DNA from: Nocardioides cynanchi
Lineage (GTDB): Bacteria; Actinomycetota; Actinomycetes; Propionibacteriales; Nocardioidaceae
Direction: 5' to 3'
Assembly (NCBI RefSeq): GCF_008761635.1
Contig: NZ_CP044344.1
Span: forward strand, 682,001-746,000
DNA: 64,000 nt
The position numbers and the translations under genes are program-made. The notes beneath the pieces are model-generated. The model saw nothing but the letters and a program-made list of their open reading frames with translations. It was not told where the DNA came from and made no database searches. Below, one piece after another: positions 1 through 64,000 of the stretch; positions within the stretch are counted from its first letter, which is position 1; each line of letters begins with the position of its first letter.

Positions 1-304
1 CCTGGAGGCCGTGGCCGACCGCACGCTCCATCAGCCAGTGCCACGAGGGGTGGAAGGCCACCTCGTCGACCCGCCGGCCGTAGCGGTCGTACGGCGTGAG
101 CTCGGGCTCGTGCCGGTTGGCCAGCATCCCGTGCTCCCGTGCCTCGGCGGTGCCGGCCTCGGCCCCCAGGGCCACCAGGTCCTCGACGGTCCCCGCGCCG
201 GCGTGGCGGACCACCGCGTCGACCAGGGCGAGATCGGCGGTCACGACGTTGTGCCCGGCGAGGGGCGGTGGCTGGTTCTCCGCGTCTCGGAGGGTGCTGC
301 TCAT
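1..304 (-). CDS. AidB-like acyl-CoA dehydrogenase, N-terminal part (cut by window edge)
   Basis: The first 101 residues are present; the gene runs off the left edge. The start is ATG at 304-302. Visible motifs are QPPPLAGHNVV near residue 11, EHGMLANRHEPEL near residue 57 and YGRRVDEVAFHPSWHWLM near residue 74. These match the N-terminal domain of E. coli AidB (which has NQPIPLNNSNL, LANVNPPELLRYD and GRRLDDVRFHPAWHLLM at equivalent places). AidB-family proteins are FAD-binding acyl-CoA dehydrogenase homologues that bind DNA and are linked to protection from alkylation damage; many actinobacterial members have no proven substrate. The start codon lies only 17 bp from that of the divergent BrkB-type gene. 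The family call rests on the N-terminus alone, because the flavin-binding core is outside the window. Confidence 0.8.
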   Translation of the reverse strand, partial: MSSTLRDAENQPPPLAGHNVVTADLALVDAVVRHAGAGTVEDLVALGAEAGTAEAREHGMLANRHEPELTPYDRYGRRVDEVAFHPSWHWLMERAVGHGLQ

Positions 305-309
305 GTCGT

Positions 310-315
310 TACCGT
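310..315 (+). promoter_or_regulatory. -10 hexamer TACCGT, leaderless start of the BrkB-type gene
   Basis: TACCGT is followed by 6 nt and then the ATG at 322. There is no Shine-Dalgarno sequence, and the 17-bp gap to the divergent AidB-like start leaves no room for a leader. Confidence 0.5.
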
Positions 316-321
316 AGGCCC

Positions 322-1335
322 ATGCCCGAACCCGAGCCCGCGCCCGCGGTGGACCAGGCGTCGGGCAGGCCGGCCCGTGGCGTGCCGGCGTGGCCGGACT
401 GGCTGGTCCGGCTGCGGGCGACGACGTGGCGGCTGATCGTCTCCACGGTCGGAGCCTCGATGCGGCACCGGGTGACCGGGCTGGCGGCCGAAGCGGCGTT
501 CTTCACGGTGCTCTCGGTGCCGCCGCTGATCTTCGCCCTGGCCGGCGCGATCGGCTACGCGACCCACTCCTTCAGCCCCGACCAGGTCGAGCACGTGCGC
601 ACCGCGATCCTCGACCTCGCCTCGCGGTTCCTCACCGACTCGGCGGTCGACCACGTGATCAGGCCGACGATCAACGACGTGCTCCGCGGGGGCCGCTTCG
701 ACGTGATCTCGGTGGGGTTCGTGCTGTCCCTGTGGTCGGGCTCGCGAGCCATGCACGTGTTCGTCGACACGATCACGATCATGCACGGACTCGGCGGCCA
801 CCGCGGGATCGTCAAGACCCGCGCCCTGTCGTTCAGCCTCTACCTCCTGGCGATCGTCACCGGCGTGATCTCGCTGCCGCTCGTGGTCGCCGGGCCGCGG
901 CTGATCCACCACTGGCTGCCCCACCGCGCCGACTTCCTGGTGGGCTTCTACTGGCCCACGGTGATCGTGATCTGCATCTGCTTCCTGGCCACGCTCTACC
1001 ACGTCTCGGTCCCGGTCCGGACCAGCTGGCGCTTCAACCTGCCGGGAGCGACCTTCGCGCTCGCCGCGTGGATCCTGGGCAGCTTCCTGCTGCGCGAGTT
1101 CCTGACCGCGACGGCCGCCGACTCACGCTCGATCTACGGCCCGCTCGCGGCACCGATCGCGGTGCTGATCTGGCTCTACCTCGTCTCGATCGCCGTCCTG
1201 GTCGGGGCCGCGCTGAACGCCGCCTTCGACACTGTCTTCCCGCAGCAGCAGACGACCCGGGCCCGGCTCGAGCTGGTGACCCGGCTGCGCTACCGCCGGT
1301 CCCAGGACTCTGAGCCCGATCCGGGCGTGGACTAG
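322..1335 (+). CDS. YihY/BrkB family inner-membrane protein
   Basis: A 337-residue polytopic membrane protein. Family features in order are the amphipathic entry LAAEAAFFTVLSVPPLIFAL (about residues 53-72), the GFVLSLWSGSRAMHVFVDTI stretch, a helix ending VTGVISLPLVVAGP, then two or three further helices and the C-terminal YGPLAAPIAVLIWLYLVSIA segment that is typical of YihY/BrkB proteins. The family was once called RNase BN, but that assignment is wrong for these membrane proteins; BrkB was named for serum resistance in Bordetella. The true role is unknown, and transport or envelope function is only inferred. The ATG at 322 was chosen because it follows a -10 hexamer at leaderless distance; longer N-terminal readings would overlap the divergent AidB-like gene. 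Its stop TAG is also the start of the next gene's -10 element. Confidence 0.85.
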   Translation: MPEPEPAPAVDQASGRPARGVPAWPDWLVRLRATTWRLIVSTVGASMRHRVTGLAAEAAFFTVLSVPPLIFALAGAIGYATHSFSPDQVEHVRTAILDLASRFLTDSAVDHVIRPTINDVLRGGRFDVISVGFVLSLWSGSRAMHVFVDTITIMHGLGGHRGIVKTRALSFSLYLLAIVTGVISLPLVVAGPRLIHHWLPHRADFLVGFYWPTVIVICICFLATLYHVSVPVRTSWRFNLPGATFALAAWILGSFLLREFLTATAADSRSIYGPLAAPIAVLIWLYLVSIAVLVGAALNAAFDTVFPQQQTTRARLELVTRLRYRRSQDSEPDPGVD

Positions 1336-1338
1336 ATT
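1333..1338 (+). promoter_or_regulatory. -10 hexamer TAGATT, leaderless start of the potassium channel gene
   Basis: TAGATT shares its first three bases with the stop codon of the BrkB-type gene. Seven nt separate it from the GTG at 1346. Confidence 0.55.
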
Positions 1339-1345
1339 CGCGTCC

Positions 1346-2434
1346 GTGCCCGCCGAAACGGACCACCCGAGCCACGGGTACGTCGTACTCCCCGACCGCG
1401 AGCGGTCGCTGTGGTGGTCGCTGACCCGCCGGCTGCTGATGGCGTTCGGGCTGATCGCGGTGACCGTGGTCATCGTCTTCGTCGACCGCAACGGCTATCG
1501 CGACTCCAACGACGCGGCCCACCACTACGGCATCAACCTGGTCGACGCGATTTACTACTCGACGGTCACCCTGAGCACGACCGGGTACGGCGACATCGCG
1601 CCGGTGTCCTCGACCGCCCGGCTGATCAACGCCTTCGTGATCACCCCGCTCCGGGTGGCGTTCCTGGTCCTGTTGATCGGCACCACCCTGGAGCTCGTCG
1701 CCGCCCAGGGCCGACGCACCTTCCGCATCGCCCGATGGAGGCAGTCCATGAACAACCACGTGGTGATCGTCGGCTACGGCACCAAGGGCCGCAGCGCCGT
1801 CGAGACGCTGGTCAACAACGGCACCGAGCGCGACCTGATCGTGGTCGTCGACCAGGGCAGCCAAGCGGTCTCGGAGGCCCACGCCGACGGGCTGGCCGTG
1901 GTCACCGGCGACGCGACCCGGCGCGAGGTGCTCCAGCGGGCCGGCGTCGCCGAGGCGAAGCAGGTGATCATCACCACCGACCGCGACGACTCCAACGTGC
2001 TGGCGACGCTGACGACCCGCCAGCTCAACGCCGACGCCTGGATCGTCGCCTCGGTCCGCGAGCACGAGAACGCCTCGCTGATGAAGCAGTCCGGCGCCAA
2101 CTCGGTGATCACCTCCTCCGACGCCGTCGGCCGCCTGCTCGGACTCTCGTCGATGTCGCCGACGCTCGGCACGGTGATGGAGGACCTGCTGACGTACGGC
2201 GAGGGGCTGGAGGTCGCCGAGCGCGACCTGCTGGTCTCCGAGGTGGGTCAGCAGCCGCAGTCACTGCCCGACCAGGTGATCGCGGTGGTCCGCGACGAGG
2301 TCGTGCACCACTACTTCGACCCGGTGGTCACCCAGCTCGCGCGTGGCGACCGGCTGGTCGTCGTACGACCGGCCAAGGAGCTGCCGTGGGCGCCGAGGCC
2401 CGGCACGCACGGCGAGGAGACCGAGGAAGAGTGA
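1346..2434 (+). CDS. Potassium channel with RCK (TrkA-N) domain
   Basis: A 362-residue, two-transmembrane K+ channel of the Kch/MthK type. A first helix at about residues 27-46 is followed by a pore loop carrying the selectivity filter STTGYGD (residues 77-83) and a second helix at about 96-120. A cytosolic RCK domain then begins with the Rossmann dinucleotide motif VVIVGYGTKGRSAVETL (from residue 139) and an acidic strand end VVVDQ. A C-terminal TrkA_C-like region ends the protein in an acidic tail. The filter shows K+ selectivity; gating by ligand binding to the RCK domain is known for the family. It starts at a GTG directly behind a -10 hexamer. The neighbours give no functional partner. 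The class is certain, but the ligand and physiological role cannot be read from sequence. Confidence 0.9.
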   Translation: MPAETDHPSHGYVVLPDRERSLWWSLTRRLLMAFGLIAVTVVIVFVDRNGYRDSNDAAHHYGINLVDAIYYSTVTLSTTGYGDIAPVSSTARLINAFVITPLRVAFLVLLIGTTLELVAAQGRRTFRIARWRQSMNNHVVIVGYGTKGRSAVETLVNNGTERDLIVVVDQGSQAVSEAHADGLAVVTGDATRREVLQRAGVAEAKQVIITTDRDDSNVLATLTTRQLNADAWIVASVREHENASLMKQSGANSVITSSDAVGRLLGLSSMSPTLGTVMEDLLTYGEGLEVAERDLLVSEVGQQPQSLPDQVIAVVRDEVVHHYFDPVVTQLARGDRLVVVRPAKELPWAPRPGTHGEETEEE

Positions 2435-2526
2435 CCCGGCGCGCACGACGCATGCGTGGCGCTCATCTGGATCTGCTGCCATGACACCGAGTCCGTCACT
2501 GAGGATCGGTCCCGTGGTGCCACCCT

Positions 2527-2560
2527 CCCGGCAGCAGTAACAGTACGGTCGCCTGCCGGG
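2527..2560. terminator. Hairpin between convergent genes
   Basis: CCCGGCAG (2527-2534) pairs with CTGCCGGG (2553-2560) across an 18-nt loop. It sits 93 bp after the channel gene stop and 32 bp from the stop of the convergent reductase gene, so it may terminate either transcript. There is no T-run, as is common in actinobacteria. Confidence 0.35.
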
Positions 2561-2591
2561 CCATGTCCGGCGTTTGCCGAAAGTCGTCGGC

Positions 2592-3278
2592 TCAGCGGCC
2601 GGCTTCGGCCAGCCTCTCCCGCATCTGGGCGGCGGTGACCCGCCGACCGCTGCCCGGCGGGGGCGGCCAGCCGGCCTCGGGGTCGGAGTAGGGGGCGCCG
2701 TAGGCAGGCGTGTCGGGCTGGAAGCGCCAGCTGTCGCCCAGGGTCCCGGCGTCGTAGGCGTCGTACCCGATGGCGTCCAGGAACGCGGTGACGTCGGCCT
2801 TGGCCTCGGCGTCGTCGCCGGCGATCGCCAGGACCGACCGGCCGGGGTCGCCCTGAGGTCGCTGGAGCGAGCCGAGGTGGGAGAACTGGATGTTGTTGAA
2901 CGCCTTGACCACCCGGCTGCCCGGCAGCAGGCGCTGCACGAGCTCACTCGAGGTCGAGGTGCCGTCGTCGAGCTCGGCGATCTGCCCGTCGCGCTGCGGG
3001 TAGTAGTTGCAGGTGTCGATCACGACCTTGCCGCGCAGCGGCCCGGTCGGCACCTGGTCGACGTTCTTCAACGGGATCGTGACCACGACGATGTCCCCGG
3101 CGGTGGCGGCTTCGGCGGCGGTGCCGGCCCGGGCGTGCGGCCCGAGGTCGTCAGCGAGGGCTTGCAGTGTCTCGGGGCCCCGGCTGTTGCTGAGTACGAC
3201 GTCGTACCCTGCGTCCACCGCGAGGCGGGCGACCGTGCTGCCGATGTTTCCACTGCCGATGAGTCCGATGGTGGTCAT
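2592..3278 (-). CDS. NADP/coenzyme F420-dependent reductase family protein
   Basis: A 228-residue Rossmann protein. It begins with the dinucleotide-binding motif TTIGLIGSGNIGSTVARLA, then VVLSNSRGPETL (second strand with Ser/Arg typical of NADP preference), VVVTIPLKNVDQVP and VVIDTCNYYPQRDG. The central AFNNI segment and the repeated small-domain pattern match the NADP oxidoreductase coenzyme-F420-dependent family (Fno-like), which also contains many F420-independent reductases. The ATG at 3278 places the Rossmann strand at the N-terminus, as usual; a GTG at 3305 in the same frame would add nine residues but has no clear ribosome site. The C-terminus carries a Pro/Gly-rich linker. The substrate and whether F420 is used are unknown. 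Confidence 0.8.
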   Translation of the reverse strand: MTTIGLIGSGNIGSTVARLAVDAGYDVVLSNSRGPETLQALADDLGPHARAGTAAEAATAGDIVVVTIPLKNVDQVPTGPLRGKVVIDTCNYYPQRDGQIAELDDGTSTSSELVQRLLPGSRVVKAFNNIQFSHLGSLQRPQGDPGRSVLAIAGDDAEAKADVTAFLDAIGYDAYDAGTLGDSWRFQPDTPAYGAPYSDPEAGWPPPPGSGRRVTAAQMRERLAEAGR

Positions 3279-3450
3279 GCAGGCGCCAACGGCGAAGCCC
3301 CCCACGGGATTCCCGCGAGGGGCGATCAGCCGGGCAGATCAACCGCTACGCAGCATGTTGGGCCCGCATCCACGAAGGCGTCCCTGCCCGGCTGGGGCCG
3401 ACGCTACCCGGTGGTGCGGGACCGGCCATGGTCCGAGAGTCCCGTCGTCA

Positions 3451-3466
3451 AGGGACCTTCGTCCCT
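3451..3466. promoter_or_regulatory. Palindrome AGGGAC-CTTC-GTCCCT
   Basis: A perfect 6-bp inverted repeat around a 4-nt centre, 173 bp before the start of the minus-strand reductase gene. The outer GGGAC/GTCCC half-sites and 14-bp spacing resemble the DosR/DevR-type operators of actinobacteria, but the centre differs from that consensus. It could also be a UUCG-type RNA hairpin. Confidence 0.25.
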
Positions 3467-3673
3467 CGATTCCGCCGCGTCCCGGAGGAATGATCGTGGC
3501 AGTACCTCGGAAGAGTCCCGGCCCCGGGGATTACGCATCACCTGGCCGGGACCCTTCCGTCTCCCGGACACGCCAGAACGCGCCTCACAGAAGCCCGAGT
3601 GCGAGGCGCGTCCCTTCCGGCATGGAGTCCGGAGCGGTCGATCCGCTGTGCGTGACATGGAGGTCCGGCCGCA

Positions 3674-3699
3674 CCTCCGATCCTGTCCCGGATCGGAGG
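3674..3699 (-). terminator. Terminator-like hairpin downstream of the LamG-like gene
   Basis: CCTCCGATCC (3674-3683) pairs perfectly with GGATCGGAGG (3690-3699) around the loop TGTCCC. It lies 79 nt past the stop codon of the minus-strand LamG-like gene. No T-run follows. Confidence 0.45.
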
Positions 3700-3777
3700 C
3701 CACGTCTTCACCCATCAGGGCGGAACCTGGTGGCCGGCCAGCCACACCGATCGTGCGGCGCCGCGTCGGCAGCGGCC

Positions 3778-4482
3778 TCAGCCCACGCTGATCCGAGCGT
3801 CGAGCATCGCACCGTCGTACCAGTCGCCCGATGCTCCGGTGACCGTCGGGGTCTTGGCTCCGAGCACCACGGCCATGCTGTTGGAGATGGAACCGAGCCC
3901 CCCGCTGACCGTCCGGGTGCGCGGCGTCAAGCCGTCGACCTTGAGCGTGAGGCCCGACCCGGTCTTGGTGCAGGTGAGGGTGTGGACCTTTCCGTCCGTG
4001 ACGTTGGTGGTCCCTCTCACGCTGGCGCTGGCTCCTCGCGAGTCCTTGACGAGGCAGAAGGCCCGGCCCTCTCCGTTGGCCCGGACGATCTCGAGCTTGT
4101 ACTCGCCGCCCGACGTGCTGCTGATGCCCTTGCGCAGGACGTCGTAGTCGGTACCCGATGCGGGCGCGCGGCTCGACTGCACCGTGACGCTGTAGGAGAA
4201 GTTGCTGGCGCCGGGGTCCAGCTTGGCGGCGTCGGGAACGACCACCTTCGACCGTGCCGTCGGGTCGAACTTGTAGCCGGTGGCGCCGGTCATCTTGAGG
4301 TTGTAGGTCTTCCCGACGTTGCCGTTCCCGGAGCTGTCGCTCATCGTCGTTCCGGACGCCTCGTCCATCAGCCACACGGCAGCTGCCGTGCTGGCTGCGA
4401 ACGCCCTCGTCCCCAGTCCCTGCACCACCAGGACGGAGGCGCCCGCCACCACGGCAGCGCGCCACCACGCGGATCGACACAT
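3778..4482 (-). CDS. Secreted LamG/concanavalin A-like protein
   Basis: A 234-residue exported protein. The N-terminus has a signal peptide: RSAWWRA, then a hydrophobic core AAVVAGASVLVV, then TRAFA with a likely cleavage after residue 28 or 29. The mature part begins AAVWLMDEASGTTMSDSSGN, the typical first strand of a LamG-like jelly-roll domain (W-x-hydrophobic-E/D-GS). It continues with strands such as FSYSVTVQSSR, YKLEIVRANGEGRAFCLVKD and LTLKVDGL, and ends at ISVG. Such domains bind carbohydrate or act as structural modules in surface proteins; there is no catalytic domain here. The ATG at 4482 was chosen because it gives a proper signal peptide; upstream in-frame starts would add residues before it. 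No operon partner is visible. Confidence 0.75.
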   Translation of the reverse strand: MCRSAWWRAAVVAGASVLVVQGLGTRAFAASTAAAVWLMDEASGTTMSDSSGNGNVGKTYNLKMTGATGYKFDPTARSKVVVPDAAKLDPGASNFSYSVTVQSSRAPASGTDYDVLRKGISSTSGGEYKLEIVRANGEGRAFCLVKDSRGASASVRGTTNVTDGKVHTLTCTKTGSGLTLKVDGLTPRTRTVSGGLGSISNSMAVVLGAKTPTVTGASGDWYDGAMLDARISVG

Positions 4483-4660
4483 CACAGCACCCCAAGTTTC
4501 GCCGAGACAGCCTCGCCCCGGCAGATCTCCGAGACGGGTCCGGACCGAGCCGGCATCCACCCAAGCAATCACGGCCGCAGGCGTCAGTGCGTCCCCCAAA
4601 ACGGGGGTTTCGGCCAGGACACCCGGACCCGGCCTGACGCACGAACGGCCCGGAAGTGGT

Positions 4661-4695
4661 CGATGCCCGCCGGCACGGGTTGCCGGCGGGCATCG
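4661..4695. repeat. GATGCCCGCCG hairpin repeat, copy A
   Basis: A perfect 15-bp stem (4661-4675 with 4681-4695) with the 5-nt loop CGGGT. The outer arms CGATGCCCGCCG and CGGCGGGCATCG are shared with three other copies within 2.3 kb. Confidence 0.75.
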
Positions 4696-4805
4696 GTGGC
4701 GCTGGGATCTCTGGGGAAAGCGCTGCGCCGCAGGGTCGACGCTAGGAGTCGGAGCCGTGTCTGACGTCCCCTAAACGGGTCAAATCCGTCGTGCGGTCGT
4801 GGCGA

Positions 4806-4843
4806 CGATGCCCGCCGAGGTCTCGAGTCTTCGGCGGGCATCG
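4806..4843 (-). repeat. GATGCCCGCCG hairpin repeat, copy B
   Basis: A 13-bp stem (4806-4818 with 4831-4843) and a 12-nt loop. Read on the minus strand it ends with a 20-nt stretch starting CGAGACCTCGG that is identical to copy D, so the two are homologous but inverted. Confidence 0.75.
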
Positions 4844-5045
4844 GTGCCGTGAACGCCCCGGATTACCCCCGACGCCGTCGGCGTCCGACCAGAACATTAG
4901 AACGGTCCAATGGGCTGATGGCACACCCTTAGGTGCGCATCCGTTGGACCTGACCGACGCCTCGCCCGGGGGATGTCACGGCCGGGCCGACAGGCCCGCG
5001 TGAGTCAGGGGCTGGGTCTCCGTTCCCGCTGAGGTGCGGTGATGC

Positions 5046-5120
5046 TGGTGGGCGATACTGGGATCGAACCAGTGACCTCTTCCGTGTCAGGGAAGCGCGC
5101 TACCGCTGCGCCAATCGCCC
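5046..5120 (-). tRNA. tRNA-Val (anticodon GAC)
   Basis: The minus strand reads GGGCGAT at the 5' end (5120) and ATCGCCC at 5056-5050, followed by ACCA, so the 3' CCA is encoded. The anticodon stem-loop CTTCC-CTGACAC-GGAAG gives anticodon GAC for GTC/GTT codons. The T arm has GGTTCGATCC. The body differs from the tRNA-Val(CAC) at 6325 at only about six positions. First-position spacing suggests co-transcription with the tRNA-Cys and tRNA-Gly upstream of it. Confidence 0.97.
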
Positions 5121-5138
5121 ATTGATCGGGTTTCGTCG

Positions 5139-5209
5139 AGGTGGGTACGGGATTTGAACCCGTGTACACGGATTTGCAGTCCGTTGCCTCGCCTCTCGGC
5201 CAACCCACC
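5139..5209 (-). tRNA. tRNA-Cys (anticodon GCA)
   Basis: The acceptor GGTGGGT (5' end at 5209) pairs with ACCCACC. The anticodon stem-loop ACGGA-CTGCAAA-TCCGT gives GCA. The discriminator base is U, as is typical for tRNA-Cys. CCA is not encoded. It lies 18 bp from the tRNA-Val and 26 bp from the tRNA-Gly. Confidence 0.97.
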
Positions 5210-5235
5210 GCTGGATGGGCTCGAGACCCTCTCCG

Positions 5236-5308
5236 AGCGGACGACGAGGCTCGAACTCGCGACCTCAACCTTGGCAAGGTTGCGCTCTACCAACTGAGCT
5301 ACGTCCGC
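5236..5308 (-). tRNA. tRNA-Gly (anticodon GCC)
   Basis: The acceptor GCGGACG (5' end at 5308) pairs with CGTCCGC. The anticodon stem-loop CAACC-TTGCCAA-GGTTG gives GCC. The D arm has AGCTCAGTTGGTAGAGC and the T arm GAGTTCGAGCC. The discriminator is U and CCA is not encoded. It is the first gene of the Gly-Cys-Val tRNA cluster on this strand. Confidence 0.97.
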
Positions 5309-5351
5309 CTGCTTCCCAGGCACCCGAAGGCTGTCCCGGAACGCGAACAGA

Positions 5352-5380
5352 ACCATAGCCGATGCCCACAGGACCACCAA
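5352..5380 (-). promoter_or_regulatory. Predicted promoter of the tRNA-Gly-Cys-Val cluster
   Basis: On the minus strand TTGGTG (5380-5375) is followed by 17 nt and TATGGT (5357-5352), about 43 nt before the tRNA-Gly 5' end. The spacing is ideal for a sigma-70 type promoter, and the site is back-to-back with the leaderless pabC promoter. Confidence 0.5.
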
Positions 5381-5397
5381 TTCGGGTGTGTCGCGGG

Positions 5398-5403
5398 TAG
5401 TTT
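5398..5403 (+). promoter_or_regulatory. -10 hexamer TAGTTT, leaderless start of pabC
   Basis: TAGTTT is 6 nt before the ATG at 5410, and there is no ribosome-binding site. Confidence 0.55.
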
Positions 5404-5409
5404 CGCTGC

Positions 5410-6231
5410 ATGCGCACCTGGGTGAACGGCGAGCTGCTGACCGACCCCCGCACGCCCGTGGTGGGCGCAACGGACCACGGGCTGACCGTGGGCGACGGGG
5501 TCTTCGAGGTGCTCAAGGTGGTCGACGGCCGCCCGTTGGCCCTGGACCTCCACCTCGCCCGGATGACCCGGTCGGCAGCCGGCCTCGGGCTACCCGCGGT
5601 CGACACCGACGCCGTACGACGGGGGATCGCCGCGGTGCTCGAGGCGGAGCCGCTGTCGTTGGGCCGGGTGCGCGCCACCTGGACCGGTGGGCCCGCGCCG
5701 CTCGGGTCCGACCGTGGTGACGGACCGCCGTCGCTCGTGGTCGTCGCCGCCCCCATGGACCCCTGGCCCGAGACCGCGGCCGTGGCCACGGTGCCCTGGC
5801 CCCGCAACGAGCGAGGCGCGCTCGCCGGCCTCAAGACCACGTCGTACGGCGAGAACGTGCGGGCGCTGGCTCGGGCCCGGGAGCGGGGCGCCAGCGAGGC
5901 GATCTTCGCCAACCTCCAGGGCCAGCTCTGCGAGGGCACCGGCACCAACGTGTTCTACGTCCTCGACGGCGAGCTCCGGACCCCCACGCTGCACAGTGGC
6001 TGCCTGGCCGGGATCACCCGCCATCTCGTGCTGGAGTGGCACGGCGCGGTCGAGGTGGACGCCCCGATCGACGAGATCCTGCACGCCAGCGAGATCTTCC
6101 TGACCTCCACCACCCGCGACGTGCAGGCCATCGCCCGCTGGAACGACCGCGAGCTGGCGGCCCCCGGGCCGGTCACCCTCGGGGTGGCCAAGGTCTTCCG
6201 CGAGCGAGAGGCCGAGCTCCTCGGCGCGTGA
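5410..6231 (+). CDS. pabC: Aminodeoxychorismate lyase (class IV aminotransferase fold)
   Basis: A 273-residue PLP enzyme of fold type IV. It would cleave 4-amino-4-deoxychorismate to 4-aminobenzoate and pyruvate for folate synthesis. Motifs are the N-terminal GDGVFEVLKVVDGRPLALDL with a following LHLARM, the PLP-lysine segment LKTTSYGENVRALARA (Lys in LKTTSY, about residue 140), EAIFANLQGQLCEGTGTNVF around the phosphate-binding loop, then a Gly-rich C-terminal half with SEIFLTSTTRDVQ. Branched-chain or D-amino-acid aminotransferases share the fold, so the exact reaction is an inference; the short length and the LTSTTRDVQ pattern favour PabC. It is a single gene bracketed by tRNA genes on both sides. 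It contributes to chorismate use alongside the aro genes at 53.8-58.7 kb. Confidence 0.75.
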   Translation: MRTWVNGELLTDPRTPVVGATDHGLTVGDGVFEVLKVVDGRPLALDLHLARMTRSAAGLGLPAVDTDAVRRGIAAVLEAEPLSLGRVRATWTGGPAPLGSDRGDGPPSLVVVAAPMDPWPETAAVATVPWPRNERGALAGLKTTSYGENVRALARARERGASEAIFANLQGQLCEGTGTNVFYVLDGELRTPTLHSGCLAGITRHLVLEWHGAVEVDAPIDEILHASEIFLTSTTRDVQAIARWNDRELAAPGPVTLGVAKVFREREAELLGA

Positions 6232-6278
6232 GCCTCGGCCTCGCCGGGCGCCGATGTGGCCGCACGTGGAGCGTGCGC

Positions 6279-6284
6279 TAAAGT
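6279..6284 (+). promoter_or_regulatory. -10 hexamer TAAAGT upstream of tRNA-Val(CAC)
   Basis: TAAAGT lies 40 nt before the tRNA 5' end and just after the pabC stop. The -35 region is weak. Confidence 0.35.
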
Positions 6285-6324
6285 CTGCGTCCGCAGTCAG
6301 AGCGCGTCACCGACGCGTCTCCCG

Positions 6325-6396
6325 GGGCGATTGGCGCAGTGGTAGCGCGCTTCGTTCACACCGAAGAGGTCACTGGTTCGAACCCAGTATCGCCCA
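6325..6396 (+). tRNA. tRNA-Val (anticodon CAC)
   Basis: The acceptor GGGCGAT (6325-6331) pairs with ATCGCCC (6389-6395); discriminator A; CCA is not encoded (CCT follows). The anticodon stem-loop CTTCG-TTCACAC-CGAAG gives CAC for GTG codons. It is nearly identical to the tRNA-Val(GAC) at 5046-5120 but on the opposite strand. Confidence 0.97.
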
Positions 6397-6530
6397 CCTC
6401 GAGAAACCAGCCGCTGGCCTGCAGCAGTGCAGGAACAGGGCCTGTCGCACGCCCTGGGTGGGTCGTTACGAGGTTTCCCGCCGAGTCTGGTCAGGTGACT
6501 AGCAGGAGCCGACGCATAGCGTTGTCTCAA

Positions 6531-6568
6531 CGATGCCCGCCGGGATCCCCGAGACTCGGCGGGCATCG
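6531..6568 (+). repeat. GATGCCCGCCG hairpin repeat, copy C
   Basis: CGATGCCCGCCG (6531-6542) pairs with CGGCGGGCATCG (6557-6568). The loop region carries CCGAGACT, matching the other copies. It is about 135 bp after the tRNA-Val(CAC). Confidence 0.75.
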
Positions 6569-6648
6569 TTCCGATTTCCGGAGGACCGCACCGACCCGTG
6601 GCCCATCTGTGTCTGGAAGCTTCAGGACGAGCGACATACCGTCCCCGA

Positions 6649-6727
6649 GGTAGAGGCTGGTTCCCATCTGGGGGGACTGGGACCCAGCCGGCGCCCCGCC
6701 GGAGATCTCGCCGGCGGGGCGCGTTTC
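6649..6727 (+). ncRNA. Possible small structured RNA (prediction)
   Basis: A weak promoter TGGAAG (6614-6619), 17 nt, TACCGT (6637-6642) would start a transcript near 6649. Hairpin 1 is GGCTGGTTCCCA (6655-6666) with TGGGACCCAGCC (6678-6689), 12 bp with one mismatch. Hairpin 2 is the intrinsic terminator at 6691-6722. Together they give a compact RNA of about 75-80 nt in a gene-free stretch. No known RNA family is recognised. It could instead be an untranslated leader or a terminator pair. Confidence 0.3.
6691..6727 (+). terminator. Strong intrinsic terminator
   Basis: GCGCCCCGCCGG (6691-6702) pairs perfectly with CCGGCGGGGCGC (6711-6722), and the loop itself contains GAGATCTC. It is followed by GTTTCT, the only T-rich tail among the hairpins of this region. 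It points rightward. Confidence 0.6.
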
Positions 6728-6900
6728 TGTCGCTGTCCGCCCGCCGCAGACCCGAGCCACCGGCGCTTGTCACGTCCCCGCATTGATCAGATTGGGCGAC
6801 GTGGAGACGGAACCCGCGTCCTATCGTGGTCGACAGGCGCAGTGCTTTCTCCCAGAGTTCCAGCGCCACGCGCGCACCCGCGAGACCGCGGATGACGCGC

Positions 6901-6939
6901 CGATGCCCGCCGCTGGACCCGAGACCTCGGCGGGCATCG
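6901..6939 (+). repeat. GATGCCCGCCG hairpin repeat, copy D
   Basis: CGATGCCCGCCG (6901-6912) pairs with CGGCGGGCATCG (6928-6939). The 3' 20 nt starting CGAGACCTCGG match copy B in inverted orientation. Confidence 0.75.
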
Positions 6940-7126
6940 TCACGCTCAGAGCACGGCTTCCCCGGCACGGACCATCGTGCGGGCCGGACCCACGAGCCCC
7001 GGCGAGCGCCGTGGAGGACCGCACGACTGCGCGCACTGCGTCACCGAGGGACTAACCGACCCTCGTCGGACGTTGTGAGTCGTCAGCGGGCAGACCAGTC
7101 GCCCGGTCGAGACGAAGGAGATCCAC

Positions 7127-7765
7127 GTGGCCACGATCGTCGTGTTCGGAGGCACCGGTTACACCGGTGGGAACATCGCCCGAGAGGCCACCTCACGGGG
7201 CCATCACGTGATTTCCGTCAGCCGGTCGAAGCCCGCAGAGCCCATCGAGGGCGTCACCTACGAGACCGGCGCTGTCGAGGCACTGGCTCCCAGGTTGATC
7301 CCCGGTGCAGATGTCGTTGTCGCCACGCTCTCGCCACGGGGCGACACGGCCGGGCACCTGGTCGACATCTACCGCGAGCTGGTACGGCTGTGCGCCGCAG
7401 CCGGTGCCAGGTACCTCCAGATCGGCGGGTTCAGCTCGCTGCGACCGGCGCCGGGTGCACCGCGGTTCGTCGAGGGCGAGATTCCCGAGCAGTTCCGCGA
7501 CGAGGCACTCGAGGGTGAAGCCACGCGCGCCATGTTGGTCGACGAGGCCACGAGCGAGCTCGACTGGCTGTTCATCAGCCCTCCCGGTTCCTATGGCGCG
7601 TGGGCGGCCGGCGAGCGGACCGGTGAGTATCGGATCGGAGACGACGTCGCGTTGTTCGACGACGCCGGTGGCTCCGCCATCTCCGGAGCCGACTTCGCAC
7701 TGGCAGTGCTGGACGAGATCGACACCCCCACCCATCACCGCACCCACATCGGCATAGCGAACTGA
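7127..7765 (+). CDS. NAD(P)-binding Rossmann protein (atypical SDR, NmrA/epimerase-like)
   Basis: A 212-residue atypical short-chain dehydrogenase. The N-terminus has the NAD(P) motif TIVVFGGTGYTGGNIAREA, followed by an SRS stretch after the second strand that fits NADP binding. Later strands include ADVVVATLSP, ARYLQIGGFSSL and LDWLFISPPGSYG. The protein lacks the YxxxK pair of classical SDRs, as do many flavin-reductase and NmrA-like members, so binding or redox sensing is as likely as catalysis. The GTG start at 7127 follows a good ribosome site, GAAGGAG, at about 8 nt. This distinguishes it from the leaderless genes around it. It stands alone, and its substrate is unknown. Confidence 0.75.
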   Translation: MATIVVFGGTGYTGGNIAREATSRGHHVISVSRSKPAEPIEGVTYETGAVEALAPRLIPGADVVVATLSPRGDTAGHLVDIYRELVRLCAAAGARYLQIGGFSSLRPAPGAPRFVEGEIPEQFRDEALEGEATRAMLVDEATSELDWLFISPPGSYGAWAAGERTGEYRIGDDVALFDDAGGSAISGADFALAVLDEIDTPTHHRTHIGIAN

Positions 7766-8080
7766 ACCGTTCCTTCGCCGGCTCCTACGAGTCACGAGAT
7801 GCCCGTCGCTGACCCAGGGCTCTGGCGGCCTGTCTCGAGTCAGCAACTCAGCACGAAGGGCACCCCACCCGCGACCGCTAGGTCTGGGTGGGGCGCGGGC
7901 CGCACGACAAGCCGGGGGGACGGGATCATCTTGCGACCATCTACGACCATACGTCGATCCATCCCGAATTGACCCGTTCGCTTCATGGTCGTGGCAGATG
8001 GCCCGTTCCTGCGTGGAGAACCGCCGGGATGCGCTGCTCGAAGGGAGCGCGACAGGCGTTCCCGTCACGCCAGCAATGAG
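7766..8080. other. Gap between convergent genes
   Basis: 315 bp with no supported gene; it holds one terminator-like hairpin (7863-7893). Confidence 0.6.
7863..7893 (+). terminator. Hairpin between convergent genes
   Basis: CCCCACCC (7863-7870) pairs with GGGTGGGG (7886-7893) across a 15-nt loop, about 100 bp after the stop at 7765. There is no T-run. Confidence 0.35.
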
Positions 8081-10039
8081 TCAGTGTCGCGCCAGTGGGA
8101 TCGCGTAGTCCAGCTTCGTCGCCACCGCGGTGTCGAGCTCGGCGGTGCCGTTCCCGAGGTCCTTCCAGCCGGTCGGCAGGCTGGTCGGGCGATAGCCGGC
8201 GGGCCAGGTGGCGATCACCTTGAGCGTCTCGGGGACGACGGTGTCCTGCGGGTCGACGGCCAGGCCGTAGGTGAGCAGACCGTCGGTGCCCACCTCGGCT
8301 GCACGGGGCACCGTGTAGCTCATGTCGAGGGTCGAGGACTGCCCGGAGTTCAGCATCATCGTGGTGTGGAAGTAGTGCCGGTTGTGCACGCCGGCGACGC
8401 TCGGGAAGCGGAACCGGGGCTGGGCCGGCTGACCGTCCAGGCTGACACCGGTCGACCGTGACTTGTTGGGCAGGAACACGCCGAGCACGGTCTGGAGGTA
8501 TCGGGTCGTGTAGCCGAACTTGGGGTCCGGCACCGGGAGGTCGTACGGCGGCGCCTGGTTGTCGACGACCACCTGCAGGTGGACCTTCGCGCTGCCGTCG
8601 GCGTTCAGCTTCACGTGCGAGGTGATCGAGCGGTGCTGCCAGTAGTCGGTCTTGCTGCCGTTGAGGTTCTGGGTGAAGACCCCGATGTAGTCGTGCGGCG
8701 TCGGGCTGAGGTCGCCGGACAGGCCCACCTTCGCGAACCGGTGCTGCACCTGGGCGTTGCGGAAGTAGGTGAAGAAGTGGCGCCCGTCGGCGGAGTCCAC
8801 GAGCGCCGTGAGCTTGTCCGACATGTTGCCGGCCTCGAAGAACTTCTGCCGGAAGGCCGGCACCAGCTCGGCGTTGAGCTGGTGTCGCACCTGGATCGAC
8901 GCGAAGTCGCCGTAGCTGCCGGCCAGGGTCTGCACGAGGTTGGCGCCGGTGATCGTCCCGAAGTGCGGCAGGTCCACCGGCCCGGTGATCGTGAAGATGT
9001 TCGCGAGCGCCTGGAGGTCGACGCCGATGACGCCGTCGATGTGCTGCCGCGGGAACACGGTGGAGTAGCCGCGCAGCAGCTCCTCGCCGGAGACCGACCA
9101 CCAGGGTGAGAACGTCGCGTTCACGACGCGGGTCGGTCCGGGCGGATGGAAGATGTTGCCCGGCACCGGCTTCCACGTCTGGAAGTAGCCGTGACCGTTG
9201 ATGTCGTCGACGTTGAGGGTGCCGCCGAACGTCGCCTGCCCGTGGTCGAAGTGGATCGTGGTGAACGACAGCGCTCCGCCACCGGAGTAGCGCAGCTCGG
9301 CCGGGTTCAGCATCGCGAGGAGGTAGGTGCGAGGACCGTCGGCCCCGACGATCGACGGGAGTGACTGGACCAGCGGGCCGGCCTTGTCGTAGCTCTGCTT
9401 CACCGGCTCGAGGTAGCCCAGGGCGGTGTTCTTGGCGTTCGCGGCCGCCCGGCCGACCACCGGGGTGGTGCCGTGCACCTGATCGAGGTCAGCGAGCGCC
9501 CGGTCGAGGTGCTCGCCGATGGTCGCGGTGTCGCTCACGACCTGGTCGAGGACCGCGAGGTCGATGCTCTGGCCGCGGACCAGGGTCGAGCTGCCGCCCG
9601 AGACCATCGGGTAGAGCTGGACACCCGTCTCGGCGACCGACGTGGTCTCGGAGAGGGCGTCGATCAGGTGGCGGGCGTCGTGGACGGCGCCGCCCGCGAC
9701 CGGGACCACCGACCACACGTCGCCGCCGAACCCGTTGGCGCTCGCGTCGGCCTTGTCGACGTGCGCACGGGCACTGCGTACGTCGGCCCGGGCCGTCGGC
9801 AGGTCCTTGGCCGACAGGGCGGCCTTGGCCGCGGTCAGGTCCGCCTGCGCCAGCTTGGCCTCGCTCCGTGCGGTCAGCAGTGGCCGGGCCAGCACCGCCA
9901 GCACCACGCCGACGACCAGCAGGAGGAGCACGACCAGGGCGATGATCCGCCCGCGGGAGAGCCGGCGGCGGCTCCGGCGCGCGGGAGTGCGCGGGGTCGC
10001 CTCGGGTGCCTCGGCACCCGAGGTCGGTGTCGCGCTCAC
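8081..10039 (-). CDS. DUF4012 domain protein, membrane-anchored
   Basis: A 652-residue protein with a cytosolic Arg-rich N-terminus, one transmembrane helix (GRIIALVVLLLLVVGVVLAVLA, about residues 30-51) and a large extracytoplasmic part. An Ala-rich helical stretch (about 58-100) precedes the DUF4012 core, recognised from YLLAMLNPAELRYSGGGALS and from the later D-D-x-N-G-H-G-Y segment and the HIDGVIGVDLQALANIF stretch. Proteins of this family often sit in exopolysaccharide clusters of Gram-positive bacteria and have a role in polymer export or attachment that is unproven. No polysaccharide genes flank it here. The start is GTG at 10039. It is divergent from thrS and ends against the NAD(P)-binding gene. 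Confidence 0.85.
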   Translation of the reverse strand: MSATPTSGAEAPEATPRTPARRSRRRLSRGRIIALVVLLLLVVGVVLAVLARPLLTARSEAKLAQADLTAAKAALSAKDLPTARADVRSARAHVDKADASANGFGGDVWSVVPVAGGAVHDARHLIDALSETTSVAETGVQLYPMVSGGSSTLVRGQSIDLAVLDQVVSDTATIGEHLDRALADLDQVHGTTPVVGRAAANAKNTALGYLEPVKQSYDKAGPLVQSLPSIVGADGPRTYLLAMLNPAELRYSGGGALSFTTIHFDHGQATFGGTLNVDDINGHGYFQTWKPVPGNIFHPPGPTRVVNATFSPWWSVSGEELLRGYSTVFPRQHIDGVIGVDLQALANIFTITGPVDLPHFGTITGANLVQTLAGSYGDFASIQVRHQLNAELVPAFRQKFFEAGNMSDKLTALVDSADGRHFFTYFRNAQVQHRFAKVGLSGDLSPTPHDYIGVFTQNLNGSKTDYWQHRSITSHVKLNADGSAKVHLQVVVDNQAPPYDLPVPDPKFGYTTRYLQTVLGVFLPNKSRSTGVSLDGQPAQPRFRFPSVAGVHNRHYFHTTMMLNSGQSSTLDMSYTVPRAAEVGTDGLLTYGLAVDPQDTVVPETLKVIATWPAGYRPTSLPTGWKDLGNGTAELDTAVATKLDYAIPLARH

Positions 10040-10108
10040 GACACGAGTAAACAGGAGGCCGGGTCGTCACGGCCGGTAATGCAGGCGAAGGGGCAGCGTG
10101 CCGGTCGA

Positions 10109-10114
10109 TACCAT
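10109..10114 (+). promoter_or_regulatory. -10 hexamer TACCAT upstream of thrS
   Basis: TACCAT lies 38 nt before the thrS GTG. With a start near 10121 it would give a short leader of about 30 nt ending in the GAAGGAG ribosome site. No T-box leader is visible. Confidence 0.4.
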
Positions 10115-10152
10115 CGGCCCGGTCCACCCGTCGTACCACCGAAGGAGCAGTC

Positions 10153-12141
10153 GTGCCCGAGCTGAAGATCGTCCTCACCCACGCAGATGCGCGTGAGGAG
10201 CGGACGGTCACGACGGGCACCAAGGCCTGGGAGCTGTACGCCGACCGGCCCGACGTGGTCGCGGCGCGGGTCGGTGGCACCTTGCGCGACCTCGCCTACG
10301 AGCTGGCCGACGGCGACGAGGTCGAGCCCGTGGCGATCAACTCCCCGGACGGCCGCGACATCCTGCGGCACTCGACCGCCCACGTGATGGCGCAGGCGGT
10401 CCAGCAGCTGTGGCCGGACGCCCGGCTCGGGATCGGCCCGCCGATCGAGAACGGCTTCTACTACGACTTCGACGTCGAGAGGCCGTTCGTGCCTGAGGAC
10501 CTCGACAAGATCGAGACCGCGATGCGCAAGATCATCAAGGAGGGGCAGCGATTCTCCCGCCGGGTGACCACGGACGCCGATGCGCTCGACGAGCTCCAGG
10601 ACGAGCCCTACAAGATCGAGCTGATCGGGCTGAAGGGCGCCGGGCAGGGCGACGGCGCCGCCGAGGGCGCGTCGGTGGAGGTCGGTGCCGGCGAGCTGAC
10701 CATCTACGACAACCTGCGCCGCGACGGCGAGCTGGCCTGGAAGGACCTGTGCCGGGGGCCGCACCTGCCGACCACCAAGCGGATCCCCGCGTTCAAGCTG
10801 ATGCGCACCGCCGCGGCGTACTGGCGCGGCAACGAGAAGAACAAGCAGCTCCAGCGCATCTACGGCACCGCCTGGGAGACCAAGGAGGCGCTGGCCGAGC
10901 ACCTGCAGCAGATCGAGGAGGCCGAGAAGCGCGACCACCGCAAGCTGGGCCGCGAGCTCGACCTCTACTCCTTCCCCGAGGAGCTCGGCCCCGGCCTGGT
11001 CGTCTTCCACCCCAAGGGCGGAGTCATCCGCCGAGTGATGGAGGACTACGTCCGCCAGCGCCACATCGAGGAGGGCTTCCAGTACGTCAGCACCCCGCAC
11101 ATCAGCAAGGACGGGCTGTTCCACACCTCGGGACACCTGCCCTACTACGCCGACACGATGTACCCGCCGATGGAGCTCGAGGGTGCGAAGTACCAGCTCA
11201 AGGCGATGAGCTGCCCGATGCACAACCTGATCTACCAGTCGCGTGGCCGGTCCTACCGGGAGCTGCCCCTGCGGCTGTTCGAGTTCGGCGGCGTCTACCG
11301 CTACGAGAAGTCCGGCGTCGTCGGCGGCCTGACCCGGGTGCGGGGGATGACCCAGGACGACTCGCACTCCTACGTCACTCCCGAGCAGGCGTCGGACGAG
11401 ATCAAGCACCTGCTGAACTTCTGCCTCGGTCTGTTCCGTGACTTCGGCCTGGACGACTTCTACCTCGAGCTGTCGACCCGCGACGACAAGAACGCCGACA
11501 AGTTCCAGGGCTCCGACGAGGACTGGGTCACCGCGACCGCGGTGCTCCAGAGCGCGGCCGACGAGTCGGGTCTCGACCTGGTCGCCGACCCCGGCGGTGC
11601 GGCGTTCTACGGCCCCAAGATCTCGATCCAGGCCAAGGACGCGATCGGCCGCACCTGGCAGCTGTCGACGGTGCAGTACGACTTCGGGCAGCCGGCCGGC
11701 TTCGGCCTGGAGTACACCGCCTCCGACGGGTCGCACCAGCAGCCGGTGATGATCCACTCCGCGAAGTTCGGGTCCATCGAGCGGTTCATCGGGGTGCTGG
11801 TCGAGCACTACGCCGGCGCGTTCCCTCCGTGGCTCTCCCCGGTGCAGGTGCAGGGCATCCCGATCGCCGAGCGGCACAACGACCACCTGTACGACGTGGC
11901 GAAGCGGATGCAGGCACGAGGGCTCCGTGTCGAGGTCGACGACTCCGACGACCGCATGCAGAAGAAGATCCGCAACGCCCAGCTCCAGAAGGTGCCGTTC
12001 ATGGTGATCGCGGGTGACCGCGACCTCGAGGAGGGTGCGGTCTCGTTCCGTTACCGCGACGGCCGCCAGGACAACGGCGTGCCGATCGAGGAGGCCATCG
12101 AGCGGGTGGCGGCAGCGGTCTCCGCGCGCGAGCAGGTCTGA
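10153..12141 (+). CDS. thrS: Threonyl-tRNA synthetase
   Basis: A 662-residue class II aminoacyl-tRNA synthetase that charges tRNA-Thr in the cytosol. Domains are an N-terminal TGS domain (about 1-65), an editing domain with [17 protein letters not shown] and the [15 protein letters not shown] segment (about 75-240), the class II catalytic core with [19 protein letters not shown] (motif 2 region and zinc Cys) and motif 3 in the C-terminal half, and an anticodon-binding domain from about 560 ([16 protein letters not shown]). Length is normal for the family. The GTG start is fixed by the GAAGGAG ribosome site 6 nt upstream. It heads the thrS-HIT-pgsA neighbourhood that is conserved in actinobacteria. 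Confidence 0.97.
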
Positions 12142-12175
12142 GCCCCCGGCGCGTCGCGGGCGCTGCGGCGGCTCG

Positions 12176-12667
12176 TCAGCGGACGCGCTTGGTGAGCTTG
12201 CGGCACGGCGAGACGAAGTGGTCGCCGAGCGCCTCGACCGGGTAGTCCACGTCACCCTCGTCGACCCAGCCCTGGCGTGCGTAGAACGACTGCGCCCGCT
12301 GGTTGCCCCGCACCACCACCAGGAAGGCCACGTCGTGCCCGGCCGCGGCGATCTGGCGCTCGGCCTCGGCCAGCAGCACCCCCGCGACGGTGGTCCCGCG
12401 GAACGGCCGCCCGACGTAGACCTGCTCGGCCTCGTCGCCCGCGACCATGATGAAGCCGGCCAGCGCGCCGTCGACCTCGGCCACCGTGGTCTCGTCGGTC
12501 TCGGCGATCCTCGCCGTCACGCGCTGCCGGAACGCGTCGAGGGTGCGCCGCTCGGTCAGACCGTCGGGCACCAGCCCGGGATGCGCGTCGTGCCAGCCCT
12601 CGTGGAACAGCACGGCGACGGCCTCGGCGTCAGCGTCGGTGGCGGGCCGGAGGGTGGGGGCGATCAC
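12176..12667 (-). CDS. GNAT family N-acetyltransferase
   Basis: A 163-residue acetyltransferase. The fold is seen from LRPATDADAEAVAVLFHEGW (strand 1, helix 1), ETTVAEVDGALAGFIMV (strands 2-4), QVYVGRPFRGTTVAGVLLAEA with the acetyl-CoA pyrophosphate loop RPFRGTTVA, and the terminal NQRAQSFYARQGWV pattern. The substrate is unknown; an amine or protein N-terminus is possible. The GTG start at 12667 sits behind a -10 hexamer on the minus strand. It is convergent with thrS and divergent from the HIT gene. Confidence 0.85.
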   Translation of the reverse strand: MIAPTLRPATDADAEAVAVLFHEGWHDAHPGLVPDGLTERRTLDAFRQRVTARIAETDETTVAEVDGALAGFIMVAGDEAEQVYVGRPFRGTTVAGVLLAEAERQIAAAGHDVAFLVVVRGNQRAQSFYARQGWVDEGDVDYPVEALGDHFVSPCRKLTKRVR

Positions 12668-12673
12668 AGGCCG

Positions 12674-12679
12674 AGCCTA
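12674..12679 (-). promoter_or_regulatory. -10 hexamer TAGGCT, leaderless start of the GNAT gene
   Basis: On the minus strand TAGGCT is 6 nt before the GTG at 12667. It lies 53 bp from the opposing hexamer of the HIT gene, forming a compact divergent promoter. Confidence 0.55.
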
Positions 12680-12731
12680 GGCCGACCTCGGGGGTGCCGT
12701 ACCGCCATCGGTCGGACCGGAGCCCGCCTCC

Positions 12732-12737
12732 TACAGT
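12732..12737 (+). promoter_or_regulatory. -10 hexamer TACAGT, leaderless start of the HIT gene
   Basis: TACAGT is 6 nt before the ATG at 12744, with no ribosome-binding site. Confidence 0.55.
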
Positions 12738-12743
12738 GGCGCC

Positions 12744-13286
12744 ATGGCCGACGACGTGGAGCAGCAGGACGGCATCGGCGGCGCCGACGGGCTCGAGCGG
12801 CTGTGGACGCCGTACCGGATGGCCTACCTGCGCGGGGAGAACAAGCCCGCCGACCACAGCGCGGGGGAGTGCCCCTTCTGCCGCATCCCGCAGCAGGACG
12901 ACGACGCCGAGGGGCTGGTCGTGCGTCGCGGGAAGCTGGCGTACGCCGTGCTGAACCTCTACCCCTACGCGCCGGGGCACCTGATGGTCTGCCCCTACCG
13001 CCACATCGCGGAGTACTCCGAGACCACCGACGCCGAGGCGGAGGAGATCGCCGGGCTGACCAAGGCCGCGCTGCGGACGCTGCGGTCGGTGTCGCACGCC
13101 GAGGGCTTCAACATCGGGATGAACCAGGGCGCCGCCGGCGGTGCCGGCATCGCTGCCCACCTGCACCAGCACGTCGTGCCCCGCTGGGTGGGCGACCAGA
13201 ACTTCATGCCCGTGATCGGGCACACCAAGACCCTGCCGCAGCTCCTCCAGGAGACCCGAGCGTTGCTCTCCGGGGCCTGGGCGTGA
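12744..13286 (+). CDS. HIT-domain hydrolase/phosphorylase (AP4A phosphorylase-like)
   Basis: A 180-residue histidine-triad protein. The N-terminal part has the CPFC zinc-type pair (GECPFCRIP), followed by LVVRRGKLAYAVLNLYPYAPGHLMVCP. The active-site triad is in AAHLHQHVVPRW (H-x-H-x-H). The layout and length match the mycobacterial neighbour of thrS and pgsA, which is reported to have diadenosine-tetraphosphate phosphorylase activity. It would act on nucleotide polyphosphates in the cytosol. It overlaps the next gene by 4 bp (GTGA), so the two are translationally coupled. The enzyme class is clear and the exact substrate is inferred from that homologue. Confidence 0.9.
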   Translation: MADDVEQQDGIGGADGLERLWTPYRMAYLRGENKPADHSAGECPFCRIPQQDDDAEGLVVRRGKLAYAVLNLYPYAPGHLMVCPYRHIAEYSETTDAEAEEIAGLTKAALRTLRSVSHAEGFNIGMNQGAAGGAGIAAHLHQHVVPRWVGDQNFMPVIGHTKTLPQLLQETRALLSGAWA

Positions 13287-14050
13287 CCGGTCTGGCGGAC
13301 GACGGGGCGCTGGCTGTGAGCCTGGTCGTCGAGGCCGGACGCCTGGCCGCCCGGATGCGTGCCGAGGGGGTGGCCACCGAGCACAAGACCTCGGTCAGCG
13401 ACGTGGTCACCGCCGCGGACCGGGCCGCCGAACAGCTGATCACCCGGCGGCTCGCACAGGAGCGCCCCGACGACGCGATCGTCGGCGAGGAGGGCGCCTC
13501 CCGGTCCGGCACGAGCGGTCGGACCTGGGTGATCGACCCGGTCGACGGCACCTGGAACTTCGTGAACGGCCTGACCTGGTGGTGCTCGGCGATCGCCTTG
13601 GTGGGGCCCGACGACGTCCTGCTCGGCGCGGTCCACCACCCGCACGACGACGCCGTGTTCGTCGGCGGCCCCACGTTGCCGTCGACCAGGAACGGCGAGC
13701 CACTGCCACAGCTCGGCGACCGTCCGCTCGCCGAGTCGTGCGCCACCACCTACCTCCACCCGCCCTTCTACGAGGGCGCGGCCGGTGCGGCGTTCGTGCG
13801 AGCGGTCTCAGCCGCGGCCACCCTGCGGATGCTGGGCTCGGGGACCATGGACCACATGGCCGTGGCGCAGGGCCAGATGGACGTCTTCTTCCAGCACAGC
13901 GTGCACGACTGGGACTGGTACCCGGGCATGGCGATCGTGCGCGGCGCCGGCGGCGTGGCGCGGCGTACGACGGCGGGCGGGGTCGAGTGGTCGGTCTCGG
14001 GCGTGCCCACGGCGGTCGCCGAGGTCTGCGCGGCGCTCGCCTCCGAGTGA
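13283..14050 (+). CDS. Inositol monophosphatase family protein
   Basis: A 255-residue Mg2+-dependent phosphatase. Motifs are the first metal site IVGEEGASRSG (Glu-Glu), the signature WVIDPVDGTWNFVNG (D-P-x-D-G-T) and the C-terminal metal/substrate motif VHDWDWYPGMAIV. These define the IMPase/FIG superfamily, which dephosphorylates inositol phosphates, histidinol phosphate or PAP. The GTG start overlaps the HIT stop (GTGA). The nearby phosphatidylinositol-phosphate-type synthase gene suggests it could serve inositol-lipid metabolism, but that is inference. A hisN-type histidinol phosphatase cannot be ruled out. Confidence 0.88.
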   Translation: MTGLADDGALAVSLVVEAGRLAARMRAEGVATEHKTSVSDVVTAADRAAEQLITRRLAQERPDDAIVGEEGASRSGTSGRTWVIDPVDGTWNFVNGLTWWCSAIALVGPDDVLLGAVHHPHDDAVFVGGPTLPSTRNGEPLPQLGDRPLAESCATTYLHPPFYEGAAGAAFVRAVSAAATLRMLGSGTMDHMAVAQGQMDVFFQHSVHDWDWYPGMAIVRGAGGVARRTTAGGVEWSVSGVPTAVAEVCAALASE

Positions 14051-14074
14051 GTCGGACCCCGGCGGTTTCGGCGC

Positions 14075-14704
14075 TCAGCCGAGCCGACCGCGAGCCTCCT
14101 CGAAGAACGCGTGGACGGCCTCCCGGTCGACCAGGTCGGAGATCAGCCGGGCTGCGCCGAAGGGCCGGTCCCAGAAGTCGTCGGCAGCGGGCACCGTCCA
14201 GGGCCCCACGTAGGCGTAGGGCGCCGGGATCGTGCTGTCGCCCGGGGAGACTCCGTAGTTGACCTCGCCGAGGCTGATGCCGACGTCGAAGTGCTCCGGC
14301 CACAGGACCGGCTCCTGTGACGGGTCGAGCAGCCGGAGGGCGTCGTTCCCGATCGACCAGGCCCGGGTCAGCGTCGCGACGGAGTCGTCGTCGACCTGCA
14401 ACGTCTCGTCGACCCCCACCCCGGACCCGTCGCCGTACACGTGGTCGAGCGTGGTCGCGACCAGCCCCAGCGCCGCCGCGAGGTCACGCGGCGTCGACCC
14501 GTCGATCCGCGCGACGGCGTCCCCGCGCTCGACCCGCGAGCCGACCAGGCTGACCTGCGGCTCCGCCCGCGAGGTGGCCAGGCCACCGGGGACGACCCGC
14601 AGGCGGACGGTGTCGACCGCGGCGTGCTGCGGGCCGGCGAGCACCAGCTCCGCCACGCCGTGCAGGGACCGGCGGGTTTCCACGAGGGTCGGATCGGGCT
14701 CCAT
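14075..14704 (-). CDS. Conserved hypothetical protein, divergent from the Rieske-ThDP gene
   Basis: A 209-residue soluble protein with no recognised domain. It has an N-terminal helix (TLVETRRSLHGVAELVL), a strand-rich centre (VDTVRLRVVPG, PQVSLVGSRVERG) and a distinctive C-terminal third with LWPEHFDVGISLGEVNYGVS and AYVGPWTVP. The last segment gives the look of proteins annotated only as hypothetical in other actinobacteria. There is no signal peptide or membrane helix. The ATG at 14704 is chosen because a ribosome site (AGGAG) precedes it by about 6 nt inside the palindromic region; an earlier in-frame start would place that region inside the gene. It shares a symmetric control region with the fusion enzyme, so co-regulation is likely. 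The function is unknown. Confidence 0.7.
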   Translation of the reverse strand: MEPDPTLVETRRSLHGVAELVLAGPQHAAVDTVRLRVVPGGLATSRAEPQVSLVGSRVERGDAVARIDGSTPRDLAAALGLVATTLDHVYGDGSGVGVDETLQVDDDSVATLTRAWSIGNDALRLLDPSQEPVLWPEHFDVGISLGEVNYGVSPGDSTIPAPYAYVGPWTVPAADDFWDRPFGAARLISDLVDREAVHAFFEEARGRLG

Positions 14705-14713
14705 CGGGGCTCC

Positions 14714-14777
14714 TGTAACGCTCGTCGACTTGCCGAGACTGACGACCATCAGTCTCGCGCACCCAGGAGGCGTTACA
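14714..14777. promoter_or_regulatory. Nested palindromic divergent control region
   Basis: Two perfect inverted repeats share one centre (14745.5). The inner one is CGAGACTGA (14734-14742) and TCAGTCTCG (14749-14757) with a 6-nt spacer. The outer one is TGTAACGC (14714-14721) and GCGTTACA (14770-14777). Each outer arm abuts or overlaps the ribosome site of the adjacent gene: AGGAGG at 14765-14770 for the plus gene, and AGGAG for the minus gene. A dimeric repressor or activator acting on both genes is the natural reading. Confidence 0.6.
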
Positions 14778-14778
14778 C

Positions 14779-16704
14779 ATGGAGAGCTGGCACCGGATCG
14801 ACACCGACGAGGTTCCCGACGAGGGCCGGGTGACGAGCCTCGTCGTCGACGGTCGCGCGGTCGCCCTGACCCGCTGTCGTGGGGCGGTGGGTGCGCTGGA
14901 GAACCACTGCCCGCACCAGGGCGGACCGGTGGGCGAGGGCTCGATCGAGAACGGCTGGCTGCGCTGCCCCTGGCACGGCTACGACTACGACCCGCTCACG
15001 GGGATCCCGCCGGAGGGCTTCTCCGACGCGGTGACGGCGTACGCCGTCGAGGAGCGCGAGGACGGGGTCTTCGTGCGGCTTCCAGACCACGAGGCACCGG
15101 TGCGGACCGTGGCGGACGTCATGGTGGAGACACTGGTCGCGCACGGCATCGACACGGTCTTCGGCATGGTCGGGCACTCCAACCTGGGCCTCGCCGAAGC
15201 CATGCGGAAGGCCGAGGCGCGGGGCGAGCTCACCTACGTCGGGATCCGGCACGAGGGCGCAGCCGCCTTCGCCGCCAGCGCCTACGGCAAGCTCACCGGC
15301 CGTCCGGCCGCCTGCTTCGCGATCGCCGGGCCGGGCTCGACCAACCTCCTGACCGGTCTGTACGACGCCAAGCTGGACGGCTCGCCGGTCCTCGCTCTGT
15401 CCGGCCAGGTCCCCACCAGCGTCCGTGGGCGGGGCGCCTTCCAGGACCTCGACCTCGAAGCGGTCTTCCGTGACGTGTCGGTGTGGAACGCCACCGTCAG
15501 CGGCGGGAGCGACCACGCCGAGCTGGCCGCGCTCGCGGTCAAGCACGCCTGTGACGGTCGGGGGGTGGCTCATCTGGTCTTCCCCGACGAGGTCCAGGTG
15601 CAGGTTAGCGACGCGGCGGCCATGGTCCCGGGTGGTCGCTCCACCAACCGGAGGATCCGCCCGGACGTCGAAGCCCTCGACGCGGCCGCTGCGGCGATCC
15701 GTGCTGCGAAGCGACCTGTGGTCGTGGCCGGCCACGGTGCTCGTGGCGCCGAGGCGGAGCTGATCGCCTTCGCCGAGGAGCTGAACGCGCCGGTGCTGAC
15801 CACCTTCAAGGCCAAGGGCCTCGTCCCCGACACCCATCCCCTGGGAGCCGGAGTGCTGGGCCGCAGCGGGACGCCCGTGGCCAGCTGGCTGATGAACGAG
15901 TCCGACCTGCTCGTGGTCGTCGGGGCGTCGTTCTCCAACCACACCGGCATCGCGTCGTACAAGACGATCGTGCAGGTCGATGACGAGCCGGCCGCCATCG
16001 GCCGCTTCCACCCCGTCACCTTCCCGGTCCTGGCCGACGCGGCGCTGGCTCTCGACGCGCTGCGGGAGTCCGCGGTCGACGGCGAGCCGGACGACCAGCG
16101 AGCCGACGTGGCAGCACGCTGGGAGCTCTGGCGCGCGGAGAAGCAGCGCCGGGCGGTCGACGACCGGGGCCACGGGGTCTCGGCGGCGGCCGTGTTCGCC
16201 GCACTCTCGGACGCGCTGCCCGCGAACGCCGTCGTGACCGTCGACGTGGGCAACCATGCCTACTCGCTCGGTCGCTACCTCGAGTCGAAGGGCCAGCCGG
16301 TCCTGATGTCGGGCTACCTCGGCTCGATCGGCTTCGGCTATCCGGCTGCCCTCGGCGCCTGGGCAGCCGACCGGTCCCGGCCGATCGTCGCGGTCACCGG
16401 GGACGGCGGGTTCGGACAGTACGCCGCGGAGCTCACCACGGCGGTCAAGTACGGCATCCCGGTCAAGCACGTCCTCCTCGACAACCATGCACTGGGGAAG
16501 ATCGCCAAGGAGCAGGTGGCCGGTGACTTCCCGGTCTGGCACACCTCGCTCCACAACCCCGACTGGGCGGCGTACGCCGAGCTGTGCGGAGCCACCGGCA
16601 TCACGGTCACGGCCGCCGAGCAGCTTCCCGATGCCATGCGCAGGCTGTTCGCCGCCGAGGGGCCTACGCTGCTCCACGTCGAGCAGGACGCGGCACTGGT
16701 GTGA
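14779..16704 (+). CDS. Rieske [2Fe-2S] domain fused to ThDP-dependent pyruvate oxidase/acetolactate synthase-like enzyme
   Basis: A 641-residue fusion. Residues 1-105 form a Rieske domain with both ligand pairs: C44-x-H46 (NHCPHQGGPVGEG) and C63-x2-H66 (LRCPWHGYDYD), 16 residues apart. Residues 108-641 form a full ThDP enzyme. The Pyr domain has the catalytic Glu159 in GIRHEGAAAFAASAYGKLTG and the GPGSTNLLTGLYDA segment. A middle domain (about 290-430) follows, and the PP domain carries the ThDP/Mg motif GDGGFGQYAAEL from residue 541 with Asn569. By homology it should decarboxylate a 2-oxo acid such as pyruvate, and the Rieske centre could pass electrons to or from the active site; this is inference. 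The ATG has an AGGAGG site 8 nt upstream. A sigma/anti-sigma pair follows after 52 bp. Confidence 0.85.
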   Translation: MESWHRIDTDEVPDEGRVTSLVVDGRAVALTRCRGAVGALENHCPHQGGPVGEGSIENGWLRCPWHGYDYDPLTGIPPEGFSDAVTAYAVEEREDGVFVRLPDHEAPVRTVADVMVETLVAHGIDTVFGMVGHSNLGLAEAMRKAEARGELTYVGIRHEGAAAFAASAYGKLTGRPAACFAIAGPGSTNLLTGLYDAKLDGSPVLALSGQVPTSVRGRGAFQDLDLEAVFRDVSVWNATVSGGSDHAELAALAVKHACDGRGVAHLVFPDEVQVQVSDAAAMVPGGRSTNRRIRPDVEALDAAAAAIRAAKRPVVVAGHGARGAEAELIAFAEELNAPVLTTFKAKGLVPDTHPLGAGVLGRSGTPVASWLMNESDLLVVVGASFSNHTGIASYKTIVQVDDEPAAIGRFHPVTFPVLADAALALDALRESAVDGEPDDQRADVAARWELWRAEKQRRAVDDRGHGVSAAAVFAALSDALPANAVVTVDVGNHAYSLGRYLESKGQPVLMSGYLGSIGFGYPAALGAWAADRSRPIVAVTGDGGFGQYAAELTTAVKYGIPVKHVLLDNHALGKIAKEQVAGDFPVWHTSLHNPDWAAYAELCGATGITVTAAEQLPDAMRRLFAAEGPTLLHVEQDAALV

Positions 16705-16756
16705 AGGCACGCGGGGCGCCGCCCACCACGCCGCCCGAAGGCGGGGGAGCACCGCG

Positions 16757-17428
16757 GTGGCCGAGTCCGGAACGACGCCCTCGTCCGAGGCCGACCTCGT
16801 CTCCGGTCTGCGGGCGCGCGACGAGGCGGCCTTCGCGACACTGGTCGACCAGTGGGGGCCGACGATGCAGCGCGCGGCTCGCGGTCATGTCTCGACCGAT
16901 GCCGTGGCCGAGGAGGTCGTGCAGGACACCTGGGTGGCCGTGCTCCGGGGCATCGACCGGTTCGAGGGCAGGTCGTCCCTGCGGACCTGGGTCTTCCGGA
17001 TCCTGGCCAACACCGCCAAGACCCGCGGGATCCGGGAACGGCGGACGATCCCGATGAGCAGTCTGGCCGGAAGCCTCGATGCGGGCCCGACCGTAGGCGC
17101 CGACCGGTTCCGCGGGGACGGTGACGAGCACCCCGGCGGCTGGAAGCGCTTCCCGGCCGACTGGCCGGTCGGGGTGACCGGCGAGCACCGGGTGCTGGGT
17201 GAGGAGGTCGGTGGCGTGGTCTCGTCGGCTCTGGCCGAGCTGCCCGCCCGGCAGCGCAGCGTGGTGACCTTGCGCGACCTGGACGGTCTCGACGCGGACG
17301 AGGTGTGCGCGCTGCTCGGGCTCAGCGCGGGGAACCAGCGGGTTCTGCTCCACCGCGGGCGGGCCCTGGTCCGGTCGCGTCTGGAGGACCACTTCGGCGA
17401 CGCCGCGCGCTGGGGAGCCACCCCGTGA
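16757..17428 (+). CDS. ECF-family RNA polymerase sigma factor
   Basis: A 223-residue sigma-70 family protein with only regions 2 and 4. Region 2 is DEAAFATLVDQWGPTMQRAA through AEEVVQDTWVAVLRGIDRFE and the -10 recognition stretch LRTWVFRILANTAKTR. After a linker of about 55 residues rich in Gly/Asp, region 4 begins at SSALAELPARQRSVVTLRDL and holds the helix-turn-helix VCALLGLSAGNQRVLLHRGR. The GTG at 16757 follows GGGGGAG by 8 nt; longer in-frame readings extend into the preceding gene. The stop overlaps the anti-sigma start. It lies 52 bp downstream of the Rieske-ThDP gene in the same direction, so it may be co-transcribed and control an oxidative or metabolic stress regulon. Confidence 0.9.
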   Translation: MAESGTTPSSEADLVSGLRARDEAAFATLVDQWGPTMQRAARGHVSTDAVAEEVVQDTWVAVLRGIDRFEGRSSLRTWVFRILANTAKTRGIRERRTIPMSSLAGSLDAGPTVGADRFRGDGDEHPGGWKRFPADWPVGVTGEHRVLGEEVGGVVSSALAELPARQRSVVTLRDLDGLDADEVCALLGLSAGNQRVLLHRGRALVRSRLEDHFGDAARWGATP

Positions 17429-17670
17429 GCGAGCTCACCTGTGAGCAGCTGGTCGAGCTGGTCACCGACTACCTCGAGGAAGCACTGACCCCCGAGGCGC
17501 GCCGACGGTTCGAGCGCCACACGGCACTGTGCCCGGGCTGCGACGTCTACCTCGACCAGATCCGGATCACGATCGCCGAGCTCGGTCGGCTCACTCCCGA
17601 GCGCGTGGCACCGGACGCCCGAGACCGGCTGCTCGCGGCGTTCCGGGGCTGGGCCGCCGAAACGCGCTAG
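17425..17670 (+). CDS. Zinc-binding anti-sigma factor
   Basis: An 81-residue cytosolic protein with the ZAS motif H-x3-C-x2-C (ERHTALCPGCDVYL). The preceding helix LTCEQLVELVTDYLEEAL is typical of the domain that grips ECF sigma region 2. It overlaps the sigma gene by 4 bp (GTGA), the usual coupling for such pairs. There is no transmembrane helix, so it is a soluble sensor of the RsrA/ChrR N-terminal type rather than a membrane anti-sigma. A redox signal through the zinc cysteines is plausible. It ends with a basic helix and no further sensor domain. Confidence 0.88.
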   Translation: MSELTCEQLVELVTDYLEEALTPEARRRFERHTALCPGCDVYLDQIRITIAELGRLTPERVAPDARDRLLAAFRGWAAETR

Positions 17671-17684
17671 CGATCCGCCGGCGG

Positions 17685-17816
17685 CTACTTCTTCTTGTGG
17701 TGCATCTGCTCGGAGATCGACTCGGGATGGTCCTTGGCGCGCTTGTCGGCGCGCTTCTCCTTGATCGACTTGGAGGTCTTCTTGGTCATGCCCTGCCGCG
17801 GCGACTTGTCGCTCAT
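17685..17816 (-). CDS. Small Lys-rich protein
   Basis: 43 residues, starting MSDKSPRQGM and ending ISEQMHHKKK, with about a third Lys or Arg and no hydrophobic segment. The composition and the KKTSKSIKEKRADKRAK stretch match small conserved actinobacterial proteins with no known function. The ATG at 17816 has a TGGAG ribosome site about 7 nt upstream. It is convergent with the anti-sigma gene (14 bp between stops). It might bind nucleic acid by charge, but this is only a guess. Confidence 0.6.
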   Translation of the reverse strand: MSDKSPRQGMTKKTSKSIKEKRADKRAKDHPESISEQMHHKKK

Positions 17817-17919
17817 GCTGGCTCCATCGTCGGGAGCCTGAATGGCTCCGCGCCCCCACCGTACGCCCACGGCCCTGGCGCGACGCGGGAGCGAATGCGC
17901 CAGCGGCCGCCGGTGCCGA

Positions 17920-17925
17920 TAGCCT
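17920..17925 (+). promoter_or_regulatory. -10 hexamer TAGCCT upstream of pgsA-type gene
   Basis: TAGCCT is 9 nt before the ATG at 17935, the longest gap of this promoter set; the mRNA would be leaderless or nearly so. Confidence 0.45.
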
Positions 17926-17934
17926 GCTCCCGCC

Positions 17935-18576
17935 ATGCTCGAACGATTCCGCCGGTTCTGGACCGCTGTCTTCGCACCCATCGGCGACTTCCTGCTCCGG
18001 CACGGCGTCAGCCCCAACGCGGTGACCTTCGTGGGCACGATCGGCGTCGTCGCCGGCGCCCTGGTCTGCTTCCCGCAGGGCTGGCTGCTGGCCGGCGTCC
18101 TGGTGATCGTGGTCTTCGTCTTCAGCGACATGATCGACGGCTACATGGCCCGCACCAGCGGTCAGGTCTCGCTGTTCGGCTCGTTCCTGGACTCCACCCT
18201 CGACCGGATCGGCGACGCCGCGATCTTCGGCGGCCTGGCGATGTACTACGTCGGCCCCGGCGACAACCGCTGGTGGGCCGCGCTGGCGGTCTACTGCCTG
18301 GCGATGGGCTCGGTCACGTCGTACGCCCGCGCCAAGGCCGAGTCGCTCGGCATGCAGGCCAAGGTCGGGATCGCCGAGCGCGCGGACCGGCTCGTGGCGA
18401 TCCTGTTCGTCACCGGTCTGTCCGACCTGCTGCGGCTGCTCGGGGTCGACGACCGCGTGATGTGGCTGATCCCGCTCGGGCTGGCGCTCCTCGCGGTGGC
18501 GAGCACGATCACGGTCGCCCAGCGCATCTACGTGGTGCACCTCCAGTCACGCGACCTGACCGCCACCACCGAATAG
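17935..18576 (+). CDS. pgsA: CDP-alcohol phosphatidyltransferase (PgsA-type)
   Basis: A 213-residue membrane enzyme with about six helices. The signature D-x2-D-G-x2-A-R-x8-G-x3-D-x3-D is complete: FSDMIDGYMARTSGQVSLFG followed by SFLDSTLDRIGDA. It transfers a phosphatidyl group from CDP-diacylglycerol to an alcohol. In mycobacteria the homologue beside thrS and the HIT gene makes phosphatidylinositol phosphate, so that product is likely here, with a glycerol phosphate acceptor as the alternative. It is close to pdxS (33 bp). The usual acyltransferase and PimA-type mannosyltransferase genes do not follow it. Confidence 0.88.
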   Translation: MLERFRRFWTAVFAPIGDFLLRHGVSPNAVTFVGTIGVVAGALVCFPQGWLLAGVLVIVVFVFSDMIDGYMARTSGQVSLFGSFLDSTLDRIGDAAIFGGLAMYYVGPGDNRWWAALAVYCLAMGSVTSYARAKAESLGMQAKVGIAERADRLVAILFVTGLSDLLRLLGVDDRVMWLIPLGLALLAVASTITVAQRIYVVHLQSRDLTATTE

Positions 18577-18597
18577 TGGTGGCCCGCCGTGCCGCCG

Positions 18598-18603
18598 TAC
18601 GAT
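18598..18603 (+). promoter_or_regulatory. -10 hexamer TACGAT, leaderless start of pdxS
   Basis: TACGAT is 6 nt before the ATG at 18610. This supports that start over an in-frame codon 21 bp upstream, which would translate the promoter itself. Confidence 0.55.
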
Positions 18604-18609
18604 TGGGGC

Positions 18610-19530
18610 ATGGCTGAGCAGACTTCCGAGAGCACCACGAGCACCTCGTCCGGCACCGGCACCAACCGCGTCAAGCGCGGCATGGCCGAGATGCTCAAGG
18701 GCGGCGTGATCATGGACGTGGTCACGGCCGAGCAGGCCAAGATCGCCGAGGACGCCGGCGCCGTCGCCGTGATGGCGCTCGAGCGCGTGCCTGCCGACAT
18801 CCGTGCCCAGGGCGGCGTCTCCCGGATGAGCGACCCCGACATGATCGACAGCATCATCGAGGCCGTCTCCATCCCGGTGATGGCCAAGGCGCGGATCGGG
18901 CACTTCGCCGAGGCGCAGGTGCTCCAGAGCCTCGGGGTCGACTACATCGACGAGTCCGAGGTGCTCACGCCGGCCGACTACGCCAACCACATCGACAAGT
19001 GGCAGTTCACCGTGCCGTTCGTGTGCGGTGCGACCAACCTGGGCGAGGCCCTGCGCCGGATCACCGAGGGCGCGGCCATGATCCGCTCCAAGGGCGAGGC
19101 CGGCACCGGCGACGTGTCCAACGCCGTCACCCACATGCGCACGATCCGGGCCGAGCTGCGCCGGCTGCACGGCCTGAGCGAGGACGAGCTGTACGTCGCG
19201 GCGAAGGAGCTCCAGGCGCCGTACGACCTGGTCCGCGAGGTCGCGGCCGCCGGCAAGCTGCCCGTGGTCCTGTTCACCGCCGGCGGCATCGCCACGCCCG
19301 CCGACGCGGCGATGATGATGCAGCTCGGGGCCGAGGGTGTCTTCGTGGGCTCCGGCATCTTCAAGTCCGGCAACCCGGCCGAGCGCGCCGAGGCCATCGT
19401 CAAGGCGACCACCTTCTACGACGACCCCGACGTCGTCGCGAAGGTCAGCCGGGGCCTGGGCGAGGCCATGGTCGGCATCAACGTCGACGAGATCCCGCAG
19501 CCCCACCGGCTCTCCGAGCGCGGCTGGTAG
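18610..19530 (+). CDS. pdxS: Pyridoxal 5'-phosphate synthase, synthase subunit
   Basis: A 306-residue TIM-barrel enzyme that makes PLP from ribose 5-phosphate, glyceraldehyde 3-phosphate and ammonia, with ammonia from PdxT. Motifs are [20 protein letters not shown] (with the catalytic Asp), [36 protein letters not shown] (catalytic Lys) and the phosphate-binding loops [16 protein letters not shown] and [12 protein letters not shown]. Length and order are standard. It acts as a dodecamer with PdxT, whose gene follows after one small open frame. Start chosen from the leaderless promoter. Confidence 0.97.
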
Positions 19531-19632
19531 TCGCCACCCGGCCCGGGGGTCGAAGGTCCCGATCCCGACCCCGATCGGTCAGACCTGCCCGGTTCGGCCA
19601 CGCGCGCGTCCCCGAGGGGGTGCACTGGCGGC

Positions 19633-19884
19633 GTGACCACCTTTCTCGGAGCCCTGCACCTCGGCACGGTGTTGTCCGCGTCCCTCGGCCCGGCCGGACC
19701 GGTCGCCGGCTCCGGCGGCCAGCAGGCGACCCAGGGCTGGCTCGACCCGGCGGTGCCGTGGCCGATGGTGGCCGCCGCGATCCTCAGCCTCACCTTCCTC
19801 TCGGCCGCGGCGTCGATGCACGCCTGGTCCGGGACCCGCAAGCACCACGAGATCACGTCGATCGGCCGCCGGGCGCCTCACTAG
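19633..19884 (+). CDS. Small membrane protein between pdxS and pdxT
   Basis: 83 residues from a GTG start. A first hydrophobic stretch ([15 protein letters not shown], about 5-19) and a transmembrane helix ([20 protein letters not shown], about 43-62) are separated by a Gly/Gln-rich linker; the tail is basic and His-rich. No family is recognised. Coding status is supported by the match of its TAG stop with the -10 hexamer of pdxT, by GC-rich third positions, and by the lack of another gene in this gap. The ribosome site is weak (GAGGGGG at about 12 nt). Confidence 0.55.
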
Positions 19885-19887
19885 GAT
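19882..19887 (+). promoter_or_regulatory. -10 hexamer TAGGAT, leaderless start of pdxT
   Basis: TAGGAT begins with the stop codon of the small membrane-protein gene and is 7 nt before the GTG at 19895. Confidence 0.5.
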
Positions 19888-19894
19888 CGAGGGT

Positions 19895-20488
19895 GTGACC
19901 ACCCCTCACGTCGGAGTCTTCGCCCTGCAGGGCGACGTCCGTGAGCACCTGGCCGTGCTGGAGTCCCTCGGCGCCGAGGCGTTCGGCGTACGCCGGGTGA
20001 GCGAGCTCGAGCGGTGCGACGCCCTGGTCGTCCCGGGCGGCGAGTCGACCACGATGTTCAAGCTGGCGCGCACGTTCGACCTCTTCGACCCGATCCGGCA
20101 GCGGATCAAGGAGGGGCTCCCGGTGCTCGGCACGTGCGCCGGGATGATCATGCTGGCCGAGCGGGTCGAGGACGGCACCCCCGACCAGGAGACCCTCGGT
20201 GGCCTCGACATCACCGTGCGCCGCAACGCCTTCGGCCGACAGGTGGACTCCTTCGAGGGCGACGTCGACTTCGCGGGCGTGGAGGGGCCGGTGCACGCGA
20301 TCTTCATTCGGGCGCCGTGGGTCGAGGAGACCGGCCCGGAGGTCGAGGTGCTGGCCCGGATCGACCAGGGTCCGGCCGCCGGTAGGATCGTCGCGGTCCG
20401 GCAGGGTCCGCTGATGGCGACGTCCTTCCACCCCGAGGTGGGTGGAGACGCCCGGATCCACCGCCTGTTCCTGGACCTGATCGACTGA
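19895..20488 (+). CDS. pdxT: Pyridoxal 5'-phosphate synthase, glutaminase subunit
   Basis: A 197-residue class I glutamine amidotransferase. It starts with the [17 protein letters not shown] strand-helix and has [10 protein letters not shown], the nucleophile Cys in [15 protein letters not shown] and the catalytic His in [13 protein letters not shown] (His-x-Glu). It hydrolyses glutamine and channels ammonia to PdxS. It has its own leaderless promoter and is followed by yebC after 28 bp. Confidence 0.96.
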
Positions 20489-20516
20489 CCGAGCGATGGC
20501 GTAAGAAGAGGGATGC

Positions 20517-21281
20517 ATGTCCGGCCACTCCAAATGGGCGACCACCAAGCACAAGAAGGCGGTCGTCGACGCCCGGCGCGGCAAGATGTTCGCCAAGCTG
20601 ATCAAGAACATCGAGGTCGCCGCGCGCATGGGCGGCGGAGACATCGGCGGCAACCCGACGCTCTACGACGCGATCCAGAAGGCGAAGAAGTCGTCGGTCC
20701 CCAACGACAACATCGACCGCGCCGTCAAGCGCGGGTCGGGCGCCGAGGCCGGGGGAGCCGACTACCAGACGATCATGTACGAGGGCTACGGCCCCGGCGG
20801 CGTCGCGATGCTGATCGAGTGCCTGACCGACAACCGCAACCGGGCCGCCATGGAGGTCCGCACCGCGATGACCCGCAACGGCGGCTCCCTGGCCGATCCG
20901 GGCTCGGTGAGCTTCCTGTTCAACCGCAAGGGCGTGATCCTGGTCCCGCAGGCACAGGAGGGTCGTGACGTCAGCGAGGACGACGTCCTCGAGGCTGCCC
21001 TGGAGGCCGGCGCCGAGGACGTCACCGACCTCGGTGAGGCCTTCGAGGTCGTCACCGAGGCCACCGACCTGGTCGCCGTACGCACGGCGCTCCAGGAGGC
21101 CGGCATCGACTACGACTCGGCCGAGGCCGAGTTCGTGCCCGACATGCAGGTGGCCCTCGACAAGGAGGGTGCCTCGAAGGTGTTCCGGCTGATCGAGGCG
21201 CTCGAGGACAGCGACGACGTTCAGAACGTCTTCGCCAACTTCGACGTGCCCGACGACATCCTGGCGGAGCTGGACGCCTAG
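20517..21281 (+). CDS. yebC: YebC/TACO1 family DNA-binding or translation factor
   Basis: A 254-residue protein starting [20 protein letters not shown], the family N-terminus, followed by [20 protein letters not shown] and [19 protein letters not shown]. Family members are transcriptional regulators, and recent work also links YebC to translation of proline-rich stretches. The gene sits directly upstream of ruvC, as in most actinobacteria. The ATG at 20517 has an AAGAGGGA ribosome site at about 5 nt. Length is standard. Confidence 0.95.
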
Positions 21282-21326
21282 CCCGCCGGCGCGCGTGTCG
21301 TACGCCGTTCGGGCGTCGGGTCCGGA

Positions 21327-21332
21327 TAGCGT
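21327..21332 (+). promoter_or_regulatory. -10 hexamer TAGCGT upstream of ruvC
   Basis: TAGCGT lies 36 nt before the ruvC ATG, giving a short leader with a GAAGGGCGAGG ribosome region. This would start the ruvCAB operon. Confidence 0.4.
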
Positions 21333-21368
21333 GACGTACGAACAGGTGTTCGGACGAAGGGCGAGGAC

Positions 21369-21917
21369 ATGCGCGTGCTGGGGATCGACCCCGGGCTGAC
21401 CCGTTGCGGCATGGGGGTGGTCGAGGGCAGCGTGGGCCGGCCGCTCCTGCTGGTCGACGTCAACGTCCTCCGCACCTCCGCCGACCAGCACGTCTCGCTG
21501 CGCCTCGTGCACATCGAGCGCGGCATCGAGGCCTGGCTCGACGAGCACCGACCCGACGCGGTGGCCATCGAGCGGGTCTTCGCGCGCTCCGACTCCAGCA
21601 CGATCATGGGCACCGCCCAGGCCAGCGGCATCGCCATGGTCGCCGCGGCCCGGCGTGGGCTGCCGGTCGCGCTGCACACGCCGAGCGAGGTCAAGGCCGC
21701 CGTCTCCGGCAACGGCCGCGCCGACAAGGCGCAGGTCGGCGCGATGGTGGCCCGGATCCTGCGGCTCGAAGGGCCGCCCAAGCCCGCCGATGCCGCTGAT
21801 GCCCTCGCGCTGGCGATCACCCACATCTGGCGCGGGGGAGCGCAGGCCCGGATCGACGCCGCCCTGGCCGCGGCGGGGGTCTCGACCGGCGCGAGCACCG
21901 GAAGAGCCCGCAGATGA
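21369..21917 (+). CDS. ruvC: Crossover junction endodeoxyribonuclease RuvC
   Basis: A 182-residue Holliday-junction resolvase. The acidic active site is seen in [12 protein letters not shown] (Asp7), VAIERVFAR (Glu) and [14 protein letters not shown] (Asp-Asp). It cleaves four-way junctions made and moved by RuvAB. It overlaps ruvA by 4 bp (ATGA), and the three genes form one operon. Slightly long C-terminus rich in Ala/Gly/Thr. Confidence 0.96.
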
Positions 21918-22510
21918 TCGCGTTCGTCCGCGGCGAGGTCGCCGAGGTGACCCTCACCAGCGCAGTGCTCGAGGTCGGCGGGGTCGGCCTCGAGCTGATG
22001 TGCACGCCCAACACGCTGGCCACGCTCCGGCCCGGCCACATCGCCACCCTGCCCACCTCGATGGTGGTCCGCGAGGACTCCCTGACGCTGTTCGGCTTCG
22101 TCGACGACGACGAGAAGCAGGTCTTCGAGCTCGTGCAGACCGCCAGCGGCGTCGGCCCCAAGCTCGCCCAGGCGATGCTCGCGGTGCTCACTCCCGACGC
22201 CGTACGCCGTGCCGTCGCCGGTGACGACGTGCGGACCCTGACGGCGGTCCCCGGCATCGGCCAGAAGGGGGCACAGCGGATCATCCTCGAGCTCAAGGAC
22301 CGGATCGGCGCACCAACCTCCGGCGGCGCCCCCGTCAGGGCGACGGTGTCCGAGCCCTGGCGCGACCAGGTGCAGCAAGGGCTGGTCGGCCTCGGCTGGT
22401 CTGCCCGAGACGCCGACAAGGCGATCGAGTCGGTCGCCGACCAGGCCGGTGACCGCCCGGACGTCGCCGCGCTGCTCCGCTCGGCCCTGCGCACCCTGAG
22501 CCGGGCGTGA
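21914..22510 (+). CDS. ruvA: Holliday junction DNA helicase subunit RuvA
   Basis: A 198-residue junction-binding protein. Domain I is the OB fold ([20 protein letters not shown] to [18 protein letters not shown]). Domain II has two helix-hairpin-helix motifs ([13 protein letters not shown] and [18 protein letters not shown]). Domain III is the C-terminal UBA-like helix region from about 150 that contacts RuvB. The start overlaps ruvC; ruvB begins 4 bp after the stop. Confidence 0.96.
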
Positions 22511-22514
22511 GAGC

Positions 22515-23594
22515 ATGAACGACCCCGATCTCGACGCCCACGAGGACGCCTACCTCGCCTCCCTGACCGCGGTCGAGGCGGAGGGTGACGAGCGCGCCGT
22601 CGAGGCGGCGCTCCGGCCGCGCACCCTCGACGAAGTGGTCGGGCAGCAGCGGGTCCGCGACCAGCTGGGCCTGGTGCTCGAGGCCGCCCGACGGCGCGGC
22701 CGGGCTCCGGACCACGTGCTGCTGTCGGGCCCGCCGGGGCTGGGCAAGACCACCCTGGCGATGATCATCGCCCACGAGATGTCGACCCCGCTGCGCCTGA
22801 CCAGCGGCCCGGCGATCACCCACGCCGGCGACCTAGCCGCGATCCTGTCCGGGCTCAACGACGGCGACATCCTGTTCGTCGACGAGATCCACCGGATGGC
22901 GCGCCCCGCCGAGGAGATGCTCTACCTCGCGATGGAGGACTTCCGGGTCGACGTGGTGATCGGCAAGGGTCCCGGTGCCACCGCGATCCCGCTCGACATC
23001 CCGCCGTTCACCCTGGTCGGCGCCACCACCCGCGCCGGTCTGCTGCCCGGGCCGCTCCGCGACCGCTTCGGCTTCACCGCGCAGCTGGAGTACTACGAGG
23101 CCGACGAGCTCGACACCATCATCCGGCGCTCGGCGGGCCTGCTGGGGGTCGAGGCCGATCCCGGCGGCACCGCCGAGATCGCCTCACGATCGCGCGGCGT
23201 GCCCCGTATCGCCAACCGGCTGCTGCGCCGGGTCCGTGACTACGCGCAGGTGCGTGCCGACGGCGTGGTGACCCGCGACGTGGCGCACCGCGCCCTGGAG
23301 CTCTACGAGGTCGACGAGCTCGGCCTCGACCGGCTCGACCGGGCCGTGCTCGACTCCCTGTGCCGGCGCTTCGGGGGAGGCCCGGTCGGCATCTCCACCC
23401 TCGCGGTCGCCGTGGGCGAGGAGCGCGAGACCGTGGAAGAGGTCGCCGAGCCGTTCCTGGTCCGCAACGGCTTCCTGGCGCGTACGCCGCGGGGCCGGGT
23501 GGCGACCCGCGCGGCCTGGGAGCACCTCGGCCTGACCCCGCCTCCCGCGCCGACGGGCAACCCGCCGGTGGAGCCGACCCTGTTCGAGTCCTGA
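22515..23594 (+). CDS. ruvB: Holliday junction DNA helicase motor RuvB
   Basis: A 359-residue AAA+ ATPase. Walker A is [13 protein letters not shown], Walker B is [16 protein letters not shown], sensor 1 is LVGATTRAG and the arginine finger is in [16 protein letters not shown]. The C-terminal winged-helix domain has [20 protein letters not shown]. The N-terminus carries about 25 extra acidic residues ([16 protein letters not shown]). It drives branch migration with RuvA. Confidence 0.97.
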
Positions 23595-23694
23595 TTGGTG
23601 GGGGAGACCACACCCCCGGTTACACTTCACCTTCGGTCGGCCGGACTACCGTTCCAGGCCGCCATGCCCCCAGCCATCACACGTGAGGACCGTC

Positions 23695-24012
23695 GTGAAA
23701 AACCTGCTGCAGCTTCTGCCGCTGGTGGCGATCGGTCTCCTGTTCTGGCTCGTCCTGATCCGTCCGGCCCAGCGCCGGCAGCGTGCCCTCGGGCAGCTGC
23801 AGCGCGCGGTCGACGTGGGTGACGAGGTCATGCTGACCTCCGGCATCTACGGCACGGTCCGGGCGCTCGACGACGACGCGATCTCGCTGGAGGTGGCCGA
23901 CGGCGTGATCCTGCGCGTGGTCCGCGCCGCCGTCGGCTCGGTCGTGACCACCCCGGCCGATGTCGGCGCCGGAGAAGCAGCGCTCGTCCCCGACGAGCCG
24001 GAGGAGAAGTAG
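23695..24012 (+). CDS. yajC: Preprotein translocase subunit YajC
   Basis: 105 residues from the GTG at 23695, chosen because GAGG lies 8 nt upstream; a GTG at 23683 in frame would add four residues. One N-terminal membrane helix (LLPLVAIGLLFWLVLIRPAQ) is followed by the family core RRQRALGQLQRAVDVGDEV, LTSGIYGTVRALDDD and a short acidic tail. YajC binds SecDF at the translocon. The stop TAG is immediately followed by the secD ATG. Confidence 0.92.
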   Translation: MKNLLQLLPLVAIGLLFWLVLIRPAQRRQRALGQLQRAVDVGDEVMLTSGIYGTVRALDDDAISLEVADGVILRVVRAAVGSVVTTPADVGAGEAALVPDEPEEK

Positions 24013-25770
24013 ATGGCACGCAGCAGCGCTCGCCCGGGACGCACCGTGACGGTGTTCTTCCTCGGCCTGGCGATCGCCTACGCCCTGGTCGCCCTGATCG
24101 GGACCTGGAAGCCCGCTCTGGGTCTCGACCTCGAAGGCGGCACCCAGATCACGCTGATCGCCAAGGGCAACGTCACCAAGGACAACCTCCAGCAGGCTGC
24201 CGACATCATCGACCAGCGGGTGAACGGCTCCGGGGTCACCGAGGCGACCGTGAACACCCAGGGCAGCAACGAGATCGTGGTCCAGGTGCCCGGTGCCAGC
24301 CAGAACAACCTGCTCAGCCTGGTGACCCAGGTCGCCCAGCTGCGCTTCCGCCTGGTCGCCCAGGTCTCCCCGACCACCGGCACCACCACGCCGCCGACGA
24401 CCGGGGCCTCGCCGAGCGCGTCGCCCGGCTCCGGCGTGCTGCTCCCGTCGTCGTCGTCCTCACCCAAGGCACCTTCGACCTCGAAGCCCTCGGGCAAGAA
24501 CACCGGCAAGAACCGTGCGCCGTTCGTGCTCGGCAAGCACCACAAGAACAAGACCCCGAAGTCCACCAGCACCAAGGCGCCCAAGCCCAGCTCGTCGCCG
24601 ACCGGGACGCCGACGACGGCACCGGCCACCGGGCCGACCTCGACCTCCCAGGTGAACTACACGGCCGCCAACCGGGCGTCCTTCCAGGACGGCCTGGCGT
24701 GGCAGACCAACCCCGACCCGCAGTCGGTGGAGGTCTACAACAACTACACGTGTCCGACCACCAAACCCGTCGTCGACGACCCCGCCCTTCCGCTCGTGAC
24801 CTGCCAGGGCAGCCAGAAGTACCTCCTCTCGCCGGCCCTGATCGAGGGCACCCAGATCACCTCGGCCTCGGCCGCGGCACCCGGCAGCAGCCAGGGCCAG
24901 GTGCTGTGGACGGTGAACATCCAGCTCGACAGCTCCGGTGCCGCCACCGAGCGCAAGCTGTCGGCGGCGATGGCCGGAGACCAGACCAAGCTCTTCGCGA
25001 TCGTGCTCGACGGCAAGGTGATCTCTGCCCCTTACTACAAGGGCGTGATCCCCAACGGGCAGTCGGAGATCAGCGGGAACTTCAACGAAGGCAGCGCCAA
25101 GAGCCTGGCCACGAGCCTGAAGTACGGCGCCCTGCCGATCACCTTCGACCAGACCAAGACCACCAACCAGGTGATCGGCCCCTCGCTGGCCGGTGACCAG
25201 CTCAAGGCCGGTCTCACCGCCGGCATCGCCGGGTTGATCCTGGTGATGATCTACTGCCTGCTCTACTACCGCGGCCTCGGGCTGGTCGTGATCGCCTCCC
25301 TGCTGGTCGCCGGCGCCACGACGTACGCCTTGGTGCTGCTGCTGGCCAAGAGCGCCGGCTTCACCCTGACCCTGCCCGGCATTGCCGGCCTGATCGTGGC
25401 GGTCGGCATCACCGCCGACTCCTTCATCGTGTTCTTCGAACGCATCCGGGACGAGATGCGGGGCGGCAAGTCGATGCGGGTGGCCGTCGAGGCCGGCTGG
25501 ATCCGGGCCCGGGCCACCTGTCTGGCGGCGGACGCGGTGACGATCCTGGCGGCGGTGGTGCTCTACATCTTCGCGGCCGGTGTGGTGAAGGGCTTCGCGT
25601 TCGCCCTGGGGCTGTCCACGCTGATCGACCTCGCGGTGTTCTTCTGGTTCACCCACCCGATGGTGTCGTGGCTGGCGAGGTTCCCGTTCTTCAACAAGGG
25701 CCACCGGCTCTCCGGGCTCGACGCGGAGAACCTCGGCCTCGATCGGCTTCCGGCTGGAGGGAGGGCCTGA
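24013..25770 (+). CDS. secD: Protein translocase subunit SecD
   Basis: A 585-residue member of the proton-driven SecDF export motor. Helix 1 (about 10-30) is followed by LGLDLEGGTQITLIA (D1 motif), then the first periplasmic domain. Residues about 119-215 form a Ser/Thr/Pro/Lys-rich low-complexity insert inside that domain. The C-terminal half has five helices with GLTAGIAGLILVMIYCLLYY, the LTLPGIAGLIVAVGITADSF segment (conserved Asp for proton relay) and FIVFFERIRDE. It abuts yajC and overlaps secF by 1 bp (TGATG). Confidence 0.96.
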   Translation: MARSSARPGRTVTVFFLGLAIAYALVALIGTWKPALGLDLEGGTQITLIAKGNVTKDNLQQAADIIDQRVNGSGVTEATVNTQGSNEIVVQVPGASQNNLLSLVTQVAQLRFRLVAQVSPTTGTTTPPTTGASPSASPGSGVLLPSSSSSPKAPSTSKPSGKNTGKNRAPFVLGKHHKNKTPKSTSTKAPKPSSSPTGTPTTAPATGPTSTSQVNYTAANRASFQDGLAWQTNPDPQSVEVYNNYTCPTTKPVVDDPALPLVTCQGSQKYLLSPALIEGTQITSASAAAPGSSQGQVLWTVNIQLDSSGAATERKLSAAMAGDQTKLFAIVLDGKVISAPYYKGVIPNGQSEISGNFNEGSAKSLATSLKYGALPITFDQTKTTNQVIGPSLAGDQLKAGLTAGIAGLILVMIYCLLYYRGLGLVVIASLLVAGATTYALVLLLAKSAGFTLTLPGIAGLIVAVGITADSFIVFFERIRDEMRGGKSMRVAVEAGWIRARATCLAADAVTILAAVVLYIFAAGVVKGFAFALGLSTLIDLAVFFWFTHPMVSWLARFPFFNKGHRLSGLDAENLGLDRLPAGGRA

Positions 25771-27005
25771 TGGGCAAGTTCAGCCGCCTCGGCAACGACC
25801 TGTACTCCGGTCGCAGGTCGATCGACTTCGTCGGCCGTCGCCATCTCTGGTACGCCATCTCCGGCGTGATCATCATCGCCGCCGTGCTGGGGCTGTGGTT
25901 CCGCGGCCTCAACTTCGGCATCGAGTTCGTCGGAGGTGCCGAGTACACCGTCACCATGCCGTCCGGGCAGGCGACGCAGGCCAACGCCGACAAGCTCCGG
26001 ACCGCCGTCGCCGACACCGGCATCCCCGCCGCCAAGCAGGTCGTCGTCACCACCGCCGGGACCAACTCGATCCTGGTCCAGACCGAGCCGCTCAACCCGA
26101 CCGAGAGCAACACGATCTCGGCGACCATCGAGCAGACGGTCGGCGTCACCAAGGCCCAGCTCTCGATCGACGAGATCGGGCCGAGCTGGGGCAAGGAAGT
26201 CGCGAAACGCTCGATCACCGGTCTGTTCGTCTTCCTGATCCTGGTGGTGCTCTTCATCTGGGCGTACTTCCGGCAGTGGAAGATGTCGTTCGCGGCGATC
26301 GTCGCGCTGATCCACGACCTCGTGATCACGGTGGGGATCTATGCCCTGTCGGGCTTCGAGGTGACACCCGCCACGGTGACCGGCGTGCTGACCATCCTCG
26401 GCTTCTCGCTCTACGACACCGTGGTGGTCTTCGACAAGGTGCGGGAGAACACCAAGAACCTCAAGGCCTCCCACCAGACCTACGCCGAGGCGGCCAACCT
26501 GGCGGTCAACCAGACCCTGGTCCGCTCGATCAACACCTCGATCGTGGCGCTGATCCCGGTCGGCGCGATCCTGTACGTCGGCGCGGTCCAGCTGGGCTCC
26601 GGTCCGCTGAAGGACCTCGCGCTCGCGCTGTTCGTGGGAATGGCGGCCGGGGCCTACTCCTCGATCTTCATCGCCACCCCGATGCTGGCCCACATGAAGT
26701 CGCGTGAGGCCGGCGTCCAGGAGCACGAGAAGCGCCTCAAGGTGCGGCGCCGGCACGAGGCCGACCGCTACGCCTCGGTCCCGACCTTCACCGACGACAT
26801 GGCGGTCGGCACCGACCCCGACGCCGTGCCCGTGGCCGGGGCGCCGGCAGCAGCCACCAGCGGCGGCAACCGTCCGACGCCCTCGACCGAGGCACTCGGT
26901 CGCGGACGCGTCGTACCCCCTGCTCGGGGGCCGGTCCGGCCGAGCGGCGCCAGCGGGCGGGTCCAGCCCACCCGGCAGGCGAAGTCCAAGCGCGGCAAGA
27001 AGTGA
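25770..27005 (+). CDS. secF: Protein translocase subunit SecF
   Basis: A 411-residue partner of SecD. Helix 1 (ISGVIIIAAVLGLWF) precedes GLNFGIEFVGGAEYTV, then the small extracytoplasmic domain and five helices with the conserved VTGVLTILGFSLYDTVVVFD and TSIVALIPVGAILY. The C-terminal tail of about 110 residues is Pro/Ala/Arg-rich and disordered, ending KSKRGKK. The ATG at 25770 overlaps the secD stop; a longer frame upstream would lie inside secD. It overlaps apt by 4 bp (GTGA). Confidence 0.96.
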   Translation: MGKFSRLGNDLYSGRRSIDFVGRRHLWYAISGVIIIAAVLGLWFRGLNFGIEFVGGAEYTVTMPSGQATQANADKLRTAVADTGIPAAKQVVVTTAGTNSILVQTEPLNPTESNTISATIEQTVGVTKAQLSIDEIGPSWGKEVAKRSITGLFVFLILVVLFIWAYFRQWKMSFAAIVALIHDLVITVGIYALSGFEVTPATVTGVLTILGFSLYDTVVVFDKVRENTKNLKASHQTYAEAANLAVNQTLVRSINTSIVALIPVGAILYVGAVQLGSGPLKDLALALFVGMAAGAYSSIFIATPMLAHMKSREAGVQEHEKRLKVRRRHEADRYASVPTFTDDMAVGTDPDAVPVAGAPAAATSGGNRPTPSTEALGRGRVVPPARGPVRPSGASGRVQPTRQAKSKRGKK

Positions 27006-27556
27006 CGGGTCCGGGCGCCGACGAAGCAGCCGGGATCCTGAAGCGGCTGGTCGTCGACGTCCCGGACTACCCGAGCCCGGGCGTGGTGTTCAAGGACATC
27101 ACCCCGATGCTCGCCGACCCCGCTGCCTTCGCCCGCGTGATCGAGGCCCTGGCCGAGGCCGGACGCGGAGCCGACGGCCGACCTGGCGTGGAGCATGTGG
27201 TGGGCATGGAGGCCCGCGGGTTCATCCTCGCGGCACCGGTGGCGCTCGCGCTCGGCGCCGGGTTCGTGCCGGTCCGCAAGGCCGGCAAGCTGCCGCGGGC
27301 GACCTTCTCGCAGTCCTACGCCCTGGAGTACGGCGAGGCCACCCTCGAGGTGCACCGCGACGCGTTCGCCCCCGGTGACCGGGTCCTGCTGGTGGACGAC
27401 GTGCTGGCGACCGGCGGGACGGTCGCCGCCACACGACGGCTGGTCGAGGAGTGCGGTGCCGTGGCCGTCGGCGTGGCGGTCCTGATGGACCTGAGCTTCC
27501 TGCCCGGGCGCGAGGCGATCGGCGACCTCCCGCTGACCAGCCTGCTGACCGTCTGA
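27002..27556 (+). CDS. apt: Adenine phosphoribosyltransferase
   Basis: A 184-residue purine salvage enzyme (adenine plus PRPP to AMP). Motifs are DVPDYPSPGVVFKDITPMLA, VVGMEARGFILAAPVALALG, PVRKAGKLPRATFSQSYALE and the PRPP loop RVLLVDDVLATGGTVAAT. It overlaps secF by 4 bp and closes the yajC-secD-secF-apt operon. In many actinobacteria relA follows directly; here about 5.5 kb of other genes lies between. Confidence 0.96.
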   Translation: MTGPGADEAAGILKRLVVDVPDYPSPGVVFKDITPMLADPAAFARVIEALAEAGRGADGRPGVEHVVGMEARGFILAAPVALALGAGFVPVRKAGKLPRATFSQSYALEYGEATLEVHRDAFAPGDRVLLVDDVLATGGTVAATRRLVEECGAVAVGVAVLMDLSFLPGREAIGDLPLTSLLTV

Positions 27557-27635
27557 GCAGACTCCTCCCACGTCGGCGGGATCGGATGCTCATGCCGATG
27601 TTCGAGTGTGCGTTCACACCGATCCGAGCGGTTCC

Positions 27636-27863
27636 TCAGTCTCTGGGGTGCACCATGTGTCGCACCAGCGGTACTTCCCAGATCCACGTCAGGCCGATCA
27701 CCCAGATCAGCGACCGCAGCACCAGTTCTGGGGTGCCCAGGCCGCCGCTTCCGCCGCTGACCCGGGCGAGAGCCGCGAACAACAGAAGTGGGGCGACGAT
27801 GACCAGCACGCTGGATGTGAACTGCCCTGGGGGCGGCTCGTAAGCCATCCACCTACGGAACAT
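27636..27863 (-). CDS. Small two-helix membrane protein
   Basis: 75 residues starting MFRRWMAYEPPPG. Two hydrophobic helices, SVLVIVAPLLLFAALA (about 17-32) and LVLRSLIWVIGLTWIWEV (about 48-65), are joined by a Gly/Ser-rich loop. The ATG at 27863 is set by a good ribosome site GGGAGG 6 nt upstream. No family is recognised. It is the last of a minus-strand run (27636-30021) that is convergent with apt. Confidence 0.6.
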   Translation of the reverse strand: MFRRWMAYEPPPGQFTSSVLVIVAPLLLFAALARVSGGSGGLGTPELVLRSLIWVIGLTWIWEVPLVRHMVHPRD

Positions 27864-27987
27864 GCGGCCTCCCTGAGTGGCGCAGTATGCGGGCACAGTA
27901 ACGGAGGGCCACCCCCGGCGACTGCACTCACATGCCGCTGTCCGCACTCACGGTCGAGCGCTGGGACCTCTAGAACGTGAGCAGCAC

Positions 27988-28317
27988 CTACCCCGCGCAC
28001 GCAGCCACCACGGCGACCACCAGCAGGACCCCCACGCCGAGGGGCTGGGTCCTCGGCGGGATGACCAGGGCGATCCCGTTGAGCAGGGACTGGAACCAGA
28101 CCCACCCGAGCAGGGGAGTGACCAGCTCGGTGCCGACGTGGAAGGCGCCGACGGGGGACTCCCCGATGTTGTGCCGGAGCGCCGCAGCCAGGTGGGTCAA
28201 CATCAGCGTGAACGCGACCGCATTGACGACCACGAAGGCGGCAGCAGCGCCGACAGTTCGCCACCACAGTCCCCGCGGCCTCATCCCGACGGCCGGGGCC
28301 CGCAGTGAGTCGCTCAT
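27988..28317 (-). CDS. Small membrane protein, unknown
   Basis: 109 residues with three hydrophobic segments: TVGAAAAFVVVNAVAFTLML (about 21-40), a central LVTPLLGWVWFQSLLNGIAL, and a C-terminal LGVGVLLVVAVVAACAG. The ATG at 28317 has AGGA 2-3 nt upstream only. No family is recognised. It lies between another small membrane protein and the LuxR-type regulator on the same strand. Confidence 0.6.
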   Translation of the reverse strand: MSDSLRAPAVGMRPRGLWWRTVGAAAAFVVVNAVAFTLMLTHLAAALRHNIGESPVGAFHVGTELVTPLLGWVWFQSLLNGIALVIPPRTQPLGVGVLLVVAVVAACAG

Positions 28318-28401
28318 GTCCTGAGAATGGCCGGACGGCCTGGGGTTGGCATGAGTGGTGGTGCTCGACCTTCGGACACGTTCGCGATCCGAGGCGTGGC
28401 C

Positions 28402-29103
28402 CTACCTGGCCGTCGGGCGAACGCGAAGGGCGGCATCGAGCGTGCGCTCGGTGTCGTGCTGGAAGCCGTTCTCCACTGCCCACAGCACCGCCTGGGGCCG
28501 CCGCTCGACCCCGATCTTGCGGTACGCCGATCGGATGTAGGTCTTGATCGTGTTCAGGCTGAGGCAGGCCCGGTCGGCTATCTCCTGGTTGTTCAGGCCG
28601 CTCGCGATGAGCGCGATCACCTCGGCTTCGCGCGACGACAACCCCTCCAGCCTGCCCGGCCAGTCCCCGACGCCGCCGACGCTGGTCTCATGGTCTCCGG
28701 TCAGGATCACCGTCTCGCCCGTCATGATCCGCTCCAGGGCCTCGACGATCACCGGTCCGGTCAGCACCTTGGAGAGATAGCCGCTGGCTCCGCTCGCGAT
28801 CGCCTTCTTGATCAGGTTGTGACGGAGGTTCCAGCTGTAGATGACGACTTTCGCACCGCTGTGGGCGACGACCTCCTCGAGGTCGACGCCCCGGCCCTGC
28901 ACCTGACCGAACGTGTCGTAGAGGACGACGTCGACATCGCTGATGACGGGCAGCGACGCACCGGTCTCGACCACGTCGACGTTCTCGTCCGCGAGGAGCG
29001 TGGCGATCCCTGCCACCACCACTGCGTAGTCGTCCACGATGGCCAGGCGAATCCGCCGCCGTGGGGGCTGAACTGGCTCGGAGGGACTGAGGTCGCCGCT
29101 CAC
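28402..29103 (-). CDS. LuxR-family response regulator (orphan)
   Basis: 233 residues from GTG at 29103. The N-terminal receiver domain has the acidic pair D24-D25 (LAIVDDYAVVVAGI), the phospho-acceptor Asp63 (DVVLYDTFGQ) and Lys112 (GYLSK). The C-terminal LuxR/GerE helix-turn-helix runs from LSSREAEVIALIASGLNNQE through ACLSLNTIKTYIRSAYRKIG. This is the NarL/FixJ architecture. No histidine kinase is nearby, so it is an orphan regulator or one served by a distant kinase. Targets are unknown; the neighbouring membrane-protein genes are candidates. Confidence 0.88.
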   Translation of the reverse strand: MSGDLSPSEPVQPPRRRIRLAIVDDYAVVVAGIATLLADENVDVVETGASLPVISDVDVVLYDTFGQVQGRGVDLEEVVAHSGAKVVIYSWNLRHNLIKKAIASGASGYLSKVLTGPVIVEALERIMTGETVILTGDHETSVGGVGDWPGRLEGLSSREAEVIALIASGLNNQEIADRACLSLNTIKTYIRSAYRKIGVERRPQAVLWAVENGFQHDTERTLDAALRVRPTAR

Positions 29104-29263
29104 GGCCGCTCGATTCGGGACGCCGGCCCGCCACCCGGCTTCGGTTGCCGGGAGCTCACTGACGGGAGCACATCCGTGCTGGTGATGACCGCTGCCGCAT
29201 CCGGCAACACCCGAGACTACGCCGTGGTCGCACGAACGCGCTCATCCGCTGCTCTCGACTCCC

Positions 29264-30021
29264 TCAGGCGGGCTCGCACACGCAGAGCTGGAGGGGTGCG
29301 TCGCTGCTGAACGGCGCACCGGACCAGTCGCCGACTCGGCTGACGAGCCGAAGGCCGCCCAGCGCGAGCAGGAGCGGCAGCTCCTGGGGGAAGATGCTCC
29401 TGATCTCGAGCGGTGCGACCAGCAGGTCGGGCTCGGAGTCGGTCCACAGGTGCCACGTCCCGCGCGTCACCTGCGCCAGGGCGTCGTAGGTCTCCGCGAC
29501 GTCGACGTTGACCCGGCCGCGATCCGGATCGATGAACGACAGCGACTCCCTGGTTCGCCGACGGCCGTCGGCCCCGGCCAGCACGTTCACGCTCGGGTTG
29601 AACACGTCGAAGACGAACTGCGCTCCCGGTGCCAGATGTCGTCGTACAGACCGGAAGCAGCTCACCAGGTCGTCGATCTCGTGCAGGTGCAACAGGGAGT
29701 TGGCCGTGATGAACACCAAGTCGAAGGTGCGACCCAGGTCGAAGGCCGTCATGTCGCCCGGCACCCACTCCACCACCGCGCCGCGGTCGTCCGCCTTGCG
29801 ACGCGCTTCGGCGAGCATGGCCGAGGACCGGTCCACACCGACGCACGAGTGCCCGTCGGACGCGATCGGGATCAGCTTGCGCGCCCGGTGCCGCAGCCGA
29901 GCTCGAGGATCCGCCCGCCGGTCCGACCGGCCTCGGCCCGGTAGAACTCGACGGCCGGACCGTCGCCGGGGAACATCAGGTCGTACAACCTGGCATCGGA
30001 GTAGAACGCGTCATCCACCAC
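29264..30021 (-). pseudogene. SAM-dependent methyltransferase, frameshifted
   Basis: Two overlapping frames together encode one class I methyltransferase of about 250 residues. The N-terminal part (30021 to 29872, GTG start with AGGAG 6 nt upstream) has YDLMFPGDGPAVEFYRAEA and motif I ILELGCGTGR. It then hits a TGA. The frame from about 29878 down to 29264 continues with LIPIASDG, VGVDRSSAMLAEARRKA (motif II acidic), VPGDMTAFDLG and FDLVFITANSLLHL. Dropping two bases in the GCGCGC tract at 29879-29884 would join GCGTGR directly to KLIPIA, as in intact relatives. So it is either a real inactivating slippage or a sequencing error. Confidence 0.8.
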
Positions 30022-30207
30022 GAGCGGCTCCTGTTCCGATCGTCCGCAGGGGACTGGTGTCGGGTGACGACTCAAGCACGACCGCGCGCTCCGGGTCAGG
30101 CCCTTTCCCCAGAGTCGCGCGCGCACGCGCTGACCACGATCTCCGATGCGGACCACCTGCGGTACGGCGCGGGCACCTGAGCCCTGCTCGCGTCGTACTG
30201 GGCGGAG

Positions 30208-30573
30208 GTGGCCCAGGAGCAGTCCGGCAGCCCCGCCGTGAACGAGTTCGCGACGGTGCTGGCCGAGAAGCCGAAGATCGTCTTCTGGTCGACGGTCACC
30301 GCGTGCCCCGACTGGAACACGACAGGGGAGGACGTCGATCCCACGGTGCGGGTGCCCGAGCTGCTGCTGCAGCCATTGGTGGCCGGCGACGGACCTCCGA
30401 TCTTCGAGCCCGGGAAGAGCTACGAGCTCGCGCTGACCGGGATCGAGCGGACCGGCTCAGGCGCCGCGGCCCTGGACTACGCGTTCCGCCAGGTCGGCGA
30501 CCTGACTCAGTCGCCGCCGTGGTCGCCGCCGAGGGGACGGTGGACCCACTGCTGGAACGGGCAGAGCTCGTAG
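30208..30573 (+). CDS. Hypothetical protein, possibly truncated
   Basis: 121 residues from a GTG with no properly spaced ribosome site. Third positions are strongly GC-rich and the sequence is protein-like (KPKIVFWSTVTACPDW, FEPGKSYELALTGIERTG), so the region looks like genuine coding DNA. The same frame continues upstream past a TGA at 30178, which suggests a remnant of a longer gene whose beginning has decayed. No family is recognised. Its last 67 bp overlap the end of the minus-strand gene at 30507. Confidence 0.4.
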   Translation: MAQEQSGSPAVNEFATVLAEKPKIVFWSTVTACPDWNTTGEDVDPTVRVPELLLQPLVAGDGPPIFEPGKSYELALTGIERTGSGAAALDYAFRQVGDLTQSPPWSPPRGRWTHCWNGQSS

Positions 30574-31196
30574 AAGGCGACGGCGGTGACACTCGCCTGC
30601 TCTCGTTCGTTCTGGGTCAGCGGGCCGGGCTGTCGTGCGTCGAGATGCTCGAGGTAGTAGACCATCAGCCTGACCGTGGAGTTCGCCTGATGTGATCGCA
30701 CGTCGCGGGGTTGGTAGACCAGGCCACCGCGCTGCACCTTGCGCATGCCCGGCAGGTGGTCTGCGCCTGGTGGGCGTCCCCACCGTTCGCCGGCGAGCCA
30801 GTCGCACGCCTGGCTCCCGTACGCCAGCCCAGCCTGACGGCTCATGCCTGGCGGGAGATGCTCGAGGTAGTCGTGCTCGTGCGAGGCGCCGACGGCGTAG
30901 GTGCTTCCCGACAGCACCAGGACCGCAGCCAGCGCCAGACCGGCGGGCTCGGCGGCTCGGCGGAGTGACACATCCCGATCCCGGCAAGCGCGGAACGAGA
31001 CGAGGCCGGCGACGACCGCGACAGCCACGTACATGGCGCGCAGGGTCCACGAGTTCGGAGGAGGAAGGGCGAGCGGTTCCCTGCCGTCGTTGAGACCGCC
31101 CGCGGCGTTGAACAGGGAGACGACGACCACCAGACCCCACGTCGCCAGGTAGCCGAGCAGGGCGGCAGCGGCGACGACGAGCAATCGAGGACCCAC
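30507..31196 (-). CDS. Membrane protein with extracytoplasmic DUF732-like C-terminus
   Basis: 229 residues from GTG at 31196. Three hydrophobic helices are visible: LLVVAAAALLGYLATWGLVV (about 5-24), MYVAVAVVAGLVSF (about 55-68) and LALAAVLVLSGSTYAVG (about 87-103). The remainder of about 125 residues carries Cys in SQACDWLAG and in FYELCPFQQW; the two-cysteine spacing and YELCP ending resemble small DUF732-type secreted domains of actinobacteria, which is a weak similarity. It is divergent from the gene at 31299. The function is unknown. Confidence 0.6.
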   Translation of the reverse strand: MGPRLLVVAAAALLGYLATWGLVVVVSLFNAAGGLNDGREPLALPPPNSWTLRAMYVAVAVVAGLVSFRACRDRDVSLRRAAEPAGLALAAVLVLSGSTYAVGASHEHDYLEHLPPGMSRQAGLAYGSQACDWLAGERWGRPPGADHLPGMRKVQRGGLVYQPRDVRSHQANSTVRLMVYYLEHLDARQPGPLTQNEREQASVTAVAFYELCPFQQWVHRPLGGDHGGD

Positions 31197-31285
31197 GCCG
31201 CCGTTCTACTCCGGCCCAGCCGGCTCCCCGTCGCCGAATTTCGGCAATCCGCACCGAATGGGCAGCGCAGGGGAATGGGTCTCAC

Positions 31286-31291
31286 TACGCT
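31286..31291 (+). promoter_or_regulatory. -10 hexamer TACGCT, leaderless start at 31299
   Basis: TACGCT is 7 nt before the ATG at 31299, which supports that codon over an in-frame ATG at 31275. Confidence 0.5.
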
Positions 31292-31298
31292 CGCGAAC

Positions 31299-31766
31299 AT
31301 GTTCGGGGGGCGGGCCGGCGGCGGCACAGGAGGTCGGGGGCGCCTGGCCCTCCGGCTTCTCGGCATCGCCGCCACGGGCTTCGGCATCTGGGGGCTCTTC
31401 CAGCTCTCCTGGAGCACGCGCATCACTGCCTGCGGCTTCGACGCGAACGGCGCCTACGCCGAGGTCCGCGTCAGCAGCCTGCTGGGTGCGCAGGAGGTGT
31501 GGGTCGACTTCTCCCTGGATGGCACGCAGTACACGTATGCGGGGGCCTACGACGTGCGCGGCACGACGGTCCTGCGGGCACCCTTTCCCGAGAAGCGCGG
31601 TCCCCTCCACGTCAGTGGGCGCACGGTCTACGTCGACCCCAAGCAGCACGACAAGCTCGTGACCAGGAAGTTCGCCGAGGCCAGCAGGAGCAGGATCCTG
31701 ACCGAAGTAGTGCCCGACTCTTCGCACAACCTGACGTGCGGGTTCGACCACACCGATCCGGACTGA
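31299..31766 (+). CDS. Membrane-anchored hypothetical protein
   Basis: 155 residues. A Gly/Arg-rich start (FGGRAGGGTGGRGRLA) leads into one membrane helix (LRLLGIAATGFGIWGLFQL, about 18-36). The extracytoplasmic part is strand-rich (YAEVRVSSLLGAQEVWVDFS, GRTVYVDPKQ) with Cys in TACGFD and LTCGFD, which could pair as a disulfide. The two CGFD segments near the start and end are a curious internal echo. No family is recognised. Confidence 0.6.
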   Translation: MFGGRAGGGTGGRGRLALRLLGIAATGFGIWGLFQLSWSTRITACGFDANGAYAEVRVSSLLGAQEVWVDFSLDGTQYTYAGAYDVRGTTVLRAPFPEKRGPLHVSGRTVYVDPKQHDKLVTRKFAEASRSRILTEVVPDSSHNLTCGFDHTDPD

Positions 31767-31811
31767 CCAGGGCGGCGACACCCTCGACACGCGCTCCTCG
31801 AAGGGTCACGG

Positions 31812-32177
31812 TCAGGTGGACGAGCGCTCCCGACTCAGGTAGCGCACCGGCTTGCCGAGGGACTGCGCATAGGCGATCTCGCGTCGGGTCGACTCACCGA
31901 CGTAGCCGCCCGGATCCACGACGTACACCTCGTCGGCCATCCGGATCTTCTGGACGTGCACCCGGCCGAGACGCCCCTTCAGGTCCGACGGGTCGACCGC
32001 CCAGTCGTAGTCCGGCAGCTCGGGCAGCCGGAACATCCCGAGGCTGATCACGACGCAACCCTCCAACGTGAGCCGCTGGTTGACCTCGGCGAACTCGGCC
32101 TCGAAGGTGGTCGAGCCGCAGAGCGTGATCACGGTCGCCTCTGCCTCGGCCGGCTGCGGCACCTGCTGGTCCTCCAT
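31812..32177 (-). CDS. Nucleoside 2-deoxyribosyltransferase-like protein
   Basis: 121 residues with a small Rossmann-like fold: TVITLCGSTTFEAEFAEVN at the start, VVISLGMFRLPE, HVQKIRMADEVYVVDPGGYV and ESTRREIAYAQSLGKPVRYL at the end. The GGYVGESTRREI stretch (Glu in the position of the family nucleophile region) is typical of the deoxyribosyltransferase-like/DUF4406 group, several of which handle modified nucleotides. The enzymatic role is an inference. The ATG at 32177 has no clear ribosome site. Confidence 0.65.
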   Translation of the reverse strand: MEDQQVPQPAEAEATVITLCGSTTFEAEFAEVNQRLTLEGCVVISLGMFRLPELPDYDWAVDPSDLKGRLGRVHVQKIRMADEVYVVDPGGYVGESTRREIAYAQSLGKPVRYLSRERSST

Positions 32178-32314
32178 GGGTTCATCATCGGTGACCGCCG
32201 CGCCGGGTCCTCGCCGCCCCGGACCGTCGGTGTCCCGTGCCAGACTCGACGACCCGGGGCCGCAGACGGGCCGCGGCCGGCAACCCGAGGCGGCTCGGAC
32301 GGAAGGTGATGTGA

Positions 32315-33004
32315 GTGAGCGACCGGACCGCGTCCCCGCCCGACCCAGCCCGCACGCTGACCGAGCGGGAGCTGGTCGACGAACGGCTGGACGACTGGCG
32401 GATGCTGATCGACCGCCTGCACGCCAGCTTCGACACCGGCGACTTCGTCCGCGCGGTCAGGCTGGTCGACGCGATCACCACTGCCGCGGAAGAGATGGGC
32501 CACCATCCCGATCTCGACCTGGCCTACGGCCGGCTCGACGTCCGACTGATCAGTCACGACGTCGGTGGAGTGACCTCGCGCGACGTGGCGCTGGCCCGGA
32601 CCATCAGTGAGCTCGCCCGGGCCGCCGGGGTCACGCCGCACCCGGAGCGCACCAGCGTGCTCGAGCTCGGCCTCGACTCGGCCGACGCGTCGGAGATCCG
32701 GCCGTTCTGGGCGGCGTTGCTCGACTACGACACGGTCGAGGCCTGGGGAGAGATCCAGCTCCACGACGCCACCGGGCGCCGGGCGTCGATCTGGTTCCAG
32801 CCGACCGGTCCCCACGACGTCCCGCGCCAGCGCTGGCACCTCGACCTGCGCGTCCCTCCCGAGGTGGTCGAGGCTCGCATCGCCGCCGCGATCGCAGCGG
32901 GCGGCGAGCTCGTCGACGACACCGCCGCGCCCGCGTTCTGGGTGCTCGCCGACCCGCAGGGCAACCGCGCCTGTCTGACCACCTGGCAGGGCCGCGAGCC
33001 GTAG
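32315..33004 (+). CDS. Pterin-4a-carbinolamine dehydratase domain fused to glyoxalase-like domain
   Basis: 229 residues from GTG, with GGAAGG about 9 nt upstream. Residues about 15-100 form the PCD domain: LTERELVDERLDDWRM, then a strand-helix region and the active-site AEEMGHHPDLDLAYGRLDV (His-His-Pro-Asp). Residues about 110-229 form a VOC/glyoxalase-like domain (SVLELGLDSADASEIRPFW, RWHLDLRVPPEV, AFWVLADPQGNRACL). PCD dehydrates 4a-hydroxy-tetrahydropterins and can also act as a dimerisation cofactor. The fusion is seen in other actinobacteria and its combined role is unknown. It lies directly before relA. Confidence 0.8.
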   Translation: MSDRTASPPDPARTLTERELVDERLDDWRMLIDRLHASFDTGDFVRAVRLVDAITTAAEEMGHHPDLDLAYGRLDVRLISHDVGGVTSRDVALARTISELARAAGVTPHPERTSVLELGLDSADASEIRPFWAALLDYDTVEAWGEIQLHDATGRRASIWFQPTGPHDVPRQRWHLDLRVPPEVVEARIAAAIAAGGELVDDTAAPAFWVLADPQGNRACLTTWQGREP

Positions 33005-33040
33005 CAGCAGGGACACCGCCTGCCCGGTCGACGGGGTCCG

Positions 33041-33046
33041 TAGACT
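33041..33046 (+). promoter_or_regulatory. -10 hexamer TAGACT, leaderless start of relA
   Basis: TAGACT is 6 nt before the ATG at 33053 and 37 nt after the previous stop. Confidence 0.55.
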
Positions 33047-33052
33047 CGGTTC

Positions 33053-35398
33053 ATGACGACCGAGGGCGGCTCGACGACGGCGGAGGACGCCGCTGTGCCG
33101 GCCGCCCCGGCTGCCCGCGAGCGTCCCGGTACGTCGGCCCGCGACCGGGTCCCGTCGCCGCGGGCGATGCGCAACCGGCTGGCCCGGATGGGCGCCCGCA
33201 ACCCCGGGGAGAAGCCGGAGCTCGAGCCGTTGTTCCGCTCGGTGCGGACCAACCACCCCAAGGCCGACCTGGCCCTGATCGAGCGCGCCTACCGCACGGC
33301 CGAGGAGGCGCACGGCAACCAGATGCGCAAGAGCGGTGACCGCTACATCACCCACCCGCTCGCGGTCGCGACGATCCTCGCCGACATCGGCATGACCGAG
33401 CCGACCCTGGTCGCGGCGCTGCTCCACGACACCGTCGAGGACACGCCGTACACCCTCGACCAGCTGCGCAGCGACTTCGGCGACGAGGTCGCGATCCTGG
33501 TCGACGGCGTGACCAAGCTCGACAAGGTGCAGTACGGCGACTCCGCGCAGGCCGAGACGATCCGCAAGATGATCGTGGCGATGTCGCGCGACATCCGGGT
33601 GCTGGTGATCAAGCTGGCCGACCGCCTGCACAACATGCGCACAGTGCGCTACGTCAAGCAGTCGACCCAGGAGCGCCAGGCCACCGAGTCCCTCGACATC
33701 TACGCGCCGCTGGCCCACCGGCTCGGCATGAACACCATCAAGTGGGAGCTCGAGGACCTCGCGTTCGCGACCCTGCACCCCAAGATCTACGACGAGATCG
33801 TGCGGATGGTCGCCGAGCGGGCGCCGTCACGCGACCAGTTCCTGACCCAGGTGATCGAGCAGGTCGAGCAGGACCTCAAGGAGGCCAAGGTCAAGGCCCG
33901 GGTGACCGGGCGGCCCAAGCACTACTACTCGATCTACCAGAAGATGATCGTGGGCGGCCGCGAGTTCACCGACATCTACGACCTGGTGGCGCTGCGGATC
34001 CTGGTCGAGGAGGACCGCGACTGCTACTCCGCCCTCGGCGTCATCCACGCCCGGTGGAACCCCGTGCTCGGCCGGTTCAAGGACTACGTCGCGATGCCGA
34101 AGTTCAACATGTACCAGTCGTTGCACACCACCGTGATCGGCCCGCAGGGCAAGCCGGTCGAGGTGCAGATCCGCACCCAGTCGATGCACCGTCGCGCCGA
34201 GTACGGCGTCGCGGCCCACTGGAAGTACAAGGAGAGCGGCCGGGCCGGGGCCGACACCGAGCGGCTCGGCGACCTCGACGACATGAACTGGGTCCGACAG
34301 CTGCTCGACTGGCAGAACGAGGTCGAGGACCCCGGCGAGTTCCTCGAGTCGCTGCGCTTCGAGATCAACCGTGCCGAGGTGTTCGTGTTCACCCCGCGCG
34401 GTGACGTGATCCCCCTGCCGGTCGGGTCGACCCCGGTCGACTTCGCCTACGCCGTGCACACCGAGGTCGGCCACCGCACGATCGGCGCGCGGGTGAACGG
34501 CCGGCTGGTGCCCCTGGAGTCGACGCTCGACAACTCCGACGTCGTGGAGATCTTCACCTCGAAGGCGCCGACCGCGGCCCCGTCGCGCGACTGGTTGACC
34601 TTCGTGAAGTCCCAGCGGGCGCGCAGCAAGATCAAGCAGTGGTTCACCAAGGAGCGGCGCGAGGAGGCGATCGAGCGCGGCAAGGACGAGATCGCCAAGC
34701 TGATGCGCAAGGAGGGGCTGCCCCTCAAGCGGGTGCTGTCCCACGAGTCGCTGAGCCTGGCCGCGCTGCACTTCCACCTCGCCGACGTCTCGGCTCTCTA
34801 TGCGGCGGTGGGGGAGAGCAACCTCAGCGCCCAAGCCGTCGTACGACGTGTGATCGAGCTGCACGGTGGCGACGACGGTGCCGCGGAGGACCTCTCCGAG
34901 GGCGTGACCATCACCGGCAACCGAGGCCGGGCCAAGGCCGCGACCCCGGGCGACTCGGGCGTGATGGTCAAGGGCGCCCCCGACGTCTGGGTCAAGCTGG
35001 CGCGCTGCTGCACGCCCGTGCCGCCCGACGCGATCCTGGGCTTCGTGACCAAGGGCGGCGGGGTCTCGGTGCACCGCACCGACTGCACCAACGCCGACGA
35101 GCTCCAGCGCCAGCCCGAGCGGCTGCTCGACGTGGAGTGGGCGCCGACGGCCCGCTCGACCTTCCTGGTCAACATCCAGGTGGAGGCCATCGACCGCGCC
35201 CGGCTGCTGTCCGACATCACGATGGTGCTCTCGGACGCGCACGTGAACATCCTCAGCGCCACCCTCTCCACCACCCGTGACCGGGTGGCCAAGAGCCGGT
35301 TCACCTTCGAGATGGCCGAGGCCAAGCACCTCGACAACGTGCTCCGCGCCGTCCGCGGGGTGCCCGGCGTCTTCGACGCCTACCGCGTCACCCAGTAG
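33053..35398 (+). CDS. relA: Bifunctional (p)ppGpp synthetase/hydrolase
   Basis: 781 residues of RelA/SpoT (Rel) type. An N-terminal disordered leader of about 60 residues precedes the HD hydrolase domain ([29 protein letters not shown] with the His-Asp pair, and [12 protein letters not shown]). The synthetase domain has [32 protein letters not shown] and [24 protein letters not shown] domain follows ([20 protein letters not shown]), then an alpha-helical and Cys region ([20 protein letters not shown]) and a C-terminal ACT domain. Both catalytic domains look intact. It controls the stringent response. Confidence 0.97.
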
Positions 35399-35420
35399 CT
35401 CCGGGGTACGGCGTACCGGA

Positions 35421-36650
35421 TCAGCCCGAGTAGTCGGCCGACGCCCGCTGCGCCATCTCTAGGAAGGAACGCCTCGAGGCGAGGTTCTCCTCCAGCTCGG
35501 TGACCTTCTTCTGGTTGCCCGCCGAGCGGGCGGCGTCGAGGTCCCGCTCGACCTTGGCGATGGCGTCCTCGAGCTTGGCGACCATGTCGTCGGCGCGGGC
35601 GGACTTCTCCGGGTCGCTGCGACGCCACTGCTCCTGCTCGATGCTGCGGATCGCCTGCTCCACCGCCTTCATCCGGTCCTCCAGGGGACGGATCTTGTCG
35701 CGCGGCACCTTGCCGATCGCGTCCCACCGCTCCGACAGGTCGCGGATCGCGCGCTTGGCGGCGTCGAGGTCGGTGACCGGCACCAGTGCCTCGGCCTCGA
35801 CCAGCAGCTTCTCCTTGGCCTCGCCGTTGGCGGCGAACTCGCTGTCCTGGGCGGCCATCGCCTCGTCGCGGGCACCGAAGAACGCGTCCTGGGCGGCTCG
35901 GAAACGACCCCACAGCTCGTCCTCGACGTCGCGCGGCGCCGGGCCGGCCGCCTTCCAGTCGCGCATCAGGTCGCGGTACGACGCCGCGGTGGCGCCCCAG
36001 TCCGTCGACTTCGCCAGCCCCTCGGCGTCCTTGACCAGCCGCTGCTTGACCAGCCGGGCGGCGTCCCGCTTCTCGTTCTGCTCGGCGAAGTGCGACTTGC
36101 GACGACGGGTGTACGCCGTCCGGGCGGTGGAGAAGCGCCGCCAGAGCTGGTCGTCGGAGGCGCGGTCGATGCGCGGCAGCGCCTTCCACTCGTCGAGCAG
36201 CTGCCGCAGCCGGTTCGCACCGTTGCGCCAGTCGTTGCCCTCCGCGATCTTCTCCGCGTCGGCGACGATGCGTTCCTTGTCGGTCTTGGCCGCGGCGACC
36301 TTCTGGTCGCGCTCGGCCTTGCGAGCCTGTCGCTGCACCGAGATCACCGGCCCGAGCGCGTCGAGGCGTCCGACCAGGGCGGTGAGGTCGCCGACCGCGT
36401 TCGCCTCAACGACCTGGAGGCGCATGGCCTTGACCGCGTCGGTGGCCTCCTCGGGCGAGATCAGCCCACCCTGGACCCGCTGCTCCAGCAGGTGGACGCT
36501 GCCCGCGAGCTCGTCGTACCGCTTGGCGTAGAAGGCCAGCGCCTCCTCGGGGGTGCCCTCGGGGTACTGCCCGACGGCCCGCTCACCGTCCGCCGTCCTG
36601 ACGTAGACGGTTCGGTCCTCGGCGACGCGTCCCCACTCGCTCGTCGTCAC
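35421..36650 (-). CDS. DUF349 domain protein
   Basis: 409 residues from the GTG at 36650, preferred because AGAGGG lies 5 nt upstream; a GTG at 36665 adds five residues. The protein is highly charged and helical, with repeated DUF349 units: NRLRQLLDEWKALPRIDRAS, ASYRDLMRDWKAAGPAPRDV and RAIRDLSERWDAIGKVPRDK, each with the W-K/D core. A long coiled-coil tail ends the protein. DUF349 proteins are widespread beside relA in actinobacteria and have no established function. It is convergent with relA, only 22 bp between stops. Confidence 0.9.
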   Translation of the reverse strand: MTTSEWGRVAEDRTVYVRTADGERAVGQYPEGTPEEALAFYAKRYDELAGSVHLLEQRVQGGLISPEEATDAVKAMRLQVVEANAVGDLTALVGRLDALGPVISVQRQARKAERDQKVAAAKTDKERIVADAEKIAEGNDWRNGANRLRQLLDEWKALPRIDRASDDQLWRRFSTARTAYTRRRKSHFAEQNEKRDAARLVKQRLVKDAEGLAKSTDWGATAASYRDLMRDWKAAGPAPRDVEDELWGRFRAAQDAFFGARDEAMAAQDSEFAANGEAKEKLLVEAEALVPVTDLDAAKRAIRDLSERWDAIGKVPRDKIRPLEDRMKAVEQAIRSIEQEQWRRSDPEKSARADDMVAKLEDAIAKVERDLDAARSAGNQKKVTELEENLASRRSFLEMAQRASADYSG

Positions 36651-36742
36651 TGTGTCCCTCTTCACTCCGTCGGCAACGTCCCATGCTAGCCAAGGGCAAC
36701 TGGGGCTCCGGCACCGATTCCATCACGGCCCGAGGCGGTCGA

Positions 36743-36748
36743 TAGTCT
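36743..36748 (+). promoter_or_regulatory. -10 hexamer TAGTCT, leaderless start of the MBL-fold gene
   Basis: TAGTCT is 6 nt before the GTG at 36755, with no ribosome site. Confidence 0.55.
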
Positions 36749-36754
36749 GCCCGA

Positions 36755-37465
36755 GTGCTGATCGCCGGGTTCCCTGCGGGTCCTTGGGCCGCCAACTGCT
36801 ACGTCGTGGCCACCGGTCCGGGGGCCGAGTGTGTCGTCGTCGACCCCGGCAAGGACGCCGTGGACGGCGTCGCCGAGATCGTCCGCGAGCACCGGCTGAA
36901 GCCGGTCTCGGTCCTCCTCACGCACGGGCACATCGACCACGTCTGGTGCGTCGTACCGGTCGCAGGCGCCTACGACGCCACCGCCTGGCTGCACCCCTCC
37001 GACCGGCACCTCCTGAAGGACCCGATGGCCGGCATCTCCCCGGAGTCCGCGGCGATGATGCTCGGCTCGGGCTACTCCTTCGCCGAGCCCGACGACGTCG
37101 CCGAGCTGGCCGACGGGCAGCGCCTCGAGCTCGCGGGGCTGCACTTCGAGGTCGACCACACGCCGGGCCACACGGAGGGCTCGGTGACCTTCCGCACGGC
37201 GTACCAGCGCGACGACGTCTCGGAGGTGATGTTCGCCGGCGACCTGCTGTTCGCGGGCTCGATCGGGCGCAGCGACCTGCCCGGTGGCGACCACGCCACG
37301 ATGATGGAGACGTTACGGACCAAGGTGCTGACGCTGCCCGACGACGTCGTGGTGCTGCCCGGCCACGGCGAGCAGACCTCGATCGGTCGCGAGCGTGCCA
37401 CCAACCCCTTCCTGCAGGACCTCGCCGGCGACGGTGCGGCCCCGCAGGTCACCCGAGGACTCTGA
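36755..37465 (+). CDS. Metallo-beta-lactamase-fold hydrolase (glyoxalase II-like)
   Basis: 236 residues. The metal-binding motif T-H-x-H-x-D-H is complete (LLTHGHIDHVW, His57, His59, Asp61, His62), with further ligands in FEVDHTPGHTEGSVTF and in the VVLPGHGEQTSIG stretch. Members hydrolyse thioesters such as S-lactoylglutathione/mycothiol conjugates or related substrates. It sits just before hisS (2 bp between stop and start), an arrangement common in actinobacteria, so the three genes 36755-40601 form one operon. Substrate unknown. Confidence 0.88.
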   Translation: MLIAGFPAGPWAANCYVVATGPGAECVVVDPGKDAVDGVAEIVREHRLKPVSVLLTHGHIDHVWCVVPVAGAYDATAWLHPSDRHLLKDPMAGISPESAAMMLGSGYSFAEPDDVAELADGQRLELAGLHFEVDHTPGHTEGSVTFRTAYQRDDVSEVMFAGDLLFAGSIGRSDLPGGDHATMMETLRTKVLTLPDDVVVLPGHGEQTSIGRERATNPFLQDLAGDGAAPQVTRGL

Positions 37466-37467
37466 CG

Positions 37468-38826
37468 ATGAGCAAGCCCACGCCGCTGAGCGGCTTTCCC
37501 GAGCTGCTGCCCGCGGCTCGCGTCGTCGAGCGCGAGGTGGTCGCCTCGATCTCCCGGACCTTCGAGCTGCACGGCTTCGCCAACATCGAGACCCGGGCGG
37601 TGGAGCCGCTGGAGCGCCTGGCCAAGGGCGGCGAGATCGACAAGGAGATCTACGTCCTGCGCCGCCTCCAGGCCGACGACTCCGCCGACGACACCGGTCT
37701 GGGCATGCACTTCGACCTGACCGTGCCGTTCGCCCGCTACGTGCTGGAGCACGCCGGCCACCTGGAGTTCCCGTTCCGCCGGTTCCAGATCCAGCCGGCC
37801 TGGCGGGGCGAGCGTCCGCAGGAGGGCCGCTACCGCCAGTTCACCCAGGCCGACATCGACATCGTGGGCCGCGACGAGCTCGCGTTCCACCACGACGTCG
37901 AGGTGGTCCGGGTGATGGTGCAGGCGCTGGGCGCCCTGCCCCTGCCCGCGTTGTCGTTCCAGGTGAACAACCGCAAGCTGATCCAGGGCTTCTACCGCGG
38001 CCTCGGCATCCCCGACGTGACCGCGGCGATCCGGGCGATCGACAAGCTCGACAAGCTGCCCGCGGAAGCGGTGGCGGCGCTGCTGGTCGAGCAGGCAGGG
38101 GCGAGCGCCGAGCAGGCCGAACGCTGCCTGGAGCTGGCCGGCATCCGCGTCGCCGACGCGTCGCTGGTCGAGCGGGTTCGGGCGCTCGGGGTCGCAGACG
38201 AGCTCCTCGACCGCGGCCTCGCGGAGCTGTCCGCGGTGCTCGAGGGCTGCGCCGACGTGGTCGACGACCACGTGACCGTCGAGGCCAACCTGCGGATCGC
38301 GCGTGGGCTCGACTACTACACCGGCACGGTGGTCGAGATCTTCATGCGCGGCTACGAGCGGCTGAAGTCGGTGGGCGGCGGGGGGCGCTACGACGCCCTG
38401 GCCAGCGACGGGCGTACGACGTACCCCGGCGTCGGCATCTCGTTCGGCGTCTCCCGCACGCTGCTGCCGTTGATCGCCGAGGGCGTGCTCGGCGGCAGCC
38501 GGGCGGTGCCCAGCGCGGTGCTGGTGGCCCTGACCGACGAGGACAGCAGGCCCGCGGCGCAGGGCGTGGCCGACGCGCTGCGGCAGCGGGGGATCCCCTG
38601 TGAGGTGGCCACCAGCCCCCAGAGGTTCGGCAAGCAGATCCGCACCGCGGAGCGTCGCGGCATCCCGTTCGTCTGGTTCCTCCAGGCCGACGGCACCTCG
38701 CAGGTCAAGGACATCCGGTCCGGCGACCAGATCGAGGCCGACCCCACTGCCTGGACCCCGCCCGACGGGGACCTGCGGCCCACGATCGTGACCAGCTCGA
38801 CCCACACCGAGGAGAATTCCCTGTGA
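37468..38826 (+). CDS. hisS: Histidyl-tRNA synthetase
   Basis: 452 residues of class II synthetase. It starts with [16 protein letters not shown], motif 1 region, then [20 protein letters not shown] (motif 2, Arg), [14 protein letters not shown], the HisRS-specific [15 protein letters not shown] and motif 3 ([17 protein letters not shown]). The C-terminal anticodon-binding domain begins at about 355 ([20 protein letters not shown]). The variant with [18 protein letters not shown] is of the actinobacterial/eukaryal-like type. It overlaps aspS by 4 bp (GTGA). Confidence 0.95.
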
Positions 38827-40601
38827 TCCGCACGCACGACGCCGGAACGCTGACCGCTGCCAACGTCGGGGAGACGGTCACCCTGGCCGGGTGGGTGGCT
38901 CGTCGCCGCGACCACGGTGGCGTCGCGTTCATCGACCTGCGGGAGGCCAGCGGGGTCGCGCAGGTGGTGATCCGCGACGAGTCGGTGGCGCACAGCCTGC
39001 GCAGCGAGTTCTGCCTGAAGGTGGTCGGCGAGGTGGCCCTGCGACCCGAGGGCAACGCCAACCCCAACCTCGCCTCGGGCGAGATCGAGGTGATCGCGAC
39101 CGAGGTGGAGGTGCTCAGCGCGAGTGCCGTCCTCCCGTTCCCAATCGACGACGCCGGATCGCAGAAGGGCGGCGACGTGGGGGAGGAGGCCCGGTTGCGG
39201 CACCGCTACCTCGACCTGCGCCGCAGCGGCCCCGCCGCCGCGATCCGCCTGCGCAGCAAGGTGAACAAGGCCGCCCGCGACGTCCTCGATGCGCACCGGT
39301 TCGTCGAGATCGAGACCCCGACCCTGACCCGGTCCACGCCGGAGGGTGCCCGCGACTTCCTGGTGCCTGCTCGCCTCCAGCCCGGCTCCTGGTACGCCCT
39401 GCCGCAGAGCCCCCAGCTGTTCAAGCAGCTGCTGATGGTGGCCGGCATGGAGCGCTACTTCCAGATCGCGCGCTGCTACCGCGACGAGGACTTCCGGGCG
39501 GACCGGCAGCCGGAGTTCACCCAGCTCGACATCGAGATGAGCTTCGTCGACCAGGACGACGTGCTCGCCGTCGCCGAGGACGTCCTGGTCGCCCTCTGGC
39601 GCCTGATCGGGTACGACGTGCCGGTGCCGCTGCCCCGGATGACCTACGCCGAGGCGATGGCGCGATTCGGCTCGGACAAGCCCGACCTGCGGATGGGCCT
39701 GGAGCTCGTCGACTGCACGACGTACTTCGCCGACACGGAGTTCCGCGTCTTCCAGGCGCCCTACGTCGGGGCAGTGGTGATGCCCGGGGGAGGCGACCAG
39801 CCGCGCCGGCAGTTCGACGCGTGGCAGGAGTGGGCCAAGCAGCGGGGCGCGCGCGGGCTCGCCTACGTCACGGTCGGCGCCGACGGTGAGCTCGGGGGCC
39901 CGGTCGCCAAGAACCTCAGCGAGGCCGAGCGCGCCGGCCTGGCCGCCCACACCGGCGCCGGGCCGGGTGACTGCGTCTTCTTCGCCGCCGGACCCGTCAA
40001 GTCCAGCCGCGCCCTGCTCGGGGCCGCGCGGCTCGAGATCGGTCGCCGTGGCGGCCTGATCGACGAGGACGCCTGGAGCTTCCTGTGGGTCGTCGACGCA
40101 CCCCTGTTCGAGCCGGCCGACGAGGCCACCGCGGCAGGTGACGTGGCGGTGGGCAGCGGCCAGTGGACGGCGGTCCACCATGCCTTCACCTCGCCGCAGG
40201 ACCTCGAGACCTTCGACCGGGACCCCGGCAGCGCCCTGGCCTGGGCCTACGACATCGTCTGCAACGGCAACGAGATCGGCGGTGGCTCGATCCGTATCCA
40301 CCGCAGCGACATCCAGAAGCGGGTCTTCGCGGTGATGGGGCTTCCCGAGGACGAGGCCCAGGAGAAGTTCGGGTTCCTGCTCGACGCGTTCGCGTTCGGC
40401 GCGCCGCCCCACGGCGGCATCGCCTTCGGCTGGGACCGGATCGTGGCCCTGCTGGCCGGTGCCGACTCGATCCGCGACGTGATCGCCTTCCCGAAGTCCG
40501 GTGGCGGGTTCGACCCGCTCACCGCTGCCCCGGCCCCGATCACGCCGGAGCAGCGACGCGAGGCGGGCATCGACGCCCGCCCGGCGGTGCCCACCCCCTG
40601 A
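38823..40601 (+). CDS. aspS: Aspartyl-tRNA synthetase
   Basis: 592 residues of the bacterial (long) type. An N-terminal OB-fold anticodon domain ([20 protein letters not shown]) is followed by [17 protein letters not shown], motif 1, the core [20 protein letters not shown] and motif 2 ([20 protein letters not shown]). The GAD insertion domain spans about 290-420. Motif 3 is in [14 protein letters not shown] near the C-terminus. Whether it is discriminating or also mischarges tRNA-Asn cannot be read here; no gatCAB genes are in the window. Confidence 0.97.
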
Positions 40602-40756
40602 GACAGAATCGTTACCTCGGGGCGCGTCGAAATCAGTTGACGGTGCCTTAGAGTCCGTTTCGGTCCAGGTGCTGCGGTCCGCCTCACCCGGCGGAGGCCC
40701 AGCAGGGTCATCAGCGGCACGGAACGATCTTTCCAAGGCGCGGCGAAAGGGAGCCC

Positions 40757-41779
40757 ATGGGCATCAGCGCGACAGAACTGGCCGAAGCGCCGACAGGCTC
40801 ACACGAACAGCCCGAAGGCAAGAAGCTCGCAGGCCGGTCGCCGACGCAGATCGCCCTCCAGCGCCTCCGCAAGGACAAGCTCGCCGTCGTCTGCGGGATC
40901 ATCGTCCTGCTGATGATCCTGGCCGCTGTCTTCGCGCCTGTGATCTGCAACATCCTCAACATCTACCCGACCACCGCCACGATCCCCTACGACCCGAGCA
41001 AGGTGCTCCACTTCGGCGGCGCGTCGTTCGGGCTCCCGAAGCAGGGGCCGCCGGAGCACGGCTACTGGGCGGCGCACCCGCTCGGCCTGGCGCCGGGCAC
41101 CGCCGTCGACAACCTCGCCCGTCTCCTCTACGGCCTGCGTACGTCGTTGCTCGTCGCCTCGATCGCGACCATCGCCAGCATCCTGATCGGTGTCGTGCTC
41201 GGACTGATCGCCGGCTTCTCCCGCGGCTGGCTCGACCGGATCATCATGTTCGTCACCGACCTGTTCCTGTCGTTCCCCTTCATCCTGGGTGCGCTGGCGA
41301 TGGCGCCGATCCTCGTGGCCCACTTCCAGCACAACCTGAACACCCTGGCCCGGGTGCAGCTCTTCTCGCTGATCTTCATCCTGGTGATCTTCGGCTGGAT
41401 GGGCCTGACCCGACTGATCCGTGGCCAGGTGCTCTCCCTGCGCGAGCGTGAGTTCGTGATGGCCGCGCAGGTGATGGGCGTGCCCACCAGCCGGATCCTG
41501 TTCAAGGAGCTGCTGCCCAACCTCGTGGCCCCGATCGTGGTCGCCACCTCGCTCTCGCTGCCCGGCTACGTCACGGCCGAGGCCGGCCTGTCCTACCTCG
41601 GCATCGGCCTGACCGGCACCCCGTCCCTGGGGCAGACGATCAACGACGCGCAGAGCTACTGGCAGCAGTACCCGCTCTACCTCTGGGCCCCGGTGATCAC
41701 GATCACCGTGCTGGTCCTGGCGCTCAACCTCCTCGGCGACTCGGTGCGAGACGCCTTCGACCCACGAACTCGCCGGTGA
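40757..41779 (+). CDS. Peptide/nickel-type ABC transporter permease (DppC/OppC family)
   Basis: 340 residues with six helices. An N-terminal cytosolic stretch leads to KLAVVCGIIVLLMILAAVFA (about 38-57). The binding-protein-dependent transport motif (EAA loop) is seen as MGVPTSRILFKELLPNLVAP. The start has GGGAG 3 nt from the ATG. It is the first gene of a five-gene transporter operon; its 155-bp upstream gap contains TTGACG (40637-40642) and TAGAGT (40649-40654), which are not at usual spacing to each other. Substrate: probably oligopeptides, by family. Confidence 0.9.
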   Translation: MGISATELAEAPTGSHEQPEGKKLAGRSPTQIALQRLRKDKLAVVCGIIVLLMILAAVFAPVICNILNIYPTTATIPYDPSKVLHFGGASFGLPKQGPPEHGYWAAHPLGLAPGTAVDNLARLLYGLRTSLLVASIATIASILIGVVLGLIAGFSRGWLDRIIMFVTDLFLSFPFILGALAMAPILVAHFQHNLNTLARVQLFSLIFILVIFGWMGLTRLIRGQVLSLREREFVMAAQVMGVPTSRILFKELLPNLVAPIVVATSLSLPGYVTAEAGLSYLGIGLTGTPSLGQTINDAQSYWQQYPLYLWAPVITITVLVLALNLLGDSVRDAFDPRTRR

Positions 41780-41823
41780 TCGGTTCACCGGGAGAAATGC
41801 AACATCCACGGAAAGGGTGGGCT

Positions 41824-43602
41824 ATGCGGTTCAAATCACCGTTGATTGCCATCTCCGCGGTCGGCATGTTGGCTCTGAGCGCCTGTGGCAGCTCCGGGTC
41901 TTCATCACCGGGCGCTGGAAATGGCGGGCAGGACAATGGCAAGCTCGGCGACACGGGCAACGGCCAGGACGCGACAGCCAAGGGCCCGGTCACCATTGCC
42001 GGCGCCAAGACGGGCGGCATCGTCACGGTGCTGACCCTGGGCGGTCTGACCACGACGATCGACCCGAGCGAGGTCTACTACACCGACACCTCGTCGATCC
42101 TGAGCGGTCTGATCACGCGGTCGCTGACGCAGTACAAGTACGACCCGGTCAAGAAGCAGATGATCCTGGTGCCCGACCTGGCCACCGACCTGGGCACGCC
42201 CAACGACTCCTACACCAAGTGGACGTTCACCATCCGTCCCGGTGTGAAGTGGGAGGACGGCTCGCCCGTCACCGCCAAGGAGGTCGCCTGGGGCATGACG
42301 CGGTGCATGGACGCCGCGACGTTCCCGACCGGCCCCTGCCAGTACTACTCCAACGTGTACTTCAAGGGCGGCTCGAGCTACAAGGGCCCGTACACCGACC
42401 CCGGTGCCAAGTACAAGGGCATCAAGGTCAACGGCTCGACCATCACCATCAACATGGCCAAGCCTTTCCCGGACATGCCGTACTGGGGCACCTTCCCGGC
42501 CAACGGCCCGATCCCGCTGGGCAAGTCGGCCTCGGACCCGAAGACCTACAAGAACCACCCGATGTCGACCGGTCCGTACATGATCAAGTCGTTCAGCCCG
42601 TCCAAGGAGCTGGTCCTGACGAAGAACCCGAACTGGGATGCTTCGACCGACCCGGCTCGCACGCAGTACCCCGACGGCTACGACTTCAAGCTGCAGCAGC
42701 AGTCGGAGAAGATCGACCAGATCCTGCTCGCCGACTCCGGCAACGGTCAGACCACGTTGACCTACGACGACCTGCTGGCGCCTGACTTCGCCAAGATGCA
42801 GTCGACTGCTCCGGACCGCCTGACCCTGGGTGGCACGCCGTGCACCTACTACTGGGCACCGGACAACCGGAAGATCACCGACAAGAAGGTGCGTGAGGCG
42901 CTCTCGTGGGCTTACCCCTACAAGAACAACATCCTCGCCGCCGGCCTGATCCCCGGAGTCAACGCCATCCCGGCGTCGAACCTGATGCCTCCGGGCCTGC
43001 CCGGTCGCACGCCGTACAACGTGACCGGTCGCAAGGGCTTCCAGACCGACGCCGCCAAGGCGCGCGAGCTGCTGAAGTCGGCCAACGCGTTGGGCTTCGA
43101 GATCAAGTTCCTGTTCCGGACCGATGACCCGATCAGCGTCAAGACCAAGGACTCCACGGTCAAGGCACTGACCCAGGCCGGCTTCAAGGCCACCCCGGTG
43201 CCCACGACCACGGCCGACTACGTCGCGGCGCGGGACAACACCACCGAGGACATCAACGTCCGCTCCGCGGGCTGGTGCTCGGACTGGCCGTCGGGCTCGA
43301 CCTGGCTGCCGACCCTGTACGGGTCGACCAACCCGGACACCACGAAGTCCTTCGGTACCAACTACACGGCGTTCTCGAACAAGTCCGTGGACAACAAGAT
43401 GAACGCCATCCAGAGCCTGCCGCTCGACCAGCAGGCCGCTGCGTGGAACAGCTTGGACAAGCAGATCGCAACGAAGTACTTCCCGCTGTTCCCGACCTAC
43501 TACACCGGTATCGCCCAGGCCCATGGATCGAAGATCATGGGCGACAACGACGACAACACCCTGGGTATGCCGACCTGGAAGAACATCTGGATCTCTCAGT
43601 AA
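41824..43602 (+). CDS. Extracellular solute-binding lipoprotein (family 5, peptide-type)
   Basis: 592 residues from the ATG at 41824. A lipoprotein signal MRFKSPLIAISAVGML ends in the lipobox LSAC with Cys21, then a Gly/Ser-rich linker. The mature domain has family-5 patterns: VYYTDTSSILSGLITRSLTQ, KWTFTIRPGVKWEDGSPVTA and NHPMSTGPYMIKSFSPSKEL, closing with a typical LPLDQQAAAWNSLDKQI helix. It presents substrate to the DppB/DppC-like permeases. An ATG 48 bp earlier would spoil the signal peptide. Third positions and Lys content are less GC-biased than neighbours, as usual for a highly expressed binding protein. A strong hairpin follows its stop. Confidence 0.93.
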   Translation: MRFKSPLIAISAVGMLALSACGSSGSSSPGAGNGGQDNGKLGDTGNGQDATAKGPVTIAGAKTGGIVTVLTLGGLTTTIDPSEVYYTDTSSILSGLITRSLTQYKYDPVKKQMILVPDLATDLGTPNDSYTKWTFTIRPGVKWEDGSPVTAKEVAWGMTRCMDAATFPTGPCQYYSNVYFKGGSSYKGPYTDPGAKYKGIKVNGSTITINMAKPFPDMPYWGTFPANGPIPLGKSASDPKTYKNHPMSTGPYMIKSFSPSKELVLTKNPNWDASTDPARTQYPDGYDFKLQQQSEKIDQILLADSGNGQTTLTYDDLLAPDFAKMQSTAPDRLTLGGTPCTYYWAPDNRKITDKKVREALSWAYPYKNNILAAGLIPGVNAIPASNLMPPGLPGRTPYNVTGRKGFQTDAAKARELLKSANALGFEIKFLFRTDDPISVKTKDSTVKALTQAGFKATPVPTTTADYVAARDNTTEDINVRSAGWCSDWPSGSTWLPTLYGSTNPDTTKSFGTNYTAFSNKSVDNKMNAIQSLPLDQQAAAWNSLDKQIATKYFPLFPTYYTGIAQAHGSKIMGDNDDNTLGMPTWKNIWISQ

Positions 43603-43645
43603 GTTCCTCCGACAGGTCGGTCACCTGACCGGCCAGGTCATCAAG

Positions 43646-43680
43646 GGTGGTGGGGTGCGGCACAGCCGCACCCCACCACC
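43646..43680 (+). terminator. 16-bp perfect hairpin inside the transporter operon
   Basis: GGTGGTGGGGTGCGGC (43646-43661) pairs with GCCGCACCCCACCACC (43665-43680) around the loop ACA. It lies 43 nt after the solute-binding-protein stop and 31 nt before the next gene. No T-run follows. Such hairpins usually cause partial termination or protect the 3' end of the upstream message, raising the binding protein over the membrane subunits. Confidence 0.6.
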
Positions 43681-43711
43681 TCCCGCCTGAAATCACGCTA
43701 GGAAGCCAGGG

Positions 43712-44722
43712 ATGACTGGATTCATCGTTCGCCGGGTTCTCACCTCGATCCTCGTGGTCATCCTGACCTCGATCTTCGTGTTCGTGCTGTTCTTCAAGGG
43801 GCTCGGCGACAGTCCCGCCCGCAACTACTGCGAGAAGCTCGGGCCGGGCAAGTGCACCGCTCAGAAGCTCGACTCGATCAAGCAGCAGATGGGCTTCGAC
43901 AAGTCCGTGGCCTACAACTACGGCGTGTGGGCCAAGGGCGTCTTCGTCGGCCGCGACAACGTCTACGTCGACGGCAAGCTCTACAAGTGCCCGGCTCCGT
44001 GCCTGGGCATCTCGATCAACACCCAGAACACCGTGTGGAGCGAGCTGAAGCAGAAGTACCCCGCAACCATCACCCTCGCGGTGGGTGGCGCCTCGATCTA
44101 TCTCGTGCTCGGTGTCCTGCTCGGCGCCCTGGCCGCCCGATGGCGGGGTACCGCCGCGGACCGGGTGCTCGTCGGCAGCACCTTGATCGTCTCGGCGATC
44201 CCCTTCTACCTGGTGGCGCTGCTGGCGTGGATCTACCTGTCCCTGCAGCTGAAGATCTTCCCGACCACCGGCTACTACCCGATCACCCAGAACCCGGGCA
44301 AGACGATCTCCTGGATGATGCTGCCCTGGCTCGTGATCGGCCTGACCAACTGCACGTCGTACGCGCGGTTCACACGAGGCCAGATGGTGGAGACCCTCAA
44401 CGAGGACTACATCCGGACCGCCATGTCCAAGGGGGTGAAGACCAACCGGGTGCTGTTCAAGCACGCCCTGCGAGCGGCGATCGTCCCGGTGATCACGATC
44501 TTCGGCCTGGACTTCGCGACGCTGCTCGCCGGCACCATCTTCACCGAGCGGATCTTCGACATCGACGGCATCGGAAAATGGAGCCTCGACGCGCTCTCGA
44601 CGCCCATCGACCTCCAGGTGATCAGCGCAGGTGTGCTGGTCAGCTCGGTCCTGATCGTCGTCGCCAACCTGCTCGTCGACATCTTCTACAGCTTCCTGGA
44701 CCCGCGGGTCAGCGTCGCGTGA
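43712..44722 (+). CDS. Peptide/nickel-type ABC transporter permease (DppB/OppB family)
   Basis: 336 residues with six helices. The N-terminal helix is VLTSILVVILTSIFVFVLFF (about 7-26), followed by a long extracytoplasmic loop containing four Cys (NYCEKL, GKCTAQ, YKCPAPCLG), which could form disulfides. The EAA loop is SKGVKTNRVLFKHALRAAIV. The ATG at 43712 is preceded by CAGGG and AGGAAG. Partner of the permease at 40757. Confidence 0.9.
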   Translation: MTGFIVRRVLTSILVVILTSIFVFVLFFKGLGDSPARNYCEKLGPGKCTAQKLDSIKQQMGFDKSVAYNYGVWAKGVFVGRDNVYVDGKLYKCPAPCLGISINTQNTVWSELKQKYPATITLAVGGASIYLVLGVLLGALAARWRGTAADRVLVGSTLIVSAIPFYLVALLAWIYLSLQLKIFPTTGYYPITQNPGKTISWMMLPWLVIGLTNCTSYARFTRGQMVETLNEDYIRTAMSKGVKTNRVLFKHALRAAIVPVITIFGLDFATLLAGTIFTERIFDIDGIGKWSLDALSTPIDLQVISAGVLVSSVLIVVANLLVDIFYSFLDPRVSVA

Positions 44723-44771
44723 GCGCCGTGCTTGACTGCTCGCTTCCCGGCACTCCGAACGAGGTCTCGAC

Positions 44772-45920
44772 ATGACGGCAGACACCACCGCGCGCCCCGA
44801 CGACATGGCGGCGCCGGTCAACCCGAACGACCCCTTCCTGGTCGTGGAGAACCTCACGGTGAAGTTCCCCACCCACGACGGCCTGGTGCAGGCGGTCACG
44901 GACCTCTCGTTCACCGTCGAGCGCGGCAAGACGCTCGGCATCGTGGGCGAGTCGGGGTCCGGCAAGAGCGTCTCGTCGATGGCGGTGCTCGGGCTGCACG
45001 ACCCCAAGCACACCCGCCTGTCCGGCTCGATCCGGGTCGACGGTTTCGAGGTGATCGGCGCGTCGGAGGACCGGATGCGCAAGATCCGCGGCAACGACGT
45101 CGCGATGATCTTCCAGGACGCCCTGACCGCCCTGCATCCCTTCTACACGATCGGTGACCAGATCTCCGAGGGCTACCGCATCCACCACAAGGTCTCCAAG
45201 GCCGATGCGAAGAAGCGCGCGGTGGAGATGCTCGACCGGGTCGGGATCCCGCAGGCCGTGCGCCGCGTGGACGACTACCCGCACCAGTTCTCCGGCGGGA
45301 TGCGGCAGCGCGCGATGATCGCGATGGCGCTGGTCAACGACCCCCAGCTGCTGATCGCGGACGAGCCGACCACCGCACTCGACGTCACCGTGCAGGCCCA
45401 GATCCTCGACCTGCTCCAGGACCTCCAGCGCGAGTTCAACTCGGCGGTCATCATCATCACCCACGACCTGGGAGTGGTGGCCGAGATGGCCGACCAGACG
45501 ATGGTGATGTACGGCGGTCGCACGGTCGAGTACGGCGCCACGCGCGAGATCCTGACCCACCCCGAGATGCCGTACACCTGGGGCCTCCTGGGCAGCATCC
45601 CCGAGGTCGCCGGCGACGCCAACGTGCGCCTGATCCCGATCCCCGGCACCCCGCCCAGCCTGCTCAACCCGCCGAGCGGTTGCTCCTTCCATCCGCGGTG
45701 CCCGCACATGGACAAGGTGCCCGGCGACCTGTGCCGCACCACCCTTCCCGAGCTGGTCCCCGGTGACCGCGGCGACAACCACTTGAAGCGCTGCCACCTC
45801 GCGAACCCCGGTGAGATCTACACTGAGGAGGTTCTGCCCGAGATCGCACCCGACCTCATCGATCCGGAGACTGGTGAGATGATTCCGGAACTGGCTGCCG
45901 TCGACCCCGAGGACATGTGA
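44772..45920 (+). CDS. Peptide/nickel-type ABC transporter ATP-binding protein (DppD/OppD family)
   Basis: 382 residues. Walker A is GESGSGKSVSSMAVLG, the signature is FSGGMRQRAMIAMAL, Walker B is LLIADEPTTALD, and the His switch is in IIITHDLGVVAEM. The C-terminal oligopeptide-transporter domain has CSFHPRCPHMDKVPGDLCRT, a Cys cluster that in relatives binds an iron-sulfur centre. A C-terminal tail of about 45 residues is acidic. GAGG precedes the ATG by 7 nt. It overlaps the next gene by 4 bp. Confidence 0.95.
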   Translation: MTADTTARPDDMAAPVNPNDPFLVVENLTVKFPTHDGLVQAVTDLSFTVERGKTLGIVGESGSGKSVSSMAVLGLHDPKHTRLSGSIRVDGFEVIGASEDRMRKIRGNDVAMIFQDALTALHPFYTIGDQISEGYRIHHKVSKADAKKRAVEMLDRVGIPQAVRRVDDYPHQFSGGMRQRAMIAMALVNDPQLLIADEPTTALDVTVQAQILDLLQDLQREFNSAVIIITHDLGVVAEMADQTMVMYGGRTVEYGATREILTHPEMPYTWGLLGSIPEVAGDANVRLIPIPGTPPSLLNPPSGCSFHPRCPHMDKVPGDLCRTTLPELVPGDRGDNHLKRCHLANPGEIYTEEVLPEIAPDLIDPETGEMIPELAAVDPEDM

Positions 45921-47128
45921 GCACGATGAGCACCGCGAGCAACCATGACGTCGAGCATGCCCCGGGTCAGACCGCGGCATCCGTCGGCAACAACACCCTC
46001 CTCGAGGTCCGCGACCTGAAGAAGTACTTCCCGGTGAAGTCGGGGGGTGTCATCCGCCGCACGGTCGCCCACGTGCAGGCCGTGGACGGCATCTCGTTCA
46101 CCCTCAACAAGGGGGAGTCGCTGGGCCTGGTCGGTGAGTCCGGCTGTGGCAAGACCACGACCGGCCGGCTGATCACCCGCCTCTACGACCCCACCTCGGG
46201 CGTGATCGACTTCGAGGGCACCGACATCTCGGGCCTCTCGCGCCGGCAGATGATGCCGATCCGCAGCGAGATCCAGATGATCTTCCAGGACCCCTACTCC
46301 TCGCTGAACCCGCGGCACACGGTCGGCACGATCGTCGGCACCCCGCTGCGCGTGCACAACATGGTGCCGGAGAAGAAGGTGCTCTCCCGGGTCCAGGAGC
46401 TGCTCGAGGTGGTCGGCCTGAACCCCGAGCATTACAACCGCTATCCCAGCGAGTTCTCCGGCGGCCAGCGGCAACGGATCGGCATCGCCCGCGCGCTCGC
46501 CCTCCAGCCCAAGCTGCTGGTGGCCGACGAGCCGGTCTCCGCGCTCGACGTGTCGATCCAGGCCCAGGTCGTCAACCTCCTGCGCGACGTGCAGGAGGAG
46601 TTCGGCATCGCCTTCCTCTTCATCGCCCACGACCTCGCGGTCGTGCGTCACTTCTGCCCCGACGTCGCGGTGATGTACCTCGGCAAGATCGTCGAGATCG
46701 GCGACCGCGAGACGATCTACGAGCGGCCCCACCACCCCTACACCCAGGCCCTGCTCTCCGCGGCTCCCGACGTGAAGCAGGCCGCCATCGGCGGCCGCCG
46801 CGAGCGGATCCGCCTCGAGGGCGACGTCCCGTCGCCGATCAACCCGCCGAGCGGCTGCCGCTTCCGTACCCGCTGCTGGATGGCCCAGGAGATCTGCGCC
46901 AAGCAGGAGCCGCCCCTGATGCAGATCGGCAAGAAGCACAAGGTGGCCTGCCACTTCGCCGGTGAGTACGGCGAGCACCCGACGCGTCCGGTCACCGCGA
47001 CCCTGCTCGGTGTCGATGACGCCGGCAACCCCGACCCCACCGCCGCGCCGGTGACCGACGTCCACGACCAGCCCGGCTTCGCCGACACGTGGTTCGACCT
47101 CAAGGGCGGTTCCACCACGTCGGCCTGA
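45917..47128 (+). CDS. Peptide/nickel-type ABC transporter ATP-binding protein (DppF/OppF family)
   Basis: 403 residues. Walker [15 protein letters not shown], signature [15 protein letters not shown], Walker [13 protein letters not shown] and [11 protein letters not shown] are all intact. The C-terminal domain has the Cys pattern [20 protein letters not shown], then a Thr/Pro/Ala-rich tail. GTG at 45917 overlaps the previous stop (GTGA); an ATG nine bases downstream is an alternative. It ends the operon. Confidence 0.95.
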
Positions 47129-47162
47129 CCGCAGCGGCGTCGGGGCGGTCGACGGCCCGCCG

Positions 47163-47168
47163 TACGCT
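47163..47168 (+). promoter_or_regulatory. -10 hexamer TACGCT, leaderless start of rarA
   Basis: TACGCT is 7 nt before the GTG at 47176, which supports that start over longer in-frame readings into the transporter gene. Confidence 0.5.
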
Positions 47169-47175
47169 GCACCCC

Positions 47176-48540
47176 GTGGACGAGCTCTTCGACGCCGAGG
47201 CCCTGCGGCCGGCCCCTCCGGTGACCCCCGGGGCGGGCTCGTTGCAGGCCAACACCCATGCGTCGGCCCCGCTCGCGGTCCGGATGCGGCCGCGCACGCT
47301 CGACGAGCTGGTGGGTCAGCCGCAGCTGCGAGCGGAGGGCTCGCCGCTGCGCCAGCTGATCGAGGGAGGCAAGGCGCTCTCGCTGTTGCTGTGGGGTCCG
47401 CCCGGCACCGGCAAGACCACCATCGCCGCCATCGTCAGTGGTACGACGGACCGTGCCTTCGTGGAGGTGTCGGCCGTCTCGGCCGGCGTCAAGGAGGTCC
47501 GGGCGGCGATCGAGCAGGCCCGGTCCGACCTGACCCACCGCGGCCGCGAGACCGTGCTGTTCGTCGACGAGGTGCACCGCTTCAGCAAGGCCCAGCAGGA
47601 CGCGCTGCTGCCCGGGGTCGAAAACCGCTGGGTCACCCTGGTGGCGGCCACGACCGAGAACCCGTTCTTCTCGGTGATCTCCCCGCTGCTCTCGCGCAGC
47701 CTGCTGCTTCAGCTGGACCCCCTCACCGACGCTGACATCGCCGAGGTGATCGGCCATGCGCTCAGCGACGAGCGCGGGCTCGGCGGCGCGCTCACGCTCG
47801 ACGACGACGCCCGCGACCACCTGGTCCGGCTGGCCGGCGGAGACGCCCGCCGGGCCCTGACCTACCTCGAGGCCGCTGCCGGCGCCGCGGGTGTCACCGG
47901 CGGTGCGGTGATCGACCTGGCGACCGCCGAGACCGCGGTCGACCGCGCCGCCGTGCGCTACGACCGGCAGGGCGACCAGCACTACGACGTGATCTCGGCC
48001 TTCATCAAGTCGCTGCGCGGCTCCGACGCCGACGCGGCGCTGCACTACCTGGCCCGGATGTTCGAGGCGGGGGAGGACCCACGCTTCATCGCCCGGCGCC
48101 TGGTGGTCCTGGCCAGCGAGGACATCGGCCTGGCCGACCCGACGGCGCTCACCACGGCGGTCGCGGCAGCCCAGGCGGTCCAGCTGATCGGGATGCCCGA
48201 GGCCAGGCTCAACCTGGCGCAGGCCACCATCGCCCTGGCGGTTGCGCCCAAGTCCAACGCGGTGATCAAGGCGATCGAGGCGGCCAGCGCCGACGTCCGG
48301 GCCGGCAAGATCGGGCAGGTGCCGCCCCACCTGCGCGACGCGCACTACCAAGGGTCCAAGGCGCTCGGCCACGGCACGTCGTACACCTACAGCCACGACG
48401 CGCCGTACGGCATCGCCGAGCAGCAGTACGCGCCCGACGTGATCGCCGACGCGGAGTACTACCGGCCGACGGCGCTGGGCGCCGAGGCAGCCGTCAAGGA
48501 GCGCTGGGAGCGGATCCGGCGGATGATCCGCGGACGATAG
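47176..48540 (+). CDS. rarA: Replication-associated recombination protein RarA (AAA+ ATPase)
   Basis: 454 residues. The N-terminal [15 protein letters not shown] precedes Walker [14 protein letters not shown] and Walker [20 protein letters not shown]; sensor 1 is [12 protein letters not shown]. The C-terminal domain, [20 protein letters not shown] to [15 protein letters not shown], is the MgsA/RarA tetramerisation region. It acts at stalled replication forks. Its stop TAG begins the -10 element of the next gene. Confidence 0.95.
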
Positions 48541-48543
48541 GGT
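48538..48543 (+). promoter_or_regulatory. -10 hexamer TAGGGT, leaderless start at 48550
   Basis: TAGGGT starts with the rarA stop codon and is 6 nt before the GTG at 48550. Confidence 0.5.
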
Positions 48544-48549
48544 CGACCA

Positions 48550-49041
48550 GTGGGCAAGGACGTCGTCATGTGGATCGCCGTGGCCGGGCTGGCGCTGCTG
48601 TGCCTGGCGCTGCTCGCCACGTTGGTGGTGAGCCGGCGCGCGTGGTCGCGCGACGCCCACGCGGCACACGCGGAGCTCGGCGACCTGCGTGGCCGGGTCG
48701 AGGCGCTCGAGCACGCCCAGGGCGCCACGCCACGGACGTCGGTCCCGACCGAGTACCTCATCACCGGCCTCGGCGGCACCCCCGAGCCGGACCCGGCGCC
48801 GCCCGAGCGGATCGACGGGACGGTCTTCGCCGACACGGTGCTGCGCGAGACGGTGGTCAAGGCGGCCTCCCTGGCTCACGGCGTACGACGTGGGCTGGCG
48901 CCGGCGACCCGCAACCGGATCCGCTTCGAGATGAAGCAGGAGGTCCGACGCTCCCGCAAGCAGCGACGCACCGACCTCAAGGCGGCCCAGCGCGACCTGC
49001 ACGCCCGCGAACGCCGGACGATGACGGGGGAGGCCTCATGA
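48550..49041 (+). CDS. Single-pass membrane protein upstream of alaS
   Basis: 163 residues. One N-terminal helix ([20 protein letters not shown], about 6-25) and a coiled stretch ([20 protein letters not shown]) are followed by a Pro-rich linker and a highly basic C-terminal helix ([20 protein letters not shown]). It occupies the place where many actinobacteria have a DUF948-type membrane protein between rarA and alaS, but the sequence is too divergent for me to assign that family. It overlaps the next gene (ATGA). Confidence 0.7.
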
Positions 49042-49336
49042 GGCGCGGCTTCTGGTTCGCGGCCGGTGCCGGAGCCGGTGCCTATGCCGTGGTCCGCGCC
49101 CGCCGGATGGCCGAGGTGTTCACCGCGGACGGGCTCTCCGACCGCTGGCACGCGCTGACCGTCGGCGCCCGGATGTTCCGCGACGAGGTCGCCCAGGGCC
49201 AGGCCGAGGCGGAATACGACTTGCGAGAGCGCTTCGGTCTGGTGCCTCATGGGCTACCCGAGCTCGTGGGCTCGAGCAGCACCACCACGACCGGTCCGCC
49301 GCTGGAGCGGCATCACGACGAGGAAGGCCAGAGCTG

Positions 49337-49337
<1 letters not shown>
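49038..49337 (+). CDS. DUF6167-type small protein
   Basis: 99 residues. The start [20 protein letters not shown] is a membrane-associated Gly/Ala helix, followed by [20 protein letters not shown] and [20 protein letters not shown]. This layout matches the small actinobacterial protein (DUF6167) that sits directly before alaS. The ATG overlaps the preceding stop, and its own stop overlaps the alaS ATG by one base. The function is unknown. Confidence 0.75.
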
Positions 49338-52045
<2,708 letters not shown>

Positions 52046-52050
52046 GCCGG

Positions 52051-52509
52051 GTGCGAGCCGGCGTACGTCTCGGAATCGACCCCGGCGACGCCCGGATCGG
52101 GGTGGCCCGCAGCGACCCCTCGGGCTTCCTGGCCAGCCCGGTCGAGACCGTGCGCCGGGGCAAGGGAGACCTGGCCCGGATCGCGCGGCTGGCCGGCGAG
52201 CAGGAGACGGTCGAGATCGTGGTCGGCCTGCCCCGCTCGCTGTCCGGGCGCGAAGGCCCGGCCGCGGAGCGGGTCCGGGCCTGGGCCGCCCAGCTCGCCG
52301 CACGGGTGGCGCCGATCCCGGTGCGACTTCACGACGAGCGACTGACGACCGTGTCGGCGGAGGCTATGCTGCGCGACCGGGGGAAGAAGGGCGCCTCACG
52401 GAGGGCCGTGGTCGACCAGGCTGCGGCGGTGCTCATCCTGCAGCACGCACTGGACACCGAGCGCACCACCGGCAGTCCATCCGGAGAGATCGTCAAGGGA
52501 GATCGATGA
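52051..52509 (+). CDS. ruvX: Putative pre-16S rRNA nuclease / Holliday junction resolvase RuvX (YqgF)
   Basis: 152 residues from the GTG at 52051. The RNase-H-like active site is seen as VRLGIDPGDARIGVARSD (first Asp), IVVGLPRSLSGREGPA and the downstream RLHDERLTTVSAEAML (Glu) and VDQAAAVLILQHAL (Asp) motifs. YqgF trims the 16S rRNA 5' end and was also proposed as a resolvase. It overlaps mltG by 4 bp (ATGA). Confidence 0.93.
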   Translation: MRAGVRLGIDPGDARIGVARSDPSGFLASPVETVRRGKGDLARIARLAGEQETVEIVVGLPRSLSGREGPAAERVRAWAAQLAARVAPIPVRLHDERLTTVSAEAMLRDRGKKGASRRAVVDQAAAVLILQHALDTERTTGSPSGEIVKGDR

Positions 52510-53747
52510 ACGACGACCCGTTCGACCAGGATGTGGAGCGCCCGGACCCCGGCGCCGGCGAACCGGCGTACGACGGCGTGGTGCCCTACGACGGGACCGG
52601 CCAGGACGACCCGGCGGAGGGCGACGCGGAGCACGACCCCTACCTCCTCGGCGGGGCGCGCAAGAAGAAGCGCGGCTTCTCCGGTTGCCTGGCCGTGCTG
52701 GTGGCGCTCGCGGTGATCGTCGGCGGCGGCTACTTCGTGGGGAGCAAGGGCTTCCACTACCTCAAGGACCACCTGGGCTCGTCGGCCCCGGACTACCCGG
52801 GCCCGGGTCACGGCCACGTGCTGTTCCAGGTCAAGGACGGCGACACCGTCGGCGACATCGGCCGCTCGCTCAAGGCGCTCGGCGTCGTGGAGTCGGTCCA
52901 GGCCTTCAGCGACGCCTCGGGCGGCAAGACCTCGATCCAGGTCGGCTACTACGAGCTGAAGAAGAAGATGTCGGCCCAGGACGCCTTCGCGGTGCTGATC
53001 GACCCCAAGAACATCCTCACCACCACGGTGACCATCCCCGAGGGCCTGCGGGTGGCCGACATCCTGCCGATCCTGGCCGCGAAGACGAAGTTCCCCCTCT
53101 CGGCGTTCCAGTCGGCGCTGAAGGACACCTCGGCGCTCGGCCTGCCGTCGTACGCCAACGGCAACCCGGAGGGCTACCTCTTCCCGTCGACCTACGGCTT
53201 CGGACCCAAGGAGCAGCCGATCGACATGCTCACCGACATGGTGACCCGCTGGAAGCAGGCCGCCCAGGACGACGGGCTGGTGGCGGCTGCCTCGAAGCTG
53301 GGCAAGACCCCGGGCGAGCTGATGACCATCGCCAGCCTGGTCCAGGCCGAGGGGCGGGGCTCGGACATGCCGAAGATCGCACGCGTGATCTACAACCGGC
53401 TCGACGGTCCGGGCGACCAGGGCGGCACGAACGGTCTGCTCCAGATCGACGCCACCGTCAACTACGCCCTGCATCGCAAGGGCGTGGTCGCGGTGACCAC
53501 GGCGGAGACGACGGGCACCCAGTCGCCGTACAACACCTACCTCAACCCGGGCCTGCCCCCGGGCCCGATCGACGCCCCCGGTGACGCCGCGATCAAGGCG
53601 GCGGCGAAGCCGGCGGCCGGGCCCTGGTACTACTACGTCACGGTGAACTTGAAGACCGGCGAGACGAAGTTCGCCACCACCTACGCGCAGTTCCTCCAGT
53701 ACCGCGCCGAGTTCGACCAGTACTGCACGACGTCGGACGCCTGCTGA
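52506..53747 (+). CDS. mltG: Endolytic murein transglycosylase MltG (YceG)
   Basis: 413 residues. An acidic cytosolic N-terminus of about 50 residues precedes one helix (SGCLAVLVALAVIVGGGYFV, about 59-78). A LysM-like region (FQVKDGDTVGDIGRSLKALG) and the catalytic domain follow, with TIPEGLRVADILPILAAKT, the segment MTIASLVQAEGRG (catalytic Glu in QAEG), the IARVIYNRL motif and NPGLPPGPIDAPGDAAIKA. It cuts nascent glycan strands. It is translationally coupled to ruvX and 8 bp from aroE. Confidence 0.94.
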   Translation: MNDDPFDQDVERPDPGAGEPAYDGVVPYDGTGQDDPAEGDAEHDPYLLGGARKKKRGFSGCLAVLVALAVIVGGGYFVGSKGFHYLKDHLGSSAPDYPGPGHGHVLFQVKDGDTVGDIGRSLKALGVVESVQAFSDASGGKTSIQVGYYELKKKMSAQDAFAVLIDPKNILTTTVTIPEGLRVADILPILAAKTKFPLSAFQSALKDTSALGLPSYANGNPEGYLFPSTYGFGPKEQPIDMLTDMVTRWKQAAQDDGLVAAASKLGKTPGELMTIASLVQAEGRGSDMPKIARVIYNRLDGPGDQGGTNGLLQIDATVNYALHRKGVVAVTTAETTGTQSPYNTYLNPGLPPGPIDAPGDAAIKAAAKPAAGPWYYYVTVNLKTGETKFATTYAQFLQYRAEFDQYCTTSDAC

Positions 53748-53755
53748 GCACCGGC

Positions 53756-54577
53756 ATGCACTGCGCCGTGCTCGGGGACCCGATCGAGCACTCGCTGTCG
53801 CCAGTCCTGCACCGGGCGGCGTACGCCGCGCTCGGGCTGGACTGGACCTACGACGCGGTGCGGGTGCGCAGCGGCGGCGTGGCGGCGTTCCTGGACGGGC
53901 TCGACGCTTCGTGGCGCGGGTTGTCGCTGACCATGCCGCTCAAGCGGGAGGTGATGCCCCTGCTCACCTCGCGCGACTCCTGGGCGGTGGTGTCCGGTGC
54001 CGCGAACACCGTCCTGCTCGACGCCGGCGGCCGGCACGGGCTGAACACCGACGTGCCGGGCGCCATCGCCGCGATCCGGGAGGCGACCGATGCCCCGGTC
54101 GACCGGGCCCTGGTGCTCGGCGGTGGCGCGACCGCCGCCTCCACGCTGCTCGCTCTCGGTGAGCTGGGCTGCACCTCGGCGACGCTCCTCGTGCGCGATG
54201 CCGACCGCGCCCGCGAGACGGTCGAGACCGTGGCGCGGAGCGGTCGCCACCCGGCCGTCCGGGTCGAGCCGCTGTCCGACCTGGCCACGATCTCCGAGGC
54301 CCCGGCCGACATCCTCGTCTCCACGGTCCCGGCCGCGGCGCAGACGCCGGCGCTGCTCGAGGCCACCGCGGCGGTCCCCGTGGTCTTCGACGTGGTCTAC
54401 GACCCGTGGCCGACCCCGCTCGTCGCCGCCGCCCGCGCGCAGGGCCGAACGGCGGTCACCGGGCTGGACCTGCTGCTGTGGCAGGCGGTCGACCAGGTCC
54501 GCGCGATGACCGGCCGCTTCGACGTGCCCGTCGACACGATGCGCGAAGCGGGCGTGCGGGCCCTCGCCACGCCCTAG
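53756..54577 (+). CDS. aroE: Shikimate dehydrogenase
   Basis: 273 residues. The substrate domain has LGDPIEHSLSPVLHRAAYAA (Ser-x-Ser) and LTMPLKREVMPLL with the catalytic Lys, plus NTDVPGAIAAI with the Asp. The NADP domain has VLGGGATAASTLLAL and a VRDADRA stretch that follows the second strand. It reduces 3-dehydroshikimate. The stop TAG doubles as the start of the -10 hexamer for the prepilin peptidase gene. Confidence 0.95.
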   Translation: MHCAVLGDPIEHSLSPVLHRAAYAALGLDWTYDAVRVRSGGVAAFLDGLDASWRGLSLTMPLKREVMPLLTSRDSWAVVSGAANTVLLDAGGRHGLNTDVPGAIAAIREATDAPVDRALVLGGGATAASTLLALGELGCTSATLLVRDADRARETVETVARSGRHPAVRVEPLSDLATISEAPADILVSTVPAAAQTPALLEATAAVPVVFDVVYDPWPTPLVAAARAQGRTAVTGLDLLLWQAVDQVRAMTGRFDVPVDTMREAGVRALATP

Positions 54578-54580
54578 GGT
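54575..54580 (+). promoter_or_regulatory. -10 hexamer TAGGGT, leaderless start of the prepilin peptidase gene
   Basis: TAGGGT starts with the aroE stop codon and is 6 nt before the ATG at 54587. Confidence 0.5.
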
Positions 54581-54586
54581 GCGGGC

Positions 54587-55396
54587 ATGAGCTGGGTGGG
54601 ACACCTGGACACCGCTGCGGTGTGCGCTGCCGCCGCAGGTGCGGCAACGCTGTGGATGCCGAGCCGGATCGCCGCCCTCGCGGAGCCTGAGCCCGAACCG
54701 GAGCCGACGCCCGAGGAGGTCGAGGCCCAGGCGGCGCGACGGCTGGCGCGCGAGGAGCGGGCGGCTCGTCAGGGCAAGACGCTCACGGTGCCGGAACCCG
54801 AGCCGCCCAAGGAGGCGTACGCCGACCTGGGGGCGCGCCCGGGTCTGGCCGTGCGGCTCGCCGTCGGGGCCGCGCTCTCGGGGATCGTGATCGGGCTCGG
54901 ACTGGGATGGGACTGGTCGTTGGTCTACTGGGTCCCCCTGGTGCCCCTCGGGGTCGCGCTGGCGTTCGTCGACTGGAACACCCGGCTCCTGCCCACCGAC
55001 CTGGTCCGCCCGGCGTACGTCATCGCGATCGTCGGAGTCGTCGTGGCCACGGTGGCCGAACGCGATCTGGTCGCGCTGGAGCGGGCGGCCCTCGGCTGGC
55101 TCGTCGCCGGTGGCCTGTACGCCGTCCTGTGGTTCATCTACCCGCCCGGACTCGGCTACGGCGACGTCCGGCTGGCCGGGGTGCTCGGGATCACCCTGGG
55201 CTACCTCGGCTGGGGTCCGCTGCTGGTCGGCCTGTACGCCGGCTTCCTGCTGGGCGGGGTGATCGGTGCGCTGCTGCGCGTGTTCAAGGTGGTCCGCCAG
55301 CGGCACGTGCCGTTCGGGCCGTTCATGCTGATCAGCGTGCTGGTGGCCATCGCGTGGGGCGAACCCCTCTGGAGCCACTTCGTGGTCACGGGGTGA
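54587..55396 (+). CDS. Prepilin peptidase, A24 family
   Basis: 269 residues. After an N-terminal helix and a charged cytosolic insert of about 60 residues rich in Glu/Pro/Arg ([20 protein letters not shown]), six helices follow. The two catalytic Asp are in [17 protein letters not shown] and in the GxGD-type motif [15 protein letters not shown]. The Cys-rich methylase domain of classical PilD is absent; the charged insert takes its place. It would cleave type IV-like pilin leaders. No pilin genes are in the window. Its place between aroE and aroC is a known actinobacterial arrangement. Confidence 0.9.
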
Positions 55397-55430
55397 GAGT
55401 GGCCACCCGCGTCATGGAAGACTGAGGTCC

Positions 55431-56609
55431 ATGCTGCGCTGGCTCACCGCGGGGGAGTCCCACGGCCCTGCCCTGGTCGCCATCCTGGAGGGGCTGCCCG
55501 CGCACGTCTCGATCACCACCGACGACATCGGCGAGGCCCTGGCCCGGCGCCGGCTGGGTCGCGGGCGTGGTGCCCGGATGAAGTTCGAGCAGGACCGGGT
55601 GACGCTCCTCGGCGGCGTCCGGCACGGGAAGAGCCAGGGCGGCCCGGTGGCGATCGAGATCGCGAACAGCGAGTGGCCCAAGTGGGAGCAGGTGATGGCG
55701 GCCGACCCGGTCGACCAGGCCGAGCTCGACGCGCTGGCCCGCAACGCCCCGCTGACCCGGCCCCGGCCGGGCCACGCCGACCTGGTCGGCATGCAGAAGT
55801 ACGACTTCGACGAGGCCCGGCCGGTGCTGGAGCGGGCCTCGGCCCGCGAGACCGCCGCGCGGGTGGCGCTGGGCCGAGTGGCCTCCGCGTTCCTCGAGCA
55901 GGCGGCCGGTGTCCGGCTGGTCTCCCACGTCGTCGAGCTGGGCGGCGTCCGGGCGCCCGTGGGCATGGTCCCGGGGCCGGACGACGTGGCCCGGCTCGAC
56001 GCCGACGAGGTGCGCTGCCTCGACCCCGAGGCCAGCGCGGCCATGGTGGCGGCGATCGACGAGGCCCACCGGGACGGCGACACCCTCGGCGGGGTCGTCG
56101 AGGTGGTGGCGCACGGGCTGCCGCCGGGTCTGGGCTCGCACGTGCACTGGGACCGCCGGCTCGACTCGCGGCTCGCCGGCGCGCTGATGGGCATCCAGGC
56201 GATCAAGGGGGTGGAGGTCGGCGACGGCTTCGAGGTCGCCGCCACCCGGGGCAGCCTGGCCCACGACGAGATCGTCCCCACCGCCGACGGCATCCGCCGC
56301 ACCAGCGGACGCTCGGGCGGCACCGAGGGTGGGATGTCGACCGGTGAGGTCCTGCGGGTCCGGGCGGCGATGAAGCCGATCGCCACCGTGCCGCGGGCCC
56401 TGCGCACCGTCGACGTGAGCACCGGCGAGGCGGCGGTGGCCCACCACCAGCGTTCGGACGTGTGCGCCGTGCCGGCCGCCGGCGTCGTCGCCGAGGCGAT
56501 GGTGGCACTCGTGCTCGCCGATGCCGTGCTCGAGAAGTTCGGTGGCGACTCGGTGGGGGAGACCCGTCGCAACCTCGACGGCTACCTTCACTCGCTGAGG
56601 CTTCGATGA
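55431..56609 (+). CDS. aroC: Chorismate synthase
   Basis: 392 residues. The signatures are [59 protein letters not shown] and the [15 protein letters not shown] stretch. It makes chorismate from EPSP using reduced FMN. It overlaps aroK by 4 bp. The start is preceded by AAGACT 7 nt upstream rather than a clear TANNNT. Confidence 0.97.
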
Positions 56610-57124
56610 CCGGAGCCTCGCCCGGGCCGCGGCTGGTGCTGATCGGCCCGATGGGTGCCGGCAAGACCACGGTCGGCCGGCTGCTGGCCGAGCGCTGGGG
56701 CGTGGAGTTCCGCGACACCGACGACGACATCGAACAGGTCGCCGGCGCCAGCGTCAGCGACATCTTCGTGGAGTCGGGCGAGGAGCACTTCCGGGCCCTC
56801 GAGCGGGCGGCCGTCGCGCGCGCGGTCTCCGACCACCAGGGGGTGCTGGCCCTGGGCGGTGGTGCCGTGTTGGCCGAGAAGAGCCGGGCCGCCCTGACCG
56901 GACTTCCGGTCGTGTTCTTGCGGGTCGGGCTCACCGATGCGGCGTCCCGGGTCGGGCTCGGCGCCTCGCGCCCGCTGCTGCTCGGCAACGTCCGCGGCAC
57001 GATGAAGGCGCTGCTCGACGAGCGAGCGCCCCTCTACGAGTCGCTGGCGATGGCGAGCGTCGACACCGACGGGCTCACGCCCGACGAGGTCGCCGACCGG
57101 GTCGAGGCGGTGCTGGGTGGCTGA
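56606..57124 (+). CDS. aroK: Shikimate kinase
   Basis: 172 residues. Walker A is [18 protein letters not shown]; shikimate-binding residues are in [13 protein letters not shown] (Asp-Asp), the FRALERAAV stretch and LGGGAVL. The lid Arg is in [11 protein letters not shown]-dependent phosphorylation at the 3-hydroxyl. It overlaps aroC by 4 bp and aroB by 8 bp. Confidence 0.95.
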
Positions 57125-58220
57125 GCCGAGCGTGATCCCGGTCGCGACCGGCGCGCCGTACGACGTGGTGGTCGGCGAGGACCTCCTCGACCGACTGCCC
57201 GCTGCCCTGGGCAAGGGTGTCGCTCGCGTCGCGGTGATCGCCCCGGTCGACCTCGACCGGTTCGCCGCCCCCGTGCGCGACCTGCTGGCGACGTCGTACG
57301 ACGTGCTCGACCTGCCGGTCCCGCCCGGCGAGCGGGCCAAGACCGCCCACGTCGCCGACGACTGCTGGGAGCGGCTCGGACGGGCCGGCTTCACCCGCAG
57401 CGACGCCGTGGTGACGGTGGGCGGCGGTGCCACCACCGACCTGGGTGGCTTCGTCGCCGCGACCTGGCTCCGGGGGGTGCGCGTCGTGCACGTGCCGACC
57501 TCGCTGCTGGCGATGGTCGACGCCGCAGTGGGCGGCAAGACGGGCATCAACACCAGCAGGGGGAAGAACCTCGTCGGCGCCTTCCACGAGCCTGCCGCCG
57601 TGCTCTGCGACCTGGCCGTCCTGAGCTCCTTGCCGCGGGCCGAGCTGCGCTCCGGGCTCGGGGAGGTGGTCAAGTGCGGCTTCGTCGCCGACCCCCGGAT
57701 CCTGGAGATCGTCGAGCAGTCCCCGCCCGACGCGCTCACCCCCGGATCGCCCGAGCTGCGCGAGCTCGTGGAGCGGGCGGTGCGGGTCAAGGCCGCCGTG
57801 GTCGCCGACGACCTCACCGAGCGCGGTGGCAGCGCCGGGCACCCGGGGCGCGAGATCCTGAACTACGGGCACACGATGGGTCACGCGATCGAGCGGGCCA
57901 GCGACTACGCCCTGCGCCACGGCGAGGCCGTGGCGATCGGCGCGGTGTTCGCGGCCGAGCTGGCCCGGACGGCCGGGCTGCTGGACCCCTCGGCCGCGGA
58001 CCGGCACCGGTCGGTGCTGACCCGCGTCGGGCTGCCGACGACCTGGCACGGCGCGTCGTACGACGAGCTGCGCGCGCTGATGGCCATCGACAAGAAGTCG
58101 CGCGGCTCGGGCCTGCGTTTCGTAGTGCTGTCCGAGGTCGCCCGGCCACGCATCCTGGAGGGTCCCCACGAGGCTGACCTGCGGGCCGCCTACGACGTGA
58201 TGACGGGAGCGGGAGCATGA
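57117..58220 (+). CDS. aroB: 3-dehydroquinate synthase
   Basis: 367 residues. NAD and metal sites are seen as VTVGGGATTDLGGFVAATWL, RVVHVPTSLLAMVDAAVGGK and INTSRGKNLVGAFHEP. The zinc His/Glu set includes LRSGLGEVVKCGF (Glu) and EILNYGHTMGHAIERA (His). The GTG start lies inside the end of aroK; the coupling suggests one operon aroC-aroK-aroB-aroQ. Confidence 0.96.
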   Translation: MAEPSVIPVATGAPYDVVVGEDLLDRLPAALGKGVARVAVIAPVDLDRFAAPVRDLLATSYDVLDLPVPPGERAKTAHVADDCWERLGRAGFTRSDAVVTVGGGATTDLGGFVAATWLRGVRVVHVPTSLLAMVDAAVGGKTGINTSRGKNLVGAFHEPAAVLCDLAVLSSLPRAELRSGLGEVVKCGFVADPRILEIVEQSPPDALTPGSPELRELVERAVRVKAAVVADDLTERGGSAGHPGREILNYGHTMGHAIERASDYALRHGEAVAIGAVFAAELARTAGLLDPSAADRHRSVLTRVGLPTTWHGASYDELRALMAIDKKSRGSGLRFVVLSEVARPRILEGPHEADLRAAYDVMTGAGA

Positions 58221-58651
58221 GAGTGCTGGTGCTCAACGGTCCCAACCTCGGCCGGCTCGGGCGGCGGCAGCCGGAGATCTACGGCCGCACGACGTACCTC
58301 GAGCTGGTGGAGCTGTGCGTCGGCTGGGGGCGTGACCTCGGGCTCGAGGTCGAGGTCCGCCAGACCAACCACGAGGGCCGGCTGCTCGACTGGCTCAACA
58401 CCGCCGCCGACGAGCAGACGCCCGTGGTGCTCAACGCGGCGGCGTGGACCCACTACTCGTTCGCGCTGATGGACGCGTGCGCGATGCTCACCGCGCCGCT
58501 GGTCGAGGTGCACATCAGCGACCCGGCGACGCGGCCCGAGGAGTTCCGGCACACCTCGGTGGTCACGCCGTACGCGGTGAGGGTGATCGCCGGACGCGGC
58601 GTCGACGGCTACCGCGACGCTCTGGCCGCGCTGGCCGAACGTTCCGGCTGA
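58217..58651 (+). CDS. aroQ: 3-dehydroquinate dehydratase, type II
   Basis: 144 residues. The N-terminus VLVLNGPNLGRLGRRQPEIY is the type II signature with the catalytic Tyr in IYG. The segment NAAAWTHYSFALMDACAML has the expected Asn and Thr-His. The motif that is usually H-x-S-N-x3-R-E is here HISDPATRPEEFRHTS, with Asp for the common Asn and one extra residue before Glu. The start overlaps aroB (ATGA). It completes the run from aroB to chorismate together with aroE, K and C; aroA and the DAHP synthase are elsewhere. Confidence 0.92.
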   Translation: MRVLVLNGPNLGRLGRRQPEIYGRTTYLELVELCVGWGRDLGLEVEVRQTNHEGRLLDWLNTAADEQTPVVLNAAAWTHYSFALMDACAMLTAPLVEVHISDPATRPEEFRHTSVVTPYAVRVIAGRGVDGYRDALAALAERSG

Positions 58652-58736
58652 GCGCTCTGACTCCACGGGAACGGCACCTCGGGCATCCCCGGAAAACCGG
58701 GTGCCCGGCGACGGGTGAGTTGCCAGACTGACGCGC

Positions 58737-59156
58737 GTGACCAGCGAGATCCTCCGGATCAACCCCGAGCAGCTGCACGGCACGCCGGGCTACCACCATG
58801 TCACGGTGGTCGAGGTCGGGCGGCTGGCGTTCCTGGCGGGGCAGTGTCCGCTGGACCGCTCCGGTGGGCTCGTCGGCCCGGCCGATCTCGAGGCCCAGAT
58901 CGACCAGGTCGCGGCGAACGCGCTCGCCGCCCTGAGCGCCGCGGGGGCCCGGCCGGACCAGGTCGTCCGATCGGTGATCTACGTCGTGGTCGGTGGGGAC
59001 GATGACGGGGCCCTGGGGGTCGCGTGGCGACGCCTGACCGGCTCGGTGATCGGCGCCGCGTTCACGACGGCGAGCACGCTGCTCGGCGTCGTGAGGCTCG
59101 GCTTCCCCGGCCAGCTGGTCGAGGTCGACCTGACCGCGAGCCTCCCCGACGCCTGA
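58737..59156 (+). CDS. RidA/YjgF family protein
   Basis: 139 residues from GTG. The fold is seen in HVTVVEVGRLAFLAGQCPLD, LEAQIDQVAANALAALSAAG and the VVRSVIYVVVGGDD stretch. The Arg found just before the last strands of true RidA deaminases (in the family pattern P-x-R-S/T) is absent: the region reads TTASTLLGVVRLGFPGQLVE. So imine deaminase activity like RidA's is doubtful. CAGACT, one base off TANNNT, lies 7 nt before the start, which suggests a leaderless message. Confidence 0.8.
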   Translation: MTSEILRINPEQLHGTPGYHHVTVVEVGRLAFLAGQCPLDRSGGLVGPADLEAQIDQVAANALAALSAAGARPDQVVRSVIYVVVGGDDDGALGVAWRRLTGSVIGAAFTTASTLLGVVRLGFPGQLVEVDLTASLPDA

Positions 59157-59220
59157 CCCGGGAACCGCTACGGCGTTGCGGCCGTCCGATCCGCAACGTT
59201 TCGGACCCAGGGAGCCCGCC

Positions 59221-60006
59221 ATGAACCGCTCAGTCACTCTCAGCGCGAAAGGGGTGCTGGTCGCGCTGGTCTCGGCCCTGGCCCTCCTGGTCGCCTACCT
59301 GCTCGGCAACGGAGGGAGCACGGCACAGGCCGCGCCACAGGCACCCGCCGTCTCGACCGGGTCCGGCCACGCCCGGACCCTGGTGATGACCGGCACCGGC
59401 CGCACCGTCGGCGTCCCCGACGAGCTCTCCTTCTCGGTGTCGGTCGGGCTGGTCCGTCCCGACCTGGCGACCGCGCTGGCCGACGCGAACGCGACGATGA
59501 AGCGAGTGCTGACGTCCCTGGCGTCGTCCGGGGTCCAGCGCTCCGACGTCCAGACCACCGGGCTCTCGATGAACGCCGTCTACGACTACCACTCCTCGGG
59601 GCCGCCGACCCTGCGCGGCTACCGCGTCTCCCAGCGGGCCCAGGTGCTGGTCCGCGACCTGTCGAAGGGTGGTGCCGCCGTCACGGCGGCGGTGCACGCA
59701 GGTGGGAACGACGTTCGGGTGGGCAGCCTCGGGCTGCGGATCGCCGACCCCGAGGCGCTGCTGGCGAAGTCGCGGGCCGCCGCGGTGAAGGAGGCCACCG
59801 CCAAGGCCCAGGAGTACGCCGACGCCACCGGCCAGACCCTCGGTGACGTGCTCTCGCTGCGCGAGGTGCACGCCTCGGCACCGGTGGTCCGGATGCAGGC
59901 TCTCCCGGCGGCCTCGTTCGACGCGCTGAAGGGTGCGGCCCTCCCGATCCGGGCCGGCAAGGACAAGCTCGCGGTCACCGTCCGGATCGAGTGGTCCTTC
60001 GCCTGA
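59221..60006 (+). CDS. SIMPL (DUF541) domain protein, exported
   Basis: 261 residues from the ATG at 59221, about 12 nt after a CAGGGAG ribosome site. A signal-type helix KGVLVALVSALALLVAYLLG (about 10-29) is followed by STAQAAPQAP. The DUF541 core has RTLVMTGTGRTVGVPDELSF, DVQTTGLSMNAVYDYHSSGP and GYRVSQRAQVLVRDL. Family proteins are oxidative-stress-related or of unknown role; some are periplasmic. An in-frame GTG/ATG earlier would not give a clean signal peptide. Confidence 0.85.
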   Translation: MNRSVTLSAKGVLVALVSALALLVAYLLGNGGSTAQAAPQAPAVSTGSGHARTLVMTGTGRTVGVPDELSFSVSVGLVRPDLATALADANATMKRVLTSLASSGVQRSDVQTTGLSMNAVYDYHSSGPPTLRGYRVSQRAQVLVRDLSKGGAAVTAAVHAGGNDVRVGSLGLRIADPEALLAKSRAAAVKEATAKAQEYADATGQTLGDVLSLREVHASAPVVRMQALPAASFDALKGAALPIRAGKDKLAVTVRIEWSFA

Positions 60007-60048
60007 CCGGCCGAGCCTGGGGATTCCGGGGCCGGGCCGGCGCCGTAC

Positions 60049-60054
60049 TAGACT
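60049..60054 (+). promoter_or_regulatory. -10 hexamer TAGACT upstream of efp
   Basis: TAGACT lies 71 nt before the efp ATG. The implied leader of about 65 nt is GC-rich and has GAGG 9 nt before the ATG. It would drive efp-nusB. Confidence 0.4.
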
Positions 60055-60124
60055 CGGGGGTCGCCCGCCCGGAGGTTCTTCCGCGGCTGGGCGTCCCTGA
60101 TCCCGACGGAAGAGGCGCTCCCGC

Positions 60125-60688
60125 ATGGCCACCACCAACGACCTCAAGAACGGCATGGTCCTCAACCTCGACGGCCAGCTCTGGCAGGTCATCTGGTTCC
60201 AGCACCACAAGCCCGGCAAGGGCGGTGCGGTGGTCCGGTCGAAGCTGAAGAACATCGAGTCCGGCAAGACCGTGGACCGCACCTTCAACTCCGACGTGAA
60301 GGTCGACGTCGCGAACGTCGACAAGCGGACGATGCAGTACCTCTACAACGACGGCACCTCCTACGTCTTCATGGACACCGGCACGTTCGACCAGACCGAG
60401 ATCTCCCCGGAGATCGTCGGCGACGCCAAGAACTTCCTCCTGGAGAACCAGGACGCCGTGGTGGCCACGAACGACGGCCGGGTGCTCTACCTCGAGCTGC
60501 CCGCCTCCGTCCTGCTCGAGGTGACCTACACCGAGCCGGGCGTCGTCGGGGACAGTGCGACCGGCCGGACCAAGCCCGCGACCCTCGAGACCGGTCACGA
60601 GATCCAGGTGCCGCTGTTCATCACGCAGGGCGAGAAGGTCAAGGTCGACACCCGCGACTCGTCCTACCTCGGCCGCGTGAAGTCCTGA
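60125..60688 (+). CDS. efp: Elongation factor P
   Basis: 187 residues in three OB-like domains. Domain I starts with [20 protein letters not shown] and carries the functional tip [17 protein letters not shown], with Lys at the position that is modified in E. coli. Domain III ends [16 protein letters not shown]-like. EF-P relieves stalling at proline runs. No EpmA/EpmB-type modification genes are in the window. nusB follows after 43 bp. Confidence 0.97.
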
Positions 60689-60731
60689 CTTCCCAGGTCA
60701 TGAGCACGGCCGTGAACGAGGTCGCGTCCTG

Positions 60732-61142
60732 ATGTCGGCCCGGTCGAAGGCCCGTAAGCGGGCGCTGGACATCCTCTACGCCGCGGAGCTGCGCGGGCAG
60801 GACCCCGTCGTCGAGCTCGATGCGGCGATCGCCGCCGACGAGGGCCCGACCAACCCCTACACCGCCGACCTGGTCCGCGGTGTGGCAGCACACCGCGAGC
60901 GGATCGACGAGCTGCTCACGTCGTACTCCCAGGCCTGGACCCTCGACCGGATGCCTGTCATCGACCGCAACGCGCTGCGGATCGGTGCGTTCGAGCTGCT
61001 GTACGCCGACGACGTCCCGGCCGCGGTGGCGGTCAGCGAGGCGGTCGCGCTGGTCCGCAACCTGTCCACGGACGAGTCGCCGGCCTTCGTCAACGGCGTG
61101 CTCGGCAGCATGCTGCGCGACCGGAACTCACTCACCCCCTAG
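60732..61142 (+). CDS. nusB: Transcription antitermination factor NusB
   Basis: 136 residues, all-helical. The family N-terminus is RSKARKRALDILYAAELRGQ, followed by NPYTADLVRGVAAHRERIDE and the C-terminal DESPAFVNGVLGSMLRD. It binds BoxA RNA with S10 in rRNA antitermination. It probably shares the efp message. Confidence 0.95.
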   Translation: MSARSKARKRALDILYAAELRGQDPVVELDAAIAADEGPTNPYTADLVRGVAAHRERIDELLTSYSQAWTLDRMPVIDRNALRIGAFELLYADDVPAAVAVSEAVALVRNLSTDESPAFVNGVLGSMLRDRNSLTP

Positions 61143-61170
61143 GGTGGGACCGCGCCCCTTGACGCGGCGC

Positions 61171-61176
61171 TAGGGT
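61171..61176 (+). promoter_or_regulatory. -10 hexamer TAGGGT, leaderless start at 61184
   Basis: TAGGGT is 7 nt before the ATG at 61184, with no ribosome site. Confidence 0.55.
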
Positions 61177-61183
61177 CGGCCGC

Positions 61184-62011
61184 ATGGCGGATGTCAGCGA
61201 CCGGGCCCAGCAGATGGGCCACCAGGCCAACAACAGCGAGTGGATGGACCGCGCGGTGCGCGTCGGCATGGTCGCCTACGGCATCGTCCACCTCACCATC
61301 GCCTGGCTGGCGATCCAGCTCGCCCTCGGCAACAACAGCGGCAACGCCTCGCGCAACGGCGCGCTGGCCCAGCTCGCTCAGCAGCCGTTCGGCAAGGTCG
61401 TCGTGTGGGTGATCGCGATCGGGATGGTGTTCCTGGTCGCCTGGAAGCTGCTCGAGGCGTTCGTGGACTCCCAGATCGAGGACGGCGCCAAGCAGTGGCT
61501 CAAGCCGGCGGTCAACATCGGCAAGGCGATCGTCTACGGCACCCTGGGGATCAGCGCCTTCCACACCGCCACCGGTTCGAAGTCCAAGGGCAGCAGCACC
61601 TCGTCGTGGACCGCCAAGCTGATGGACCAGCCGTTCGGCCGCTGGCTGGTGGGGATCATCGGACTGGCCGTGATCGGCTACGGGGTGTTCCTGGCCTACA
61701 GCGGCTACAAGGAGAAGTTCCTCAAGCACCTCGACGCCGAGGGCAAGAGCGGCGACCAGGGCAAGGCCTACAAGATGTTCGGCAAGATCGGCTACATCGC
61801 CAAGGGCGTGGCGATCGGCGCCATCGGCGCGCTGTTCATCTTCGCGGCCGTGGACCACAAGGCCAAGAAGTCCGGCGGTCTCGACCAGGCGCTGCACAAG
61901 GTGCTCCAGCAGCCCTTCGGGCCGGTGCTGCTGATCGCGATCGCGCTGGGTATCGGCTGCTACGGCCTCTTCTGCTTCGCTCGGGCGCGGCACCTCTCCG
62001 CCCAGCGGTGA
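61184..62011 (+). CDS. DUF1206 membrane protein
   Basis: 275 residues with three repeats of a two-helix unit: VGMVAYGIVHLTIAWLAIQL, then IGKAIVYGTLGISAFHTATG and IGYIAKGVAIGAIGALFIFA. Each unit ends with a QPFGK/R-W/V-x-VW/GII-type second helix (for example QQPFGKVVVWVIAIGMVFLV). This three-fold pattern defines DUF1206. Function unknown; common near small-molecule or stress genes in actinobacteria. It overlaps the next gene by 4 bp. Confidence 0.88.
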   Translation: MADVSDRAQQMGHQANNSEWMDRAVRVGMVAYGIVHLTIAWLAIQLALGNNSGNASRNGALAQLAQQPFGKVVVWVIAIGMVFLVAWKLLEAFVDSQIEDGAKQWLKPAVNIGKAIVYGTLGISAFHTATGSKSKGSSTSSWTAKLMDQPFGRWLVGIIGLAVIGYGVFLAYSGYKEKFLKHLDAEGKSGDQGKAYKMFGKIGYIAKGVAIGAIGALFIFAAVDHKAKKSGGLDQALHKVLQQPFGPVLLIAIALGIGCYGLFCFARARHLSAQR

Positions 62012-63074
62012 CCCCGCCTTCGCCCCTGCCGCAGGGGTGGACCACCCGGCTTCCCGACGAGGCGGACCTGCCGGTCCTGGTGGCGCTCCGCCTGGCCGAC
62101 CGCGCGCCGTACACCGGTGAGGTCTCGGTCGACGAGGCGGCCGTGGAGTCCGAGGTCGTCGGCCAGGCGTCCTGGACCCGTCGGCAGCGCGTGGTCTGCG
62201 ATCCCGACGGCCGGCTGCGCGGCTGGGTCTCGGTGCAGGACCGCGCCGCGGGCCGCACCATGGTCTCCCTCTGGCTCGAGCCGGACCTCCCCGACGGCGA
62301 CCGGATCGCCGGGGTGCTGCTGGCCTGGGCCGACGACGAGGGCCGGGCGATCGCCCACCTGAGGGGGGTCGAGAGCACCCGGATGGACGCCTCGCCGTTC
62401 GCCGACGACGTCGTGGCCAAGCGCCGGCTCGAGGCGGCCGGCTACACCTGCCGCCGGCGCTGGCTGCACATGTCGCGGCCGGTCGACGCCACCGAGCTGT
62501 TCCCCGCCCTGCGCGAGGGGGTGACCGTACGGCGCGTGGCCACCCACGCCAACGGCGTGCCGGTCGCCTCCGACCTCCAGATCGTGCACCTGATGCTGGA
62601 GGAGTCGTTCCAGGACCACTTCAACTCCTACCGGGAGAGCTTCCCGGAGTTCGTGCAGAGGCTCCGCGAGGACCCCGGCCACCGCTGGGACCACTGGTGG
62701 CTGGCGTTCGTCTCGACTCCGCTCGACGCAGGCGTCTCCGCGGACGACCGGCACCAGGTGCCCGCGGGGCCATCGTCTGCTCCGTGCTGGCCGCCGACGC
62801 GTCCGGCGCCACCGGCAGCTACGTCGACTACATCGGCGTCAACCGCGCGGCCCGCGGACGCGGGGTGGCCAAGGGGCTGCTGCACACGGTGCTGTCCGAT
62901 GCCGCCGTCCGGGGCCGCAACCGGGTCGCCCTGGAGGTCGACGCCGACTCACCGACCAGTGCCGACGCGCTCTACCTGTCGATGGGCTGGGTCACCGACC
63001 ACGTCACCGAGTCGTGGTTCCGCGAGGTGCGGCCCAGCGAGCGGCACCAAGTTTCGGGCAGTGTGATGGGGTGA
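62008..63074 (+). pseudogene. Two-domain GNAT acetyltransferase, frameshifted
   Basis: From the GTG at 62008 (GTGA overlap) the first frame encodes an N-terminal GNAT-like domain (GWTTRLPDEADLPVLVALRL to about residue 170) and the start of a second (DLQIVHLMLEESFQDHFNSY). After VSADDRHQVPA at about 62765 it loses protein character. A second frame takes over at GAIVCSVLAADASGA and carries the acetyl-CoA loop NRAARGRGVAKGLLHTVL, ending at 63074. One extra G in the GGGG run at 62766-62769 would restore a continuous protein of about 355 residues. This may be a homopolymer sequencing error or a real inactivating deletion. Confidence 0.8.
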
Positions 63075-63078
63075 GGGC

Positions 63079-64000
63079 ATGACCGACACCGAGTACGACG
63101 TCATCGTGGTGGGCCTGGGGCCCGGCGGCGAGCACGTGGCCATCAAACTGAGCGAGGGCGGCCTGCGGGTGCTCGGCATCGAGGAGCGCCTGGTGGGCGG
63201 CGAGTGCCCCTACTTCGGCTGTGTGCCCTCGAAGATGATGATCGCCGCAGCGCACACCCTGCGGGAGGCGGGCCGGGTCGACGGGCTCGCCGGCGCGGCG
63301 ACCGTGTCGCCCGACTGGACGCCGGTCGCGGACCGGATCCGCGGCGAGGCCACCGACGACTGGGACGACGCGGTCGCGGTCAAGCGGCTCGAGGACAGTG
63401 GCGCGACCTTCGTCCGCGGCCACGGGGTGCTGGCCGGCGACGGCCGGGTCACGGTCGGCGACACGACGTACACCGCGACGAAGGGGATCGTGCTCAACAC
63501 CGGCACCGCGCCGGCCGCCCCACCGATCGACGGGCTGGCGGACACGCCGTACTGGACCAACCGGGACGCCGTGCGGCTGCGCGCCCTGCCCTCGTCGGCG
63601 GTCGTCATCGGCGGCGGAGCGATCGGGTGCGAGCTCTCGCAGGTGATGGCGCTGTTCGGGGTGCGGGTCACCGTGGTCGACCTGGCCGACCGGCTCCTCG
63701 CCCTCGAGGAGCCGGAGGCCGGCGAGGCACTGGAGAAGGCGTTCGCCGAGACCGGGATCCAGGTGCTGACCGGTGTCTCGATCGGGTCGGTGGGCTACGC
63801 CGACGGGCGGTTCACGGTCGACCTGGGCGACCAGATGGTCACCGCCGAGAAGCTGCTCGTCGCCGCCGGGCGTCGTACCAACCTGGCCGGGCTGGGCCTC
63901 GAGCACGTCGGGCTCGACCCGGAGGCGAAGCTGCTCGACCCCGACGAGCGGATGCACGTCGCCGAGGGCGTCTGGGCGGTCGGTGACATCACCGGGAAGG
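63079..64000 (+). CDS. FAD-dependent pyridine nucleotide-disulfide oxidoreductase (cut by window edge)
   Basis: 307 residues are present; the gene continues past the right edge. The N-terminal FAD motif is YDVIVVGLGPGGEHVAIKLS. The redox-active pair is C-x4-C in GGECPYFGCVPSKMM, the class I arrangement of dihydrolipoamide dehydrogenase, mercuric reductase and mycothione reductase. The NAD(P) motif is AVVIGGGAIGCELSQVMALF, followed by an Asp after the second strand (VTVVDLADR) that fits NADH. The visible end WAVGDITGK is the second FAD contact. The exact substrate depends on the missing C-terminus. The start ATG is 5 bp after the GNAT gene. Confidence 0.9.
   Translation, partial: MTDTEYDVIVVGLGPGGEHVAIKLSEGGLRVLGIEERLVGGECPYFGCVPSKMMIAAAHTLREAGRVDGLAGAATVSPDWTPVADRIRGEATDDWDDAVAVKRLEDSGATFVRGHGVLAGDGRVTVGDTTYTATKGIVLNTGTAPAAPPIDGLADTPYWTNRDAVRLRALPSSAVVIGGGAIGCELSQVMALFGVRVTVVDLADRLLALEEPEAGEALEKAFAETGIQVLTGVSIGSVGYADGRFTVDLGDQMVTAEKLLVAAGRRTNLAGLGLEHVGLDPEAKLLDPDERMHVAEGVWAVGDITGK

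Follow-up and report, generated by a model that had tools for sequence, protein, structure and literature searches.

The window analysed here, a 64,000-nucleotide stretch of the 4.0-Mb genome of Nocardioides cynanchi (C1:682,001-746,000), contains a gene cluster whose best overall explanation, one that we consider moderately probable, is a self-regulated redox-enzyme module. Its central gene, RT (14779-16704, + strand), encodes a 641-aa protein in which a Rieske [2Fe-2S] domain precedes a ThDP enzyme of the PoxB/PQO fold (aa 108-641). HYP (14075-14704, - strand), a conserved protein of 209 aa, is divergent from RT. Downstream of RT on the same strand are SIG (16757-17428, + strand), an ECF sigma factor with sigma2 and sigma4 regions, and ASF (17425-17670, + strand), a soluble zinc-type anti-sigma factor of 81 aa. 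The SIG and ASF genes share 4 nt; the RT/SIG intergenic gap is 52 nt, and judging from this gap read-through from RT into SIG-ASF could provide positive feedback. Clear homologues of all four genes are found elsewhere (the mean column identity of RT is 70% over 51 aligned sequences), which excludes a chance origin. This neighbour set agrees with the initial annotation. The description as a four-gene module needs extension: the set does recur, but elsewhere the module is larger and includes three further genes, RGS, FMNR and CPA2.

We confirmed the fusion originally described: RT has a complete Rieske domain joined to a ThDP enzyme with all three of its domains. The Pfam Rieske profile matches aa 8-75 of RT with 48.0 bits (cut-off 20.3), both Cys-His ligand pairs are present (C44-x-H46 ... 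C63-x2-H66), which together place RT among the Rieske [2Fe-2S] proteins, and TPP_N, TPP_M and TPP_C each score above their Pfam cut-offs. The catalytic Glu159 and the GDG...N motif (GDG 541-543, N569) are present as claimed. In an alignment of 51 RT sequences, a few of which were entered without the first ~15 residues, the 50 other members, including haloarchaeal plasmid copies, share 53-83% identity with RT. Residues C44, H46, C63, H66, E159, F221-Q222, D542-G543-G544, K574 and E578 are invariant throughout this alignment, while G541 and N569 are variable in its haloarchaeal copies.

RT resembles PoxB (3eya, 3ey9) and the PQO of C. glutamicum (9ev6) in its three-domain ThDP fold, catalytic Glu and GDG, and has in common with them the Phe-Gln at positions 221-222; the three TPP profiles, the Glu and the GDG are all features of PoxB-type enzymes. 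It differs from both in the added N-terminal Rieske domain and in failing the family cut-offs: the top NCBIfam model is a pyruvate oxidase, and the scores remain below the equivalog cut-offs for pyruvate oxidases (PRK08611, 382.5 vs 742 bits; TIGR02720, 280.4 vs 637.85 bits). The structure model of RT has a mean pLDDT of 88.8, falling to ~52-55 around residues 211-220 and 571-590. Its nearest fold is PoxB 3eya (Z 41.8, rmsd 2.6, 513 aligned residues), followed by HKA synthase (Z 40.9), PQO 9ev6 (40.4) and AHAS (39.3); with this predicted structure, oxidase and synthase cannot be told apart by Z score. Both the alignment and the structure comparison indicate that RT lacks the C-terminal region of PoxB (the last ~40 residues). 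The penultimate residue of RT (640 of 641) corresponds to PoxB 531, and the PoxB chain of 3ey9 has 572 aa. In PoxB, this region binds membranes and lipid. RT is a pyruvate-oxidase-fold ThDP enzyme, for which we infer the substrate, the acceptor and FAD.

The enzymology originally proposed for RT, a 2-oxo-acid oxidation with electrons passing through the Rieske centre, is a sound inference. RT would oxidatively decarboxylate a 2-oxo acid, and the N-terminal Rieske centre would act as the electron outlet, replacing the C-terminal lipid-binding region of PoxB. If this is true, the Rieske centre built into a ThDP enzyme would give 2-oxo-acid oxidases a new route of electron disposal. RT could instead be a non-oxidative lyase or synthase of the acetolactate-synthase, HKA-synthase or oxalyl-CoA-decarboxylase type, with a Rieske domain that is structural or redox-sensing and supplies no catalytic electrons. 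The structures of HKA synthase, AHAS, HACL and OXC lie within ~1-4 Z of PoxB, the NCBIfam acetolactate-synthase models match strongly (under their cut-offs), and the invariant Lys574 aligns with a Phe in PoxB. This lysine, which lies in the low-confidence stretch 571-590 of the model, may hint at an anionic substrate. We nevertheless regard a non-oxidative RT as fairly unlikely, given that PoxB is the best match in both sequence and structure and a pyruvate oxidase the top family model, that the four cluster ligands are invariant in all 51 members from bacteria and archaea, and that the coupled partner RGS carries a Rieske domain of its own together with an FMN domain and a C-x5-C-x4-C motif.

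The region between HYP and RT contains two copies of TGTAACGC-N13-GAGACT, placed face to face. The ECF-type promoter-like element facing RT occupies 14714-14740 (+ strand), with TGTAACGC (14714-14721) as its -35-like and GAGACT (14735-14740) as its -10-like part; the second copy, facing HYP, occupies 14751-14777 (- strand), and its TGTAAC sits between the Shine-Dalgarno-like AGGAGG of RT and the RT start codon. The symmetry noted in the initial annotation is real, in that the inverted repeats CGAGACTGA/TCAGTCTCG and TGTAACGC/GCGTTACA are exact, and a promoter pair is the best reading of it. These two mirror-image promoters seem to serve the module's own control pair, SIG and ASF, and would raise HYP and RT at once.

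The pattern TGTAACGYN{16,17}ACT has only two matches in the 4.0-Mb genome, both of them here (reversed control, 0), and this search found no copy upstream of SIG itself. In other genomes an equivalent TGTAACGC(C)-N13/14-GNACT precedes RT, HYP, RGS, FMNR or CPA2. To count the motif at RT loci, we searched for TGTAAC[GA] followed by ACT after 16-18 nt and took the expectation from first-order Markov sequences. The 31 loci whose genomes have a SIG orthologue gave 39 matches (0.25 expected), the 10 whose genomes lack it gave one (0.15 expected) and the 45 loci outside the SIG screen also one (1.1 expected). Face-to-face pairs were found in 24 of the 31, 1 of the 10 and 0 of the 45 loci, respectively. 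We interpret the facing pair of TGTAACGC-N13/14-GNACT promoters as a candidate regulon signature of the sigma/anti-sigma pair.

Searches of 27 whole genomes with the pattern gave 28 matches, in 15 genomes, and the reversed control gave 13. The module accounts for 20 of the 28, and 8 are located elsewhere. A wider regulon made up of the distant sites was rejected, since 8 sites are not above the background of 13 control matches in the same genomes. Two of the 8 lie upstream of MFS transporters in two Kribbella genomes (L125, L135), where a second copy of SIG adjoins the transporter that bears the promoter motif. Two others are in the genome of L030, one before a DUF417/RclC-like gene and one before a SnoaL-like gene.

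SIG contains sigma-70 regions 2 and 4, with no match to sigma3, as in an ECF factor, and scores 68.4 bits against TIGR02937 (cut-off 42.9). Orthologues (E <= 1e-30) were sought in 41 genomes, namely that of the window and a non-random 40 of the 85 locus genomes; they were found in 30 of these 40 RT-bearing genomes and hence in 31 of 41, with the caveat that some of the SIG-negative genomes are bins and may be incomplete. Under a looser definition of the motif (a GTAAC[GA] core that precedes the called start of RT, HYP, RGS, FMNR or CPA2 by 20-200 nt), it is present in 29 of 31 SIG-positive and 1 of 10 SIG-negative genomes (Fisher p 1.5e-6, kinship ignored). The divergence of SIG is correlated with that of RT (Mantel r 0.79, p 0.001; 23 loci, the unrelated sigma factor of L009 left out). 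The link between sigma factor and module, which forms the regulatory half of the earlier model, is on these comparative sequence data well supported, and SIG, once freed, would be expected to read the TGTAACGC-N13/14-GNACT promoters given their conservation and co-occurrence with it. SIG is not obligatory, however: the nearest relatives at the same site, L009 and L010, keep HYP-RT without SIG-ASF and the motif, and have CPA2 after RT instead.

An alternative interpretation is that a dimeric regulator encoded elsewhere uses the TGTAACGC...GCGTTACA inverted repeat as its operator, with SIG-ASF as hitch-hikers. The repeat is perfect, its face-to-face geometry would fit a dimer as well, and in L037 it is present in a genome in which no SIG orthologue was found. 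We consider this quite improbable, because motif presence tracks SIG, because single, one-directional copies with near-fixed spacing to ACT also occur upstream of CPA2, FMNR and RGS, and because the length from TGTAAC to TGTAAC differs among loci (59-80 nt), unlike in an operator. The single copies and the variable spacing led us to disfavour this reading of the palindrome and to retain that of a promoter pair.

A few genomes depart from this pattern or lie outside the 41-genome table. SIG is present in the genomes of L039 and L044, and the fetched loci contain no motif. In both L039 and L089, the SIG match is spread over three reading frames between FMNR and CPA2, i.e. it is broken. L089 (3280-9911) is part of a mycobacterial plasmid and L039 a very similar contig; both carry RT, FMNR and CPA2 and seem to have lost the sigma factor, and the annotation of L089 also lists DUF4331 and a TetR regulator. 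Two same-genus genomes were considered separately from the table. G065 has SIG, a degenerate motif copy between HYP and a broken RT and, on another contig, a full motif before FMNR-SIG-ASF in a row. In G136, SIG was not found and the motif is absent from the 14 kb examined. The SIG/ASF pair occurs in Kribbella, Lentzea, Amycolatopsis, Pseudonocardia and others.

ASF matches Pfam zf-HC2 with 36.8 bits (cut-off 22.2). The window protein has the motif C6-x25-H32-x3-C36-x2-C39, and thus the H-x3-C-x2-C with an upstream Cys expected of RsrA-type zinc anti-sigma factors. The arrangement C-x25-H-x3-C-x2-C is conserved in 21 of 22 ASF proteins, L040 being the exception, and we take it to be the spacing of RsrA. 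SigR-RsrA is a thiol-stress ECF sigma factor with a zinc anti-sigma. SIG-ASF resembles it in the succession of an ECF sigma factor and a short soluble anti-sigma with this motif, and differs from it in that ASF scores 21.8 bits against the RsrA equivalog model, under the cut-off of 62.5; the promoters differ as well, that of SigR being of the GGAAT type. An excerpt of PMC7406223 gives ~72% of soluble class I anti-sigmas as having a zinc-binding motif, which it reads as consistent with redox sensing, and also mentions H-x3-C-x2-C in anti-sigmas where the motif may be structural. A redox-sensing role of ASF is plausible from its sequence, and SIG/ASF is possibly an oxidant-sensing control pair. 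In the proposed mechanism, ASF, with its RsrA-like Cys/His spacing, would hold SIG until thiol oxidation of the anti-sigma sets it free.

Relatives of RT are encoded in 273 stretches of the genome contigs scanned. In the best 80 of these, both the Rieske and the ThDP parts are matched, at 57-83% identity; judged by title, these 80 are mostly from Actinomycetes and Acidimicrobiia, with two from Acidobacteriota, one from Calditrichia and one from a Bacteroidetes bin. RT also occurs on plasmids by tblastn, in Mycobacteroides (67.6%) and in four haloarchaeal cases (52-55%). It is rare in its own genus (3 of 118 genomes at E <= 1e-150), and one of the three is a truncated chimera. This copy (L144, G065:C3:115000-132000, about 7400-9370) is cut after ~residue 275 and continues with sequence of other origin; the HYP of the same locus matches along most of its sequence.

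Neighbouring genes were surveyed in 85 loci, some of them short, by tblastn (E <= 1e-10, coverage of at least half). HYP or a distant form of it was found in 36, SIG in 25 (two frame-broken), ASF in 22, FMNR in 21, CPA2 in 22 and RGS in 26. The initial annotation had made its proposal depend on conservation of the neighbours; HYP, SIG and ASF are indeed conserved, and linked by the promoter motif. RGS combines a Rieske domain with a Glu_synthase (FMN) domain, and retains C-x5-C-x4-C, presumably the cysteines of a 3Fe-4S cluster, and a QGAK...VR stretch that we take to be the 2-oxoglutarate site of glutamate synthase. RGS and RT are same-strand neighbours in 21 pairs, and our gene calls give a 4-nt overlap between them in 15 of these; that a Rieske-GltS partner recurs and is in many cases translationally coupled to RT suggests a complete redox chain. 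Behind the promoter in L037 there is a short piece that matches the C-terminus of RGS, which suggests that RGS was lost there from an earlier RGS-RT pair. FMNR is an FMN-reductase-like flavoprotein (PF03358), and CPA2 is an antiporter with matches, under cut-off, to the 2a37 and KefB/C models. In the genome of the window, FMNR is at 2.83 Mb (77%) and has no motif, CPA2 gave no match with the single query tried and no Rieske RGS was found, so that the regulon here may comprise only HYP-RT(-SIG-ASF). The same genome does hold a GltS-like + PoxB-like pair (L002/L097, C1:1,595,767 to past 1,598,991). It is paired like RGS-RT and is likely a paralogous version of it, but neither protein has a Rieske match, and RT shares 38% identity with the PoxB-like enzyme.

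The set formed by RT with its coupled partner RGS, and by FMNR and the Kef-like antiporter CPA2 with the promoter motif in common, would suggest that the module answers oxidant or electrophile stress. A more specific proposal, compatible with the redox-module explanation, is defence against electrophiles or reactive chlorine, with CPA2 and FMNR acting like KefC and KefF and RT detoxifying a reactive carbonyl; we see this as possible, on the doubtful side. KefFC is a flavoprotein-regulated K+ efflux system, and FMNR-CPA2 resembles it in having a flavoprotein close to a CPA2 antiporter, the likeness of FMNR to KefF being one of neighbourhood; the two CPA2 proteins scanned differ from KefFC in being ~400 aa long, with the exchanger domain alone. 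The proposal draws on the family matches of CPA2 and FMNR and on the DUF417 gene behind the motif in L030, which scores 73.9 bits against the RclC model (cut-off 275). This RclC-like case is, however, the sole one, in a genome with 5 real vs 3 control motif matches, and for three haloarchaeal neighbour flavoproteins the dihydrolipoyl-dehydrogenase or MerA models score above RclA. An identity with RclA was accordingly rejected for the three flavoproteins scanned.

RT and RGS might also be the two members of a Rieske-linked chain, not described so far, in which dicarboxylic 2-oxo acids are oxidised. In it, RGS would interconvert glutamate and 2-oxoglutarate, RT would oxidatively decarboxylate 2-oxoglutarate or a similar anionic 2-oxo acid (Lys574), the Rieske centres of both would feed a common carrier, the antiporter would adjust the counter-ion of glutamate by cation/proton exchange, and control in actinomycetes would be by a thiol-sensing sigma factor. 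We regard this chain as quite improbable.

The four haloarchaeal megaplasmids with RT (L090-L093) have transporters and pyridine-nucleotide disulfide oxidoreductases around it, and two of them (L092, L093) carry the Rieske-GltS partner in the fetched stretch. In L045, L046, L049, L061 and L069, RT has other neighbours, common to these loci (clusters c33, c34, c35), and SIG and HYP are absent from the locus; three of these five loci are labelled Sva0996 or Acidimicrobiales. The fetched records annotate RT as 'thiamine pyrophosphate-binding protein' and RGS as 'glutamate synthase-related protein'. In the open-access literature searched, we found no paper on a Rieske-ThDP fusion. An excerpt of PMC8103513 has no mention of Rieske, antiporter, pyruvate or TGTAAC, and an excerpt of a desiccation paper mentions pyruvate oxidase and FMN-binding glutamate synthase, separately.

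HYP adjoins RT in many actinomycete loci, and the two diverge in parallel (Mantel r 0.80, 30 loci). Its longest ORF would begin at 14749, inside the promoter region; we prefer the start at 14704, which fits an alignment with 34 homologues. W135, H138, D140 and S153-P-G-D156 are invariant in the 35 members. HYP has no Pfam match up to E 1, and its single NCBIfam match is far under cut-off. DUF5996 was rejected as its family on one weak match among 35 members (L051, E 0.005, 16.4 vs 25 bits) and none for the window protein, and DUF7210 gave three weak matches, the best with E 0.0031; an open-access literature search on DUF5996 returned no paper. The structure model is confident (pLDDT 97.5), and Foldseek gave no match to it at E <= 0.001. 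With VIA-align, the top Z of 7.0, for the C-terminal half on type III secretion chaperones, is within the uninformative range of the method.

The module was originally said to interrupt a conserved thrS-HIT-pgsA-pdxS block. A search of 26 same-genus genomes yielded 25 loci for this site, 2 with the module and 23 without it. In 7 of the 23 module-free loci, an IMPase gene 3' of HIT is followed directly by pgsA, which upholds the claim. The distance from HIT to pgsA is <=1.5 kb in the 13 of the 23 for which it was resolved. HYP-RT is at the same genomic place in L009, L010 and G065, so that the insertion recurs within the family. Between ASF and pgsA, the window also contains SMALL (17685-17816, - strand), a lysine-rich conserved ORF of 43 aa, matches to which are found near HIT in 8 of the 25 same-genus loci.
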